From NCBI RefSeq assembly GCF_029023865.1, contig NZ_CP118969.1, positions 1,178,001-1,242,000 on the forward strand: a stretch of 64,000 nt of DNA. Direction: 5' to 3'. Shown here one piece after another: positions 1-64,000 of the stretch; the first letter of the stretch is position 1, and every line of letters starts with the position of its first letter. The notes under the pieces are model-generated. The model was not told the origin of the DNA. It did no database searches and was given only the letters and a program-made list of their open reading frames with translations. A program made the translations under genes and the position numbers. The stretch comes from Lactococcus lactis. GTDB taxonomy: Bacteria; Bacillota; Bacilli; Lactobacillales; Streptococcaceae.

Positions 1-207
1 GTTCTTGGAAAACAAATGTCAATTCATCCAATTACAATATTATTTGTTTTACTGACAGCGGGTCAAATTCTGGGTGTCTGGGGAGTATTACTTGCTATCC
101 CATTCTATGCAACTTTGAAAGTTATTATTGTCCATGTTTACGAATGGTATCGTGAAATTTCAGTTCTTTATCGTGAAGAAACGGCTACAGAAGAAGCAAA
201 TGAGTAA
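1..207 (+). CDS. AI-2E family transporter, C-terminal end (partial)
   Basis: The reading frame is open from base 1, so the gene begins outside the window and only about 68 codons are visible. The visible part has a hydrophobic segment (ILFVLLTAGQILGVWGVLLA) followed by an IPFYATLKVII stretch and a charged acidic tail. The pattern of a glycine-rich G-x-x-L/W-G-V-L-L-A-I-P segment near the C-terminus is typical of the AI-2E/PerM family of polytopic membrane proteins. Substrate is unknown; members have been linked to autoinducer or ion export. The next gene starts 27 bases downstream with its own AAGGAG, so the two may be co-transcribed. Family assignment rests on a short tail only. Confidence 0.6.
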   Translation, partial: VLGKQMSIHPITILFVLLTAGQILGVWGVLLAIPFYATLKVIIVHVYEWYREISVLYREETATEEANE

Positions 208-234
208 TTAATAGAATAAAAAATAAGGAGAAAA

Positions 235-1491
235 ATGTCTTATTCAGAAGATACAATTGATTTCTTACATCAGGGAGATCTGATTGGAATGCAAAATTCA
301 CTTGCCAAAGCGTTAAAAAATGATAATAGTGAAATGTTGGCTGACCTAGCCGAATATTTACAAATGATGGGTTTCATTGATGAAAGTCAAAAAATTTATG
401 ATCAAATTATGTCAGAAGATCCGGAAACAACTGATTACCTGATTAACTTAGCAGAAATCGCAGAAGATAACGGTAATTTGGATGAAGCATTAAATTATCT
501 TTATCAAATCCCGGTGAATGATGAAAATTATATTGCTGCTTTAGTCAAAATTGCTGACTTATATCAATTTGAAGGTGATTTTGAAACAGCAATTTCTAAG
601 TTAGAAGAAGCAAGAGAATTATCGGATTCTCCTCTGATTACTTTTGCTTTGGCTGAGTCCTACTTTGAACAAGGTGATTATTCAGCTGCCATTACCGAAT
701 ATGCAAAACTTTCAGAACGCAAAATTTTACATGAAACAAAAATTTCTATTTATCAAAGAATTGGTGACTCTTATGCCCAATTAGGTAATTTTGAGAATGC
801 CATATCATTTCTTGAAAAATCACTAGAATTTGATGAAAAACCGGAAACCTTGTATAAAATTGCTCTTCTTTATGGAGAAACTCATAATGAAACAAGAGCC
901 ATTGCTAATTTCAAACGGTTAGAAAAAATGGATGTTGAATTTTTGAACTATGAATTAGCCTATGCCCAAACCCTAGAAGCTAATCAAGAATTTGAAGCTG
1001 CACTAGAAATGGCAAAGAAAGGGATGAAAAAAAATCCTAATGCCGTTCCTCTCTTACACTTCGCTTCAAAAATTAGTTTCAAACTTAAGGACAAAGCTGC
1101 AGCGGAACGTTATCTCATGGATGCTTTAAATTTACCAGAATTACATGACGAAACAGTCTTTTTGCTTGCTAATTTATACTTCAACGAAGAAGATTTTGAA
1201 GCCGTCATTAATCTCGAAGAGCTTTTAGAAGATGAACATTTATTAGCTAAATGGCTTTTTGCAGGGGCACATAAAGCTTTGGAAAATGATTCTGAAGCGG
1301 CTGGTTTGTATGAAGAACTCATTCAAACCAATCTGTCAGAGAATCCAGAGTTTTTAGAAGACTATATTGATTTTCTTAAAGAAATTGGTCAAATTTCTAA
1401 AACAGAACCAATTATTGAACAATATTTGGAACTTGTTCCGGATGATGAAAATATGAGAAATTTACTGACAGACTTAAAAAATAATTACTGA
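235..1491 (+). CDS. Tetratricopeptide repeat (TPR) protein
   Basis: A 418-residue protein without signal peptide or membrane segment, so probably cytoplasmic. It is built almost entirely of TPR helical hairpins: repeated small/large patterns such as AEIAEDNGNLDEALNYLYQI, ADLYQFEGDFETAISKLEEA, AESYFEQGDYSAAITEYAKL and GDSYAQLGNFENAISFLEKS are spaced about 34 residues apart from roughly residue 38 to 400. TPR arrays act as protein-protein scaffolds; no catalytic domain is present and the partner cannot be told from sequence. The protein is strongly acidic. The start at 235 is supported by AAGGAG about 8 bases upstream. The gene ends inside a hairpin terminator. Confidence 0.85.
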   Translation: MSYSEDTIDFLHQGDLIGMQNSLAKALKNDNSEMLADLAEYLQMMGFIDESQKIYDQIMSEDPETTDYLINLAEIAEDNGNLDEALNYLYQIPVNDENYIAALVKIADLYQFEGDFETAISKLEEARELSDSPLITFALAESYFEQGDYSAAITEYAKLSERKILHETKISIYQRIGDSYAQLGNFENAISFLEKSLEFDEKPETLYKIALLYGETHNETRAIANFKRLEKMDVEFLNYELAYAQTLEANQEFEAALEMAKKGMKKNPNAVPLLHFASKISFKLKDKAAAERYLMDALNLPELHDETVFLLANLYFNEEDFEAVINLEELLEDEHLLAKWLFAGAHKALENDSEAAGLYEELIQTNLSENPEFLEDYIDFLKEIGQISKTEPIIEQYLELVPDDENMRNLLTDLKNNY

Positions 1492-1515
1492 CAAAGCTGT
1501 CAGTAATTATTTTTA
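1480..1515 (+). terminator. Rho-independent terminator of the TPR gene
   Basis: A perfect 14-bp stem, AATAATTACTGACA / TGTCAGTAATTATT with a 4-base loop, overlaps the stop codon and is followed by a T-rich tract. The arms carry the TTACTGACA / TGTCAGTAA motif that recurs at several places in this window. Confidence 0.85.
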
Positions 1516-1553
1516 TTGTAAGCTAGAAAATTCACAAACTTGCGTCAAAATAA

Positions 1554-1582
1554 TTGTAAAAGGTTCTATTATCTGATAAAAT
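1554..1582 (+). promoter_or_regulatory. Sigma-A promoter of als
   Basis: TTGTAA (1554-1559) and TAAAAT (1577-1582) are separated by exactly 17 bases. The leader to the als start at 1646 is about 57 bases and contains a GAGGT ribosome-binding site. Confidence 0.6.
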
Positions 1583-1645
1583 GATTGTGAAGTAATCCAA
1601 GAGATTATGAAATATGAATTAGAACAAATTGAGGTAAAATAAAAA

Positions 1646-3309
1646 ATGTCTGAGAAACAATTTGGGGCGAACTTGGTTGTCGATAGTTTGATTAACCATA
1701 AAGTGAAGTATGTATTTGGGATTCCAGGAGCAAAAATTGACCGGATTTTTGATTTATTAGAAAATGAAGAAGGTCCTCAAATGGTCGTGACTCGTCATGA
1801 GCAAGGAGCTGCTTTCATGGCTCAAGCTGTTGGTCGTTTAACTGGCGAACCTGGTGTAGTAGTTGTTACAAGTGGGCCTGGTGTATCAAACCTTGCGACT
1901 CCGCTTTTGACCGCGACATCAGAAGGTGATGCTATTTTGGCTATCGGTGGACAAGTTAAACGAAGTGACCGTCTTAAACGTGCACATCAATCAATGGATA
2001 ATGCTGGATGATGCAATCAGCAACAAAATATTCAGCAGAAGTTCTTGACCCTGATACACTTTCTGAATCAATTGCCAATGCTTATCGTATTGCAAAATCA
2101 GGACATCCAGGTGCAACTTTCTTATCAATCCCCCAAGATGTAACGGATGCCGAAGTATCAATCAAAGCGATTCAACCACTTTCAGACCCTAAAATGGGGA
2201 ATGCCTCTATTGATGACATTAATTATTTAGCACAAGCAATTAAAAATGCTGTATTGCCAGTAATTTTGGTTGGAGCTGGTGCTTCAGATGCTAAAGTCGC
2301 TTCATCATTGCGTAATCTATTAACTCATGTTAATATTCCTGTCGTTGAAACATTCCAAGGTGCAGGGGTTATTTCACATGATTTAGAACATACTTTTTAT
2401 GGACGTATCGGTCTTTTCCGCAATCAACCAGGAGATATGCTTCTGAAACGTTCTGACCTTGTTATTGCTGTTGGTTATGACCCAATTGAATATGAAGCTC
2501 GTAACTGGAATGCAGAAATTGATAGTCGAATTATCGTTATTGATAATGCCATTGCTGAAATTGATACTTACTACCAACCAGAACGTGAATTAATTGGTGA
2601 TATCGCAGCAACATTGGATAATCTTTTACCAGCTGTTCGTGGATACAAAATTCCAAAAGGAACAAAAGATTATCTCGATGGCCTTCATGAAGTTGCTGAG
2701 CAACACGAATTTGATACTGAAAATACTGAAGAAGGTAGAATGCACCCTCTTGATTTGGTCAGCACTTTCCAAGAAATCGTCAAAGATGATGAAACAGTAA
2801 CCGTTGACGTAGGTTCACTCTACATTTGGATGGCACGTCATTTCAAATCATACGAACCACGTCATCTCCTCTTCTCAAACGGAATGCAAACACTTGGAGT
2901 TGCACTTCCTTGGGCAATTACAGCCGCATTGTTGCGCCCAGGTAAAAAAGTTTATTCACACTCTGGTGATGGAGGCTTCCTTTTCACAGGGCAAGAGTTG
3001 GAAACAGCTGTACGTTTGAATCTTCCAATCGTTCAAATTATCTGGAATGACGGCCATTATGATATGGTTAAATTCCAAGAAGAAATGAAATATGGTCGTT
3101 CAGCAGCCGTTGATTTTGGCTATGTTGATTACGTAAAATATGCTGAAGCAATGGGAGCAAAAGGTTACCGTGCACACAGCAAAGAAGAACTTGCTGAAAT
3201 TCTTAAATCAATCCCAGATACTACTGGACCAGTAGTAATTGACGTTCCTTTGGACTATTCTGATAACATTAAATTAGCAGAAAAATTATTGCCAGAAGAA
3301 TTTTACTAA
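1646..3309 (+). pseudogene. als: Catabolic alpha-acetolactate synthase, frameshifted
   Basis: This is the ThDP-dependent enzyme that condenses two pyruvates to alpha-acetolactate on the way to diacetyl, acetoin and butanediol. It is the FAD-independent catabolic type, distinct from ilvBN later in the window. The first frame (1646-2011) carries the catalytic-Glu motif [17 protein letters not shown]. It ends at a TGA immediately after MDNAG. The second frame continues at once from 2008 as MMQSATKY and carries the ThDP motif GDGGFLFTGQELE and the normal C-terminus. One missing base at 2006-2008 (GG-ATG-ATG where GGN-ATG-ATG is expected) explains the break; otherwise the gene would be about 554 codons, the family length. 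An ATG at 2008 could restart translation, but the product would lack the catalytic N-terminal domain. Real mutation and sequencing error cannot be separated here. Confidence 0.9.
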
Positions 3310-3352
3310 GATAAAATAAAAATACCAAATAATCCTAAATTTACTTGGAAAC

Positions 3353-3390
3353 AAAAAGAGAGTCCTTTATATAAGGACTCTCTTTTTGTT
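3353..3390 (+). terminator. Rho-independent terminator of als
   Basis: A 15-bp stem, AAAAAGAGAGTCCTT / AAGGACTCTCTTTTT, with a short loop and a following T-run, lies 45 bases after the als stop. Confidence 0.9.
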
Positions 3391-3750
3391 TTAGAATGGG
3401 GTTATTTCTAATTTGAAATCTAGTTATGACCAATTAGAGGTTGAAATTATGAAAAATAGAATAATTAGGCAGAATATTTTAAACATAAAAACCTTTAATT
3501 ATCTGCAATTAATAACCTTTGCTTATTAATTGATTACAAAGTCGTGACAAATGACTATTGAGAGAATACAAACATTTCGTTATAACAAAACAATTATATT
3601 GTTTTCGTTTTCATTAGAAAATATAGTTTCCAATAATTATTAGCTCAAAACTGGCTTTATTCCTGATTATAACAAGAAAAAAAGATCTAGTACTATGAGT
3701 TTTGATAATATCATCATGCATTAAAAGAAAGTTGAGGCGAAAAGAGCAAT
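3391..3750 (+). other. Intergenic control region of the giant surface protein
   Basis: No ORF is supported in this 360-base AT-rich stretch. It holds the TATATT/cre element described separately, an AACAATTATATTGTT dyad around the -10 box, and a leader of about 145 bases ending in a GAGGCGAAAAG ribosome-binding site before the start at 3751. No good -35 box is visible. Confidence 0.5.
3595..3614 (+). promoter_or_regulatory. -10 box abutting a CcpA (cre) operator
   Basis: TATATT (3595-3600) is followed directly by TGTTTTCGTTTTCAT (3600-3614). Its reverse complement, ATGAAAACGAAAACA, matches the catabolite-responsive element consensus WTGNAANCGNWNNCW at every fixed position. CcpA bound here would be expected to block RNA polymerase when preferred sugars are present. 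The same arrangement occurs before the next surface protein at 9324-9342. Confidence 0.55.
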
Positions 3751-6700
3751 ATGCAGAAGTATCACTCAAAACATGAAAATATCGCAAAACAAACTCAATT
3801 CAGAACATGGAAAAAGGGAAAATCGTGGCTTTATGCTGCCAGTATCCTAACCGTTCTCACAGGTGGCGCAGCCGCAAGCTCAGTAGTCACGGCAAGTGCT
3901 GACACGGTGACGCCTGCGGCTTATCGGCCAGCAGGAGAAGCGACGGGTCCGGGTTCGGTTGTTTCATCTGAAGTAGCAGCGAATGCGAGCAGCTATTATG
4001 CAGCGGCGAGTTCAGCCCTTAGCGGTACAGATTCAGACGGCGTGCACAGCAGTGGTGCGAGCGATATTGTCAGCTCAGCCAATGATAAAGCGGCCGACGC
4101 GAACAGCTACATCAGTTCAAGCACTGGCTCACTCTCGTCAGGCGCTTCTAGTGTCGCATCAGGCACGCTTGATGACTGGAATAATGCTGCTTCAAGTTTT
4201 GTATCAGCAGCTTCGTCGAATACTACGACGAATAGTCTTTCGAGCGCTGTCAGCAACTATCAGAATGCCCTTGATTCGGCGAACAGTTACAATGTTGCCA
4301 ATAACATCAAGACATCAGGCGGTGCCAACTCTGAGTATGCGGCAACTTACAGCGACGGTTCAGGCAATACCTACTCAAGCAATGCGGTTAGTCAGTATCA
4401 GTCCGCTGTTGACAGCTACAGCACAGCAGTTCACAACTACTATAATTCTGCTGTAGCGACGCTGGATAAGAATGCCACGCTTTCAGGCTGGTACGATACA
4501 CTCACAGCAGACAAAAATATTCTCAACGCTTATGATAGCGATAGCGCAGCAAACACGCCGGCGGGTGCTCTAAAGAGTGATTCATCAGCTTTTGCAACCG
4601 CACTTTCTGGCCTCAACAGTCTCGTCTCCGCCTCAGGCGCCTCAAACTTCTTTAGCTCAGCGGCCGCATCAGTTGCTGCTGCAGGAAGTGATGTCGCGAC
4701 TTACGATTACTCATCCGCTTACAGCTTAGCTGTCGTAAGATTGCAGACGACGGCAAATCAAGTTCTGACGCAATATCAGACGGACTACGGCACCTACATA
4801 ACGGCTGCGGAGCAATACGCACAAGACTCAAATACTGCTAAAGCAGCAGGATACAACGGCACATTAATGAACGATAATGCGCAGATAATGGCAGATTACG
4901 AAGTGGCAAGCCTTGCTTATACCGACTTTTCAAATGCTGCCACACAGCAAAATACCGACTTGGTGACGCTTACTGACATCGTTACCAACTTCCCAATGAG
5001 CGCCTCAACATCAGGCGAGACAACAGCAACCGATACTTTGACTAGCTGGGAATCTCAATATACAGCTGCTATCCATGCTCTCCAGTCCGATGTCGCAAAG
5101 ACGGAATACTATCAAGGTATTTATAATGACAAGCTGGCTGCTTACAACGACGATGCGACTGACCCTCTTTATCCGTCAGACAATCCGACTCTCCCAACAG
5201 CGACAGGCAATACGGCGGCGGACTATCTCAATAAATCCAGACAGGACTTGGAACGATTAATACGGCGCAGAATGGCACGGTCTCAGCTGATGCTGCACAA
5301 TTACTGACGAATTATGAGACAGATTTTACTAAGTACAATCAAGACTTTCAAACTTATCTGACTGCACTTGCAACCTATCAGTCTGACTATGAAATGGCTT
5401 ACACGAATGCTATGCAGAATAATCAGGCAGCACCTGCTCTGCCAACACCGCCAACGGCTCCAAATCCTGCCGACTATTTTAATGGGACAGTAACAGGAGC
5501 AACTGCAATAATAGGCGACATTCCAACGGCAGCAGTGACCTACCTCACGAATCAGCTCCAGCAAGACCAGTATAATTTAGTTAGCGCGTCTTATGACCAA
5601 TTACAAACTGATATTAATGCTCTGATACATACAATCAATGACTTCAAAGCAACAAATGCACCAAGCTATGCACAAATTACCAGCATTTTGAATACATATA
5701 ACGGCTTGACAGAGCTGAGTTTGGATAATATCAAAGATTTATTGAGTCTACCAACACTCTGTGATTCTTTGTCGTCAGCAATCGCGCAGCTTATAGCAGC
5801 AGAACCTGCGCTTATTAAAACTGTTCAGGCAGATTTAGGTGCTTATCTTTCATCTGCGACTATTTATAATACTTATAATGGTTGGGACGGCTCAACAACA
5901 GGCCTGACGACAACTCCTTATTTGACATGGAATATTAAAAATCCGCTTTACACACTTAATCAAGCCCTACGGCAGTACGGTGTGAATAATTTTAGCGGAC
6001 AAACACCGAATGGTGGTGTTCTTAATAATCTGTCAGCACTGGACACGATTTATAGTTCACTTTATAATAGCAACAGTGTACCTGGTGTTTGGGCAATCAC
6101 TGAAAATTATTCAGGACCCGCAAGCGGTTATCAAGATTGGCTTCTTGCTGAAATCAACGCGGCTAATCCAGGGCTAAATGCGACCACATTGCTTGACCCA
6201 GATTTATGGAACGATTTTTATGCGGTAAATGGCTTTGCTAATCCCAATGCTCCTACACAGGCTGGCGTTGTTCAAAACCCAATCCCACTTACTCCCCTTA
6301 CTCCGCCAGACCTTAATACAGGATACACAGGCACAACTTCTAACGAGATGACGCCGAACGCGCCAACACAGCCGAACACGCCCGCTTACAAGATACCTAA
6401 TCTCGCTGCCAGTCTCGTACTCGGCGAAACTGTGACGGTTACGCCACCTATCTATGGCACACTTCAAGCGCCGCCAACAGCACCGAACTTGATGCTGAAC
6501 GCTGTTTATCCACCGGCCGTAACTACGCTTCCGACCGCACCAGAAGCACCCACGCCACCAACTCTAGGTACTTTGCTTCCAGCACCGAGTGTTCCAAGTC
6601 TTAATTTGCCAACTCCTCCGACCGTGCCGAGCTTGACGATACCGTCAGTACCGACGCCGCCAAGCCTAAGTTTGCCAGCGTTACCCGTCCCGCCAACGCT

Positions 6701-9089
6701 TGATCTGCCGACAGATGCCAATGCACCGAAGTTGACCCTGCCAACGGCACCAACACCAACAGTGCTCGGACAACTTCCGGAAGTTCCAAACGCACCAAGT
6801 CTTAAGCTACCAATGCCGCCGACACCACCGACGGTTAGTCTGCCAAGTGCTCCGACGCCACCGACGCTGACAAATCCGAATGTGACAATTCCTGACTTGC
6901 CGGCCCTGCCGAGCTTTACGCCGGTTGATGATATGCCGGCACCATCAAAAGCCGTCACTAACGGCAGCACTTCAATCAACGGTCAGACGACAGAACCGAG
7001 CATGCTTTGGGACTGGATTATTAGTCAACAGACGAACGGCACGCCAACTGCTTACAGCGACTTTGAAAACTATGTCGCAGCGGTTTCTGCATGGAAAGAC
7101 CAAGTGGCACAGATTATCAGCGATTATCAGAAACAAGTCGCAGATGCTGACGGAGCTTATGATGCGGACACAGCAGCGATTGCAACTTACCTCACTGCTT
7201 ATCAGACTTATTCTGAGAACTACGATACAGCGGTTAGTGGCTATAATACTGCTTGGACAACTTACGACAGTGCCTATCAGACTTACGAAAGCAGTTATGA
7301 CGCGGCTGTCACCAAGTATCAGAGCGAGTACAACGACTACAAGCAAACGCAGAGTGACTATGAGAGCCAGTACGAGAGTGTAGTTTCCGCTTATCAGTCA
7401 GCGTGGTCGGCCTATGTCTCAGCTTACGACGATTATCAGAATGCTTATGAAAAATCCGTCTCGGACTACACGACAGCATGGGCTACTTATGTCTCTGCCA
7501 ATAATGACTATGCCGGCAAGTATGACGCTGAGGTCTCGGCTTATACAAGCGCATGGACACAGTATCTGACGCAATTTAGTCAGTATTCTGAGGACTATGA
7601 CACAGCTGTCAGCCAGTATGAGAGCGACTGGACGAACTATGATACGGACTATCAGACCTATAAGACAGGCTGTGATAGCGCCGTTAGCAACTACAATAAT
7701 GATTGGAACACTTACGATGTTGCCTATCAAGCTTACACGAATGATTATGCGACTGCTGTCGGCAATTACAATAGCACATGGACGAAGTATCTGAGTGATT
7801 ACAGCACTTATTCTAGTACTTATGACAGTGTCACAGGAACTTATGAAGGTGATTGGACAGCTTATGATGCCACTTATCAGACTTACAAGACTGCGTGGGA
7901 AGCCTACGACAGCGCTTATCAACAGCTCGTTACTGACAGCTACGACATGACAGACTTTACAGAGACGCCATTAGTCGCTGAGGAAACGAAGACGACCTAT
8001 GCGGACAAAGTCACTCAGGAAACGAAAGAAACACCTGCTGCAATGTCTGACGAAGCAACAAAAGCCGACATTCCAACGCTGTCAGGCAAAGCCGCAAAAG
8101 ACAGCATCGCAGATAAAACAACCGAAGCTGAGAAAGCAAATATTCCTGAAAAGAGCACGCTCGCCGAAGAAGCAACAATTCCTGATAAGGAAGACAAGGC
8201 AAGCGAAGCCACGATTGAGCCAATGACCGACGGACCAAGTGCTGACCTCTCAGCTGACTCTAGACTTGTCCCTGAAGCGATAAAAGAAAGCCTTGCTGAT
8301 AAGGACGCAGAGCAGACGCTTACGCAGGGCGACCATCCAATAGTACAAGAGATTACTGTCCCTGATACGCCGGACACGGATGCTGCCGACTATCTCTACA
8401 CGTCTGACATCATTCTTGACACCTTTGACACGACACAGATTATCCTGCCGACGGATGTTTCACAGATTACTGTGCATGATAAATACGGAAATCTCGTCTC
8501 GCCAGACCAATACACGGTTACAATTACAGACGTTGACGCGACCCACAAGCTGGTTACAATTACCTTTGCTTCAAGTTTTGTTCTCTCCGACCGTCTCTAT
8601 AACAACACCCTGACGGTTTCAATTCCGACCCACTCGACATGGGTGATAGCAGGACTTGGCCCCGACTATGATAATACGGCTTACACCATTACCACAAGTC
8701 CGAAAGGCAAGACGAAGCAGCCGACGAATACTGTGCACGTAAGACCGGTGTTACCGAACACACCTCCAACAGTGCCACCAGTTGCACCGCCTGAAACACC
8801 AAATATCCCTGAAAAGCCAAATCTGCCGAACAGTCCAAGGATACCACAAGTTCCAAAGGTGCCAAATCAGCCAATGATACCGAGAAAACCTACGCTATCA
8901 TTGACGTCAAGTCGACTAAAAATACCAGAACCTCTCAAGTATGTGCCAGTAGGTAAAATACTTCCTCATACCGGAGATAATAGCGATTCATCTCTCACCA
9001 TATACGGAGGGGCGGCTCTAATTGGCTTTATAGGTTTGGAAATTTATAGTTTGAAACGACGCAAAAAATCAACTGTAAAAAAATCATAA
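3751..9089 (+). pseudogene. Giant LPxTG cell-wall surface protein with aromatic 25-residue repeats, one frameshift
   Basis: About 1,780 codons if one frameshift is repaired. Frame 1 covers 3751-5307. The continuing frame is open from about 5250, and a single missing base near 5248-5252 joins GAC-TTG to GGA-ACG-ATT. The N-terminus has a KxYKxGKxW-type long signal peptide (WKKGKSWLYAASILTVL then AxA). An Ala/Ser-rich region follows, then a Pro-rich stretch of PTPPxLxLP units (about 6540-6900). Next come nine exact 25-residue Tyr/Trp repeats (7221-7895), an acidic ATIPDK-type segment, a beta-rich domain, a Pro-rich wall-spanning region and a sortase signal, LPHTG plus a hydrophobic helix and RRKK tail. 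The gene is much richer in GC than its neighbours, suggesting horizontal acquisition. An adhesin role is inferred from architecture; no named binding domain is recognised. If the frameshift is real, the product is secreted but not anchored. Confidence 0.75.
7221..7895 (+). repeat. Nine tandem 75-bp / 25-residue aromatic repeats
   Basis: Nine consecutive in-frame units of exactly 25 codons, with consensus Y-D-x-A-V-S-x-Y-x-x-x-W-x-x-Y-x-x-x-Y-x-x-Y followed by three residues. Aromatic residues fall at positions 1, 8, 12, 15, 19 and 22, giving spacings of 7-4-3-4-3 and 4 into the next unit. That is the a/d rhythm of a coiled coil. DNA copies have diverged, so the array is old or under selection at the protein level. 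Confidence 0.85.
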
Positions 9090-9135
9090 TTTCTGAGACT
9101 TATAAGGAATCTCAAAATGAATCTATTTAATAAAA

Positions 9136-9166
9136 ATCTTGAATACCTTGTTATTCAAGGTTTTTT
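9136..9166 (+). terminator. Rho-independent terminator of the giant surface protein
   Basis: AATCTTGAATA / TATTCAAGGTT stem (one G-U pair), 6-base loop and a run of Ts about 50 bases after the stop codon. Confidence 0.8.
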
Positions 9167-9301
9167 AATACAAATATATTGTCATTTCTACAACTAATCA
9201 TCTTATGTTTAGAAAAAAAGAACAGTTAAGGAGTGCGTTTTAATAAAAAACCGTTGAACTTTATATAATACACAATTCAAAAAAGAAGTCAGGATATTAT
9301 T

Positions 9302-9342
9302 TTGGGACAAAAATAATTAATGATATAATGAAAACGAATACA
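9302..9342 (+). promoter_or_regulatory. Promoter with CcpA (cre) operator of the lectin/Cna-B protein gene
   Basis: A weak -35 (TTGGGA, 9302-9307) and TATAAT (9324-9329) are spaced by 16 bases. The cre match ATGAAAACGAATACA (9328-9342) overlaps the end of the -10 box and fits WTGNAANCGNWNNCW at all fixed positions. The rest of the 9090-9393 gap holds only the upstream terminator and a roughly 60-base leader. Confidence 0.65.
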
Positions 9343-9393
9343 TCGATGTAGTTGAGGTAATAAATTAAATACAAAATCGAAAGCAGGTGAAGA

Positions 9394-11862
9394 ATGATTC
9401 TAAACAAAAAAAGAACTGTAATATTCTCTCTAATTGGTTTAATATTTATTAGTCTATTAACATTGCTATCAGTTCAAACTAAACAGACTAATGCTGAGGA
9501 AGTAGTTACTGTTCATTCAACTGATGTTGATACGGGAGCAACGACACTTACTAGGAGTGATTTCAATGATAATTTTACTTTATCAGGCACTGTTGGCATG
9601 CGTTATCAAGTCGGTGGAGCATTTAATCCTTTTGGTCCTGCTCTAACTGATGACGAAAGGAAAGCCAGATATGATGAAGAAACAGGAATTATCACCTTAA
9701 CCCCCAATCGAAATGACTGGTCAGGCAATTTCACGCTTAATAATCGAATCTCAACAGAACAACCTTTTAAACTTAAAGGTGCTATTTATTTGGGAGATAG
9801 GACAGATGAAGACTGGAGAGATAAAGAAGAAGCTAGCGAAAATGGAGGAACTCCAAGTGGAGGTGCGGACGGGATAGGTTTTGCTTTTCATCCTGAAGAA
9901 GTAGGAAAGGTTGGTTTTACAGGGGCTAACATGGGAATTGGCGGTCTTAAAGGTGCGATTGGTTATAAGTTTGATACTTACTGGAATACTGCGCAGCAAA
10001 GTAATGATGATGATAACCATCGCTTGGGCTGGGAAAATGATCCTGGAAGCAACGCACCTCACGAAGGTAATCCTTTCGGATCTTTTATCGAGACGACAAC
10101 TGAACCTACTCCATCCAACGCTCTCCTTTTGGATTCAGGACGAGTCGTACCTTTTGCAACTGATGCAGGATTTGGTGTAGCCGATTGGAATCAAGTTGCT
10201 TGGCTAGACACAAGTAAGATACTACAAAATTCAGGTGTCAGTCGCCGTGGTGAAATTGGTGATGATATCGACGGCAACCCTGTACAAGGGGAAAGTAGAA
10301 GATTAATTTCCGATTATGGGTATGATGCTAATGATGATTTACTAAGTGGTTCAACTAAAGATGACACCACAGGTTTTCAAAATGTCATCTATGATTATAA
10401 ACCTGGAGATTCAGGAAAAGGAACGCTTCGAATTTATTTGCTCCATGGTATAACAACTAATCCAATCTCATCAGGTGCATTGACGGAAGAGGGCATTGTT
10501 TATGATTTAATTGGTCAAAAAGAAATTGATTCAACTGACTCGCTAGCTTTAGCTGTATCTGCATCAACAGGTGCCTTTCGTAATCTTCAACAATTTAGAT
10601 TTGATTCTTTTGAATACTCAGCGGTAAAAAGATTGACAATCGATAAAATTTGGGAAGATGAGAGCGATATAAACGGTCTAAGGCCCGATACCATTGAAGT
10701 TCAAGTTTGGGCAAATCTTAAAGCAACGAATAATAAAGAAGAAGTTCGACTTCCTTATAAGACCCCAATAGAAATAAGAGCTACAGATAATTGGACCTAT
10801 GTTTATGATAATCTACCAAAATATAATAACGAAGGGCGTGAAATTTTCTATGACGTGAAAGAAATTCCCGTAGCTGGTTATGAGTCAACAAGCCAAAGAT
10901 TAAATGACGAAAATGATTCAGAAATTCAATTTAAACTTTCTAATAAGATTCAAAATCCACTTACCATTTCGGGCGAAAAAATCTGGTTGGATGATGGAAA
11001 TATTACTTCACGACCAGCTCATATCACAGTTCAACTATGGAGAAAAGATGGTGAGCAAGAACGTCAGGTTCAATTCAATGAATTAGCAACCGGTTATCAA
11101 AGCTTTTATGGACAAGTAAATTCTAATGATTTTGTGACACAAGAGACAAATTCAAATAAGAACTGGGAATATACTTTCTCTCACTTGCATGGAACGGAGG
11201 AGATAGAAGAAGGAGTTGAACAAGGAATTCAGTATTTCTTAAAAGAAGAGTTGTCAACTGACTATAAATATCGCTATGAGTCACAAGTTATAGGACGAGA
11301 TATTGTCAATACAGCTATTGAAGTAGAAAAAATGAGCTTGATTGTTAATAAAGAGTGGGATGATAAAGGCTATGAATCTATCAGACCAGAAACAATCACA
11401 ATTCAACTATTGGCAAATAATAAGTTGCAAGGGAATCCAGTCACTATTGGAGTCAGTGAAAAATGGACTTGGGAATTTACCGATTTAGCCATAAGAGATG
11501 AACTGGGCAATGATATTTTATATTCAATTAAAGAAATTGACGTAGCTAAGCATTATCAAGTTGATCAAATTCAAGAAAATAATAAAATTACTTTGATTAA
11601 TAAATTTGTGAAGGAAGAGCCTAATCCTGAAGAAGAGGAGGAGGACAACAACATTAATAATGACGGTGACAGCGAACCTACTAATAATAATGATGGTAAC
11701 TCAAATCATTCAGAAGAAGCACACAACGATGCTAAAAAAGAAACCACAGAAAATCTCCCTGTGGTGGGGCAATATTCAGGATTTTGGTTGATACTTGTTG
11801 GTGCCGCATTACTATTTGGAGTTGTATTGTTAGTGAAGCATAAACAAGAAAGAAAAAAATGA
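9394..11862 (+). CDS. Cell-wall surface protein with L-type lectin-like and Cna-B domains
   Basis: An 822-residue secreted protein. The signal peptide has a KKKR n-region and a hydrophobic core to about residue 33. The next ~350 residues resemble a bacterial legume-lectin-like beta-sandwich: GGADGIGFAFHP, a GxxMGIGG turn, and YKFDTYWN with nearby acidic residues. Three Cna-B (collagen-adhesin B) repeats follow, each opening with K-x-W-x-D (KIWEDESD, KIWLDDGN, KEWDDKGY) and containing xxRPxxIxVQL. Such domains often form internal isopeptide bonds and act as stalks. An acidic Asn/Asp/Glu linker leads to LPVVG, a membrane helix and a KHKQERKK tail. LPVVG deviates from LPxTG at the Thr, so sortase anchoring is likely but not certain. 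A role in binding glycans (plant or host) is inferred. The start has an AGGTG site 7 bases upstream. Confidence 0.8.
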   Translation: MILNKKRTVIFSLIGLIFISLLTLLSVQTKQTNAEEVVTVHSTDVDTGATTLTRSDFNDNFTLSGTVGMRYQVGGAFNPFGPALTDDERKARYDEETGIITLTPNRNDWSGNFTLNNRISTEQPFKLKGAIYLGDRTDEDWRDKEEASENGGTPSGGADGIGFAFHPEEVGKVGFTGANMGIGGLKGAIGYKFDTYWNTAQQSNDDDNHRLGWENDPGSNAPHEGNPFGSFIETTTEPTPSNALLLDSGRVVPFATDAGFGVADWNQVAWLDTSKILQNSGVSRRGEIGDDIDGNPVQGESRRLISDYGYDANDDLLSGSTKDDTTGFQNVIYDYKPGDSGKGTLRIYLLHGITTNPISSGALTEEGIVYDLIGQKEIDSTDSLALAVSASTGAFRNLQQFRFDSFEYSAVKRLTIDKIWEDESDINGLRPDTIEVQVWANLKATNNKEEVRLPYKTPIEIRATDNWTYVYDNLPKYNNEGREIFYDVKEIPVAGYESTSQRLNDENDSEIQFKLSNKIQNPLTISGEKIWLDDGNITSRPAHITVQLWRKDGEQERQVQFNELATGYQSFYGQVNSNDFVTQETNSNKNWEYTFSHLHGTEEIEEGVEQGIQYFLKEELSTDYKYRYESQVIGRDIVNTAIEVEKMSLIVNKEWDDKGYESIRPETITIQLLANNKLQGNPVTIGVSEKWTWEFTDLAIRDELGNDILYSIKEIDVAKHYQVDQIQENNKITLINKFVKEEPNPEEEEEDNNINNDGDSEPTNNNDGNSNHSEEAHNDAKKETTENLPVVGQYSGFWLILVGAALLFGVVLLVKHKQERKK

Positions 11863-11917
11863 TAAACTAAAAAAGAACCAAAGCATTATATAAATTCTGA
11901 CCAGTTCTGTTAAAAGC

Positions 11918-11974
11918 AAAAAAACTCTATTTTCATGGAATCTGAAGATACTATGAAAATAGAGTTTTTTTGTT
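11918..11974 (+). terminator. Strong rho-independent terminator
   Basis: A 19-bp perfect stem, AAAAAAACTCTATTTTCAT / ATGAAAATAGAGTTTTTTT. The A-run and T-run on both flanks make it potentially bidirectional. Confidence 0.9.
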
Positions 11975-12093
11975 GAAAAATTAAAGTATACTTAGTTGTG
12001 CGGCCAAGTCTTGTTTCTTTAACTAAGCAGAAATTCCAAAATTGAATTATTTTGAAGATTGTAAAATTGGAAGGGTTAGAAAGTTTATGTCAT

Positions 12094-12122
12094 TAATGGA
12101 CTACGTTTTTTTATGCTATAAT
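12094..12122 (+). promoter_or_regulatory. Extended -10 promoter of kdpDE
   Basis: TGCTATAAT (TATAAT at 12117-12122 with an upstream TG) precedes kdpD by 27 bases. The -35 candidate TTAATG at 17-base spacing is weak, as expected for an extended -10 promoter. Confidence 0.5.
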
Positions 12123-12149
12123 ATGGACAAGAAAATTTAGAGGCAACCA

Positions 12150-14780
12150 ATGAAAAAGGGAAAACTAAAGATATATTTTGGCTATGCTGCTGGTGTTGGA
12201 AAAACATTTGCTATGCTCGAAGGGGCGCGTGAGGTTCAGAAATCTGGAATTGATGTTGTTTCAGGCTACATTGAACCTCATAATCGACCAGAGACCTCAA
12301 AATTAATTGAAGGGCTCGAAACCTTACCTTTAAAAAAAATAAATTATAAAGGAATTCAATTAATAGAGTTCAATTTAGAAGAAGCTTTGATTCGTCGACC
12401 TCAGGTTATCCTAGTTGATGAATTAGCCCACACAAATTGCCATGGTTCAAGAAATAAGAAGAGATTTCAAGATATTGAAGAACTTTTGAAAGCAGGAATA
12501 GATGTTTTTACAACAATAAATATTCAGCATCTTGAAGGTCTAAATGATGTAATTGAAAAAATAACTGGGATTATTGTAAATGAAAAAATTCCTGATTACA
12601 TATTTGAAGAGGCTGATCAAATTGAGCTAATTGATATTGAACCCGTTGATTTATTAGAACGACTAGATAAAGGAAAAATTTATCAGTTAAACAAAGTAAA
12701 TCAAGCAAAAGAAAATTTTTTTACATTAGAAAAACTTATCGCCCTTCGGGAAATTGCTTTACGAAAAACTGCTGACCAAGTCAATAAGAGCGCTATTCGT
12801 AAAGCTCAAAATAAAAAAAGTATTTATGCAAAAGAACATGTTTTAGTATGTGTTTCAGCCTCACCCTCAGCCTCTCATGTTATTCATGCAGCTGCGAGAC
12901 TTGCAGTTGCATTTAAAGCAGAATTTACGGCATTATATATCGGTGATTTAGAAAATTCTTCCAAAGAAGAAAAAGAAAGACTGAGACAGAATTTACGTTT
13001 GGCTGAACAGTTAGGCGCAAAACTATCTGTCCTTTATGGAGATAATGTTTCTAAGCAAATTGTCGAATATGCTAAAATTAGTCAAATATCAAAGCTGGTA
13101 ATTGGTAAAAGTGTACAAAGTTCATTTTGGAGTAGGGAAAATATTGTAGATTTTATAAGTCAGGAAGCGCCAGAACTTGATATCTATGTCATTCCAAATG
13201 CAAGAGGACAACAAAAAAATACTTCTGGAACTTTGTATAATTTTAAAAAAATCCGGTTTTCATTAAGTGATTTATTGAAAACAATACTGATGCTAACTCT
13301 TGTCACTTCATGTGGGTTAGCCTTCAAATACTGGAACTTCAATGTTGCTAATATAATTATGCTTTATATTTTAGGAGTTCAGATTAATGCTATTTTTACA
13401 AAAGGAAGAATTTTTAGTCTCATATCCTCAGTCTTATCTGTACTTTGCTTTAATTATTTTTTCACAGAACCTTATTACACTTTTGTAGCCTTTAGCTCTA
13501 ATTATCCAATTACTTTCTTAATTATGTTGGCTGCTGGATTAATTACGTCGACATTAATCAAAAGAATTCAAGAACAAGTTCGAGTCTCTGCGGAAAAATC
13601 ATATCGAACAGAAGTACTTTTACAAACGAATAAAGATTTAGCACAGGTTGATTCGGTAGTAGAAATTCTAGAAGCAACAGTTCAACAGTTAAAAAAATTA
13701 CTTGATCGAGATATTGTGATTTATCCAATCAAAGATAAAGTTTTAGGAGATGAATCATATTTTTCAACTGAGTCTTCTAAGTATAATTTAGAAAAATACC
13801 AGAATTTTAATGAGAGAGGTGTAGCTGAGTGGGTAATGCACAATAATAAACGTGCAGGAGCAACGACCAATACATTATCAGCTGCTAATTACTTATATTT
13901 GTCAATTCGTGGGAAAAATCAATCTTTTGCGGTGATTGGTATCCTAATGAAGGACAAAAATGAGTTGGAAACATTTGAAAAATCTATAATTCTGGCTATA
14001 TTAGGTGAAGCAGGATTAGCTTTAGAAAAAGAAATTCTTCGAGAAGTCCAACAAAAAAACGAAATTCAAATTGAGCAAGAACAGTTACGTGTAAATTTGT
14101 TACGTGCTATTTCACATGATTTAAGAACTCCACTTACTAGTATTTCTGGACATGCAAAATTACTGATGAAAAATGATAGCACAATAAATAAACTTCAAAT
14201 TCAAGAATTATCAGCTTATATCTATGATGATTCAATGTGGTTGATTAATTTAGTTGAAAATCTTTTATCTATCACAAGATTGGATGAAAAAATAGAATTA
14301 AAGTTGGAAGCAAATATTATTGATGAAGTAGTTGAAGAAGCCCTTAAACATGTAGACAGGCATTTGAAACAGCATGAATTTAGTTTAAATTTAGCCGACG
14401 AACTCTTAATGGCAAAAATGGATGTGGCTCTTATGATACAAGTGATTGTAAACTTGATTAATAATGCAGTGAAATATACACCAATTAATTCTAAAATAGA
14501 ACTACAAACCAAAAAAATTAATGATGAGTTAGTTCTTGAAGTTTCTGATAATGGGCCTGGGATTACTGATAAAGCCAAAGAAAAAATATTTGATTTATTT
14601 TATACTGACGAAAATCGGCAAGTTGATTCTAAGCGTGGTTTAGGTTTAGGACTTTCTTTGTGTAAAAGTATTATTTTAGCACATGGAGGACAAATTTATG
14701 TTAAAGATAATCAGCCAAATGGAGCAATTATTGGTTTCAAATTACCTTTAGAGGAGGTTTTAATTTCTGATGAACAATGA
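12150..14780 (+). CDS. kdpD: Sensor histidine kinase KdpD
   Basis: Full-length (876 residues) membrane sensor that controls the high-affinity potassium ATPase. The N-terminal KdpD domain (about 1-210) has the Walker A GYAAGVGKTFAML and the LVDELAHTN motif. A USP-like domain spans about 228-350, and four close transmembrane helices (DUF4118, about 375-480) follow. A GAF-like linker leads to the kinase core: phospho-acceptor His656 in AISHDLRTPLTS, N-box NLINNAVKYT, DNGPGI and GLGLGLSL. All key residues are present, so it looks functional. It overlaps kdpE by 11 bases, indicating translational coupling. Confidence 0.95.
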   Translation: MKKGKLKIYFGYAAGVGKTFAMLEGAREVQKSGIDVVSGYIEPHNRPETSKLIEGLETLPLKKINYKGIQLIEFNLEEALIRRPQVILVDELAHTNCHGSRNKKRFQDIEELLKAGIDVFTTINIQHLEGLNDVIEKITGIIVNEKIPDYIFEEADQIELIDIEPVDLLERLDKGKIYQLNKVNQAKENFFTLEKLIALREIALRKTADQVNKSAIRKAQNKKSIYAKEHVLVCVSASPSASHVIHAAARLAVAFKAEFTALYIGDLENSSKEEKERLRQNLRLAEQLGAKLSVLYGDNVSKQIVEYAKISQISKLVIGKSVQSSFWSRENIVDFISQEAPELDIYVIPNARGQQKNTSGTLYNFKKIRFSLSDLLKTILMLTLVTSCGLAFKYWNFNVANIIMLYILGVQINAIFTKGRIFSLISSVLSVLCFNYFFTEPYYTFVAFSSNYPITFLIMLAAGLITSTLIKRIQEQVRVSAEKSYRTEVLLQTNKDLAQVDSVVEILEATVQQLKKLLDRDIVIYPIKDKVLGDESYFSTESSKYNLEKYQNFNERGVAEWVMHNNKRAGATTNTLSAANYLYLSIRGKNQSFAVIGILMKDKNELETFEKSIILAILGEAGLALEKEILREVQQKNEIQIEQEQLRVNLLRAISHDLRTPLTSISGHAKLLMKNDSTINKLQIQELSAYIYDDSMWLINLVENLLSITRLDEKIELKLEANIIDEVVEEALKHVDRHLKQHEFSLNLADELLMAKMDVALMIQVIVNLINNAVKYTPINSKIELQTKKINDELVLEVSDNGPGITDKAKEKIFDLFYTDENRQVDSKRGLGLGLSLCKSIILAHGGQIYVKDNQPNGAIIGFKLPLEEVLISDEQ

Positions 14781-15480
14781 TGATATAAAAATATTGATTT
14801 GTGAAGATGATTTGTCAATTAATAAACTCTTATCTTTGACAATGGAGGTTGAAGATTATAATTATGTAGCTGTTCAAAATGGTAAGGAAGCGTTAAGAGA
14901 GATTATCTCTCAGCGCCCAGATTTACTAATTTTAGATTTAGGCTTACCGGATATGGACGGAAAAGAGATTATTTCTAAAGTTCGTGGATTCTCTCAACTT
15001 CCAATTATCGTAGTCAGCGCCAGAGGAGAAGATGCTGATAAAATAGTAGCTTTAGATGCTGGTGCGGATGATTATTTGACAAAACCATTTAGTACTGATG
15101 AACTTTTGGCTCGACTTAGGGTAAGTTTGAGAAGAGCTAAGTTTTCTGGAAATAATCAAAATTTACTGACAGAAGTAACAACTTTTACTAATGGCTGGTT
15201 GAAAATAAATTATTTATCAAAGTGTGTTTTCGTAAATGAAAAAGAGATACATCTCACACCGATTGAGTACAAACTTCTTTGTTTATTAGCAGAAAATTTG
15301 GACCGTGTGATGACCTACAACTATCTTGTCAAAGAAATTTGGGGGTATTATGAGGAAGATTTTTCAGCACTTAGAGTATTTGCAAATACGCTACGTAAGA
15401 AGATTGAACTTGATTCCAATTATCCAAAGTTGATACAGACACATATTGGTGTCGGCTATCGAATGATAAAAATTGACTAA
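14770..15480 (+). CDS. kdpE: Response regulator KdpE
   Basis: A 236-residue OmpR/PhoB-type regulator. The receiver domain (1-120) has the acidic pair ED near residues 12-13, phospho-acceptor Asp56 in LLILDLGLPDMDG and the conserved Lys of DYLTKPF. The C-terminal winged helix (about 135-233) has the typical LTPIEYKLLCLLAENLDRV and LRVFANTLRKKIE segments. It is expected to activate the kdpFABC genes just downstream when phosphorylated by KdpD. The two gene sets are separated by a terminator, so kdpFABC is probably made from its own KdpE-dependent promoter. Confidence 0.95.
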   Translation: MNNDDIKILICEDDLSINKLLSLTMEVEDYNYVAVQNGKEALREIISQRPDLLILDLGLPDMDGKEIISKVRGFSQLPIIVVSARGEDADKIVALDAGADDYLTKPFSTDELLARLRVSLRRAKFSGNNQNLLTEVTTFTNGWLKINYLSKCVFVNEKEIHLTPIEYKLLCLLAENLDRVMTYNYLVKEIWGYYEEDFSALRVFANTLRKKIELDSNYPKLIQTHIGVGYRMIKID

Positions 15481-15513
15481 AAAGTACTGACAGATTCGTC
15501 AGTACTTTTTTTA
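15479..15513 (+). terminator. Rho-independent terminator between kdpE and the kdp structural genes
   Basis: AAAAAGTACTGAC / GTCAGTACTTTTT stem with a 6-base loop, starting in the kdpE stop codon and followed by more Ts. It is another copy of the ACTGAC / GTCAGT hairpin family in this window. Confidence 0.85.
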
Positions 15514-15576
15514 TGAGAATCTTTAGATTATCTTTATACGAACAACCCAATCTTTACACTCTTTTTATTTTTCAAG

Positions 15577-15585
15577 TGTTAAAAT
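15577..15585 (+). promoter_or_regulatory. Probable extended -10 of the kdpFABC promoter
   Basis: TGTTAAAAT (TG at 15577-15578, TAAAAT at 15580-15585) lies 33 bases before the first small ORF. The TTTACA at 15553 is 21 bases away, too far for an ordinary -35, which would fit an activator-dependent (KdpE) promoter. Confidence 0.4.
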
Positions 15586-15618
15586 AATTTCAACATCAAG
15601 GAGGAGGGAAATATTTTG

Positions 15619-15711
15619 ATGGATTTATTGATGCTTGGAGGATTAGTAGTAAGTTTTCTACTAATTCTGGCTCTAATAGCTTGGTGTGACAAGCAAATTA
15701 AAGAAATTTAG
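15619..15711 (+). CDS. 30-residue membrane miniprotein at the head of the kdp operon
   Basis: The reading frame MDLLMLGGLVVSFLLILALI continues AWCDKQIKEI. It is a single hydrophobic helix followed by a Cys-Asp-Lys and charged end. A very strong AGGAGGAGGG ribosome-binding site (15599-15608) sits 10 bases upstream of the ATG; a TTG at 15616 is an alternative start. The order here is this ORF, kdpF, kdpA, kdpB, kdpC. I recall similarly placed miniproteins ending in a C-D/E-R/K motif in kdp operons of other bacteria, but cannot verify that here. A role in assembly or stability of the Kdp complex is a guess. Confidence 0.6.
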   Translation: MDLLMLGGLVVSFLLILALIAWCDKQIKEI

Positions 15712-15726
15712 AAAGAAGTTTTTAAA

Positions 15727-15807
15727 ATGTTTATTATTTTAGGGATTATTATCATGTTATTGGCGATTTATCTCTTTTATGCTCTGATTTATCCAGAGAG
15801 GTTTTAG
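15727..15807 (+). CDS. kdpF: KdpF, small subunit of the potassium ATPase
   Basis: A 26-residue single-helix membrane peptide, MFIILGIIIMLLAIYLFYAL followed by IYPERF. Position directly before kdpA, length, and the Y-A-L-x-x-P-E-x-F ending all fit KdpF, which binds KdpA and stabilises the KdpFABC complex. It is preceded by a weak AGAAAGAAG site. It ends 9 bases before the kdpA start, with AGGGGGA between them serving kdpA. Confidence 0.8.
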   Translation: MFIILGIIIMLLAIYLFYALIYPERF

Positions 15808-15816
15808 GGGGAACAG

Positions 15817-17544
15817 ATGTTACAAATTATTTTCGTATTGGCAGTGGCCATATTATTAATGATACCTACAGGTAAATACCTTTATCACATAGCAACAGAT
15901 CAAAAGACCTTTGCAGATCCGGTCATGGATAAATTTGATGGCTTTATATATAAATTGATTGCTATGAAAAAACAGCCCATGACTTGGAAAAAATACGCGC
16001 TATCTCTAGTATTAACAAATGCTGTAATGGTTTTTATTGGTTATTTAATTTTGAGAATTCAAGAAATTCCCTTTCTAAATCCTAACCACATTGGGGCAAT
16101 GGAGCAAAGTCTAAGTTTTAATACAGTAATTTCATTTATCACTAATACTAACTTACAAAACTATTCTGGAGAGTCTGCCCTTTCCTATATGAGTCAAATG
16201 ATTGTCATTACCTTTATGATGTTTACATCAGCAGCTTCTGGTTTTGCAGCCTCAATGGCTTTCATTCGAGGACTATCTGGAAAATACAAAGATATGGGAA
16301 ATTTCTATTATGATTTTGTACGAGTGATTACTCGTGTATTACTTCCATTTTCTATTATTGGCGCTTTATTATTGATATCACAAGGCGTTCCTCAGACATT
16401 AGTACATAATTTAACAATTACAACCCTTGAAGGGAAAATGCAAGATATTGCTCTAGGCCCAGTGGCAGCACTTGAAATCATCAAACATTTGGGAACAAAT
16501 GGCGGTGGCTTTTTTGCAGCAAATTCAGCAATGCCTTTTGAAAATCCAAATATTATTACAAATATAATTGAAATGCTATCAATGATGCTATTACCTGGTT
16601 CGATATTATTTGCTTTTGGATATATTGTTTCAGATAGTCATCAAGAAAATAAACTATTAAATTCTCAATTAAAAAGTAAAAGAAGATTTTTCTTAGGAAA
16701 AGAGGCTCGACCATTAATTATCGTAATGAGTGTTTTATTTTTAATCGGGCTTACAATAATTATTTGGGCTGAGTCCAAAGGTAATCCTATTTTACAGCAC
16801 CTAGGCTTAAGTCAAGCTATGGGTAACATGGAAGGGAAAGAAACTAGATTTGGCACAAATATGTCAGCTTTATTTACCGAAATTACTACTGCTTTCACAA
16901 CAGGTTCTGTTAATAACATGCATGATAGTCTGGCACCATTAAGTGGTGGTATTGCCATGATTAATATGATGCTTAATCTTGTTTTTGGAGGAAAAGGCGT
17001 TGGATTAATGAATATGATTCTCTACGTTCTTTTGACAGTATTCATCTGTGGTTTAATGATTGGCCGAACTCCTGTTTACTTAGGGAAAAAAATTGAAGGA
17101 AAAGAAATGAAATTGACTGCTCTAGCAATTATCATACACCCTTTAATTATTTTAAGTTTTACGGCACTAGCCGTTTCTGTTTCCGCGGGTATTGCTGGAG
17201 TATCCAATCCTGGCTTTCACGGTTTATCGCAAATTGTTTATCAGTATACATCTTCGGCAGCGAACAACGGTTCGGGTTTTGAGGGGTTAAAAGATAATAC
17301 CGATTTTTGGAATATTACGACTGGAGTTGCTATATTTTTAGGCCGATATCTCACTTTAATTATTCAACTTGCGATTGCTTCATCATTAATGATGAAAAGG
17401 TCGGTAAATAATTCTGTAGGTTCACTTAAAACAGATAGTGGAACTTTCACCGTCGTTCTATTTGTAATAGTGATTGTAATATCAGCATTAACATTTTTAC
17501 CAGTTTTGGTTCTTGGACCAATCGCTGAATCTTTAACATTATGA
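15817..17544 (+). CDS. kdpA: Potassium-transporting ATPase potassium-binding subunit KdpA
   Basis: A 575-residue polytopic membrane protein, the channel-like subunit of the high-affinity KdpFABC pump. Selectivity-filter-like segments are seen: NTNLQNYSGES, GTNGGGFFAANSAMPFENP, GTNMSALFTEITTAFTTGSVNNM and YQYTSSAANNGSGF. The length is normal for the family and no lesion is visible. The stop codon overlaps the kdpB start (ATGA), which implies translational coupling. Confidence 0.95.
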   Translation: MLQIIFVLAVAILLMIPTGKYLYHIATDQKTFADPVMDKFDGFIYKLIAMKKQPMTWKKYALSLVLTNAVMVFIGYLILRIQEIPFLNPNHIGAMEQSLSFNTVISFITNTNLQNYSGESALSYMSQMIVITFMMFTSAASGFAASMAFIRGLSGKYKDMGNFYYDFVRVITRVLLPFSIIGALLLISQGVPQTLVHNLTITTLEGKMQDIALGPVAALEIIKHLGTNGGGFFAANSAMPFENPNIITNIIEMLSMMLLPGSILFAFGYIVSDSHQENKLLNSQLKSKRRFFLGKEARPLIIVMSVLFLIGLTIIIWAESKGNPILQHLGLSQAMGNMEGKETRFGTNMSALFTEITTAFTTGSVNNMHDSLAPLSGGIAMINMMLNLVFGGKGVGLMNMILYVLLTVFICGLMIGRTPVYLGKKIEGKEMKLTALAIIIHPLIILSFTALAVSVSAGIAGVSNPGFHGLSQIVYQYTSSAANNGSGFEGLKDNTDFWNITTGVAIFLGRYLTLIIQLAIASSLMMKRSVNNSVGSLKTDSGTFTVVLFVIVIVISALTFLPVLVLGPIAESLTL

Positions 17545-19619
17545 GGCTTATGATGATTTCTAAAAATAAAAAACTATTGAATCAAGAGATTCTAAAAAGT
17601 TCTATCAAAGGAGCTTTTATCAAACTTAATCCAGTATATATGATGAAAAATCCAGTCATGTTTGTCGTTGAGGTTGGATTTACTATTACATTAATTCTAT
17701 CTATTTTTCCTAACTTATTTGGGACAGTTCAATCGTGAAGTCAAATTTATAATATAATTGTGACTTTAATCTTATTCTTAACAATTCTTTTTGCTAATTT
17801 TGCAGAATCTGTCGCTGAAGGCAGAGGAAAAGCCCAGGCGGAGAGCTTGAAAAAAACGCAAAAAAATATGAAAGCAAGAATTATTAATAAAGATAAAGCT
17901 ACTAATCAGACTAAGGAAACTATTATTGATGCAATTGAGTTAAAAAAAGATGATATAGTTCTAGTTAAAGCAGGTGAATTGATACCAAGTGATGGAGAAG
18001 TGATTGAAGGAATTGCTTCCGTCGATGAATCGGCAATAACAGGAGAATCTGCCCCTGTTGTAAAAGAATCTGGTGGTGACTTTGCCTCAGTAACAGGAGG
18101 AACAACTGTTTCAAGCGACTGGCTCATGATAAAAATCACTTCTAGTTCAGGAGAATCATTTCTTGATAAAATGATTTCTCTTGTTGAAGGAGCCTCACGG
18201 AAAAAAACGCCGAATGAAATAGCATTAAATACTCTACTTGTGAGTTTAACTATTATTTTCTTAATAGTTATTGTGACACTCTACCCCATTGCTTCTTTTG
18301 TCCATGTGAAGTTAAGTGTAACGACGCTCATATCCTTAACGGTCTGCTTAATTCCAACAACAATTGGTGGCTTACTATCGGCAATTGGGATTGCCGGAAT
18401 GGATAGAGTGACACGTTTTAATGTGATTGCAATGTCTGGTAAAGCAGTTGAAGCCAGTGGTGATGTGGATACTATGATTTTAGATAAAACGGGAACAATT
18501 ACATTTGGTAATAGAATGGCCGCAAAATTTCTTCCAGTAAACGGTGTTTCTTTAGAAGAATTGACAGAAAATGCTGTTTTAACTTCATTGAAAGATGAAA
18601 CACCAGAAGGCAAGTCTATTATTAGATTAGCAGAAGAACAAGAAGATAAGGACTTTATGACCCCAGCTGAAATGACTTTTGTAGAGTTCACAGCTCAAAC
18701 AAGAATGAGTGGAGTTGATTTTCCGACAGGAAAAACAATTCGTAAAGGAGCAACAGATGCTGTGATTGATTATATTCAACAACAAGGAGGGGGAGTTCCT
18801 AACGATTTGAAGAGAATTACCGATGAAATATCTTCGGTAGGTGGCACCCCATTGGTAGTATCAGAAGATTCAAAGATTCTGGGAGTTATCTATTTAAAAG
18901 ATACAATAAAGCCAGGATTGGTAGAACGGTTTGCTCGTTTACGTGAAATGGGAATTAAAACAATTATGTGTACTGGTGATAATCCTTTGACGGCCGCAAC
19001 GATTGCTCAAGAAGCTGGGGTTGATAGTTATATCGCTGAATGTAAACCAGAGGATAAAATCAAAGCAATAAAAGTTGAACAAAACGATGGAAAAGTTGTT
19101 GCAATGACAGGGGATGGAACTAATGATGCACCAGCACTAGCACAAGCTGACGTTGGTATTGCAATGAATTCAGGGACAAGTGCGGCCAAAGAAGCAGCAA
19201 ATATGGTAGATTTAGACAGTGATCCGACTAAAATTCTTGATATTGTAGAGATTGGTAAACAACTTTTAATTACAAGAGGAGCACTAACAACATTTTCTAT
19301 TGCCAATGATATCGCCAAATATTTTGCGATTATTCCCGCAATGTTTATGCTTGCTATTCCACAAATTCATGTTTTAAATATCATGAATCTTGCAACGCCT
19401 TCCAGTGCAATATTATCAGCATTAATTTTTAATGCAATAATCATTCCGCTTTTAATCCCTCTAGCGATGAAGGGCGTAAAATATAAACCACAGCATTCGG
19501 ATAAAATGCTGACACATAATATGTTAGTTTATGGTTTAGGAGGAGTTATTGCCCCATTCATTGGAATAAAAATTATTGACTTAATCATTGCTCCGTTACT
19601 GCACATGATTGGTCTTTAA
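17541..19619 (+). pseudogene. kdpB: Potassium-transporting ATPase catalytic subunit KdpB, in-frame TGA
   Basis: P-type ATPase subunit that drives potassium import. The frame spans 692 codons, the normal KdpB length, but codon 66 (17736-17738) is TGA between FPNLFGTVQS and [13 protein letters not shown], with no shift of frame. A TGG (Trp) to TGA change is the simplest explanation. Downstream motifs are intact: TGESAPV, phosphorylation site DKTGT (Asp at about codon 315), [18 protein letters not shown], and C-terminal helices. A GTG at 17760 could restart translation but would drop the first membrane region. Unless the stop is suppressed or is an error, the pump is inactive although kdpD, E, A and C are intact. 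Confidence 0.9.
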
Positions 19620-19636
19620 TGCTAAAAGGAGAAGTG

Positions 19637-20266
19637 ATGAGAAAAATATTTAAAGAATTAAAAACACCTTTTCTAGTTACAGTGGTTTTTACAGTGATTT
19701 GTGGTCTTTTCTATCCATTGCTCATAACAGGTCTGGGACAAAGTATCTTTCCCTATCAGGCTAATGGTAGTCTTATCGTTAATAAGGGGAAAGTGACAGG
19801 ATCTGAATTAATTGGGCAACAATTTTCTGATGAAGGATTCATGAAGGGACGTCCCTCAGCTGTTAATTATAATACTTATACTGCAAAAGAAAAATCTGAG
19901 GGTAAATATTTGGGAGTGGCTTCAGGTTCTCAAAATTTATCACCTAGTAATCCCTTACTAAAAGAACGAGTAGAGAGTGATTTACAAAACTTTCTAAATA
20001 ATAATCCGAGCATAATTAAAAAAGATATCCCTACAGATTTATTGACATCATCAGGATCAGGCCTTGATCCTAGCATTAGCCAACAAAGTGCCCTGATTCA
20101 AATTCCTCAAATTTCGAAGTATACAGGTATAAGCGTAGATAATTTGAAAAAAATTATTGATAAAAATACTCAAAATAAAACTTTAGGATTTCTAGGTGAA
20201 AAAACAGTCAATGTATTAAAAGTTAATCTTGAAATTTACAATCAATTAAGTGAAAAAAGTGATTAA
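19637..20266 (+). CDS. kdpC: Potassium-transporting ATPase subunit KdpC
   Basis: A 209-residue protein anchored by one N-terminal helix (FLVTVVFTVICGLFYPLLIT) with an extracytoplasmic domain holding the KdpC motifs SELIGQQFSDEGFMKGRPSA, GSGLDPSIS and LGFLGEKTVNVLKVNL. I place the start at 19637, 6 bases after AAGGAG; an ATG at 19619 overlapping the kdpB stop is in the same frame but lacks a spaced ribosome-binding site. It is the last gene of the kdp operon. Confidence 0.9.
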   Translation: MRKIFKELKTPFLVTVVFTVICGLFYPLLITGLGQSIFPYQANGSLIVNKGKVTGSELIGQQFSDEGFMKGRPSAVNYNTYTAKEKSEGKYLGVASGSQNLSPSNPLLKERVESDLQNFLNNNPSIIKKDIPTDLLTSSGSGLDPSISQQSALIQIPQISKYTGISVDNLKKIIDKNTQNKTLGFLGEKTVNVLKVNLEIYNQLSEKSD

Positions 20267-20281
20267 TAAAGGTAAAAAAAG

Positions 20282-20318
20282 AAAAACTATAAATCACTAT
20301 GATTTATAGTTTTTTTAG
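20282..20318 (+). terminator. Rho-independent terminator of kdpFABC
   Basis: AAAAACTATAAATCA / TGATTTATAGTTTTT stem with a 3-base loop and following Ts. Confidence 0.9.
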
Positions 20319-20653
20319 ATATTCTCTTTTTATAAAAATAGTATGGAAAGATTTTAAGACTATCTTTCCAATTGTATACTTCTAAAAATAAGCATTTACT
20401 GATGGTAACATAAAAAGTAAGAAGTTTTAAATTAGCGATAAATTAAACCAAAAATGATTTAGAATACACAATTAGATAACAGAAAATCAACGGTCCTGGT
20501 TTATGAGAATTATTCTAAGAAACCCTTTCAAAGAAGCTAAAAAATACCAGTGAAGTATTAACAATTTTTGAAATTTCTATCGAAAAAATTAATGGATTAG
20601 GACATGAAATGGAATAAAATCGTTTGGTTCAATTAACATATATATAAAACATG

Positions 20654-20682
20654 TTGGCAAAAAAAATAAAAAAATGTATAAT
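20654..20682 (+). promoter_or_regulatory. Sigma-A promoter of the candidate small RNA
   Basis: TTGGCA (20654-20659) and TGTATAAT (TATAAT at 20677-20682) are spaced by 17 bases, with an extended -10 TG. It has no protein gene directly downstream. Confidence 0.6.
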
Positions 20683-20688
20683 ATAGAG

Positions 20689-20832
20689 TACATGTAATTA
20701 ATGTAACATTTTTATAATTAAAAAAAGTCTGATGAATAAGGTATTTAAACAGTTAGTTGTTTAAATATCATGATGTTCCGTAACATATTATAATAAGACT
20801 CCGAAAAATTAAGATTTTTCGGAGTCTTTTTG
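20689..20832 (+). ncRNA. Candidate small RNA of about 140 nt
   Basis: The span runs from the expected start of the promoter at 20654-20682 to the end of a strong terminator. That terminator is the dyad GACTCCGAAAAAT / ATTTTTCGGAGTC (20797-20826) followed by five Ts. Between them is a second stem, TATTTAAACA / TGTTTAAATA (20742-20767). A 10-codon ORF, MNKVFKQLVV, lies at the stem but has no ribosome-binding site. Function is unknown. Confidence 0.45.
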
Positions 20833-21015
20833 TGCTGAAAAATACATAATATGCCACTTATGATTCGTTACGATTCCCATACCATGACTTTTATTTACTT
20901 AATTGTTTTATTTTAAATACCTTTTTTTTTTCAGTATTTTTGTAAATGCTGTTTTAAGCGAATTGTTCATATATAAGTATAACAGAACAGTCACAGTACT
21001 TTCCGAAAAATCTTA

Positions 21016-21030
21016 ATTTTTCTGAAAATT
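21016..21030 (+). promoter_or_regulatory. CodY operator before the XRE regulator gene
   Basis: ATTTTTCTGAAAATT differs at one position from the lactococcal CodY box AATTTTCWGAAAATT. It lies 28 bases before the start of the XRE gene, so repression when branched-chain amino acids are plentiful is predicted. Confidence 0.6.
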
Positions 21031-21058
21031 AGATTTTGATATTTTGAAAGGAAAAGCG

Positions 21059-21403
21059 ATGGAAGAAAGTATATTTTATAAGAGAGTTAGAAAGCTAGCG
21101 ACTGATTTAGGAAAATCATTTAATCAAATCGAAAAAGAATTAGGATATTCTCGAAATGCCTTAAGTAATTATAAAACACAAACCATGCCATCAGCCATTC
21201 GGTTATTAGAGTTAGCAGAGTATTTTGATGTAACACCAAGATATTTACTAGGGATGGATAAAATTTGTTCAAAAAATCATGAAGAAAGAGATTTTGCAGA
21301 GTTTCTTTTTAAAAGTCTTGATAAAAATCAAAAAATTGAAATATGTAAGTTTTCGCAAACCTGGATGTTGCAAGAATTAAAGGAGGAACAATCTCACAAT
21401 TAA
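21059..21403 (+). CDS. XRE-family helix-turn-helix regulator
   Basis: A 114-residue DNA-binding protein. Residues about 5-65 form a Cro/CI-type HTH (KSFNQIEKELGYSRNALSNY, then MPSAIRLLELAEYFDVTPRYLLG). The C-terminal ~45 residues are charged and helical, probably for dimerisation. Similar small regulators are found in phages and beside surface-protein genes. The ATG at 21059 is preceded by GAAAGGA at good spacing; an upstream TTG at 21044 is not needed. It ends 34 bases before a MucBP surface protein, so it may control it. Confidence 0.8.
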   Translation: MEESIFYKRVRKLATDLGKSFNQIEKELGYSRNALSNYKTQTMPSAIRLLELAEYFDVTPRYLLGMDKICSKNHEERDFAEFLFKSLDKNQKIEICKFSQTWMLQELKEEQSHN

Positions 21404-21437
21404 AAAGAATTTAGAGATTGTATGGAGTTTATTTATT

Positions 21438-22957
21438 ATGATAATAAAAAATAAGATGGTAAAAAGACTTATAAGTACTTTTTTAATGTCATTATTGCTT
21501 GCATCAATGATGTTAGTAATTGGAGCTGGAAAGGTTTATGCTCAAGGTTCAGTTTCGAGTACGAGTCTACAGGTCTCTGCCGATGGTTCTGATTACTATA
21601 TCATAGGTTCTGACTTTTATAATCACTTCGTTAGGCCTACAACCGTTGACTTAGCGAAAAATAAAGTTGTTTATAATAAACAGATACTAACAGTATATAA
21701 TGGCAGAATAGATAAATGGAAAATGTCTTTCTTGAATCAGGATTCATCAGGAAAATCCTGGTTCAAATTTTTATCTTATCCAGAAGCAACTAAAGGAGAC
21801 ATAAAAGTTACTTATACAACGGATGGGATTAACTATTCTGATAGTAAACCAAGTCTAGAACAGCTCAAAGGCTACATGGTCGAGCTTCTTAAACCAATTG
21901 TATATCCAGATGATGCAAATAACCAAGAGAATGATATAGAGGTTTCTTTTCAACTTTCTCCTGATACTGATTACATATTGAGCAATTCCAATTTAAATAA
22001 ACAGTTTATTCCTTTTAGCGGAGAGTACTGGTTACAAAATTATAGTCCTTATCCCTTTTTTACTGATCGAAATCAACTCCAATTCGTATACCCAGATTAT
22101 TCTAAAGGAGTAATGGTGAAGTATGTTGATGAGGAAGGAAATGAAATTCATGATCCACAAACTATTAGTGGTTCAAAAGGAGATGTTTATGACGCCAGTA
22201 CAGATCAGTACAAATTGGTCTTAGATGGTTACACATTAAACACATCTAAACTACCACAAAATAGTATAGGAAATTTTAAAGAAGCGCTTCAAACAGTCAC
22301 TTATGTTTATTCTAAAAATCCAGTGGTTGCAGCTGATGTGACAGTAAGATATGTAGATATAGAGAATAATCCTATTTCAGAAGATATCATTTTACAAGGA
22401 AATATTGGTGAAAACTATTATACTGATAAAAAAATATTAAAGATTATACTCTAAAAGAAGTTCAAGGAAATTCATCAGGTCTGTTTTCAGAAAAGGTACA
22501 AACAGTTACTTATATATACAAAAAAAATGAGTTACCTATTGCTACAGGAAAAGTTGTTGTAAAATATATAGATACAGATGGAAAATCAATTTTAAAAGAT
22601 GTTGTTAGAACTGGAACTGTTGGGGAAGATTATATAACTGAAGAAAAAAATATTTCTGGTTATACTTTTCAAGGAATTCGAGGTAATTCAAAAGGTAAAT
22701 ATACGGATAAAATTCAGACCATAACTTATGTTTATACTAAAAATCATATTATAAAACCAAAAGATGAATTAGTAAATTCTGGAACAAAAATAATAAATAA
22801 AACTAATCCAAAAGTTAAAAACTCCAGTTCTGAAAAATCCCAAAAACTACCTGAAACTGGTGAAAACAAAAAAAGGAGTATATTGTTTTTCATTAGTGGA
22901 CTCACTCTTATAACTTTAGGGTCAACTATTATAGTATTTCGACATAAAAAAGAATAA
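21438..22957 (+). pseudogene. MucBP-domain LPxTG surface protein, frameshifted in a poly-A run
   Basis: About 506 codons if repaired. An N-terminal signal peptide (LISTFLMSLLLASMMLVIGA, AxA at about residue 35) and a ~190-residue unique domain are followed by three MucBP repeats: VMVKYVDEEGNEI, VTVRYVDIENNPI and VVVKYIDTDGKSI, each ending near TVTYVYxKN. The end is LPETG, a membrane helix and an FRHKKE tail. Frame 1 ends at 22454; one missing A in the seven-A run 22428-22434 (eight expected) restores DKKNIKDYTLKEV and the rest. MucBP domains bind mucins. Without repair the product lacks its last MucBP repeat and the anchor. Poly-A length change makes phase variation possible, but a sequencing error is equally possible. 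Confidence 0.85.
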
Positions 22958-22959
22958 AT

Positions 22960-22984
22960 AAAAGGCTATCAAAGGCCTTTTTAT
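22960..22984 (+). terminator. Rho-independent terminator of the MucBP gene
   Basis: AAAAGGC / GCCTTTTT stem with an 8-base loop, 3 bases after the stop codon. Confidence 0.7.
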
Positions 22985-23014
22985 TATTAATAGTCGAATA
23001 TTGCTTACTGATTA

Positions 23015-23023
23015 TGTTATGAT
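23015..23023 (+). promoter_or_regulatory. Probable extended -10 promoter of rnr
   Basis: TGTTATGAT (TG at 23015-23016, TATGAT at 23018-23023) lies 34 bases upstream of the rnr start, with a GGAGGAAG ribosome-binding site between. No good -35 is seen. Confidence 0.4.
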
Positions 23024-23057
23024 AGAAAGATACAATTGGAGGAAGAAATAAATATAT

Positions 23058-25055
23058 ATGGTTCAGCTATCAGAATTAGCATCAGCACTTAATCAAACAG
23101 AAAGTAAGGGAGTATTTTCTAAACATCCTAAAGGTTTCGGATTTGTTCATCCAGAAGACGCAACAGATAAAACAAATGATATCTATATCGGTAAAAATGA
23201 TACTAAATTTGCGATGGATGGGGATAAAGTTACCGTTAAAGTTACCTATCCTAAAACTGAAAAACGCGGTGCAAGTGGACAAATTACTAAAATAAATGAA
23301 CGAGCCGTAGTTGATACGGTCGGGACTTACCGTTCTTTGTCAAATCGTCAAGTCAAAGCATTAGGATACAAAGGAAGAATAGAACTCTATAATGATCGAA
23401 TTTCTGATACTTTATATATCAAACAACCATTATCAGGGGTTCAAGAAGAAGATGTAGTAAGTCTTAAAATAACCCAATATCCAACCGATACCAAGACATT
23501 TGAAGGAAAAATTACAGGTATTATTGGACATAAAGGCGAAGTAGGACTAGATATTTTAGAAGTGCTTTGTGCTATGAAAATTCCACAAGAGTTCTCTTCT
23601 GAAACTTTAGCTGAGGCTGAGGCATTTTCCGAAAAATTAACTGATTCAGATTTGCAAGATCGTGAAGATTATCGGAATGAAATTACCTATACCATTGATG
23701 GAGATGATTCTAAGGATTTGGATGATGCCATCCACGTTAAAAAATTATCAAATGGACATTTTGAATTAGGAGTCCATATCGCTGACGTCAGTCATTATGT
23801 GACTGAGGGTTCTTCTTTAGATGAAGAAGCCTACTCACGCGCAACATCAGTCTATGTAACTGACCGAGTTGTTCCGATGTTGCCTGTTAAGTTATCCAAT
23901 AATTTGTGTTCACTCAATGAAGCTCAAGAACGACTGACAATGTCTTGTCTAATGGAAATTGATGACAAAGGTAAGATTGTCAGTTATAAAATATCACCTT
24001 CAGTCATAAAAACAACTTATCGAATGACTTATAATAATGTCAATAAAATGATTCATCAAGGACAAGAAGGTCATAGGGAAGCCCTTGAAAACTTCTCTAA
24101 AATTACCGATTCGATTAAAGTGGCCGTTGAACTTCATGAAATTCTTGAAACAATGCGAAAAGACAGAGGAATGATTGAATTTGACGAGAGTGAAGCAAAA
24201 ATTATTTTAGATGAAAAAGGTCATCCAATCGAAATTGTAAAACGTGATCGCGATACTGCAGAACGAATGATTGAATCCTTTATGTTGATGGCAAATGAAA
24301 CTGTTGCCCTTGATTTTCAAAAGAAAAAACTACCTTCCTTATATCGAGTTCATGATAACCCTAAAGAGAAAGCTTTTGCTAAATTGATGGAAGCTGCTGC
24401 TAATGCTGGTTTTTCCTTGAATTCAGATTCTCATCAAGCCATTAATTTCTTTGCTGATGAAATTAAAGGAACAAGTTCTGAAAAGGCATTGACTTATCAA
24501 CTTCGACATACGATGTCAACAGCGGTTTACTCTGAAAAAAATACAAAACATTTTGGGCTCGCAGCGACTAACTATACGCATTTCACAAGCCCAATTAGAC
24601 GTTTTCCTGATTTAATCATCCATCGTTTATTGCATTTATATCCTTCTGACCATTCTAACCGTACTAAAGACGAGTGGAAAGAACGTTTACCTGAAATTGC
24701 TAGCCATTCTTCTGATATGGAACACCGTGCGGTCGTCACTGAACGAATTATTGATGCAATGAAAAAAGCAGAATATATGTCAGAGCGGATTGGAGAAGTT
24801 TACACTGGTACAATTACAGGCCTACAAAAATTTGGAATCTTTGTTGCATTAGATAATACAGTTGAAGGTTTAATTCGTGTACCTAATTTACATACTGGGA
24901 CTACGGAAGAACTTGAATTTGATGAAGAAGCAAGTATTTTTAAAGGAAAAAAATCAGAAACAGTCTATCAAATAGGACAAGAAATAAAAATTCGTGTTAT
25001 TGCTGCTAATAAACGAAAAGGAACAGTTGATTTTGAACAAATTGCTCCTGAATAA
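23058..25055 (+). CDS. rnr: Ribonuclease R (RNase II family exoribonuclease)
   Basis: A 665-residue 3'-to-5' exoribonuclease of the VacB/RNase R family. Cold-shock-type RNA-binding domains occupy the first ~150 residues (HPKGFGFVHPED, IYIGKNDTKFAMDGDKV). The RNB catalytic domain (about 200-540) carries the metal-binding aspartates in YTIDGDDSKDLDDAIHV and the FTSPIRRFPDLIIHR motif. An S1 domain (about 570-650, GEVYTGTITGLQKFGIFV) ends the protein. It lacks the long basic tail of some RNase R proteins. It degrades structured RNA and takes part in rRNA and tmRNA-linked quality control. The gene stands alone, with its own promoter and terminator. Confidence 0.9.
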   Translation: MVQLSELASALNQTESKGVFSKHPKGFGFVHPEDATDKTNDIYIGKNDTKFAMDGDKVTVKVTYPKTEKRGASGQITKINERAVVDTVGTYRSLSNRQVKALGYKGRIELYNDRISDTLYIKQPLSGVQEEDVVSLKITQYPTDTKTFEGKITGIIGHKGEVGLDILEVLCAMKIPQEFSSETLAEAEAFSEKLTDSDLQDREDYRNEITYTIDGDDSKDLDDAIHVKKLSNGHFELGVHIADVSHYVTEGSSLDEEAYSRATSVYVTDRVVPMLPVKLSNNLCSLNEAQERLTMSCLMEIDDKGKIVSYKISPSVIKTTYRMTYNNVNKMIHQGQEGHREALENFSKITDSIKVAVELHEILETMRKDRGMIEFDESEAKIILDEKGHPIEIVKRDRDTAERMIESFMLMANETVALDFQKKKLPSLYRVHDNPKEKAFAKLMEAAANAGFSLNSDSHQAINFFADEIKGTSSEKALTYQLRHTMSTAVYSEKNTKHFGLAATNYTHFTSPIRRFPDLIIHRLLHLYPSDHSNRTKDEWKERLPEIASHSSDMEHRAVVTERIIDAMKKAEYMSERIGEVYTGTITGLQKFGIFVALDNTVEGLIRVPNLHTGTTEELEFDEEASIFKGKKSETVYQIGQEIKIRVIAANKRKGTVDFEQIAPE

Positions 25056-25133
25056 AGCCAGTCTACTATTATGTCGAATAAATAAAGGACTAATAAGATA
25101 AATTAAACTATTGAAATTTAAATATTTTCGAGT

Positions 25134-25162
25134 AAAATACCAGTATTTACTGGTATTTTTAT
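25134..25162 (+). terminator. Rho-independent terminator of rnr
   Basis: AAAATACCAGTA / TACTGGTATTTT perfect 12-bp stem with a 2-base gap and following Ts. Confidence 0.85.
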
Positions 25163-25202
25163 TATGCTAAATAACAAGATAGATATTTTATTAAAATAAA
25201 TG

Positions 25203-25231
25203 TTGACTTTTAAAAATATAAGTATTATAAT
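25203..25231 (+). promoter_or_regulatory. Sigma-A promoter of the his operon
   Basis: TTGACT (25203-25208) and TATAAT (25226-25231) with 17-base spacing. It leads into the T-box leader. Confidence 0.8.
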
Positions 25232-25237
25232 TCAGAT

Positions 25238-25500
25238 AATTAAGAATTAACAAACGAGAGATGAAAGAGTAGTCTTAGGTATCAGTTGAGAGAGCCTTGT
25301 TACTGAGAAAAGGTCTGATATTGGGATGAACCACACTCATCGCTATCTTACCCACATTATTATGTGAGCGTTAGCTGCGTTAATGCTAAGTTGTTATAAC
25401 TTACCGAGGTCACTTTTGTGAAAAAGTGATAAATTAAGGTGGAACCACGATTAAACCGTCCTTTAAGTCAAGTACTTTTAGGCGTTTTTTTATATTATCT
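25238..25500 (+). promoter_or_regulatory. T-box leader (histidine) of the his operon
   Basis: A ~260-base leader with the T-box signature AAGGTGGAACCACG (25436-25449). A stem I region has an internal loop GATGA-ACCACAC-TCATC (about 25325-25341) that exposes a CAC histidine specifier (25332-25336). A terminator segment ending in a T-run (about 25458-25492) competes with an antiterminator made from the T-box and AAACCGTCCTT. Uncharged tRNA-His is expected to stabilise the antiterminator and switch the operon on. The base after TGG is A, whereas a C73 tRNA-His would call for G, so the acceptor pairing is imperfect. Confidence 0.85.
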
Positions 25501-25524
25501 TTCTATTCTCGAAAGGAGAAATCT

Positions 25525-26608
25525 ATGAGTTGGCAAAATAACCTTCGGTCAGTAAGTCCCTATATTGCAGGTGAACAACCTGAACTTACTGACATGATCA
25601 AATTAAACACTAACGAAAATCCATATCCGCCCACTAGTGTAGCTCAATTATTTAATGAACGTTATAAGACAAAAAATTTGCGTCTTTACCCAAGTACTGA
25701 CGCGAAAAGTTTAAGAAAAAAATTGGCCGAATATCATCATTTAGAAGTTGAACAGGTTTTTATTGGAAATGGCTCTGACGAAGTTTTGTCACTTAGTTTT
25801 CTGACTTTTTTTTAATAGTCAAAGCCCTTTATTAATGCCTGACATTACTTATTCTTTTTACCCTATTTATTGCGAACTCTATCGAATTCCCTTTCAAAAA
25901 GTCCCTGTGGATGATGATTTTAAAGTTTCAATAAAAGATTATTGTATTGAAAATGGTGGAATTGTGATTGCAAATCCTAATGCTCCAACGGCTTTGGCAC
26001 TAAATCTTAAAGATATAGAAGAAATTCTGAAAAAAAATCAAAAATCAATTGTCTTGATTGATGAAGCCTATATTGATTTTGGCGGTGAAACATGTCTTCC
26101 TTTGCTTAAAAAATACGATAATTTAGTAGTGGTTCAAACTTTTTCTAAATCACGGAGTTTGGCAGGAATTCGTTTGGGTGTAGCTTATGGCTCTGCTGAA
26201 GCAATTTCTCATTTGTATGATGTGAAAAATTCATTTAATTCCTATCCAATTGATAGTTTGGCACAAATTATTGGAGAAGCAAGTTTAATGGATGAACATT
26301 ATTTTCAAAAAAACATTCAGAAAATCATTAAGACAAGAGAAGTTTTTAAAGATAATTTGGTTAATTTAGGATTTGAAGTGACTAATTCAAAGGCTAACTT
26401 TGTTTTTGTTCATCATCCAAAAGTAAAAGCAGAAGAACTTTTTAAGGCGCTTTATGAGGCAAAAATTATTGTCAGGCATTGGAATCAACCACGGATTGAT
26501 GATTGGTTACGGATAACTATTGGAACTAATAAAGAAATGAACAAAGTGATTGAATTTTTAAAAAGCTATTTAAAAAAGAATGAGGAAATTGACGAATGGA
26601 AAAAATAA
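25525..26608 (+). pseudogene. hisC: Histidinol-phosphate aminotransferase, frameshifted
   Basis: PLP-dependent aminotransferase of histidine synthesis. The first frame (25525-25815) carries the start, MIKLNTNENPYPPT and the VFIGNGSDEVLSL motif, then stops at TAA in a run of eight Ts (25806-25813). The second frame continues from NSQSPLLMPDITYSFYP and contains IANPNAPTAL, the IDEAYIDFG motif, the PLP lysine in VVQTFSKSRSLAGIRLG and the C-terminal RITIGT. Seven Ts would restore one frame of about 360 codons. The first gene of the operon is therefore broken unless slippage or a base-call error explains the extra T. Start supported by GAAAGGAG. Confidence 0.9.
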
Positions 26609-27582
26609 ATTATCTGCTTCCTGAAGAATCGGCAGAAATGACCTTGAATCAAGTTAAAAGTCTACGGCAGATAGAAGGTCGTTTAAGGAAATTATTTGGC
26701 TTGAAGAATTATCAGGAAGTCATGCCCCCAAGCTTTGAATATACACAACTCTATACAGCACTTGAAAATAATGGAAAAACTTTTAATCAAGAAAAAATGT
26801 TTCAGTTTATCAATCATGAGGGACAATCAATTACACTCCGTTATGATTTTACACTTCCTTTAGTTAGACTTTATTCGCAAATCAAGGATTCTACTAGTGC
26901 TCGTTATTCATATTTTGGAAAAATATTTAGAAAAGAAAAACGGCATAAAGGTCGTTCAACGGAAAATTATCAGATTGGTATTGAACTTTTTGGTGAATCA
27001 GCCGATAAGTCAGAATTAGAAATTCTTAGTTTAGCCCTTCAAGTGATTGAACAGTTAGGTTTGAATAAAACGGTCTTTGAAATAGGCTCAGCAAAATTTT
27101 TTCAACGTTTATGTCAGTTAGCTGATGGTTCAACAGAATTACTTACAGAACTTTTACTCAAGAAAGATTTGAGTGGTCTCAATGCTTTTATCGAAAAAAA
27201 TAATTTTTCTAAGGAATTAAGAGGACTTTTTAAAGAAATATTTATTACTAATGAGTTATCAAGGTTGGAAAATTTAGTGACAAATACAAAAGATGATGTG
27301 CTCATTTCTTCCTTTGATCAGCTCAAAGAATTTTCAGAGAAACTTTCAATGATTGAACCGATTATCATTGATTTGGGAATGGTTCCTAAGATGGACTATT
27401 ATACTGATTTGATGTTCAAGGCTTACAGTTCAGCAGCGAATCAACCTATTTTATCAGGTGGAAGATATGACCAACTATTAAGTAATTTTCAAGAAGAGGC
27501 GGTTGCCATTGGTTTTTGTTGTCATATGGATACTATTTTAAAGGCACTGGAAAGACAAGAATTGGAGGAAGACAATGATTAA
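26596..27582 (+). CDS. hisZ: ATP phosphoribosyltransferase regulatory subunit HisZ
   Basis: A 328-residue paralogue of histidyl-tRNA synthetase without the anticodon-binding domain. Class II synthetase motif 2 remnants are visible ([23 protein letters not shown] cut as [15 protein letters not shown]), along with a [10 protein letters not shown] motif near the end. HisZ pairs with the short form of HisG, and the next gene is exactly that short form. It overlaps hisC by 13 bases and hisG by 8 bases. It looks intact. Confidence 0.9.
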
Positions 27583-28200
27583 AATTGCCATAACTAAAGG
27601 TCGAACCCAAAAACAAGTCACCAAACTTTTAGAAAATGCGGACTATGATGTTGAACCAATTCTAAATCTAGGACGTGAATTACAAATTAAAACGAAAGAT
27701 GATTTACAAATCATTTTTGGAAAAGCTAATGATGTCATTACTTTTTTAGAACATGGAATTGTTGATATTGGCTTTGTTGGTAAAGATACGCTTGATGAAA
27801 ATGATTTTGATGATTATTATGAATTATTGGATTTAAAAATTGGGCAGTGTATTTTTGCCCTTGCTTCCTATCCTGACTTTTCAAATAAAAATTTTCAAAG
27901 ACGTAAACGAATTGCTTCAAAATATCCAAGAGTGACAAAAAATATTTTGCTCAAAAGCAAGAAGATATTGAAATTATCAAGTTGGAAGGTTCTGTTGAGC
28001 TTGGACCAGTTGTTGGTTTAGCTGATGCAATTGTTGACATTGTCGAAACAGGAAATACTTTATCTGCAAATGGTTTAGAGGTCATTGAAAAAATCAGTGA
28101 TATTTCAACACGGATGATTGTCAATAAATCTAGTTTCAAATTTAAAAAAGATAAAATTATAGAAATGGTGGAGAGGTTAGAAGATGCTCAAACAAATTGA
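27575..28200 (+). pseudogene. hisG: ATP phosphoribosyltransferase (short form HisG), frameshifted
   Basis: First enzyme of histidine synthesis, short HisZ-dependent type of about 208 residues. Frame 1 (27575 onward) gives [18 protein letters not shown] and [13 protein letters not shown] and runs to KYPRVTKN. It then goes out of frame as [10 protein letters not shown]. The other frame resumes with [20 protein letters not shown] (as read 3 codons later), [20 protein letters not shown] and the C-terminus. One missing T at about 27943 (AAT-TAT-TTT-GCT expected, one T short) explains the break. The protein would lose its phosphate-binding ETGNTL loop, so activity is not expected. Confidence 0.88.
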
Positions 28201-29479
28201 TTATCAATGAAAGCTTGAAGAAATTGCTGAAAAATTTCAAGGTCGAAAAACAGAAGTATCAAAAGAAGTTAATAAAACTGTTCAACAGATTGTAGAAGAC
28301 ATTCAAAAAAGTGGAGATACTGCCTTATTTAACTATGCTAAAAAGTTCGATGGTTATGATGTGAATACTAGTAATTTACTCGTCACGCCCATGGAACGTG
28401 AAACAGGACTAGAACAAATTGATGAGGATTATTTTAGAATTCTTAGGCGTACCAAATCACAGATTGAAGAATTTCATAAACATCAACTAGGAAATTCATG
28501 GAATATTTTTAAGGAAAACGGTGTTATCATGGGACAAATTGCACGTCCTCTGGAATGCGTTGCTCTCTATGTTCCTGGAGGAACGGCTGCATATCCCTCA
28601 ACAGTCATTATGAATGCTGTTCCAGCGCTTTTAGCAGGCGTCAAAGAAATTATTATAATTACTCCAGTTAAAGCTGATGGAAAAGTAAATCCTAATATTT
28701 TAGCAGCTGCTGAAGTTTGTGGAATAGAAACAATCTATAAAGTGGGTGGAGCACAAGGTGTTGCTGCCGTTGCGTATGGGACAAAATCAATTCCTAAAGT
28801 TGATAAGATTGTCGGACCCGGAAATATTTTTGTGGCTACAGCTAAGAAAATCTGTTATGGGGTGGTAGATATTGATATGATAGCCGGTCCGTCAGAAGTT
28901 CTAGTTATTGCTGACAAAACTGCCAATCCAAAATATATCGCTGCTGATTTAATGGCGCAAGCAGAACATGATAAACTTGCGTCAGCGATTCTAGTGACGA
29001 CTTCTGAAAAACTTGTTCAACAAGTAGATGAGGAATTAAATAGACAAGTTCAAAATTTGGAACGTCGTGAAATCATTGAAAGTTCCATCAGGAATTACGG
29101 TGGAGCCATTGTTGTAAAAAATATTGATGAAGCCTTTGATGTTTCCAATCAGCTGGCTCCAGAACATTTAGAAGTTTTGACTAGTGAACCTTTAACCCAA
29201 CTTCCAAAAATCAAAAATGCTGGCTCAATTTTTCTTGGAGAGTATACGCCAGAACCGCTAGGCGACTATATGTCAGGAAGCAATCATGTCTTACCAACTG
29301 GAGGAACAGCCAAATTTTACTCTGGTTTGGGTGTCTATAATTTCATAAAATATTCAACTTATAGCTATTATCCTAAAGAAGTTTTGGCTGACTTTAAAGA
29401 GGATGTTGAGACATTTGCAAAATCAGAAGGATTGACGGCTCATGCTAACTCAATTTCTGTGAGATTTGATGAAATGTAA
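28184..29479 (+). pseudogene. hisD: Histidinol dehydrogenase, early nonsense codon
   Basis: NAD-dependent zinc enzyme that carries out the last two steps of histidine synthesis. The start ATG at 28184 lies in the end of hisG and gives MLKQIDYQ, then TGA at 28208-28210 (codon 9), then KLEEIAEKFQGRKTEV in the same frame. TGG to TGA is the simplest change. The remaining ~420 codons are open and carry ALYVPGGTAAYPST, VGGAQGVAAVAYGT, KIVGPGN, MIAGPSEVLVIAD and the metal-site QAEHD. A restart at an internal ATG (28361) would lose about 60 residues. The ORF also has Cys in RPLECVALYVPG where family members usually have Arg. Confidence 0.9.
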
Positions 29480-29574
29480 TACTTGAGACAAGATTTTCAA
29501 AATTTATTGGTCAAGGCGTGAGGAGCCACATGGATTTTAAAATATTGAATAAGAAAAATAGTAGGGAGAAAAAC

Positions 29575-30321
29575 ATGACAAAACAAGAAAATTATTACGC
29601 AGAAGTTTTCGAAAAACCGTGGGGTCGGATGTTCTATGACTTACTTTTTCCACAGCTCCTACCAAATTTGACAAAAGATTCAAAAATTCTGAGTTTCGGC
29701 TCTGGATTTGGACGGACGGAAACATTTTTGGAGGAACAGGGATTTGAAGTCACGGGCTATGAGCCTGATGTAGAAAAGCTCGAGATGATGTCTGACCAAA
29801 CTTTTCGTCAGTTGACAGGAACTTTTGACGACTTTGCAGAAACTGTTAAAAATGAGCGTTACGACGTGATTCTCATTCACAATGTTTTAGAATACGTCCT
29901 CGACCGAAAAGTCGTGTTGGAATTACTCTTGTCACTTTTGACAGATGGCGGCACGCTTTCTATTGTCAAGCACAGTAAGTACGGTAGCATGATAGAAATG
30001 GCAGCAGGACGTGATAATCCGCAGGCAGCGCTTGATGTTTATGAAAATGAAGCTGTCGCTTCTCACAACCACGGCGATATCCTAGTTTATGACGATGATT
30101 GGCTGACAGATTTTGTGGCAAATTACAAACTGAAACTCCAAGAAAAATTTGGAATTCGTCATTTTTAAGGTATTTCAAAAAACGCAGAAATCAAAGAAAC
30201 AGACAACTGGTATCAACCCATGCTTAAGTTAGAGCAAAAAGTAGCGAAAGACCAAACGCTGTATCCAGTCGCACGATTACATCATTTGATATTTAAAAAA
30301 ACTAAGGAGAATCTGTTATGA
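29575..30321 (+). pseudogene. SAM-dependent methyltransferase in the his operon, nonsense codon
   Basis: A class I methyltransferase of about 248 codons. Motif I is SKILSFGSGFGRTETFLEEQ, the acidic loop GYEPDVEKLEMM, and motif IV-like DVILIHNVLEYV. The ATG at 29575 is supported by AGGGAG. At 30166-30168 the frame meets TAA after FGIRHF. The same frame then continues as GISKNAEIKETDNWYQPMLK and ends at 30321, overlapping the hisB start by ATGA as tightly spaced operon genes do. This suggests a TAT/TAC to TAA change that removes the last ~50 residues. Its GC content is visibly higher than in flanking his genes, suggesting separate origin. It has no known step in histidine synthesis. Confidence 0.7.
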
Positions 30322-30920
30322 CACGCATATCACACATCACGCGTAATACCAAAGAAACACAAATCGAACTTTCCATCAATCTTGACGGCACAGGTCAAGC
30401 GGACATTAGTACAGGTATTGGTTTTCTCGACCACATGCTGATACTTCTCACCTTTCACAGCGATTTTGACTTAAAAATCATAGGACATGGGGATCATGAA
30501 ACAGTAGGGATGGACCCGCACCATCTCATTGAAGATGTTGCGATTGCTCTTGGTAAATGTATCAGCGAAGCATTAGGTAATAAGCTCGGTATTCGACGTT
30601 ATGGAAGTTTTACCATTCCAATGGATGAAGCTTTGGTGACTTGTGATTTAGATATTAGTGGACGACCTTATTTGGTATTTCATGCTGATTTATCAGGAAA
30701 TCAAAAACTTGGTGGCTATGATACAGAAATGACTGAAGAATTTTTTCGTGCCCTTGCTTTTAATGCTGGTATTACTTTACATCTGAACGAACATTATGGG
30801 CAAAATACGCATCATATTATTGAAGGCATGTTTAAATCTACAGCGAGAGCGCTAAAACAAGCTGTAAGTATTGATGAAGCGAAAGTTGGAGAAATACCGA
30901 GCAGTAAGGGAGTGTTATGA
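30318..30920 (+). CDS. hisB: Imidazoleglycerol-phosphate dehydratase
   Basis: A 200-residue manganese enzyme that dehydrates IGP to imidazole acetol phosphate. Conserved metal-binding segments are present: STGIGFLDHMLILLTFHSDF, GDHETVGMDPHHLIEDVAIALG, AFNAGITLHLNEHYGQNTHHI and IEGMFKSTARAL. It is monofunctional, without the phosphatase domain found in enterobacterial HisB, which fits the separate hisK at the operon end. The 5' half has higher GC than the 3' half, continuing the composition of the upstream methyltransferase gene. Overlaps both neighbours by 4 bases. Confidence 0.95.
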   Translation: MTRISHITRNTKETQIELSINLDGTGQADISTGIGFLDHMLILLTFHSDFDLKIIGHGDHETVGMDPHHLIEDVAIALGKCISEALGNKLGIRRYGSFTIPMDEALVTCDLDISGRPYLVFHADLSGNQKLGGYDTEMTEEFFRALAFNAGITLHLNEHYGQNTHHIIEGMFKSTARALKQAVSIDEAKVGEIPSSKGVL

Positions 30921-31705
30921 CGAATCTAAAAGAATTAAGTATTAATATTGAAAAATTTTCTGAAGCACTTCACAATACGCTAAAAGATGCAAAAATTTAT
31001 GATAGCAGTTCCTCTCCTGAAGCTCAAGTGTTATTCATTGATAAGAAAGATGGATATTATTTAAAAATAGCTTCATCAAAAACTTTAGAGCGAGAAGCTG
31101 AAATGACTGCTTATTTTCAAAAGAAAAAGTTAGGTTTAGGATATATTTCTTATTTATCAGGACAATCCCAAGATTTTTTACTCAAGAAAAAAATTCAAGG
31201 AGATAATTATTTGACTAAAAAATATCTTAATAATCCAAAACGTCTGTGTGATAGTCTTGCTGAAAATCTACGATTTCTTCATGAACAAAATTTTGAGGAT
31301 TGTCCCATATTAGACCATTCTGAACGTTATTTGAAGAAAGTCGAAAAGAACGCAAGTATAAAGCATTCAAATCTAGATTTTGTCGATAATTATAATATCC
31401 GAACAACAGAAGAAGCTTATGATTATATAGAAAATAAAAAATTGCTATTAAAGAATGATACGCTTTTACATGGAGATTATTGTTTACCTAATATAATCCT
31501 AGACAATTGGAAGTTCAAAGGCTTTATTGATTTGGATTGTGCAGGTGTTGGCGACCGACATATTGACCTCTTTTGGGGTGCATGGACGCTTAATTTTAAT
31601 ATTGGTACTGATCAATATCGTGACCGATTTTTTGATGCTTATGGTCGGGATAGAATCGATGTTGATCGTTTGAAATTGGTTGGCTGCTGTGAGGTTTTTG
31701 GTTAA
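30917..31705 (+). CDS. Aminoglycoside phosphotransferase-like kinase in the his operon
   Basis: A 262-residue protein of the APH(3')/choline kinase fold. The catalytic loop reads LLHGDYCLPNIILDNWKFKG and the metal-binding motif is FIDLDCAGVGDRHIDLFWG; the N-lobe has a KIASSKTLEREAEMTAYF segment with Lys and Glu in the expected order. The natural substrate is unknown. Its location inside a his operon, coupled by ATGA to hisB, is unusual and argues for a housekeeping small-molecule kinase or an acquired passenger more than true antibiotic resistance. The C-terminus (RLKLVGCCEVFG) looks short and atypical compared with the family. Confidence 0.75.
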   Translation: MTNLKELSINIEKFSEALHNTLKDAKIYDSSSSPEAQVLFIDKKDGYYLKIASSKTLEREAEMTAYFQKKKLGLGYISYLSGQSQDFLLKKKIQGDNYLTKKYLNNPKRLCDSLAENLRFLHEQNFEDCPILDHSERYLKKVEKNASIKHSNLDFVDNYNIRTTEEAYDYIENKKLLLKNDTLLHGDYCLPNIILDNWKFKGFIDLDCAGVGDRHIDLFWGAWTLNFNIGTDQYRDRFFDAYGRDRIDVDRLKLVGCCEVFG

Positions 31706-31743
31706 ATTGAATTTTAGTATATTTTGATATTGAAAGGAGCATT

Positions 31744-32352
31744 ATGAAAAAAATTGTTATCATCGACTACAATATCGGAAATCTTCAAAGTGTACAGGCC
31801 GCATTTTTACGATTGGGACAAGAAACAGTGATTTCAAGAGGTTTAGAGGAAATTCGTAAAGCAGATGCACTTATTCTTCCAGGAGTTGGGGCTTTTCCTA
31901 CAGTAATGAATAATTTAAAAAAGTTTAATTTGATTGAACTTATACAAGAACGAGCTGCTGCTGGAATACCAATATTGGGAATTTGTTTAGGGATGCAAGT
32001 GCTTTTTGAAAAAGGATACGAGATAGAAGAAAGACAAGGTCTTGGACTTTTAAAGGGAGAGGTAATTCCAATCAAAACTAATGAGAAAATTCCGCATATG
32101 GGATGGAATCAATTAAACCTGGCTAAAACCAGTCCAACAACTCATTATTTGTCTGATAATGATGAGGTCTATTTTGTCCATTCTTATCAGGCGACTTGTC
32201 CTGATGATGAACTCATTGCCTACACCACTTATGGCGAAGTAAAAATTCCGGCAATTGTTGGAAAAAATAATGTGATAGGCTGTCAATTTCACCCTGAAAA
32301 GAGTGGAGAAATTGGCAGAAAGATACTAAAAGCATTCTTGGAGGAAATTTAA
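31744..32352 (+). CDS. hisH: Imidazole glycerol phosphate synthase, glutaminase subunit
   Basis: A 202-residue class I glutamine amidotransferase. The nucleophile Cys lies in PILGICLGMQVLFEKG and the His-Glu pair in VIGCQFHPEKSG; DYNIGNLQSV opens the protein. It supplies ammonia to HisF, encoded two genes downstream. GAAAGGAGC ribosome-binding site; the gene abuts hisA with no gap. No lesion visible. Confidence 0.95.
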   Translation: MKKIVIIDYNIGNLQSVQAAFLRLGQETVISRGLEEIRKADALILPGVGAFPTVMNNLKKFNLIELIQERAAAGIPILGICLGMQVLFEKGYEIEERQGLGLLKGEVIPIKTNEKIPHMGWNQLNLAKTSPTTHYLSDNDEVYFVHSYQATCPDDELIAYTTYGEVKIPAIVGKNNVIGCQFHPEKSGEIGRKILKAFLEEI

Positions 32353-33072
32353 ATGAAGATTATTCCAGCAATTGATTTGCAAAATGGTGAAGCCGTGCGT
32401 CTCTACAAAGGAGATTATGATAAGAAAACGGTCTATTCAAAAAATCCCCTTGAAATTGCTCAAAAATTTGAAAGAATGGGAGCGACTGACCTCCATTTGG
32501 TTGATTTAGATGGTGCTAAGATAGGACAAACTCGTAATTTAGAGCTTGTGCGAAAAATAAAAGATGAAACAAGATTGAAAATCGAAATTGGTGGTGGAAT
32601 TAGAGATTTCGATACAGTTAGAATGTATCTTGAACAAATTGGTGTGGAACGAGTGATTTTAGGAACCGCAGCAGTAGAAAAGCCTGATTTTCTTAAGGAA
32701 TTATTAATTAAATATGGTCCAAGCAGAATCGTTGTTGGAGTTGATATTAGAGAGGGTTTTGTATCAACAAGTGGTTGGTTAGAAAAAACAAGTCTTCCTT
32801 ACCTGTCATTTTTAAAAAAATTAGAGAGAATAGGGGTTAAAACCACTATTATTACTGATATCTCCAAAGACGGAACACTGACAGGTCCAAATTTTAAACT
32901 TTATGATGAAATTTCAAAGGAAAATTCCCTAAACGTGATTATTTCTGGAGGTGTAAAGGATAATTCTGATATTCAACGTGCAACTCGTTCTGACTTCTAT
33001 GGAATTATCGTTGGGAAAGCTTACTATGAGGGGAAAATTAATCTTGAAAAGGAGTTCAGGAATGCTAACTAA
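32353..33072 (+). CDS. hisA: ProFAR isomerase HisA
   Basis: A 239-residue beta/alpha barrel that isomerises 5'-ProFAR to PRFAR. Both catalytic aspartates are in place ([35 protein letters not shown]), with the phosphate-binding [13 protein letters not shown] and VIISGGVKD segments. It overlaps hisF by 11 bases. Ribosome-binding site GGAGG lies within the end of hisH. Confidence 0.95.
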
Positions 33073-33841
33073 AAGAATCATCCCTTGTCTTGATATTAAA
33101 AATGGTAAGGTTGTTAAGGGAATCAATTTTGTGGGTTTAAGAGAAATAGGTGATCCAGTGGAATTGGCCAAAATATATGAAGAACAGTGTGCAGATGAAA
33201 TTGTTTTTCTTGATATTACAGCATCTTTTGAAGAACGTGAAATTATTGGTGAATTAATTGGTCGGGCGGCGCGTGAACTTTCAATTCCATTAACCGTTGG
33301 TGGAGGAATTCGTTCAATTGACGATTTTAGAAGAATTCTTGCTAGAGGAGCTGATAAAGTATCCGTCAACTCAGCTGCAATTGAAAATCCTGAACTTATT
33401 CGTCAAGCGGCTAACGAATTTGGCGTTCAATGTGTTGTTGTTGCTATTGATGCTAAAAAACGAGCAGACCATAGGGGATATGATGTCTATATCAAAGGTG
33501 GGCGTGAAAATGCAGGTCTTGACTTAGTTGATTGGGCTAAAAAGTGTGAAAGATTAGGAGCAGGCGAAATTTTACTAACCTCAATGGATAAGGATGGAAC
33601 AAAGACAGGCTACGATTTGGAAATGCTGAATGACGTTTGTACTGCTGTTAATATTCCTGTTGTAGCAAGTGGCGGTTGTGGGAAGATTTCGGACATTGTT
33701 GAAGTTTTTCAAAATACAAGAAGCGATGCTGCCCTTGTTGCTTCATTATTTCATTATGGCGAAGCAACAGTTGATGAAGTTAAAGACGAACTTATAAAAA
33801 ATAATATTCCAGCAAGAATTATTAAGAAGGAGACATTATGA
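33062..33841 (+). CDS. hisF: Imidazole glycerol phosphate synthase, cyclase subunit
   Basis: A 259-residue beta/alpha barrel, paralogue of HisA. It closes the imidazole ring using ammonia from HisH and releases AICAR. Catalytic Asp in [18 protein letters not shown] and Asp in [15 protein letters not shown] are present, along with [12 protein letters not shown] and [13 protein letters not shown] place the start at 33062, with AAAGGAG upstream, not at the longer in-frame ORF that would read deep into hisA. Confidence 0.95.
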
Positions 33842-34476
33842 GACCAGATTTTCATAAGCAGGAACTTATTCCTGTTATTGTTCAAGATTATCAAACAAAT
33901 CAAGTATTAATGCTTGCCTATACAAATGAAGTGGCTTTTGAGAAAATGCTTGAAACTGGTGAGACTTGGTTTTGGTCACGTTCACGACAAAAACTTTGGC
34001 ACAAAGGAGAAGAATCAGGTCATTTTCAAAAAATAAAAGGAATGCGTTTGGATTGCGACCAAGATACTTTACTGGTTTTTGTTGAACAAATTGGTAATGC
34101 TTGCCATACTGGTGCTTACTCTTGTTTTTATGATGAACTTATTCCTTTTGATGACTCTGATATTTTCAGAGAGTTGGAGAAGCAAATCGTCGACCGAAAG
34201 TTACATCCAGTCGAAAAATCTTATACGAATTATTTGCTTGGAGAGGGCATTGATAAAGTATTAAAAAAAGTTGGTGAAGAAGCAAGTGAAGTGATTATTG
34301 CTAGTAAAAATTCAGATAAAGGAGAACTTTTAGGAGAAATTGATGATTTACTTTATCACTTGTTTGTATTAATGAATCAGCAAGGTATTTCTCTAGAAGA
34401 AGTACGGCAAAAAGCAAAAGAACGGCATCAGCTAGAGGGAAATAAGAAGGAATTTCATACAAGGACGGCAGATTAA
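33838..34476 (+). CDS. hisI: Bifunctional PR-AMP cyclohydrolase / PR-ATP pyrophosphatase
   Basis: A 212-residue HisIE fusion catalysing the second and third steps of histidine synthesis. The N-terminal cyclohydrolase part has the [40 protein letters not shown] (zinc site) and [21 protein letters not shown] motifs. The C-terminal pyrophosphatase part (from about residue 115) has [32 protein letters not shown] and the acidic [13 protein letters not shown]. Overlaps hisF by ATGA and abuts hisK. Intact. Confidence 0.95.
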
Positions 34477-35286
34477 ATGAAAAAATTAGATTATCATTTC
34501 CACTCTCATTTTTCGGCTGATAGTGAGGAGCTTCCTAGAAAGCATGTGACAGAAGCTATAGCACATGGTTTAGAAGAAATTTGTTTTACAGAGCATCGAG
34601 ATTTTTATTTCCCAGGAATGGATTTTTCATTAAATCTACCTGAATATTTTCAAGAAATTAATCAATTGCAAGCGGAATTTAAAGATAAAATTAAAATAAA
34701 AATTGGCTTGGAAATGGGAATTGATTTACGTTTTAAATCAGAAATTAATCAGTTTATTGATTCGGCTCCTTTTGACTTTGTGATTGCCTCTGTTCATGAA
34801 ATTGGAGATATTGAAGTTTATGACGGAACAGAATTTTATCTACAGAAAACAAAAGAAGAAGCACAAAGAGAATATCTTTTAGCTTGTTTAGATGTTGTTC
34901 AAAATTTTGAGAATTATAATTCATTTGGTCATTTAGATTATGTTGCTAGATATGGGCCTTACACGGATAAATCAATAAAGTTTGCAGAGAATCGGGAGAT
35001 TTTATTTGAAATCTTGCGGGCTTTAGCTTCAAAAGAAAAAGCATTAGAAATAAATACTAGATTGTTTGATGATCCGAAAACTGAACAATTTTATAGTGAT
35101 TTATTGATTAATTTTAAAAGATTAGGTGGAAAATTTATAACTTTAGGAACGGATAGTCATATAGCAAAGCGTGATTGGCTTTCAATTCATAAAGCAAGAA
35201 CTTTAATTAAAAAAGCTGGTTTTCACGAACTAGCAACTTTTAGTGGGATGAAAATTGATAAAAATAAAAAGTCTATTAAAAAATAA
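34477..35286 (+). CDS. hisK: Histidinol-phosphatase, PHP family
   Basis: A 269-residue metal-dependent phosphatase that removes phosphate from histidinol phosphate. PHP metal-binding motifs are DYHFHSHFSADSEE near the N-terminus, CFTEHRDF, LGLEMGI-like IKIGLEMGIDL, SVHEI, FGHLDYV and ITLGTDSHI. It supplies the phosphatase activity missing from the monofunctional hisB. It is the last gene of the operon, and its end forms part of the terminator hairpin. Confidence 0.93.
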   Translation: MKKLDYHFHSHFSADSEELPRKHVTEAIAHGLEEICFTEHRDFYFPGMDFSLNLPEYFQEINQLQAEFKDKIKIKIGLEMGIDLRFKSEINQFIDSAPFDFVIASVHEIGDIEVYDGTEFYLQKTKEEAQREYLLACLDVVQNFENYNSFGHLDYVARYGPYTDKSIKFAENREILFEILRALASKEKALEINTRLFDDPKTEQFYSDLLINFKRLGGKFITLGTDSHIAKRDWLSIHKARTLIKKAGFHELATFSGMKIDKNKKSIKK

Positions 35287-35296
35287 TAGACTTTTT
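35266..35296. terminator. Bidirectional terminator between hisK and trhO
   Basis: AAAAAGTCTATTA / TAATAGACTTTTT stem. It serves the his operon from the left and the convergent trhO gene from the right. Confidence 0.85.
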
Positions 35297-35299
35297 ATA

Positions 35300-36259
35300 T
35301 TATGATGCTAAATCTTTCTCAAGTAGCGCAAGACGTTCTTGAACTTCTTGATTTGATAGTTGGTGGGCTTTGATGTAACGGTTATTGGGATGAACTCGAC
35401 ATTCATGTGAACAAGCACCAAGATATTTTGCTTCGTTTTCCTCTGAAGCTAACATTTGTCTGTTACATTCTGGATTTCCGCAATTGATGTAACGTTCACA
35501 TGGGCTTCCATCAAACCAATCACGTCCGACAATGACATGTTCTTTTTGGTTGATTGGAACTGCGATTCGGCTATCAAAAACATACATTTGTCCGTCCCAG
35601 AGATCTCCTTGAACTTCTGGGTCTTTTCCGTATGTGGCAATTCCTCCGTGAAGTTGACCAACATCTTTGAAGCCTTCCCGAACGAGCCATCCTGAAAATT
35701 TTTCACAACGTATTCCACCGGTACAGTAGGTTAAAACACGTTTTTCCATGAATTGTTCTTTGTTATCTCGAATCCACTGTGGAAGTTCTCTAAAACTTCT
35801 TATTTCTGGACGAATAGCGCCACGAAAATGTCCTAAGTCAAATTCATAATCATTTCGTGCATCAATCACTACTGTATTTTCATCAAGCATGGCCTCACGA
35901 AACTCTTTTGGATCAAGATAAGTCCCAGTAAGTTCCAAGGGATTGACGTCATCTTCTAAACTTAAATTAACTAATTCAGGGCGATAACGGACATGCATTT
36001 TCTTAAAAGCATTTTGCTCGGCTTCATCAATTTTGAAAATTGTTGAGCTAAAGCGAGGGTCATTTTTCATCAATTCCATGTAGGCATTTGTTTGCTCGAT
36101 AGTACCAGAAACAGTTCCGTTAATTCCTTCGTCAGCAACTAAAATGCGTCCTTTTAAACCTAATTCTTTACAGTCTGCGAGGTGTTTTTGGGCAAAAGTT
36201 TCTCCATCTTCAATTGGGACATATTGGTAATATAATAAAACTCGATAATCTTGAGTCAT
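35300..36259 (-). CDS. trhO: tRNA uridine(34) hydroxylase TrhO (rhodanese-like)
   Basis: A 319-residue cytoplasmic protein of the YceA/TrhO family that forms 5-hydroxyuridine at the wobble position of some tRNAs. An N-terminal acylphosphatase-like domain ([12 protein letters not shown]-like: [20 protein letters not shown]) precedes a rhodanese domain (about 125-220) with [15 protein letters not shown] and the catalytic Cys loop [19 protein letters not shown] Cys-rich C-terminus ([17 protein letters not shown]) follows. The start is preceded by AAGGAG on the minus strand. It is a single gene between the his and leu operons, running against both. Confidence 0.9.
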
Positions 36260-36462
36260 AATTTCTCCTTAATCTTATTAGTACATTAGAATCCATTATA
36301 ATTTAATCATTTTATGTCTACCTAAAGCAATAAAATTGCTTGTATATTTTCTAACAAGCTTAATTATTGTGGATTTAATTGAATATTAAAGGGAGAAGTT
36401 GTAATCTATTTGTTGTTAAATTCTTGTTAATACAAATAAATTTATTAAATATTATTATTTTA

Positions 36463-36494
36463 TTGACAATTTAAAATATTAAGAGTATTATAAT
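36463..36494 (+). promoter_or_regulatory. Promoter of the leu-ilv operon
   Basis: TTGACA (36463-36468). The -10 is either TATTAT at 17-base spacing (36486-36491) or the better-matching TATAAT at 36489-36494 with 20-base spacing. The leader peptide starts about 30 bases later. Confidence 0.7.
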
Positions 36495-36523
36495 GTAAAT
36501 TAACAAAAAAAGAGGAACTTGAA

Positions 36524-36574
36524 ATGACATACACACAATTTTCATTGTTGTTGATCAAGGTGGACCTACATTAG
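36524..36574 (+). CDS. Leucine leader peptide of the leu operon
   Basis: A 16-codon ORF, MTYTQFSLLLIKVDLH, with three consecutive TTG leucine codons (36545-36553) followed by ATC isoleucine, and an AGAGGAAC ribosome-binding site. Ribosome stalling on these codons when leucyl-tRNA is scarce would change folding of the downstream attenuator. GGACCTACAT at the peptide end can pair with ATGTGGGTCC (36591-36600). Confidence 0.8.
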   Translation: MTYTQFSLLLIKVDLH

Positions 36575-36620
36575 CTTTTGTGGCTAAAATATGTGGGTCC
36601 TGTTTGGAGATAGTCATTTC

Positions 36621-36656
36621 GAGGACCGAGAGACGTCCTCACGGGCGTCTTTTTTG
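36621..36656 (+). terminator. Attenuator terminator of the leu operon
   Basis: AGACGTCC / GGGCGTCT stem (36631-36650) with loop TCAC and a T-run. An alternative pairing GAGGAC (36621-36626) with GTCCTC (36635-36640) would break it. That competition is what ribosome-mediated attenuation needs. Confidence 0.8.
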
Positions 36657-36684
36657 TTTCTTAATAAAAAATAGAGGTAATATT

Positions 36685-38226
36685 ATGCGAAAAATTGAAT
36701 TCTTTGACACAAGTTTGAGAGATGGCGAACAGACACCGGGCGTTAGTTTCTCCATTTCAGAAAAAGTAACGATTGCTAAACAACTGGAAAAATGGGGGAT
36801 TTCTGTCATAGAGGCTGGTTTTCCTGCGGCAAGTCCAGATAGTTTTGAAGCAGTAAAGCAAATTGCTGATTCTTTGAATGATACGGCTGTCACTGCATTA
36901 GCTCGTTGTGTTATCTCAGATATCGATAAAGCGGTTGAAGCGGTAAAGGGGGCTAAATATCCGCAAATTCATGTTTTCATTGCCACTTCACCTATTCACA
37001 TGAAATATAAACTTAAAATCAGTCCCGAAGAAGTTTTGAAAAATATTGATAAGTGTGTGAGATACGCACGTGAACGGGTCGAGGTTGTTGAGTTTTCTCC
37101 AGAGGATGCAACAAGAACGGAGTTGAATTTTCTTTTAGAGGCTGTTCAAACGGCTGTCGATGCTGGAGCAACTTATATTAATATTCCTGACACTGTAGGT
37201 TATACGACGCCAGAAGAATATGGAAAAATTTTTAAATTTTTGATTGAAAATATTAAGTCTGAGAGAGAAATTATTTTTAGTCCACATTGTCATGATGATT
37301 TAGGAATGGCTGTAGCTAATTCATTAGCTGCAATTAAAGCTGGGGCTGGGAGAGTTGAAGGAACTGTCAATGGTATTGGAGAGCGAGCTGGGAATGCTGC
37401 TCTTGAAGAAATTGCTGTGGCACTACATATTCGTAAAGATTTTTATCAGGCACAAAGTCCTTTAAAACTTTCAGAAACTGCTGCAACGGCAGAACTAATT
37501 TCACAATTTTCAGGAATTGCTATTCCAAAAAATAAAGCAATTGTCGGTGCTAATGCTTTTGCACACGAATCAGGAATTCATCAAGATGGCGTCCTTAAAA
37601 ATGCTGAAACTTATGAAATTATTACACCAGAACTTGTCGGAATAAAGCATAATTCGTTGCCTTTAGGTAAACTTTCTGGTCGTCATGCTTTTAGTGAAAA
37701 ATTGACGGAACTTAATATTGCTTATGACGATGAAAGTCTTGCAATTTTATTTGAAAAATTTAAAAAATTAGCTGACAAGAAAAAAGAAATTACTGACGCA
37801 GATGTTCATGCCTTGTTTACAGGAGAAACGGTAAAAAATCTAGCTGGATTTATACTTGATAATGTTCAAATTGATGGCCACAAGGCATTGGTGCAACTAA
37901 AAAATCAAGAAGAGGAAATTTATGTTAGTCAAGGAGAGGGGTCAGGTTCAGTGGATGCAATTTTTAAAGCTATTGATAAAGTCTTTAATCATCAACTAAA
38001 ATTAATTTCCTATTCAGTTGATGCTGTAACTGATGGAATTGATGCACAAGCAACGACTTTGGTTTCTGTTGAAAATCTATCTACAGGCACTATATTTAAT
38101 GCTAAAGGTGTTGATTATGATGTATTGAAAGGAAGCGCCATTGCTTACATGAACGCTAATGTTTTAGTTCAAAAAGAAAATTTACAAGGAAAGGTTGAAC
38201 AAATTTCAGCTCATGATGGAATTTAA
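36685..38226 (+). CDS. leuA: 2-isopropylmalate synthase
   Basis: A 513-residue enzyme that condenses acetyl-CoA and 2-oxoisovalerate, the committed step of leucine synthesis. The HMG-CoA lyase-like barrel holds [32 protein letters not shown] and [20 protein letters not shown] (metal His residues). The C-terminal LeuA regulatory domain (about 390-513) binds leucine for feedback inhibition. The start at 36685 follows AGAGGTAA; the longer ORF from 36580 would read through the attenuator and is rejected. No lesion seen. Confidence 0.95.
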
Positions 38227-38237
38227 GGTGAAAAAGA

Positions 38238-39275
38238 TTGTCTAAAAAAATTGTGACACTTGCGGGAGATGGAATTGGGCCAGAAATTATGTCAGCTGGT
38301 TTAAGTGTTTTAAAAGCTGTCAGTAAAAAAATTGATTTTGAGTATGAATTAGAAGCTAAAGATTTTGGAGGAATTGCAATTGATAAGCATGGTCATCCTT
38401 TACCAGAAGAAACTTTGCAAGCAGTTAAAAATGCTGACGCAATTTTGCTCGCTGCAATTGGTCATCCTAAATACAACAATGCAAAAGTTAGACCAGAACA
38501 AGGGCTACTTGCTTTACGAAAAGAATTAGGACTGTATGCTAATGTTCGTCCATTAAAAATTTATCCGGCTCTAAAAAAACTTTCTCCCATCCGAAATGTT
38601 GAAAATGTTGATTTCCTAGTGATTCGCGAACTGACAGGGGGAATCTATTTCGGTCAGCATGAATTGGCAGATGACAAAGCACGGGATGTCAATGATTATT
38701 CTGCTGATGAAATAAGAAGAATTCTTCATTTTGCTTTCAAAAGTGCTCAAAGTCGGCCCAGAAAATTAGTGACTTCGGTTGATAAACAAAATGTCCTTGC
38801 AACTTCTAAATTATGGCGAAAAATGGCTGATGAAATTGCTGACGAATATCCTGATGTACGATTAGAGCACCAATTGGTCGATTCTTGTGCGATGTTACTG
38901 ATTACTAATCCGCAACAATTTGATGTGATAGTCACTGAAAATCTATTTGGTGATATTCTCTCTGATGAAGCAAGTAGTTTGGCCGGTAGCTTAGGAGTGA
39001 TGCCTTCGAGTTCGCATGGATTTAACGGTCTAGCACTCTATGAGCCAATTCATGGTTCGGCACCAGATATTGCAGGAAAAGGAATTGCGAACCCTATTTC
39101 GATGATTCTATCAATTGCCATGATGCTAAGAGAATCTTTTGGGCAAGAAGAGGGGGCTGCGATGATTGAAAAAGCCGTAACCCAAACTTTTACTGACGGA
39201 ATTTTGACTAAAGATTTAGGTGGGACCGCAACAACTAAAGAAATGACAGAAGCAATCCTGAAAAATTGTCAGTAA
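38238..39275 (+). CDS. leuB: 3-isopropylmalate dehydrogenase
   Basis: A 345-residue NAD-dependent oxidative decarboxylase of leucine synthesis. It shows the N-terminal LAGDGIGPEIM, the substrate arginines and ENVDFLVIRELTGGIYFG, the metal aspartates in VTENLFGDILSDEASSLAGS and the NAD-binding EPIHGSAPDIAGKGIANP. It starts with TTG at 38238, with AAGGTG 7 bases upstream and no better ATG, which may reduce its translation. An unusual tandem-repeat spacer separates it from leuC. Confidence 0.93.
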   Translation: MSKKIVTLAGDGIGPEIMSAGLSVLKAVSKKIDFEYELEAKDFGGIAIDKHGHPLPEETLQAVKNADAILLAAIGHPKYNNAKVRPEQGLLALRKELGLYANVRPLKIYPALKKLSPIRNVENVDFLVIRELTGGIYFGQHELADDKARDVNDYSADEIRRILHFAFKSAQSRPRKLVTSVDKQNVLATSKLWRKMADEIADEYPDVRLEHQLVDSCAMLLITNPQQFDVIVTENLFGDILSDEASSLAGSLGVMPSSSHGFNGLALYEPIHGSAPDIAGKGIANPISMILSIAMMLRESFGQEEGAAMIEKAVTQTFTDGILTKDLGGTATTKEMTEAILKNCQ

Positions 39276-39540
39276 AATGCGATTGAATAGTGAGCATTTT
39301 AGTTGTAGATAAAAGAACCGTCAGCATAGCTGACAGTTCTGTCAGTAAAATGCGATTGAATAGTGAGCATTTTAGTTGTAGATAAAAGAACCGTCAGCGC
39401 AGCTGACAGTTCTGTCAGTAATTGCGATTGAATAGTGAGCATTTTAGTTGTAAATAAAAGAACTATCAGCGTAACTGACAATTCTGTCAGTAAATATTAC
39501 TGACAGAAAGTACAAAATTACTGACAGAATTTGTCAGAAT
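39267..39540. repeat. Three tandem 73-bp repeats with paired hairpins between leuB and leuC
   Basis: Copies begin at about 39267, 39340 and 39413 (periods 73, 73 and then 72). Each has TGTCAGTA, an AAAATGC / GCATTTT stem around GATTGAATAGTGA, and a GAACCGTCAGC / GCTGACAGTTC stem. The third copy has lost a base near its start and has mismatches in the second stem. Two partial ACTGACAGAA pieces follow (to 39540). No T-run follows the stems, so they are not simple terminators. They fill the only large gap inside an otherwise tight operon. Confidence 0.85.
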
Positions 39541-39566
39541 AAATTTTTAAAGAAGGAAATAAAAAA

Positions 39567-40949
39567 ATGTCAGGTAAAACAATATTTGATAAACTTTGGG
39601 ATCAGCATGTGATTGCTGGAAATGAGGGAGAACCTCAACTGCTTTATATTGACCTTCATGTTATTCATGAGGTTACGAGTCCGCAAGCATTTCAGGGCTT
39701 ACGTGAAGCAGGACGTCGTGTTCGGAGAAAAGATTTGACATACGGAACTCTTGACCACAATGTTCCAACACAAGATATTTTTAATATTCAAAATTTGATT
39801 TCTAAAAAACAAATTGATACTTTTACTAAAAATGTCAAAGAATTTGATGTTCCAGCGGAGACTCATGGTGGAAAAGGACAAGGAATTGTTCACATGGTAG
39901 CACCTGAATCTGGCAGAACTCAACCGGGAAAAACAATTGTTTGTGGCGATAGTCATACCGCAACAAATGGAGCATTTGGTGCAATTGCTTTTGGAATTGG
40001 TACAAGTGAAGTTGAACATGTTCTTGCAACTCAAACCATTTGGCAAGTTAAACCCAAGCGTATGAAAATTGAATTTCAAGGTCATCCACAAAAAGGAATT
40101 TATAGCAAAGACTTTATCCTCGCATTAATTGCTAAATATGGTGTGGATGCAGGTGTAGGTTATGCGGTTGAATATAGTGGGGATGCTATCAGTGATTTAA
40201 GCATGGAAGAACGGATGACAATCTGTAACATGTCAATTGAATTTGGGGCAAAAATTGGCCTGATGAATCCTGATGAAAAAACTTATGACTATGTCAAAGG
40301 GCGTGAACATGCACCTAAAAACTTTGATGAAGCTGTCAGTAAATGGGAAAAACTTGTCAGTGATTCTGATGCACAATACGATAAGATTTTAAGTCTTGAT
40401 GTCAGCCAGTTGAAACCAATGGTGACATGGGGAACAAATCCCGGAATGGGCCTAGAATTTGGCGAAAAGTTTCCGGAAATTAACAATGATTTGAATTATG
40501 AACGTGCTTATCAGTACATGGATTTAAAGCCAGGCCAAACCGCTTCTGACATAGATTTAGGCTATATTTTCATTGGTTCTTGTACGAATGCTAGACTTGG
40601 TGATTTAGAAGAAGCTGCAAAAATTATTGGAGACAGACATATTGCTGATGGACTGACAGGAATTGTCGTCCCTGGAAGCAGACCTGTGAAAGAAGCGGCT
40701 GAAGCACAAGGGCTTGATAAAATTTTTAAAGAAGCTGGTTTTGAATGGCGGGAACCGGGTTGCTCAGCCTGTCTTGGAATGAATCCTGACCAAATTCCAG
40801 AATACGTTCATTGTGCTTCAACCTCTAATCGAAATTTTGAAGGACGTCAAGGGCATAATGCAAGAACGCACCTGTGCTCTCCAGCTATGGCCGCTGCCGC
40901 CGCAATCGCTGGTAAATTTGTAGATGTTAGAACGCTCGTAACAGATTAG
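39567..40949 (+). CDS. leuC: 3-isopropylmalate dehydratase large subunit
   Basis: A 460-residue aconitase-family subunit that isomerises 2- to 3-isopropylmalate with LeuD. The three Fe-S cysteines are in [12 protein letters not shown] and in [29 protein letters not shown] and the C-terminal [15 protein letters not shown] are also typical. Start supported by GAAGGAAAT. Normal length and no break. The segment [13 protein letters not shown] is encoded by two CTGTCAGT/TTGTCAGT words related to the dispersed repeat motif. Confidence 0.95.
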
Positions 40950-40968
40950 TCTGTAGAAAGAAAAAAAG

Positions 40969-41544
40969 ATGGAAAAATTCACGATTTACAAAGGGACAAG
41001 TGTTCCAGTCATGAACGATAATATTGACACAGACCAAATTATTCCTAAACAATTTTTGAAAGCAATCGATAAAAAGGGCTTTGGGAAAAATTTATTTTAT
41101 GAATGGCGTTATCTCAAAGATTACGATGAGAATCCTGATTTTATTTTGAATGCTCCAAAATACAAAAAAGCTTCTCTGTTAATTTCAGGAGATAATTTTG
41201 GTTCGGGTTCTTCAAGAGAACATGCGGCATGGGCCTTATCAGATTACGGCTTTCGGGCAATTATTGCTGGCTCTTACTCAGATATTTTTTATAATAATGC
41301 TTTAAAAAATGGCTTGTTACCAATTAAACAACCAAGAGAAGTTCTAAATCAACTGACAAAACTGTCAAGTCAAGAAGAAATTACAATTGATTTACCCCAT
41401 CAGCTAATCATCACAAGCCTTGGTGACTTTCATTTTGAGATTGACCCCATTTGGAAAGACAAATTAATTAATGGCTTAGATGATATTGGAATAACTTTGC
41501 AATATGAAGAAGCAATCTCAGCTTACGAACAAAAAAATCAATAA
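40969..41544 (+). CDS. leuD: 3-isopropylmalate dehydratase small subunit
   Basis: A 191-residue swivel domain partner of LeuC. It has the hallmark [16 protein letters not shown] near the start and [20 protein letters not shown], with the substrate-recognition loop. Directly follows leuC by 19 bases. Intact. Confidence 0.95.
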
Positions 41545-41557
41545 GAGCGAGCTAAAA

Positions 41558-42337
41558 ATGACAATTATTAATTTAAAGAATGTAAATCTTACTCGAAATA
41601 AAAAAGAAATTCTTAAAGATATTACTTGGAAAGTAAATCCCGGCGAAAATTGGGTTATTCTGGGCCTCAACGGCTCTGGAAAATCAAGTCTTTTGAAATT
41701 GATTTTAGCAGAAGAATGGAAAACTTCTGGCGAAATCACTGTTTTAAATACTCAATTTGGAAATGGAGAAATTCCTAAGTTGAGAAAAAGAATCAGCGTA
41801 GTTGGCTCATTTATTGCTGAAAGATTTCAACCAAATATTAAGGCTGAAAACCTTGTTTATACTGGGAAATTTAATTCGAGCATGCTCTATAAACCCTACA
41901 CAGATCAGGAACTTGATGAGGCCCGTCAGCTTTTAAGACAAATGGGCGTAAAATCACTTATTGGCCGAAATTATGCCAGCCTTTCTCAAGGAGAAAAGCA
42001 AGTTCTTCTTATTGCTAGGAGCTTAATTTTAAAGCCTGAGCTTTTAATTTTGGACGAAGCAACGAACGGTTTAGATTTATTTGCTAAAGAAAAATTATTA
42101 AAGCAACTGCAGCAGATTAATCAATTAAAAACCGCACCAACACTCATTTATATTTCTCATCATCCCGATGAAATCACTGATATTTTTACTCACCTTTTAC
42201 TTTTAAGAGAAGGAAAAGTGATTCAATCAGGGAAAAAAGAAAACTTATTAAATGAAAAGATACTTACTGATTTTTATCAAGAAAAAGTAGAAGTTCACCG
42301 TTTTGAGCAGAAATATTTTGTAATTCCTGCTAACTGA
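41558..42337 (+). CDS. ABC transporter ATP-binding protein in the leu-ilv operon
   Basis: A 259-residue ATPase with Walker A ILGLNGSGKSSLLKL, signature LSQGEKQVLLIARSL, Walker B ELLILDEATNGLD and the H-loop YISHHPDEI. No permease partner is encoded nearby, so it may act with a distant permease or be a soluble ABC ATPase of the YlmA/YbbL type. Its place between leuD and ilvD suggests a link to branched-chain amino acid metabolism, but this is inference. The start at 41558 is chosen; an upstream extension overlaps leuD. Confidence 0.85.
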   Translation: MTIINLKNVNLTRNKKEILKDITWKVNPGENWVILGLNGSGKSSLLKLILAEEWKTSGEITVLNTQFGNGEIPKLRKRISVVGSFIAERFQPNIKAENLVYTGKFNSSMLYKPYTDQELDEARQLLRQMGVKSLIGRNYASLSQGEKQVLLIARSLILKPELLILDEATNGLDLFAKEKLLKQLQQINQLKTAPTLIYISHHPDEITDIFTHLLLLREGKVIQSGKKENLLNEKILTDFYQEKVEVHRFEQKYFVIPAN

Positions 42338-42372
42338 GAAAGGAAAGCAAAAGTATTTTATAGACTATATAG

Positions 42373-42387
42373 AATATTCTGACAAAT
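42373..42387 (+). promoter_or_regulatory. CodY-box-like operator before ilvD
   Basis: AATATTCTGACAAAT matches AATTTTCWGAAAATT at 12 of 15 positions and lies just upstream of the ilvD promoter, as expected for repression by CodY in the presence of branched-chain amino acids. Confidence 0.5.
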
Positions 42388-42389
42388 TA

Positions 42390-42418
42390 TTGTATTTTCA
42401 TTTTTTTAGTGATAAAAT
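42390..42418 (+). promoter_or_regulatory. Internal promoter before ilvD
   Basis: TTGTAT (42390-42395) and TAAAAT (42413-42418) spaced by 17 bases, in the 121-base gap between the ABC gene and ilvD. It would let ilv genes be expressed apart from the leu attenuator. Confidence 0.6.
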
Positions 42419-42458
42419 AGCTCTATGTAAATTTACGGGGAGGTCAAAAAGATAACAT

Positions 42459-44171
42459 ATGGAATTCAAATATAACGGAAAAGTTGAATCAGTGGAACTC
42501 AATAAATATTCTAAGACATTGACTCAAGATCCAACACAACCAGCGACTCAAGCGATGTACTACGGCATTGGTTTTAAAGATGAGGATTTCAAAAAAGCTC
42601 AGGTCGGAATCGTCAGCATGGATTGGGACGGAAATCCATGTAATATGCACTTGGGAACACTTGGGAGTAAAATCAAAAGTTCTGTCAACCAAACTGACGG
42701 ATTGATTGGACTTCAATTTCATACAATTGGAGTTTCTGATGGAATTGCCAATGGAAAGCTTGGCATGAGATACTCTTTGGTCAGTCGTGAAGTGATTGCT
42801 GACAGCATCGAAACTAATGCTGGCGCAGAATATTATGATGCCATCGTTGCCATTCCTGGTTGTGATAAAAATATGCCAGGGTCAATTATCGGAATGGCTC
42901 GCTTAAATCGTCCGTCAATTATGGTCTATGGCGGAACGATTGAACATGGCGAATATAAAGGTGAAAAATTAAATATTGTTTCGGCCTTTGAAGCTCTGGG
43001 GCAAAAAATCACTGGAAATATTTCTGATGGAGATTATCATGGCGTCATTTGTAATGCCATTCCAGGACAAGGTGCTTGCGGAGGAATGTACACTGCCAAT
43101 ACCCTGGCTGCCGCTATTGAAACTTTGGGAATGAGTTTACCTTATTCCTCTTCCAATCCAGCAGTCAGTCAAGAAAAACAAGAAGAGTGTGATGAAATTG
43201 GTTCAGCCATCAAAAATTTATTAGAAAAAGATATTAAACCAAGTGATATCATGACCAAAGACGCTTTTGAAAATGCTATAACAATTGTCATGGTCCTTGG
43301 AGGCTCAACCAATGCTGTGCTTCATATCATTGCAATGGCAAATGCCATAGGTGTAGAAATTACGCAAGATGATTTCCAACGAATTTCAGATATTACCCCT
43401 GTTCTTGGCGATTTCAAACCGAGCGGAAAATATATGATGGAAGATCTGCACAAAATTGGTGGCCTTCCTGCTGTTTTGAAATACCTACTTAAAGAAGGAA
43501 AACTTCACGGTGATTGTTTGACCGTCACAGGTAAAACTTTGGCTGAAAATGTTGAAAAAGCATTAGATTTGGACTTTGACAGTCAAGATATTATGCGACC
43601 ACTAAAAAATCCAATTAAAGCTACTGGACATTTACAAATTTTGTACGGTAATCTTGCCCAAGGGGGTTCTGTTGCAAAAATTTCTGGTAAAGAAGGAGAA
43701 TTTTTCAAAGGAACTGCTCGTGTTTTTGATGGAGAACAACACTTTATCGATGGCATTGAGTCTGGCCGATTGCATGCCGGTGATGTTGCGGTCATTAGAA
43801 ATATTGGCCCAGTCGGAGGTCCGGGAATGCCAGAGATGTTAAAACCAACTTCAGCATTAATTGGAGCCGGACTTGGAAAGTCTTGTGCACTCATTACTGA
43901 CGGAAGATTTTCTGGTGGCACCCACGGCTTTGTTGTGGGGCATATCGTCCCTGAAGCAGTTGAAGGTGGGTTGATTGGTTTAGTTGAAGATGATGATATT
44001 ATCGAAATTGATGCGGTGAATAATAGTATTAGTTTAAAAGTTTCTGATGAAGAAATTGCTAAACGACGTGCCGATTATCAAAAGCCAGCCCCTAAAGCAA
44101 CGCGTGGTGTTCTTGCAAAATTTGCCAAACTTACGCGCCCCGCTAGTGAAGGTTGCGTTACAGATTTATAG
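42459..44171 (+). CDS. ilvD: Dihydroxy-acid dehydratase
   Basis: A 570-residue Fe-S enzyme that converts dihydroxy acids to 2-oxoacids for isoleucine, valine and leucine. The Fe-S cysteines are in [11 protein letters not shown] and [31 protein letters not shown] is also conserved. Normal length. Ilv genes from here to ilvA follow each other with small gaps. A purine-rich GGGGAGG site lies 20 bases upstream of the ATG, rather far for initiation. Confidence 0.95.
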
Positions 44172-44181
44172 AAAGGTTTGA

Positions 44182-45909
44182 ATGAAAAAAATAAAGTTAG
44201 AAAAACCTACTTCCGGTTCCCAACTTGTTCTCCAAACCTTAAAAGAACTTGGAGTAGAAATTATTTTTGGTTATCCTGGTGGGGCCATGCTCCCCTTGTA
44301 TGATGCGATTCATAATTTTGAAGGAATTCAACATATTTTAGCCCGTCATGAGCAAGGAGCAACGCATGAAGCCGAAGGTTACGCTAAATCGTCTGGTAAA
44401 GTTGGTGTCGTCGTTGTTACGTCTGGACCGGGAGCGACTAATGCAGTAACTGGAATTGCTGACGCTTATCTTGATTCAGTCCCATTGTTAGTTTTCACAG
44501 GTCAAGTTGGCCGTCAGTCAATTGGTAAAGATGCTTTTCAAGAAGCGGATACTGTTGGAATTACAGCCCCAATTACAAAATATAATTATCAAATTAGGGA
44601 AACCGCAGATATTCCAAGAATTGTTACAGAAGCCTATTATTTGGCAAGGACAGGACGTCCTGGGCCAGTAGAAATCGATTTACCAAAAGATGTTTCCACC
44701 CTTGAAGTCACTGAAATTAATGACCCAAGCTTGAATCTTCCTCATTATCACGAAAGTGAAAAAGCGACTGATGAACAATTGCAAGAATTACTGACAGAAC
44801 TTTCTGTCAGTAAAAAACCAGTCATTATTGCTGGCGGAGGAATTAATTATTCTGGCTCAGTTGATATTTTCAGAGCATTTGTCGAAAAATATCAAATTCC
44901 AGTTGTTTCTACATTGCTTGGCTTAGGAACATTACCAATCAGCCACGAATTGCAACTAGGAATGGCAGGAATGCACGGTTCATACGCTGCAAATATGGCT
45001 TTAGTTGAAGCTGACTATATTATTAATTTGGGATCACGTTTTGACGATAGAGTTGTATCCAATCCAGCAAAATTTGCTAATAATGCTGTCGTTGCTCATA
45101 TTGATATTGACGCTGCTGAACTTGGCAAAATTGTAAAAACCGATATTCCAATCCTTTCTGATTTGAAAGTGGCTTTAAGCAGACTTTTGCAATTAAATAA
45201 TGTCAAGACTGTTTTTAATGATTGGATTAAAACTGTCATTGAAAATAAAGAGAAAGCACCATTTACTTATGAGCCCCAAAACCATGATATCCGTCCACAG
45301 GAAACAATTAAATTAATTGGAGAATACACTCAAGGAGATGCAATCATTGTGACCGATGTTGGGCAACATCAAATGTGGGTGGCGCAATATTATCCTTATA
45401 AAAATGCAAGGCAACTTATTACTTCTGGGGGAATGGGAACGATGGGCTTTGGCATTCCTGCAGCAATCGGTGCAAAGCTGGCACAGCCAAATAAAAATGT
45501 CATTGTTTTTGTTGGCGATGGTGGCTTTCAAATGACTAATCAAGAATTAGCATTACTTAATGGCTACGGTATTGCAATCAAAGTTGTTCTGATTAATAAT
45601 CATTCATTGGGAATGGTACGTCAATGGCAAGAATCATTCTATGAAGAGCGACGTTCACAATCGGTTTTTGATGTTGAACCCAATTTTCAATTGTTAGCCG
45701 AAGCTTATGGCATCAAACATGTTAAGTTAGATAATCCAAAAACTTTGGCTGATGATTTAAAAATTATTACAGAAGATGAGCCAATGCTTATTGAAGTTCT
45801 AATTTCAAAATCTGAGCATGTTTTACCAATGATACCAGCTGGATTACACAATGACGAAATGATTGGACTTCATTTTACTGATGAGAATGAGGAGGTAGAT
45901 AATGCGTAG
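44182..45909 (+). CDS. ilvB: Anabolic acetolactate synthase large subunit
   Basis: A 575-residue ThDP/FAD enzyme making acetolactate and acetohydroxybutyrate. The catalytic Glu lies in RHEQGATHEAEGYAKSSGK and the ThDP motif in GDGGFQMTNQELALLNG, with the regulatory partner IlvN encoded next (8-base overlap). It is intact, unlike catabolic als. The coding sequence contains a perfect 12-bp inverted repeat at 44788-44813 that encodes LLTELSVSK. Confidence 0.95.
   Translation: MKKIKLEKPTSGSQLVLQTLKELGVEIIFGYPGGAMLPLYDAIHNFEGIQHILARHEQGATHEAEGYAKSSGKVGVVVVTSGPGATNAVTGIADAYLDSVPLLVFTGQVGRQSIGKDAFQEADTVGITAPITKYNYQIRETADIPRIVTEAYYLARTGRPGPVEIDLPKDVSTLEVTEINDPSLNLPHYHESEKATDEQLQELLTELSVSKKPVIIAGGGINYSGSVDIFRAFVEKYQIPVVSTLLGLGTLPISHELQLGMAGMHGSYAANMALVEADYIINLGSRFDDRVVSNPAKFANNAVVAHIDIDAAELGKIVKTDIPILSDLKVALSRLLQLNNVKTVFNDWIKTVIENKEKAPFTYEPQNHDIRPQETIKLIGEYTQGDAIIVTDVGQHQMWVAQYYPYKNARQLITSGGMGTMGFGIPAAIGAKLAQPNKNVIVFVGDGGFQMTNQELALLNGYGIAIKVVLINNHSLGMVRQWQESFYEERRSQSVFDVEPNFQLLAEAYGIKHVKLDNPKTLADDLKIITEDEPMLIEVLISKSEHVLPMIPAGLHNDEMIGLHFTDENEEVDNA
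44788..44813. repeat. Perfect TTACTGACAGAA inverted repeat inside ilvB
   Basis: TTACTGACAGAA / TTCTGTCAGTAA with only two bases between the arms, within the ilvB reading frame and without a following T-run. It belongs to the same motif family as several terminators and the leuB-leuC repeats. Confidence 0.8.
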
Positions 45910-46378
45910 AATGATTATCGCAAAACTTCATAATGTAACAGGAATTATGAATCGATTTACCGCCGTTCTCAATAGAAGGCAAGTGAACATTCTCTCAATT
46001 ACCGCTGGAGTTACAGAAAGTCAAGACTTAACTCATACCACTTTTGTTATTGAAGTTGATCATCTTGATGAAGTAGAACAAATCATTAAACAATTAAATC
46101 GCTTAATAGATGTGATTGAAGTAGCTGATATTACAGATTTGCCTCATGTAGAACGTGAAGTCGTCTTGATTAAAGTATCAGCTCCACCGACCATTAGGGC
46201 AGAAATTTTTACAATGATTGAACCTTTTAGAGTAAATGTAGTTGATGTCAATCTGGAAAATGTCACCATTCAATTAACGGGTGATTCAGCAAAAATCGAA
46301 GCACTTATTGATGTTGTTAGTCCTTATGGTATTCTAAATATGGCTCGGACAGGTAGTGCAGGTTTTGAGCGTGGCTAA
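45902..46378 (+). CDS. ilvN: Acetolactate synthase small (regulatory) subunit
   Basis: A 158-residue protein with an N-terminal ACT domain (IIAKLHNVTGIMNRFTAVLN, RRQVNILSITAG) that binds valine for feedback control of IlvB, and a C-terminal half ending DVVSPYGILNMARTG. The ATG lies inside the last codons of ilvB, with GAGGAGGT upstream, so translation is coupled. Intact. Confidence 0.93.
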   Translation: MRRMIIAKLHNVTGIMNRFTAVLNRRQVNILSITAGVTESQDLTHTTFVIEVDHLDEVEQIIKQLNRLIDVIEVADITDLPHVEREVVLIKVSAPPTIRAEIFTMIEPFRVNVVDVNLENVTIQLTGDSAKIEALIDVVSPYGILNMARTGSAGFERG

Positions 46379-46393
46379 ATTTAAATAAGTTAA

Positions 46394-47446
<1,053 letters not shown>

Positions 47447-47501
47447 TTTCTCTTATTGATTGAACAAAAATATAAAAGCATTTTATGGAGGAATGACATA
47501 A

Positions 47502-48752
47502 ATGATAAGTGCCAAAGAGGTTGAAGATGCCTATGATTTGTTAAAAGCAGTTGTCACTAAAACACCTTTACAATTAGACCCTTACCTTTCCAATAAATAT
47601 CAAGCAAATATTTACTTAAAAGAAGAAAACTTACAGAAAGTTCGTTCTTTTAAATTACGAGGAGCTTATTATTCTATCAGTAAATTATCTGATGAGCAAC
47701 GCTCTAAAGGAGTGGTTTGTGCCTCCGCAGGAAATCATGCACAAGGAGTTGCTTTTGCTGCAAATCAATTAAATATTTCTGCGACAATTTTTATGCCCGT
47801 TACCACACCTAACCAAAAAATTTCACAAGTTAAATTTTTTGGCGAAAGTCATGTAACAATTCGTTTAATTGGTGATACTTTTGATGAATCAGCCAGAGCA
47901 GCAAAAGCTTTTTCTCAAGATAATGACAAACCATTTATAGACCCTTTTGATGATGAAAATGTAATTGCTGGTCAAGGAACAGTGGCTTTAGAAATTTTTG
48001 CGCAAGCTAAAAAACAAGCAATAAGTTTAGATAAGATTTTTGTACAGATTGGTGGAGGTGGTTTAATTGCAGGAATTACGGCCTACAGTAAGGAGCGCTA
48101 TCCCCAAACTGAAATTATCGGAGTTGAAGCAAAAGGGGCAACAAGTATGAAAGCTGCCTACTCTGCTGGTCAGCCCGTCACCTTGGAACACATTGATAAA
48201 TTTGCTGACGGAATTGCGGTTGCGACTGTCGGTCAGAAAACTTACCAACTTATTAATGACAAAGTGAAACAATTGCTTGCGGTTGATGAAGGTTTAATTT
48301 CTCAAACCATACTCGAATTGTATTCAAAATTAGGAATTGTCGCCGAACCAGCAGGTGCAACATCTGTTGCCGCACTTGAACTTATTAAAGATGAAATCAA
48401 GGGTAAAAATATTGTCTGTATCATCAGCGGCGGAAATAATGATATTAGTCGAATGCAAGAAATTGAAGAAAGAGCTTTGGTTTATGAAGGTCTAAAACAT
48501 TATTTTGTCATTAACTTTCCTCAAAGACCAGGAGCCTTACGAACTTTTGTCAGTGATATTTTAGGGCCAAATGATGATATTACCCGATTTGAGTACATCA
48601 AAAGGGCTGATAAAGGTAAAGGGCCTTGTCTTGTTGGGATTTTACTTTCAGATGCTAGTGATTATGATTCATTGATTGATCGGATTGAAAGATTTGATAA
48701 TCGTTATGTTAACTTACATGGAAATGATAGTTTATACGAACTTTTGGTCTAA
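47502..48752 (+). CDS. ilvA: Threonine deaminase (threonine ammonia-lyase)
   Basis: A 416-residue PLP enzyme that turns threonine into 2-oxobutanoate for isoleucine synthesis. The PLP lysine is Lys51 in VRSFKLRGAYYS; CASAGNHAQGVAFAA, QIGGGGLIAG and ISGGNND are the cofactor-binding loops. A single C-terminal ACT-like regulatory domain (about 335-416, VINFPQRPGALRTFV) is seen. GGAGGA ribosome-binding site. The ridA gene downstream fits its need to clear the reactive enamine product. Confidence 0.95.
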   Translation: MISAKEVEDAYDLLKAVVTKTPLQLDPYLSNKYQANIYLKEENLQKVRSFKLRGAYYSISKLSDEQRSKGVVCASAGNHAQGVAFAANQLNISATIFMPVTTPNQKISQVKFFGESHVTIRLIGDTFDESARAAKAFSQDNDKPFIDPFDDENVIAGQGTVALEIFAQAKKQAISLDKIFVQIGGGGLIAGITAYSKERYPQTEIIGVEAKGATSMKAAYSAGQPVTLEHIDKFADGIAVATVGQKTYQLINDKVKQLLAVDEGLISQTILELYSKLGIVAEPAGATSVAALELIKDEIKGKNIVCIISGGNNDISRMQEIEERALVYEGLKHYFVINFPQRPGALRTFVSDILGPNDDITRFEYIKRADKGKGPCLVGILLSDASDYDSLIDRIERFDNRYVNLHGNDSLYELLV

Positions 48753-48813
48753 CTAACCAATTGGTTTGAGCCATTTTCTAGTTTCAATTCTCTTTAAATC
48801 ACTAGAAATTTGA

Positions 48814-48819
48814 TATAAT
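48814..48819 (+). promoter_or_regulatory. Possible -10 box of an aldB promoter
   Basis: TGATATAATTT (TATAAT at 48814-48819) in the 115-base gap after ilvA. No clear -35 at the right distance, so this is weak. The dyad AACCAATTGGTT at about 48756 has no T-run. Confidence 0.35.
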
Positions 48820-48867
48820 TTAATTAATAAATTATTTAAATTTAATGAGATAGAAAAGAGAAATATC

Positions 48868-49577
48868 ATGACAGAAATCACACAACTTTTTCAATATAAT
48901 ACCCTTGGAGCTTTAATGGCAGGCCTTTACGAGGGGACAATGACAATTGGTGAACTTCTGAAACATGGTGATTTAGGAATTGGAACTTTAGATTCTGTTG
49001 ATGGAGAATTAATTGTTTTGGACGGCAAAGCCTACCAAGCTAAAGGTGATAAAACTATCGTCGAATTAACTGATGACATCAAAGTTCCTTATGCTGCAGT
49101 TGTTCCCCATCAGGCAGAGGTAGTTTTTAAACAAAAATTTACGGCCAGTGATAAGGAATTAGAAAACCGAATCGAAAGCTATTTTGACGGGCAAAACTTA
49201 TTTCGCTCAATCAAAATAACTGGTGAGTTTCCAAAAATGCACGTTCGTTGATTCCACGGGCAAAATCAGGGACAAGATTTGTAGAAGTTTCACAAAATCA
49301 ACCCGAATACACTGAAGAAAACGTCAAAGGAACAATTGTTGGGATTTGGACTCCAGAAATGTTTCATGGTGTGAGTGTTGCTGGTTATCACCTCCATTTT
49401 ATTAGTGAAGATTTTACTTTTGGTGGACATGTCCTTGATTTTATTATTGATAATGGTACTGTTGAAATTGGCGCAATTGACCAATTGAACCAATCATTCC
49501 CCGTTCAAGATCGCAAATTCTTGTTTGCTGACCTTGATATTGAAGCACTAAAAAAAGATATCGATGTAGCTGAATGA
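48868..49577 (+). pseudogene. aldB: Alpha-acetolactate decarboxylase, frameshifted
   Basis: Zinc enzyme that turns acetolactate into acetoin and, in lactococci, drains acetolactate from valine/leucine synthesis. The first frame (48868-49251) carries LFQYNTLGALMAGLYEG and runs to PKMHVR, then TGA. The second frame continues IPRAKSGTRFVEVSQNQPEY, GTIVGIWTPEMFHGVSVAGY and the zinc-binding HLHFISEDFTFGGHV. One missing base at about 49248 (CGT-ATG-ATT expected, CGT-TG-ATT seen) explains the break, and the repaired length is 236-237 codons, the normal size. Metal ligands are in the second part, so no activity is expected. Loss of aldB is a known route to diacetyl overproduction, so a real mutation is plausible. 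Confidence 0.9.
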
Positions 49578-49617
49578 TAATCACTAGATTTCTTTAGCTA
49601 TATTAAAGGAGAAATCT

Positions 49618-49998
49618 ATGAAAATTATTGCAACATTAGATGCACCAGCCGCTATCGGTCCTTATGTTCAAGGCAAAATTGTTAATGGTTTACTCTATGC
49701 ATCAGGCCAAATTCCGTTGAATCCATTGAATGGAGAGATTGTTGGAGATAGCATTGAGACTCAAACCGAACAGGTGATGAAAAATATTTCTGCTATTTTG
49801 AAAGAAGCACATTCTGATTTTGACTTAGTCATCAAAACAACATGTTTCTTGAAAAATATTGAAGATTTTTCAAGATTTAATGCAATTTATTCAAAGTTTT
49901 TTGATAAGGAATTCCCAGCGCGTTCCGCTGTTGGAGTTGCAGGATTACCTAAAAATGTCCTTATTGAAATAGAAGTCATTGCAGAAGTTAAATCCTAA
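49618..49998 (+). CDS. ridA: RidA family enamine/imine deaminase
   Basis: A 126-residue YjgF/YER057c/UK114 protein. Family marks are PAAIGPYVQGKIVNGLLYAS, SGQIPLNP, the near-C-terminal arginine in FPARSAVGVAGLP and the final LIEIEVIAE. RidA hydrolyses the 2-aminoacrylate/2-aminocrotonate made by PLP enzymes such as IlvA, which fits its place after ilvA-aldB. AAGGAG ribosome-binding site. Confidence 0.9.
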   Translation: MKIIATLDAPAAIGPYVQGKIVNGLLYASGQIPLNPLNGEIVGDSIETQTEQVMKNISAILKEAHSDFDLVIKTTCFLKNIEDFSRFNAIYSKFFDKEFPARSAVGVAGLPKNVLIEIEVIAEVKS

Positions 49999-50018
49999 AA
50001 TTAAAACATATTAGCTAT

Positions 50019-50055
50019 AAAAATTACTGACAAGATTTCTGTCAGTAATTTTTTT
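50019..50055 (+). terminator. Rho-independent terminator of the ilv-aldB-ridA transcript
   Basis: AAAAATTACTGACA / TGTCAGTAATTTTT stem with a 7-base loop and T-run; same motif family as the terminators at 1480 and 15479. Confidence 0.88.
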
Positions 50056-50075
50056 GGTTACAAGTCAGTCTTTTT

Positions 50076-50083
50076 TACGTATA
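50076..50083 (+). promoter_or_regulatory. ComX-type competence box before dprA
   Basis: TACGTATA preceded by a run of six Ts, 61 bases before dprA, is one mismatch from the streptococcal/lactococcal late competence box TACGAATA. It predicts ComX-dependent transcription of dprA. Confidence 0.5.
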
Positions 50084-50143
50084 GAAAATTATAAGCCAAT
50101 TTTAAAATTGCTGACAAATCTGTCAGTAAAAAATGGAGGAATT

Positions 50144-50992
50144 ATGATAACAAATTTTGATTTATATCGTTGGAAAAAAGCTGGCATGACCAATTTAGGA
50201 GTAAATAAACTTTTAAAATTTTTTCATAGATATGATAAAAAAATAAGTTTAAGACAAATGGGACAAGTAGCACAACTTAAATCAATTCCCAACTTTATTG
50301 AACAATATAAAAATCAAGACGTAAGTAAACTGAGAGAAGAGTATAAAATATACCCATCATTTTCTCTTCTTGATGAAATTTATCCCGAAAGGCTCAAGGA
50401 AATTTACAATCCACCGGTTCTATTATTTTATCAAGGAGATATAAGACTCTTAAAAACTCCTAAATTAGCTTTTGTTGGTAGTCGACAAGCAAGCTCACAA
50501 GGAATTAAAGCCGTTCAAAAAATTGTGACAGAGTTGAACCAAAATTTTACGATTGTCAGCGGACTCGCTAAAGGAATTGATACAGCAAGTCATCTTTCTG
50601 CCATTAAAAATAAAATCCCTACAATTGCAGTTATCGGTACAGGCTTAGATATCTTTTATCCTTTAGAAAATCGAAAAATTCAAGAGTATCTTGCTAAAAA
50701 CCAACTCATACTATCAGAATATTCAGTCGGAGAAAAGCCACTTCGTTATCATTTTCCTGAACGTAATCGTATCATTGCGGGACTTTCACATGGTGTAGTA
50801 GTGATAGAAGCAAAGTTACGAAGTGGTAGTTTAATTACTTGTGAGCGCGCTCTGGAAGAAGGAAGAGATATTTTCGCTGTACCAGGAAACATAGCAGATG
50901 GATTTTCAGATGGCTGTAATCATCTAATACAACAAGGAGCAAAATTAATCTATCAAGCCCAAGATATCTTAGAAGAATATTTGTATGATTAA
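50144..50992 (+). CDS. dprA: DNA processing protein DprA (Smf)
   Basis: A 282-residue protein that loads RecA on incoming single-stranded DNA during natural transformation. The Rossmann-like domain shows KLAFVGSRQASSQG, FTIVSGLAKGIDTASHL, GTGLDIFYPLENRKI, FPERNRIIAGLSHGVVVIEA and GRDIFAVPGNI. I start at 50144 after TGGAGGA; the longer open frame upstream runs over the competence box and a hairpin and is rejected. A CTGACA / TGTCAG hairpin (50111-50126) lies between box and start, in the predicted 5' leader. Confidence 0.93.
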   Translation: MITNFDLYRWKKAGMTNLGVNKLLKFFHRYDKKISLRQMGQVAQLKSIPNFIEQYKNQDVSKLREEYKIYPSFSLLDEIYPERLKEIYNPPVLLFYQGDIRLLKTPKLAFVGSRQASSQGIKAVQKIVTELNQNFTIVSGLAKGIDTASHLSAIKNKIPTIAVIGTGLDIFYPLENRKIQEYLAKNQLILSEYSVGEKPLRYHFPERNRIIAGLSHGVVVIEAKLRSGSLITCERALEEGRDIFAVPGNIADGFSDGCNHLIQQGAKLIYQAQDILEEYLYD

Positions 50993-51083
50993 AAAAAGCC
51001 TTTATCACCTTGCACCACATGACTTAAGTCGGTTTTTATAGTACAAAAAAATATCAAGTTCTACTATAAGAAAACTAAATAAC

Positions 51084-51112
51084 TTGACATATTGAAGAAA
51101 AGCATTTATTAT
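51084..51112 (+). promoter_or_regulatory. Strong sigma-A promoter upstream of topA
   Basis: TTGACA (51084-51089) and TATTAT (51107-51112) with 17-base spacing. It would give a leader of about 135 bases before topA, long enough for control elements; no clear fold was recognised. Confidence 0.65.
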
Positions 51113-51253
51113 GAGAGAGTGAATTTAATGTAAATAAGAGTATTAACACCTCTTAAACTATTATTTTACTTCCACATTCGATATATACCTCTATGAATTA
51201 AGATACAATAACTAAAAGATAGTGGATACCAAAAAGAATAAATAGGAAAAATT

Positions 51254-53386
51254 ATGCCAACTTCAACTAAAAGTAAAACAAAAACAACTACAAAGAAAAA
51301 AACAACACGAAAAAGAGTCACTCCAGGTAAAAATCTGGTTATTGTAGAATCGCCAGCAAAAGCTAAAACAATTGAAAAATATTTAGGTCGAAACTACAAA
51401 GTTGTGGCTTCAGTAGGTCATATTCGTGATTTGAAAAAATCAACCATGTCTGTTGATATAGAGAATGACTATGAACCTCAATATATTAATATTCGTGGGA
51501 AAGCCCCATTAATCAACTCTCTCAAAAAAGAAGCAAAGGCTGCCAAAGCCGTCTACCTCGCAAGTGACCCGGACCGTGAAGGCGAAGCAATTTCTTGGCA
51601 CTTAGCACATATCTTAAATCTTCCACTTGAAGAAAAAAATCGAGTGGTCTTTAATGAAATTACTAAAGATGCTGTTAAAAATGCCTTTAAGGAGCCGCGT
51701 CAAATTGATGTGGATCTAGTTGATGCCCAACAAGCACGCCGAGTTCTTGACCGTTTGGTGGGTTATTCAATTAGTCCTATTCTATGGAAAAAAGTCAAAA
51801 AAGGACTCTCAGCAGGTCGAGTTCAATCTATTGCCTTAAAACTAATTGTTGACCGCGAGAATGAAATTAATGCTTTTATTCCAGAAGAGTATTGGTCAAT
51901 TGATGGTGAATTTAAAAAAGGAACTAAAAAATTCAAAGCATCCTTCTGGGGAATTGACGGAAAAAAACATCCTTTAAAAACCAATGAAGATGTCATCAAA
52001 GTCATGGAACGTTTAGACGGTCCTGATTTTAACGTAGATAAAGTTGAAAAGAAAGAACGTCGCAGAAACGCTCCTCTTCCTTATACAACTAGCTCAATGC
52101 AACAAGACGCAGCTAATAAACTTAACTTTCGTACCCGTAAAACAATGATGGTTGCTCAACAACTTTATGAAGGTCTTACTTTAGGAAGCCAGGGCCATCA
52201 AGGTTTAATTACCTATATGCGTACAGACTCAACACGTATTTCTCCTGTTGCACAAAGTGCAGCTCATAATTATATTGCTGATCAATTTGGAGAAAAATAT
52301 AGTAAACACGGTTCAAAAGTTAAAAATGCCTCTGGAGCCCAAGATGCCCACGAAGCAATTCGACCTTCAAATGTCTTTAACACTCCAGACGCCATTGCTA
52401 AATATCTAGACAAAGATCAACTAAAACTTTACACACTCATCTGGAATCGTTTCGTTGCCAGTCAAATGGTCGCAGCTATTTTCGATACTGTTAAAGTAAA
52501 TCTGTCTCAAAATGGTGTTATCTTTATTGCTAATGGTTCACAAGTGAAATTTGACGGTTATCTGCGAATCTACAATGATTCTGATAAATCAAATATGCTT
52601 CCAGAGATGGAAGAAAATGAAACTGTCAAAAAAGCGAATGTTAAACCAGAACAACATTTCACTCAACCACCAGCTAGATATTCCGAAGCAACACTCATCA
52701 AGACATTGGAAGAAAATGGAGTGGGACGTCCCTCAACCTATGCGCCTACACTAGAAACAATTCAAAAACGTTACTATGTGAGATTGTCAGCAAAACGTTT
52801 TGAACCTACAGAGCTTGGAGAAATTGTCAATAAGCTTATTGTTGAGTTCTTCCCTAACATTGTAAATACTGAATTTACAGCTGAAATGGAAAAAGATCTT
52901 GATGAAGTTGAAGAAGGAAAACGTCAATGGATTGAGGTTGTTGACCAATTTTACAAACCCTTTGCAAAAGAACTTGAAAATGCCGAAGAAGGTATGGAAA
53001 AAATCCAAATCAAGGATGAACCTGCTGGCTTTGACTGTGATGTTTGTGGAAGTCCGATGGTAATTAAGTTGGGACGTTTCGGAAAATTTTATGCTTGTAG
53101 CAACTTCCCAGATTGCCGAAATACTAAGGCAATTGTCAAAGAAATCGGCGTAAAATGTCCGCTTTGTCATGAAGGAAATATTATCGAACGCAAAACAAAG
53201 AAAAATAGAATTTTCTATGGTTGTGATCGTTACCCAGAATGTGAATTCACAAGTTGGGACAAACCTATCGGACGTGATTGTCCTAAATCTGGACATTTTC
53301 TTGTTGAAAAGAAAGTTCGTGGTGGCGGTAAACAAGTGGTATGTTCAAATGATGAATGTGATTATCAAGAAGAAAAACAAAAATAA
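51254..53386 (+). CDS. topA: DNA topoisomerase I
   Basis: A 710-residue type IA topoisomerase that relaxes negative supercoils. A Lys/Thr-rich tail (1-24) precedes the TOPRIM domain ([37 protein letters not shown]). The catalytic tyrosine lies in [15 protein letters not shown]. Three C-terminal zinc-finger regions follow (CDVCGSPM...[15 protein letters not shown]...CDRYPEC and a last one, CPKSGHFL...CSNDECDY, where one Cys of the first pair is replaced). Length and motifs are normal. Confidence 0.95.
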
Positions 53387-53407
53387 AAGGCGCTTCCGCG
53401 CTTTTTT
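53385..53407 (+). terminator. Rho-independent terminator of topA
   Basis: AAAAGGCGC / GCGCTTTT stem with one bulged G and a TTCC loop, overlapping the stop codon and followed by Ts. Confidence 0.75.
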
Positions 53408-53444
53408 ATTATATTAATCAATGGAAAAATTTACTAAATTTAGA

Positions 53445-53450
53445 TATAAT
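53445..53450 (+). promoter_or_regulatory. -10 box of trmFO, implying a leaderless mRNA
   Basis: TATAAT at 53445-53450 ends 7 bases before the trmFO ATG at 53458, so transcription should start at or next to the A of the ATG. The -35 candidate at 17-base spacing (TGGAAA) is weak. No usable ribosome-binding site fits between. Confidence 0.55.
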
Positions 53451-53457
53451 TGGGACT

Positions 53458-54801
53458 ATGAAAAAAACACATATTAACGTTATTGGAGCGGGACTTGCTG
53501 GTTCTGAAGCTGCTTATCAAATTGCTAAGCGTGGCATTCCCGTTAAACTATACGAAATGCGAGGCGTTAAACAAACCCCTCAACACAAAACAGATAAATT
53601 TGCTGAACTAGTCTGTTCAAATTCTCTTCGTGGAGCTGCAATCACTAACGCGGTTGGTCTCTTAAAAGAAGAAATGAGAAGACTTGATTCTGTCATTATC
53701 AAGGCAGCAGAAGTGACTCAAGTACCTGCTGGTGGAGCATTAGCCGTTGATAGAGAAGGCTTCTCTGATTTTGTCACAAGAGAAGTTTCTAACCATCCAT
53801 TAGTAGAAGTAATTCGAGAAGAAATTACTGATCTTCCAGAAGATGAAATTACAATTATCGCTACCGGACCTTTAACTTCAGATAAATTAGCAGAAAAAAT
53901 TCATGAGTTTAACGGTGCGGATGGCTTTTATTTTTATGATGCAGCAGCACCGATTATTGACGCCAACTCGATTAATTTTGAAAAAGTCTATAAAAAATCT
54001 CGATATGATAAAGGCGAAGCTGACTATATCAACTGTCCAATGACCAAGGAAGAATTTCAAGCCTTTCAAGAAGCTTTAATTTCTGCTGAAGAAGCTCCTT
54101 TAAACTCTTTTGAAGATTTAAAAGTCTTTGAAGGTTGTATGCCTATTGAAGAAATGGCCAAACGTGGTTATAAAACAATGCTATTTGGACCGATGAAACC
54201 TGTTGGATTAGAATATCCTGAAGATTATAAAGGACCGAGAGACGGTGATTTTAAGACTCCCTATGCAGTTGTTCAACTTCGCCAAGATAATGCTTCCGCA
54301 TCTTTGTACAATATCGTAGGATTTCAAACTCATTTAAAATGGGGAGAACAAAAACGAGTTTTCCAAATGATTCCAGGTCTTGAAAATGCTGAATTCGTTC
54401 GTTATGGAGTCATGCATCGCAATTCTTACATGGATTCTCCAAATCTTCTTAAACAAACCTTCCAATCTCGCAAACAAGAGAATCTGTTCTTTGCAGGGCA
54501 AATGACAGGAGTAGAGGGTTACGTAGAATCAGCTGCTTCTGGTTTAGTTGCTGGAATTAATGCCGTCAAACTCTTTAATGACGAAGAAGTAGTTATATTC
54601 CCAAAAACAACGGCGATTGGAAGTTTACCTTACTACATCACCCATACTGACAGCAAACATTTTCAACCAATGAATGTAACCTTCGGAATTGTTGAAGAAT
54701 TAGAAGGCCCACGAATTCGTGATAAAAAAGAACGTTATACTAAGGTAGCAGAGCGTGCTTTAAATAGCTTAACAGATATTATTTCAAAAGATAATCTATA
54801 A
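53458..54801 (+). CDS. trmFO: Methylenetetrahydrofolate-tRNA-(uracil-5-)-methyltransferase TrmFO
   Basis: A 447-residue FAD protein (formerly Gid) that makes 5-methyluridine-54 in tRNA from methylene-THF. FAD-binding [20 protein letters not shown] is at the N-terminus. [31 protein letters not shown]-like [19 protein letters not shown] with its catalytic Cys, and [19 protein letters not shown] follow. The last codons (SKDNL, stop) lie in a perfect inverted repeat shared with the convergent xerS gene. Confidence 0.95.
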
Positions 54802-54858
54802 CAAATAAAAAACACTTGGAATTTGAATCAAGTGTTTTTTATTTGTTATAGATTATCT
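54789..54858. terminator. Perfect 30-bp inverted repeat ending both trmFO and xerS
   Basis: The left arm 54789-54818 and right arm 54829-54858 are exact reverse complements over 30 bases, with a 10-base loop. The inner part, AAAAAACACTTG / CAAGTGTTTTTT, is a bidirectional terminator. The outer part, AGATAATCTATAA, codes the C-terminal Asp-Asn-Leu-stop of both convergent genes. Confidence 0.95.
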
Positions 54859-55916
54859 AAAGCATTTTTTTGCTCTTCATTGATAATATGAGTATAAAGG
54901 TCTGTAACTTGAGTTGAAGCGTGCCCTAACTGATTACTCACCAATACCTGAGAATTTGTTTGAGCATAAAGTCGAGTCGCAAGTGTATGTCTAAGCTTGT
55001 GAGGGGTAACTCGCACTTTAAAAGCTTGAGAATATTTAGCAACTAATTTTTCAACACTAGAAGGATCTATTCGGCTAGGAACATCTCTATAAAGTGTCAC
55101 AAAAAATGCCGTATCTTTCGCTGTAGTCTTATAACGTTGACTTCGTACTTCCAAGTATCTTTCAAAATAAGTTTTGGCAAAAGGAGCATAAGGAACAGCA
55201 TCCCTTTTTCCTCCTTTACGAGTCACCTCAACAACCATAGTAATAAGATTTAAATCTCTTAAATCTACATTAACTGCCTCAGAAAGACGAATACCAGAGG
55301 CTAAAATAAGTGCAATAATTGCTAAATCACGTTCTTTATTTTTGAAAAAACTAGAACGAGCTCTATTTGATAATGTTTTTTCATATTCATTATCAATATA
55401 GTCAAGAAAACCTTGAGTTTCATCTCCCAAAAAAAGCTTCCCTTTAATATTCTCAGCACGAGAAGCTAAAGTTTCGGATTTTTTCTTAGTCTGTACCTTC
55501 TTCATAACATTACGATAGAAGTAAGGCTCACCATCTTCATTTTCAACCTCTTCAGTAAGGTATTTATAAAGACTAGAAAGAGCAGATAGAGTACGATTAA
55601 TTGTTGTTTGACTTACCCCATAACGAGTAGAGCGCGTATTTAAACGGGGTCTCTCCCTAAGATAGAGGATAAATGACTCCAAATCTCGTTTAGTTAAGTT
55701 TTCTAAAACAGAGAGGGAAACATCAGTTATCTTATCAACATCAGCAACTCCAGAATCGACCAACCAACTAAAGAAACGTTCATATTCTTTAAGATATTCA
55801 TAAAGTGTATTCAAACTATAAGGAATAGTAAGTTTAGATTGATAATATTCTAAAACATAAGAAGGCATGATATGTTTTAGTTTTTCAATATTTTGTATTA
55901 ATTGTTCACGTTTCAT
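54846..55916 (-). CDS. xerS: Tyrosine recombinase XerS (chromosome dimer resolution)
   Basis: A 356-residue single-subunit Xer recombinase used by lactococci and streptococci to resolve chromosome dimers at dif_SL with FtsK. The N-terminal SAM-like core-binding domain spans about 20-140. Catalytic residues are Arg in [11 protein letters not shown], the [11 protein letters not shown] lysine, [30 protein letters not shown] with the nucleophile Tyr near the end. I start at 55916 (MKREQLIQ); the upstream ATG at 55946 precedes the -10 box and cannot be used from the promoter seen. The start lies 7 bases after the -10 box with no ribosome-binding site, so the mRNA is probably leaderless. Confidence 0.93.
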
Positions 55917-55923
55917 AAATTTA

Positions 55924-55953
55924 AGTATACCAGAAGAGATATCCAATTGTCAA
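55924..55953 (-). promoter_or_regulatory. xerS promoter whose -35 lies in dif
   Basis: On the minus strand TTGACA (55948-55953) and TATACT (55924-55929) are spaced by 18 bases. The -35 is the end of the dif site, so XerS bound to dif should repress its own gene. Confidence 0.65.
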
Positions 55954-55978
55954 GAAAATTACAGTTTTTCGGAAAGAT
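55948..55978 (-). other. dif_SL chromosome dimer resolution site
   Basis: The minus strand begins ATCTTTCCGAAAAACTGTAA and ends TTTTCTTGACA, 31 bases in all. This matches the dif_SL site of lactococci and streptococci as I know it. It lies directly upstream of xerS, the usual place. It marks the replication terminus region and is a common target of mobile elements. Confidence 0.88.
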
Positions 55979-56173
55979 GTTACTTAAAACATATAGGAGT
56001 TCTGTGTCACACCTTTTCAAAAGGTTTCGTAAACCTTGCTATTATAAGGTTTCTGTAACACATTGCTCTCCTGCTTTTTGCTTTAATTATCTTTCTAAAA
56101 AATTTTTTCTAAGAAAGTCTTGCTTTGTAAAAAATTTAAAAATAGATATTAATTGTAATCAGCTACCCATCAA

Positions 56174-56206
56174 AAAAGGGAGATTCCAATTAAGAATCTC
56201 CCTTTT
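56174..56206. terminator. Terminator-like hairpin, possibly bidirectional
   Basis: AAAAGGGAGATTC / GAATCTCCCTTTT perfect 13-bp stem with a 7-base loop and A- and T-tracts at its two ends. Confidence 0.75.
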
Positions 56207-56290
56207 ACATCATTTGACTTGACTTTTTATGCATATTTATTTATAATATCATTAAGTAAGTCGATTGAACGGACTGTGTTCTTAATCGGC

Positions 56291-56329
56291 AGGTCTGATT
56301 AAGTTACTAGCTTAATTAGGCCTTTTTTT
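56291..56329 (+). terminator. Plus-strand terminator-like hairpin without an obvious gene
   Basis: AGGTCTGATTAAG / CTTAATTAGGCCT stem (two G-U pairs) followed by seven Ts. Confidence 0.65.
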
Positions 56330-56394
56330 ATTTGCCTTGATTATAACATAAATTAACCTTGCTTGCAAGGATTTTTTTGTTATGCTCTATTATG

Positions 56395-56685
56395 CTAATT
56401 AATCGGCTTTTGGTGGGTATTTAACTTCCATTTTTTTCTGTCAAAGAAAGCTAAGGCCTCCTGTTTAACTTCAAATTTATGCCAGGTGTCACCATTTTTC
56501 CAATACAAAAATCCATCCTTTGAGGTAACCACGGCAACAATCTTAACCCTTTGGGGGCCACTTTTGGTTTCAACAGCCGCCTCGTCGCCTTTACGTAGTC
56601 TAATTGGTTGTAGGTGGTCTGGTACCTTCCAATAGCGTTTATGTTTGTCAGTTCCGTTTATATGGACTGCTTGAATGATTTTCAT
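56395..56685 (-). CDS. Small DUF5839-like protein
   Basis: A 96-residue soluble protein, MKIIQAVHINGTDKHKRYWK at the start, with DEAAVETKSGPQRVKIVAVV and a Trp-rich YWKNGDTWHKF segment. From memory it resembles DUF5839 proteins found in phages and mobile elements of Firmicutes; the function is unknown and the family match is not certain. Start supported by AGGGGAGTA on the minus strand; a TATAAT -10 lies at 56720-56725. It lies between dif and the second recombinase gene, so it is probably accessory DNA. Confidence 0.6.
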   Translation of the reverse strand: MKIIQAVHINGTDKHKRYWKVPDHLQPIRLRKGDEAAVETKSGPQRVKIVAVVTSKDGFLYWKNGDTWHKFEVKQEALAFFDRKKWKLNTHQKPIN

Positions 56686-56768
56686 GATTACTCCCCTGTT
56701 ATTTAATTACGTTAACTTGATTATATCAAAAATTGTACAGTAAATAAATTTCAGACATTTTGTGAATT

Positions 56769-57824
56769 TTATAATTTTTTTAACGCATCTTTAGCTTCAG
56801 CACTGACAATGTGGGTATATAACTCAGTTGGTTTGGTTGAAGAGTGCCCTAATTGATTGCTGACAAGGACTTGAGAGTGACTGACATTATAGAGTCTTGT
56901 TGCGAATGTATGCCTTAGAGTATGAGGGGTTACTCTAACTTTATAGGCTTCTGAATACTTTGCGACTAGCTTATTTATCGATGCGTTAGAAATTTTTCTA
57001 ATTGTTTGATTATAGTCCGTGATAAATAAGGCTTCTACATCAGTATTTAAGCTACTTCTTGACTCAAAATAATCTGTTATATATTTATGCGAAAAATGAG
57101 CAATAGGCACTACATCCTTCTTGCCTTCTTTGCGCATCACTCTTACTTTTCCAGTTTCAAGGTTTAAATCGTTAAGATTGATTCCTACAAGTTCCGCACA
57201 ACGTAATCCAGATGATAAAAAAAGACTTAATATAGCTAAATCCCTGACTTTATTTTTCTTAAAACTTGTTCTTGCACGATTACTGATAGACTTTTCATAG
57301 TCATGTTCAACATACTTTAAAAATGCTTTAGTTTCGTCTCCTAAAAATAGTTTAGCTTCCAGTTGAGCTGCACGGTAATGCAAGGTTTCGCTTTTTTTTC
57401 GGATATGAATTAACCGGCTAACATTTCTAGTCATGTAAGTATTGCCATTACTATCTTCGGTTTGTTCGCAAAGATAATTATATAGGCTCTTTATTGCAGC
57501 AATTGTTCGATTTAATGCTGATGTATGTGTATTAGAACCACATTTTGATTCTAAACGGAGTCGTTCGTGAAGTACAAAAGCTTCTAGCTCACGTTTCGTT
57601 ACGTTTTCCATTTCTTTCAAAGTGATTTCTTTGATGTTAGCATGGTTCGTTATATTATTTTCATTCATCCATTTCAAGTATTTTCTAAATTCTAAGCAGT
57701 AAGAGTAAATAGAGGCAATACTCAGTGGCACAGTGTCCTTAGACTGGATAAACTCATTGACGTAGTAGGGAAACTCAAGCATGAGTTTATTTACATTATA
57801 ACGATAACCATGATTTTCTGACAT
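56769..57824 (-). CDS. Second XerS-like tyrosine recombinase
   Basis: A 351-residue tyrosine recombinase, a clear paralogue of XerS 0.8 kb away. Shared C-terminal segments include [40 protein letters not shown] and the nucleophile Tyr in LYTHIVSAEAK. The catalytic Arg is in LSSGLRCAELVG and the Lys in MRKEGKKDVVP. The N-terminal half is more diverged (MSENHGYRYNVNKLMLEFPY). All catalytic residues are present. A host gene for dimer resolution already exists, so this copy most likely belongs to an element that integrated at or near dif_SL. It has its own promoter. Confidence 0.85.
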   Translation of the reverse strand: MSENHGYRYNVNKLMLEFPYYVNEFIQSKDTVPLSIASIYSYCLEFRKYLKWMNENNITNHANIKEITLKEMENVTKRELEAFVLHERLRLESKCGSNTHTSALNRTIAAIKSLYNYLCEQTEDSNGNTYMTRNVSRLIHIRKKSETLHYRAAQLEAKLFLGDETKAFLKYVEHDYEKSISNRARTSFKKNKVRDLAILSLFLSSGLRCAELVGINLNDLNLETGKVRVMRKEGKKDVVPIAHFSHKYITDYFESRSSLNTDVEALFITDYNQTIRKISNASINKLVAKYSEAYKVRVTPHTLRHTFATRLYNVSHSQVLVSNQLGHSSTKPTELYTHIVSAEAKDALKKL

Positions 57825-57868
57825 CTCTTTTTATTGTTCCTCAACATTTTCTATTCAAATTAGAATAT

Positions 57869-57897
57869 ATTGTAGTTAAATATTAAAGTATTGTCAA
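57869..57897 (-). promoter_or_regulatory. Promoter of the second recombinase gene
   Basis: On the minus strand TTGACA (57892-57897) and TACAAT (57869-57874) with 17-base spacing, about 45 bases before the start codon. Confidence 0.65.
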
Positions 57898-57927
57898 TTT
57901 TTGTATAAACTCAAAACTTAATACTTT

Positions 57928-57955
57928 GCGGTCTGTTTTTTCCTGACCGCTTTTT
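57928..57955 (+). terminator. Orphan plus-strand terminator
   Basis: GCGGTC / GACCGC stem with an 11-base T-rich loop and five Ts. No plus-strand gene precedes it. It could end an antisense RNA over the recombinase start, or be a remnant. Confidence 0.6.
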
Positions 57956-58084
57956 ATTTTGGACTTTTTTATAAATTTTATTCATCCTCATCTTTTCAAA
58001 TATTTTTTTGTAAAAGATATTTTATTTGTTAGTATTTTTAGTTTGTTAATAGTGGGTAATTTGTAGTGGCTGATTTAACGGAAT

Positions 58085-58218
58085 CTGGAAAAACCGTAAT
58101 CCGATAAATCCAGTTTCTGGAAAATCCGTAATACGGAAAAGGCGTTCTACGGTAACCGAAATACGGTTTTTCAGTATTACGGTTATTTCATCCGAAAAAC
58201 GGGTTTCCAGTATTTCGG
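58085..58218. repeat. Cluster of CCGTAATACGG-type direct and inverted words
   Basis: Words at 58094 (CCGTAATCCG), 58126 (CCGTAATACGG), 58156 (CCGAAATACGG), 58174 (GTATTACGG) and 58210 (GTATTTCGG). The first two sit in a longer direct repeat, TCTGGAAAAnCCGTAATnCG. The third and fourth form an imperfect hairpin. GC is higher than in the surroundings. Confidence 0.7.
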
Positions 58219-58279
58219 TATTTTAGTCTCAGAAAGATGCTTCAGAATCGTATAATATGAACTTTTTGAAATGATATAT

Positions 58280-58310
58280 ATCTTTCCGAAAAAGTTAGCT
58301 TTTTCTTACT
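58280..58310 (+). other. dif-like half site, inverted relative to dif
   Basis: ATCTTTCCGAAAAA (first 14 bases identical to the dif arm) followed by a different centre and a TTTTCTT-containing right side that aligns with one base offset. It faces opposite to dif at 55948-55978. Confidence 0.5.
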
Positions 58311-58357
58311 GCATTAATAACATTTATAGATACAATATTAAGATTGATAACCGAACT

Positions 58358-58393
58358 AATACTGGCCTCAATACTGGCCTCAATACTGACCCT
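58358..58393. repeat. Three 12-bp tandem repeats
   Basis: AATACTGGCCTC twice (58358-58369, 58370-58381), followed by a diverged third copy, AATACTGACCCT (58382-58393), just beyond the ars operon terminator. Confidence 0.75.
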
Positions 58394-58394
58394 A

Positions 58395-58437
58395 ATAAAT
58401 TAAAAAAACACCAAAACATGGTGTTTTTTTAATTTAT
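58395..58437 (-). terminator. Terminator of the ars operon
   Basis: An 18-bp perfect stem, ATAAATTAAAAAAACACC / GGTGTTTTTTTAATTTAT, with a 7-base loop. It overlaps the end of the last small ORF on the minus strand. Confidence 0.85.
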
Positions 58438-58632
58438 TTTTTCAATATTTCTAACAACAAATGATTTTTTCTCATCATCAGTAGTTACAAAACCAGAATT
58501 ATTAGCTACATATTGAACAGCTGATTTCATATTAATGAACTCTTTAATAATATATTCTCCACTTTTTTCACCCGTGTAATTATTGATAGAATTCTCTTCA
58601 GCCGAAGAAAGAGATGTGAATTTAAATTTCAT
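58429..58632 (-). CDS. Small protein of unknown function at the end of the ars operon
   Basis: A 67-residue hydrophilic protein starting MKFKFTSLSSAEENSINNYT and ending KKSFVVRNIEKIN. No Cys and no membrane segment, so it is not a metallochaperone of the ArsD type. It starts 8 bases after acr3 with AAGGAG on the minus strand and shares its terminator, so it is part of the operon. I do not recognise the family. Confidence 0.65.
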   Translation of the reverse strand: MKFKFTSLSSAEENSINNYTGEKSGEYIIKEFINMKSAVQYVANNSGFVTTDDEKKSFVVRNIEKIN

Positions 58633-58640
58633 AATACTCC

Positions 58641-59693
58641 TTATACGGATTCTTTTGTAAAATAGATTTTTTTAAATTTCAACGCCACATTAACTAAAGC
58701 AATCATAACAGGGACTTCCACTAACGGACCAATAACTGCCGCAAAGGCTTCTCCTGAATTAATTCCAAATACGCCTACCGCAACCGCTATCGCAAGCTCA
58801 AAGTTATTGCTTCCTGCTGTAAATGATAAAGATGCTGTAACAGGATAACTTGTTCCCATTTTTTTAGAGAGAAAGAAGGAAACAAAGAACATCAATACGA
58901 AGTACAGAAGCAATGGAATTGCTATTCTAACTACGTCAAATGGAAGCTCTACTACTTTTTCACCCTTAACTGCAAACATGATAATGATTGTAAACAAAAG
59001 AGCAACCAATGTTATACGACTAATTTTCGGAATGAATTTTTCTTCAAACCATTCTTTACCTTTTAATTTAATCAAACCAAAATGAGAGATAATCCCTGCA
59101 ATAAATGGAATTCCCAAATAGATGAATACTGAGGTAGCAATCTCACCAATTGTTATATGTACTGCAAAATTTCCTAAGCCTAACCATTTTGGAAGTAAAG
59201 TTACAAAGAAATAAGCAAAGATTGAGTAAAAGAATACTTGGAAAAGTGAGTTGAAGGCTACAAGTCCTGCTGTATACTCACTATCACCATGTGCTAAATC
59301 AGTCCAAACAATAACCATTGCAATACAACGTGCAAGCCCAATCATGATAAGCCCAATCATATAGCTTGGATAACCTTGTAAAAATACAACCGCAAGAATA
59401 AACATTAGTATTGGTCCAATAATCCAGTTTTGAACTAATGAAAGCAACAAGACTTTCCAATCCTTAAATACTTTTCCCATTTCTCCATATTTTACTTTTA
59501 CTAATGGAGGATACATCATGAGAATTAGTCCAATGGCAATTGGAATTGATGTTGTTCCTACTGATAAGTCATTAATAGTGGTTGCAACACTAGGAACGAA
59601 GTATCCCAAAGCGATTCCAATTCCCATTGCTACAAATATCCAAAGCGTCAGATAACGGTCTAAAAACGACAGTTTCTTTGTGACTTGATTCAT
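58641..59693 (-). CDS. acr3: Arsenite efflux permease Acr3
   Basis: A 350-residue membrane protein with about ten helices, of the Acr3 (BASS superfamily) arsenite exporters. Characteristic segments are [20 protein letters not shown], the helix with the essential Cys in [29 protein letters not shown], and the late [20 protein letters not shown] and [17 protein letters not shown]. With the ArsA ATPase upstream it may form a pump; Acr3 can also work alone. Overlaps the upstream gene by ATGA. Confidence 0.93.
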
Positions 59694-61369
59694 AATTGAG
59701 TTTTTCCCCTAATTTTTTCTTGTTTTGCAATTTCTTGATAATTTTTATTTCCGCCTGATAAATTGTATACTTCTCTAAACCCTTCATTCCTCAAGACATT
59801 TTGAGAAGCATTGCCAGTGACTCCCTTATTGCAGTAAACGATTGTCAATTTATCCTTATCAAGAATAGATGATTTTTCACGAAGTTCAGCCAACGGAATA
59901 TTTATTGCATTTGGTATATGCTTCTTTTCATAACTTGCTTTTGCACGTGTGTCAATAATTGTTATGTCTGCACTATTTTTTTGAAGTTCCATCAAATCAT
60001 GAGGCGTTATTAATGGCGCAGTAGTTAAGGCATTGGTTAGTGCCATTCCTGTATATGCGACAGGGTCTTTAGTTGTTGAAAATGGTGGGGCATAAGCTAA
60101 ATCCATATGGAACAAATCTTCTGCAGTAACCCCCAGTGTAATTGTTGAGGCAAAAACATCTATTCTTTTATCTACGCCTTGAGGACCAATAATTTGAACT
60201 CCAAGAATTCGATGAGATAACTTATCTGCGACTGCTTTGATAACCATTTCTTTACCGTGCATGTAATCAGGTTTGTCTGGTTTAATATTGAATAATACTG
60301 CTATTTCATAACCTTCTTCGATCGCTTCTTTTTCAGTTAATCCTGTTTGAGCAATGGTTAAATCAAAGAAGCGTAAGATTCCAGTCCCAAGCACACCTTG
60401 AAAACGAAGAGGTCCACCAGTCATTGCATCTCCTGCAATTCTCCCCATCTTATTTGCAGTTGATGCCAAAGGGCGGTATGTCGCTTTCCCAGTAATCACA
60501 TGGAAACTTTCTGCAACATCCCCAACGGCATAGACACCTTCAATATTAGTTTCCATCGTTGTATCTGTAGCAATCGCTCCAGTTTCACCTAGTTTCACCC
60601 CGATTGATTCTGCGAGTTGAGTATTTGGTCGAACTCCAGTAGCCAACATATACAAATCAGCGCTAAGGACATTGCCTTTACTTGTTATGACACTTTTTAG
60701 TGTTTGTTCTCCCTTTGTTTCAGTGATTACTTCCTCAGATAGAAAATGAACATTTTGCTTTTCCATTTCATCTTCAATGCGAATAGACATATCCCAATCT
60801 AGGTGTGCCATTGGGTGTTTTCCACGTTGAAGCACAGTAACATCAAGTCCTCGTTCTTTGAGTTGTTCGGCAACTTCAAGACCAATATAACCTGCTCCTA
60901 CAACAATTGCTGTTTTTGGTTTTTTATCATCCAAGAAAGATTTAAAGTTTTTACCACTATTAATATTTCTTACTTGAAATACATTACCGAATGATTTACC
61001 TTGAAAAACTTCAGGTCTATGATAAGTTGCTCCAGTTGCAAAAACAAGGATATCATAAGAATCATCAAATATTTCACCAGTCAAAAGATTCTTAACTTTG
61101 AGAGATTTTGTTGAATGATTAATATCTAAAACTTCATGAGAAGTATGAATATCAACATTGTAACGTTTTTTAAACCATCGAGCATCACGAGGAGTTAACT
61201 CATCAAAATCACCAATTTCCCCACCAATAGCATATGGAATACCACATACTGCGTAAGAAATATCAGTGTCCTTATCATAAAGAGTAATCTCTGCATTCTC
61301 TGTATTTCTACGTGCCTTAGCAGCAACACTTGTTCCTGAAGCTACAGAACCAATTATAATAATTTTCAT
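59690..61369 (-). CDS. CoA-disulfide reductase-like flavoprotein with C-terminal rhodanese domain
   Basis: A 559-residue fusion. The pyridine-nucleotide disulfide oxidoreductase part (1-450) has FAD-binding [19 protein letters not shown], the single redox Cys in [14 protein letters not shown], the NAD(P) fold [15 protein letters not shown] and [11 protein letters not shown]. The rhodanese part (about 465-555) has [20 protein letters not shown] and the active Cys in [11 protein letters not shown]. CoADR-RHD enzymes reduce CoA disulfide, persulfides or polysulfides; in an ars operon it probably maintains thiols or supplies reductant during arsenic stress, which is inference. The start at 61369 (MKIIII) is chosen; the ORF can be extended 11 codons into the arsA end. 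Confidence 0.85.
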
Positions 61370-61385
61370 AGGATAATCATTTCCT

Positions 61386-63101
61386 TTATTTTTCAAAGTC
61401 AACTTGCCATTTAGCTACTGCATAGTGTTGATTAGAAAGTTTGGCAACTTTATTAATCCATTCTACTTCATTTGATGCACGTGCTTTCAAAACTTCATTC
61501 GAGGTATGAGTTGCACCCATACTTTGGTTTACTAACCACCAAGTATGTGCAATATTTGCTCTATCTAAATCATCTGCTAATCGCATTGATTCATAAACTG
61601 GAGTGGTTTCTGGTAAAGTCACCATCAAAACTTCTGTTTCATCAGAGTTTTGTAATCTTGGTAAAAGTTTTTGAATTGATTTTGGAACTTCACCACTTGT
61701 CCGTTCAACTTCTTTCGCATAGCTTTGAGTTGATTCAAGTAATAAGAGGGTATGACCAGTTGGCGCAGTATCAATTACTACAATCTCATCATCTGCCTTT
61801 TCAACAATTTCAGCGAAAGCACGAAAGACTGCAATTTCTTGCGTACATGGTGATTCCAAGTCTTCTTTAACGTAGTCAAAATCATCGCCTGACATTGTTT
61901 CACTTGCTTTGCTTAAAACTTCTTCTTTATATTCTCGAAGTTCCTTTTCTTCATCAATATGACTTAATGAGAGTCCAGAAGTATCTCCCAAGTAGAAATT
62001 AAGATGGTCCGCAGGGTCTGTAGTAGCCAGATGAACTTTTTTACCTTGCTTTTGCAAAGCTTGAGCAACTTTAATCGCTACAGTAGTTTTTCCAACTCCA
62101 CCTTTACCCATTGTAAAGATAATTTTTTTACCTGTTTTGACAAAATTATCAATCACAGTTGAGAGTTCTGGATATTCTCTCATTTCTGAATCAATCTCGG
62201 GCAATTCGGGTTGAACTGTATCTAAAAGGATGCGAAGTTTATCTAACCCAGTCACATTATAGGGTCTGAGTGGAATAAAGAATTGTTCATACTTACTGAG
62301 AGAGTTAGGCAAATGCTCTAAATCATCTTCTTGTTGATTGGCAATAATCTTTGATACTTCATCATCTGCTTGAGTTAAAAGTCCATTAATAATTAATTTT
62401 TGATTATTTATTCCAAGTTCCGCAAGTTCACCAGAAGCTCTTTTGGCTTCCTCAATTGATGCTTTTTGAGGACGTGTTACTAACATAAGCGTTGTTAATT
62501 CACCGTTAGCTAATGTTTTTACTGCTCGTTCGTAACTTTCCTTTTTATCTCCCAGTCCTGAAAGTTGACCTAAGCACGAAACACCAGTATCATTTTCATC
62601 CAGGTAGTTAGACCATGCGGAAGGAAGAGCAAGCATTCTGAGGGTATGTCCAGTTGGTGCAGTATCAAAAATGACATAGTCAAATTCATCTTCGACATCC
62701 TTATTTGTTAAGAAACCAGCAAATTCATTAAAAGAAGCAATTTCAACGGTACATGAACCTGAAAGTTGTTCTTCCATATTTTCTACAGCTGAGTCTGGTA
62801 AAATTCCTCGATATGGACCAACTATACTTTCTTTATAATCATTTGCCGCAGATACTGGGTCAAAATTTGCGACTTTTAAATTTGGAATTTCTGGAATTTC
62901 TTTTGGTTTATTGGTTAATTCTGTTTGAAACACATCTTGTAAATTAGAAGCAGGGTCAGTACTGACAAGAATCACTTTATGACCTGAATCCGCAAGACTT
63001 ACTGCAGTTGCACAAGCAGAGGTTGTTTTGCCAACCCCACCTTTTCCTGTAAAGAACAGGTATTTAGTCAATTCTAATTTTTTTGGATCGTAAGCTTTCA
63101 T
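61386..63101 (-). CDS. arsA: Arsenite-stimulated ATPase ArsA
   Basis: A 571-residue duplicated ATPase. Two P-loops, FFTGKGGVGKTTSACATAV and FTMGKGGVGKTTVAIKVAQA, and two DTAPTGHT signature loops mark the A1 and A2 halves. Metal-binding cysteines are seen at SGSCTVEIASF and SPCTQEIAVF, with another at TGVSCLG. It receives arsenite from ArsD and energises export. I start at 63101 because the neighbouring GGGAG is 5 bases away; the adjoining ATG at 63104 is only 2 bases away. Confidence 0.93.
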   Translation of the reverse strand: MKAYDPKKLELTKYLFFTGKGGVGKTTSACATAVSLADSGHKVILVSTDPASNLQDVFQTELTNKPKEIPEIPNLKVANFDPVSAANDYKESIVGPYRGILPDSAVENMEEQLSGSCTVEIASFNEFAGFLTNKDVEDEFDYVIFDTAPTGHTLRMLALPSAWSNYLDENDTGVSCLGQLSGLGDKKESYERAVKTLANGELTTLMLVTRPQKASIEEAKRASGELAELGINNQKLIINGLLTQADDEVSKIIANQQEDDLEHLPNSLSKYEQFFIPLRPYNVTGLDKLRILLDTVQPELPEIDSEMREYPELSTVIDNFVKTGKKIIFTMGKGGVGKTTVAIKVAQALQKQGKKVHLATTDPADHLNFYLGDTSGLSLSHIDEEKELREYKEEVLSKASETMSGDDFDYVKEDLESPCTQEIAVFRAFAEIVEKADDEIVVIDTAPTGHTLLLLESTQSYAKEVERTSGEVPKSIQKLLPRLQNSDETEVLMVTLPETTPVYESMRLADDLDRANIAHTWWLVNQSMGATHTSNEVLKARASNEVEWINKVAKLSNQHYAVAKWQVDFEK

Positions 63102-63113
63102 CATTTCTCCCTA

Positions 63114-63509
63114 TTAACAACAACCAGTATTCCCACCACAACATGAAGCATTTGCCTCTACTTTGACTTCTTCTTGAGAATTTGAGCAACAAGCTCCTTT
63201 TTCAGAATTAATATTGCTTAGTCCGAGTTCTTCAGAAGTTGGATAGCTTTCGGTTTTGAGAATTTCTCCATCAATTAATGTGATTGGCAAAATATCATTT
63301 CCTTGATTTTGTATGAGATTCAGAACTTTTTCGTTAACCACAAACGCTTGAGGATTACTTGTAAGATTATAACGATAAGCTTTCACCTCCTCGTTCTCTT
63401 TCAACGTATCAAATAGGTTTGTAATACGAAGTAACTCTGAATCAACTGATGGACCACAAACTCCAGTAGAGCAACACATCGCAGCTTCAAAAATTTCAAT
63501 TTTTTTCAT
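63114..63509 (-). CDS. arsD: Arsenic metallochaperone ArsD
   Basis: A 131-residue thioredoxin-fold protein. The Cys12-Cys13 and Cys18 site is in FEAAMCCSTGVCGPSVD, which binds arsenite and hands it to ArsA. Further vicinal cysteine pairs are at the C-terminus (GACCSN, ASCCGGNTGCC). It lies directly before arsA in the operon, as usual. AAAGGGA ribosome-binding site on the minus strand. Confidence 0.93.
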   Translation of the reverse strand: MKKIEIFEAAMCCSTGVCGPSVDSELLRITNLFDTLKENEEVKAYRYNLTSNPQAFVVNEKVLNLIQNQGNDILPITLIDGEILKTESYPTSEELGLSNINSEKGACCSNSQEEVKVEANASCCGGNTGCC

Positions 63510-63523
63510 TATAGTTCCCTTTC

Positions 63524-63847
63524 TTAATTAGAACAATTACATTTTTTATCAGTACCACACACACAAGTTTCTTCATTATGTGAGAATAGAGTCATACACA
63601 TGCTTTGGAATTCTTTAGCAAAATCATCACTTAAAGTGTAATAATTCCAAGTCCCTTTTTTCTCAACAGTGATAATTTCTGCTTTTTCTAAAACCTTCAT
63701 GTGATGGGACAATGCAGGTTGTGAAAAATCAAAATGCTCTAATAGGTCGCAAGCACATTTTGTTCCACATGACAGCAGGTCGACAATTTTTAAACGATTT
63801 GGCTCAGCTAATGCCTTCAAACTCATTGCAATTTTTTCGTAATTCAT
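63524..63847 (-). CDS. arsR: Arsenic-responsive repressor ArsR
   Basis: A 107-residue ArsR/SmtB winged-helix repressor. The HTH is FSQPALSHHMKVLEKAEIIT; the CACDLL motif (CGTKCACDLLEHF) is the typical arsenite-sensing cysteine region in the DNA-binding helix, and the C-terminus has CVCGTDKKCNC. The start at 63847 (MNYEKIAM) follows AAAGGA; an upstream ATG at 63913 would lie in the promoter. First gene of the operon and expected to bind the dyads just upstream. Confidence 0.92.
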   Translation of the reverse strand: MNYEKIAMSLKALAEPNRLKIVDLLSCGTKCACDLLEHFDFSQPALSHHMKVLEKAEIITVEKKGTWNYYTLSDDFAKEFQSMCMTLFSHNEETCVCGTDKKCNCSN

Positions 63848-63864
63848 AAAATCCTTTCTCAAAC

Positions 63865-63931
63865 ATAAACGTACGTTTATATATAATATAAACAAATGCT
63901 TATGTATTGTCAAACATAAACGACTATTTAT
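63865..63931 (-). promoter_or_regulatory. ars operon promoter with two operator dyads
   Basis: On the minus strand TTGACA (63908-63913) and TATATT (63885-63890) are spaced by 17 bases. A perfect dyad, ATAAACGTACGTTTAT (63865-63880), lies just downstream of the -10, and an imperfect one, ATAAACGACTATTTAT (63916-63931), upstream of the -35. They bracket the promoter as ArsR operators would. Confidence 0.75.
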
Positions 63932-64000
63932 GTTTCGATTTTTATTGTAAATTATAGTTTATGTGTCAACAGAAGCCTTTAATCAGATAAAAAGAAGTTG

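Follow-up and report, generated by a model that had tools for sequence, protein, structure and literature searches.

A putative Xer-bounded module encoding its own XerS-family recombinase at the chromosomal dif site of Lactococcus lactis

Results

Genes and sites beside dif

The window, a 64,000-nt stretch of the Lactococcus lactis chromosome (NZ_CP118969.1, positions 1,178,001 to 1,242,000; genome G000), contains the host xerS gene and dif, near which the GC skew changes sign. The features beyond them are as follows.

54846-55919, minus strand: host xerS, chromosome dimer resolution recombinase (NCBIfam XerS, 529.8 bits)
55948-55977, minus strand: dif_SL, with left arm TCTTTCCGAAAAAC, one end of the proposed xerS2 module
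55978-56110, no strand: hairpin-like segment flanking dif
56395-56685, minus strand: DUF5839-like gene, partner of xerS2, open reading frame intact
56769-57824, minus strand: xerS2, second XerS-family tyrosine recombinase, open reading frame intact
58080-58230, no strand: direct and inverted repeats of the CCGTAATACGG/CCGAAAAACGG type, upstream of xerS2
58281-58310, plus strand: site 2, inverted dif-like site TCTTTCCGAAAAAGTTAGCTTTTTCTTACT, proposed outer module end
58358-58397, no strand: 12-bp tandem repeats AATACTGGCCTC adjoining site 2
58429-58632, minus strand: open reading frame, intact
58641-63913, minus strand: ars operon (acr3, CoA-disulfide-reductase-like gene, arsA, arsD, arsR), possible cargo

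The first-pass annotation had reported a second XerS-family gene with all catalytic residues, a DUF5839-like gene and non-coding repeats beyond dif, and all three were confirmed. XerS2 scores 420.5 bits against the NCBIfam XerS model NF003462 (cut-off 267), and its R-K-H-R-H-Y residues (R208, K232, H301, R304, H327 and Y336) are invariant in a nine-row alignment. The cautious wording for the partner gene was appropriate, as its Pfam score of 20.7 bits (E 4.5e-4) lies below the curated threshold of 23.7. The repeats comprise a 36-bp unit in 1.9 copies (58156-58223) and the 12-bp unit in 3.3 copies. The dif-like site at 58281-58310 lay inside the annotated interval and had gone unmentioned.

XerS2 forms a clade of its own

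Host XerS is 97% identical to XerS of a sister species (G002) and was placed among other host XerS proteins in the tree. XerS2 is 49% identical to host XerS and belongs to a separate clade (support 97/87 and 100/100 in two trees), the grouping of which with the host genus was rejected (AU p 8.7e-6). A recent duplication of host xerS was rejected by the tree (AU p = 0.0013); the earlier description of the gene as a XerS paralogue is therefore correct in the wide sense and incorrect as a duplicate of the host gene.

Plasmids often carry XerS-like recombinases: 1,896 of 72,556 plasmid records contained matches to XerS2, all below 60% identity. The 105 matches in phage records were also all below 60%, the best-ranked reaching 42.5% over 72% of the query, and a search of genome contigs for related loci returned 24 stretches and no relative. 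A second strong XerS-like gene occurs in 9 of 328 genomes, among them G010 (on two small contigs), G231, G233 and G276; in these four, the reading of flanking DNA covered 0.7 kb upstream of one G010 copy.

The xerS2-DUF5839 pair recurs at dif in two genera

A profile search found DUF5839 in 5 of the 328 family genomes, and all five full places adjoin a gene of the XerS2 clade; because the profile derives from these loci themselves, independent evidence comes from the absences alone. The Pfam model gave three matches over 97 genomes, none above cut-off, one of them (G211) inside a 799-aa frame. The domain was found only beside XerS2-clade genes and beside a XerS-like gene on pFI430 of L. cremoris MG1363, which we take to be the lactococcal sex factor. 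The four chromosomal cases (G000, G006, G009 and G029), from two genera, all lie at dif within 1 kb of host xerS, with the order and orientation xerS-dif-DUF5839-xerS2 constant. An ars operon follows the module in two of the four, one in each genus. In G029, of the other genus, it is followed in turn by a dif-like site in inverted orientation (the pattern for this outer site was written after the site had been seen). No outer site was found in G006 over the 5 kb available before the contig ends, nor in G009 over 33 kb.

In related species the gene order differs. The module is reduced to a relic in G002, and G004, G005 and G010 carry an inverted left arm approximately 350-380 bp from dif; in two of these three, G004 and G010, a weak relic of the DUF5839 start (E 0.02) lies between dif and the inverted arm.

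The constant gene order is also compatible with old vertical inheritance. XerS2 would then be a second recombinase linked to dif, perhaps regulating or helping dif recombination, that was often lost and once captured by a plasmid. The relics in G002, G004 and G010 fit this history, and a single clade for the XerS2 proteins of this genus was not rejected (AU p 0.11). However, identity to the G000 XerS2 is 49-51% for the XerS2 proteins of G006, G009 and G029, compared with 74-80% for the corresponding host XerS pairs, and the G000 protein clusters with another genus (96/89, long branches). The rarity of second XerS-like genes and the plasmid-like copy with flanking dif DNA described below also weigh against vertical descent, which we regard as quite improbable.

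An inverted dif-like site is the proposed outer end of the module and another lies beyond the window

A 14-base perfect inverted repeat ties site 2 to dif (55965-55978, that is, 13 bases of the left end of dif and one flanking base). The pattern TCTTTCCGAAAAANNNNNNTTTT, with at most one mismatch, has three matches in the window compared with 0.01 expected from shuffles; the match at 20998 is probably an operator-like palindrome. Among 335 family genomes, 5 contain sites of the site 2 type, at seven places in total, all exact although two mismatches were allowed, and the reversed control gave none. With a 43-nt site query, coverage of 80% or more was reached in 12 of the 72,556 plasmid records, and a search of viral contigs returned 0 sites.

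The first-pass annotation had advised looking past position 64,000 for a second dif copy, and had named the lack of a second dif-like end outside the window together with an identical gene order in all strains as evidence against a mobile element. Such an end was found at C1:1246661, 4.7 kb past the window end, and gene order varies as described above. This third site is inverted relative to dif, like site 2, so the ars operon lies between two sites in direct orientation to each other, 10,380 bp apart, the centres of which differ by one base. No convincing direct copy of dif was present in the 79 kb beyond dif, where left-arm matches in dif orientation occur only at L007 5017 and L009 11474, with poor right halves. 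A simple IMEX with direct dif ends was rejected on the basis of this span.

With respect to the outer end only, site 2 and its kind could instead be operators of a regulator, leaving dif as the sole Xer end and the adjacency of ars as coincidence, a reading that overlaps with the other alternatives. Sites 2 and 3 are near-palindromic, and elsewhere in this genome near-palindromes sharing the CTTTCCGAAAAA half precede genes for surface proteins and XRE regulators (window 20998 and C1:837483; gene kinds judged by eye). These occurrences, together with C1:837725, were set aside as probable operators. However, sites of the site 2 type have varying left neighbours (the xerS2 module, a truncated merR, the end of the ars island) and a similar right side across records, and in plasmids they lie downstream of an ATPase gene, an odd place for an operator. 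Moreover, by eye, the outer site in G029, G004, G005 and G010 is no obvious palindrome. We consider operators a somewhat unlikely explanation. The junction of merR and the site in Lactococcus plasmids was also considered as a product of Xer exchange and was rejected; it appears to have formed by fusion within a brief segment common to both partners. Rfam and tRNA searches returned nothing.

A closely similar module on a plasmid-like contig of another species

A closely similar module was found on a 63-kb contig of another species (G012:C3) that resembles a conjugative plasmid, with VirD4-, VirB4-, relaxase- and ParA-like genes in comparison with pFI430. XerS2 of the two genomes is 94% identical compared with 61% for host XerS, and the module DNA, aligned over 2,000 columns, shows 90% identity. 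The homology begins exactly at dif: ungapped blocks of 20 positions have 5-8 matches outside the site and 17, 20 and 20 at and inside it. A dif mimic, CTTTCCGAAAAACTGTAATTCTTTTTACA, lies at this junction, as in an IMEX. The proposed bounds of the module in G012 are L055 14911 (minus strand) and 16968 (plus strand), of which only the left junction is precise; the right edge is not sharp, since the two genomes diverge in the sequence around site 2. The 12-bp repeats reach 24.4 copies at the corresponding site. A search of plasmids with the left flank of the G012 module gave no match.

The hairpin-like segment at 55978-56110 is common to the G012 module and to G002 and G016, where it stands beside dif. 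Local alignment scores were 92 for G002, 66 for G016 and 229 for G012, compared with shuffle maxima of 32, 30 and 34, respectively; the G004 segment in this comparison came from beside the inverted site and not from beside dif.

These data also bear on the possibility that xerS2 and DUF5839 form a dimer resolution system of conjugative plasmids or sex factors, in which case the chromosomal copies would be passive remnants of plasmids integrated at dif, site 2 and the 12-bp repeats a plasmid resolution site, and the module immobile today. In pFI430, DUF5839 directly adjoins a XerS-like recombinase, as it does here, and a pFI430 gene (hypothetical there; weaker matches are annotated as DnaD domain) is 78% identical to the gene adjoining the module in G012:C3. 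Additionally, the ars island contains 2 kb with 92-93% identity to Lactococcus plasmids and a 135-bp stretch 92.6% identical to the start of the gene beyond the 12-bp repeats in G012. The pFI430 recombinase differs from that of the module: its sequence identity is 41%, it falls on a long branch outside the XerS2 clade, and DUF5839 comes first; no dif-like site was recognised in pFI430. Passive remnants would leave unexplained why xerS2 and DUF5839 have kept intact reading frames in four chromosomes from two genera, and why the dif-flanking segment is found in the G012 module and beside dif in G002 and G016. We consider this origin unlikely.

Discussion

Overall, we propose, with a probability of roughly 60%, that the xerS2 segment represents a mobile module with Xer sites at its ends and a XerS-family recombinase of its own. 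The module would consist of the left arm of dif, DUF5839, xerS2, the repeat region and the inverted dif-like site (approximately 2.36 kb, 55948-58310), with site 2, like other 58281-type sites, as a putative Xer site. Both module ends bear the same recombinase arm, facing inwards, and one end is therefore half of the chromosomal dif. The first-pass annotation had suggested a Xer-exploiting element with its own enzyme. This is supported in part, by the xerS2-DUF5839 block common to replicons of two species, the homology that starts at dif, the proximity to host xerS in four chromosomes and the downstream ars operons in two genera. A simple element with dif copies at both ends is not supported: sites 2 and 3 are inverted relative to dif. 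We infer that the ars operon belongs to this unit as cargo.

In a possible mechanism, XerS2 or host XerS would swap strands between the plasmid dif mimic and chromosomal dif within the shared CTGTAATT centre, and plasmids might thereby attach to the terminus of the chromosome, where they would deposit or collect modules. DUF5839 could assist XerS2, either by activating it or in an architectural role, and the GTTWGC sites with the 12-bp repeats may give these plasmids a further type of Xer site. The ars segment might leave as an excised circle or take part in exchange as cargo. The similar module on the plasmid-like contig suggests that the machinery for chromosome separation may also serve to mobilise genes.

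The mobile element TnPZ of Helicobacter pylori carries the Xer-family recombinase XerT beside the single host Xer, XerH, and is in this respect similar to the module described here; TnPZ is not known to be tied to dif. The dif (pdif) modules of Acinetobacter, which use XerC/XerD, likewise consist of genes between inversely oriented Xer sites on plasmids and chromosomes, an arrangement found here at 55948 (minus strand) and 58281 (plus strand, with site 2 as the presumed Xer site). According to PMC13141974, such modules occur in Acinetobacter alone, and the general assumption is that host XerCD moves them; the reactions seen take place between sites with identical or nearly identical spacers (PMC13141974; PMC12907356). 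In contrast, the sites described here are of the single-recombinase XerS type and come from Lactococcus and a related genus. The Xer recombinase is encoded within the module itself, and the main chromosomal dif is one end; the 28-bp XerC/XerD sites with a 6-bp spacer and the Rep_3/OrfX plasmids of Acinetobacter have no counterpart at this locus. As described in PMC9765430, the IMEX elements GGI, LME-1 and one of Vibrio cholerae dock at chromosomal dif through a dif mimic, as proposed here, and one V. cholerae IMEX encodes a XerD-activating factor, XafT. Unlike IMEX, which are defined by their use of host recombinases, the unit here contains xerS2, a candidate for the acting enzyme. No report of lactococcal Xer modules was found among the matches listed in the open-licence literature, from which older lactococcal plasmid papers may be missing.

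Tentatively, we further suggest a self-driving dif-module system in the single-recombinase XerS world, with inward-facing arms, its own Xer recombinase and dedicated DUF5839 partner, half of a working chromosomal dif as one end, and metal-resistance cargo shuttled between the terminus and conjugative plasmids across species. If so, this Gram-positive, one-enzyme counterpart would allow experiments in simple laboratory hosts on how modules flanked by inverted Xer sites move, and DUF5839 would gain a testable function. The dif region of the terminus would then be a gene-exchange port in lactic acid bacteria.

Organization of the locus beside dif

The window, G000:C1:1178001-1242000, was drawn from a 2.52-Mb contig, and its GC skew changes sign near dif_SL, the host Xer site. 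A DUF5839-like gene, a second XerS and repeats had been proposed to lie beyond dif in the first-pass annotation, and all of them are present there, followed by a dif-like site in the opposite orientation.

Features of the dif region
55948-55977 (-): dif_SL, upstream of host xerS
56395-56685: DUF5839 gene, beyond dif
56769-57824: xerS2, beyond the DUF5839 gene
between xerS2 and site 2: CCGTAAT/CCGAAAA-type repeat block
58281-58310: dif-like site (site 2), on the strand opposite to dif
C1:1246661, 4.7 kb past the window end: third site, of the 58281 type, oriented as site 2

The motif ATCTTTCCGAAAAA faces inward at both dif_SL and site 2, and the proposed module is the interval between them. The distance from site 2 to the third site is 10,380 bp, with the ars operon inside, and their centers differ by one base (GTTAGC in site 2 versus GTTTGC in the third site). 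A dif-like site is therefore present past position 64,000, where the first-pass annotation suggested looking for a second dif copy. Over the 79 kb that follow dif, a search for a convincing copy in direct orientation was negative; two left-arm matches there (L007 5017 and L009 11474) have poor right halves. The latter (L009 11474-11495, at about G000:C1 1304474) reads CTTTCCGAAAAA in dif's orientation and falls in a coding-like stretch.

Distribution of the module and ancestry of XerS2

An XerS-like gene was found in 323 of 328 family genomes at E 1e-60, with two or more copies in nine; the genomes with extra copies include G010, G231, G233 and G276. XerS-like recombinases are common on plasmids: 1,896 of 72,556 plasmid records match XerS2, all below 60% identity. 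DUF5839 was found by profile at six places in five of the 328 genomes, but these loci, with pFI430, were also the source of the profile, so only its absence elsewhere counts as independent evidence. DUF5839 is linked to its recombinase partner, as the five full places directly adjoin an xerS2-clade gene and the sixth, which is partial, adjoins an XerS fragment. Four cases are chromosomal (G000, G006, G009 and G029) and lie less than 1 kb from host xerS; the fifth, in G012, is on a plasmid-like contig.

In G029, which belongs to another genus, the order is xerS, dif, DUF5839, xerS2, ACR3, a CoA-disulfide-reductase-like gene, ArsR and an inverted dif-like site; identity is 80% for ACR3, 32% for the CoA-disulfide-reductase-like gene and 59% for ArsR. 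Neither ars proteins nor a recognizable outer site was found in the stretches examined of G006 and G009, two of the four chromosomal cases. Behind its intact pair, G006 has another DUF5839-XerS pair, which is decayed and arranged as in pFI430 (L059 14262-14763). Beside its dif, G002 retains a decayed DUF5839 and the 3′ end of xerS2, and at this position it lacks about 28 kb that come next in G000. G004, G005 and G010 each have an inverted left arm some 350-380 bp away from dif; in G004 and G010, a weak relic of the DUF5839 start (E 0.02) lies in between.

The XerS2 sequences form one clade, separate from the host XerS sampled, in a tree with long branches. Constraining XerS2 with the hosts of its own genus was rejected (p 8.7e-6), as was pairing the G000 XerS2 with the G000 XerS (p 0.0013); a tree uniting the XerS2 of this genus to the exclusion of G029 was not rejected (p 0.11).

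The module on a plasmid-like contig

The module is shared across species and replicons. On the 63,285-bp contig G012:C3, DUF5839-xerS2 is flanked by inverted sites, and VirD4-, VirB4-, relaxase- and ParA-like genes were recognized by comparison with pFI430 of MG1363, the sex factor. Between G000 and G012, XerS2 is 94% identical and the module DNA 90% over a 2,000-column alignment, versus 61% for host XerS. The left edge is exact: homology begins inside the 30-bp site, with ungapped 20-base blocks giving 5-8 matches outside it and 17, 20 and 20 from the site inward. The right edge is not sharp. pFI430 has its own such pair, with DUF5839 immediately upstream of an XerS-like recombinase (NC_025249.1, L090/L091, 44356-45785).

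The chromosome-side arm of dif is the same in G000 and G002 and differs in G012. Because the 133 bp inside dif also lie beside dif in G002 and G016 and are absent from nine other flanks compared (for G004, the inverted-site flank was used), the G012 contig seems to carry DNA out of a chromosome of a G002/G016-type lineage. Alternatively, the sharing may reflect a module relic in G016.

The ars segment and site-type sequences

Judged by its sequence, the ars segment is plasmid-like. Around its cold-shock genes, 2 kb match the best Lactococcus plasmid records at 92-93% identity, and 175 plasmid records in all match some part of it. A further stretch of 135 bp aligns at 92.6% identity with the start of a G012 gene that lies beyond the 12-bp repeats. 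A related ars operon (about 75%) is present on G012:C2, and the site-2 pattern search found no 58281-type site beside it. Near the terminus, L006 15456-15937 and G000:C1:1255642-1256435 are 82% alike; the former may be a RecA remnant, judging by a sequence motif.

The dif-like pattern gave three window matches versus 0.01 expected, and the match at 20998 is probably an operator. The 58281-type sites are near-palindromic and resemble operator-like palindromes at 20998 and C1:837483. Near-palindromes of the form TTTCCGAAAAA...TTTTTC (window 20998-21027; G000:C1:837483-837512 and 837725-837749, L044) precede an XRE-regulator/surface-protein region and a surface-protein region, gene kinds being assigned by eye; their letters agree with those of the dif left arm, and they resemble operators.

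With two mismatches tolerated, the 27-base site-2 pattern occurred at seven places in five of 335 family genomes, every match exact, and reversed-pattern controls gave none in the 335. Twelve of 72,556 plasmid records cover at least 80% of the 43-nt site query, and for a 151-bp stretch around the site the same coverage is reached in 11 records. To the right of site-2-type sites, the 12-bp tandem repeat AATACTGACCCT has 24.4 copies in G012 and 3.3 in the window; the opposite strand of the G012 array (L055 17023-17315) is open with an SVLG-type repeat, and the array may be either DNA-binding or coding. An Enterococcus-type merR is truncated at a TTGAAA stretch common with the adjoining site-2-type sequence (L038 4939-5068 and further plasmid records). 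The dairy plasmid pUCCL630E (L092, NZ_PP589687.1) has two dif-like sites, at 21050 and 41381, in direct orientation 20.3 kb apart, and two heavy-metal P-type ATPase genes lie between them.

Putative mechanism and relation to known systems

The geometry of the module, a unit between inverted dif-like sites, is like that of the Acinetobacter dif modules described in PMC13141974 and PMC12907356, where cointegrate formation and resolution is one proposed route for such a unit. The locus was classed neither as an Acinetobacter-type dif module, because it lacks the XerC/D sites and the host that define one, nor as an IMEX, because it carries its own recombinase and no convincing direct dif ends were found within the 79 kb covered. 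PMC5357621 reports stronger XerS binding to the left half-site of dif_SL, and this favored half is the one common to these sites. We propose that XerS2 or XerS would exchange strands at dif and that DUF5839, predicted to be a small beta-rich protein (mean pLDDT 82.5, model from five sequences), may aid recombination. We also propose that the site-2-type sequences may be a second class of Xer sites and that the ars segment could be excised. Overall, we consider with moderate confidence that the locus is a variant of known Xer-based systems.
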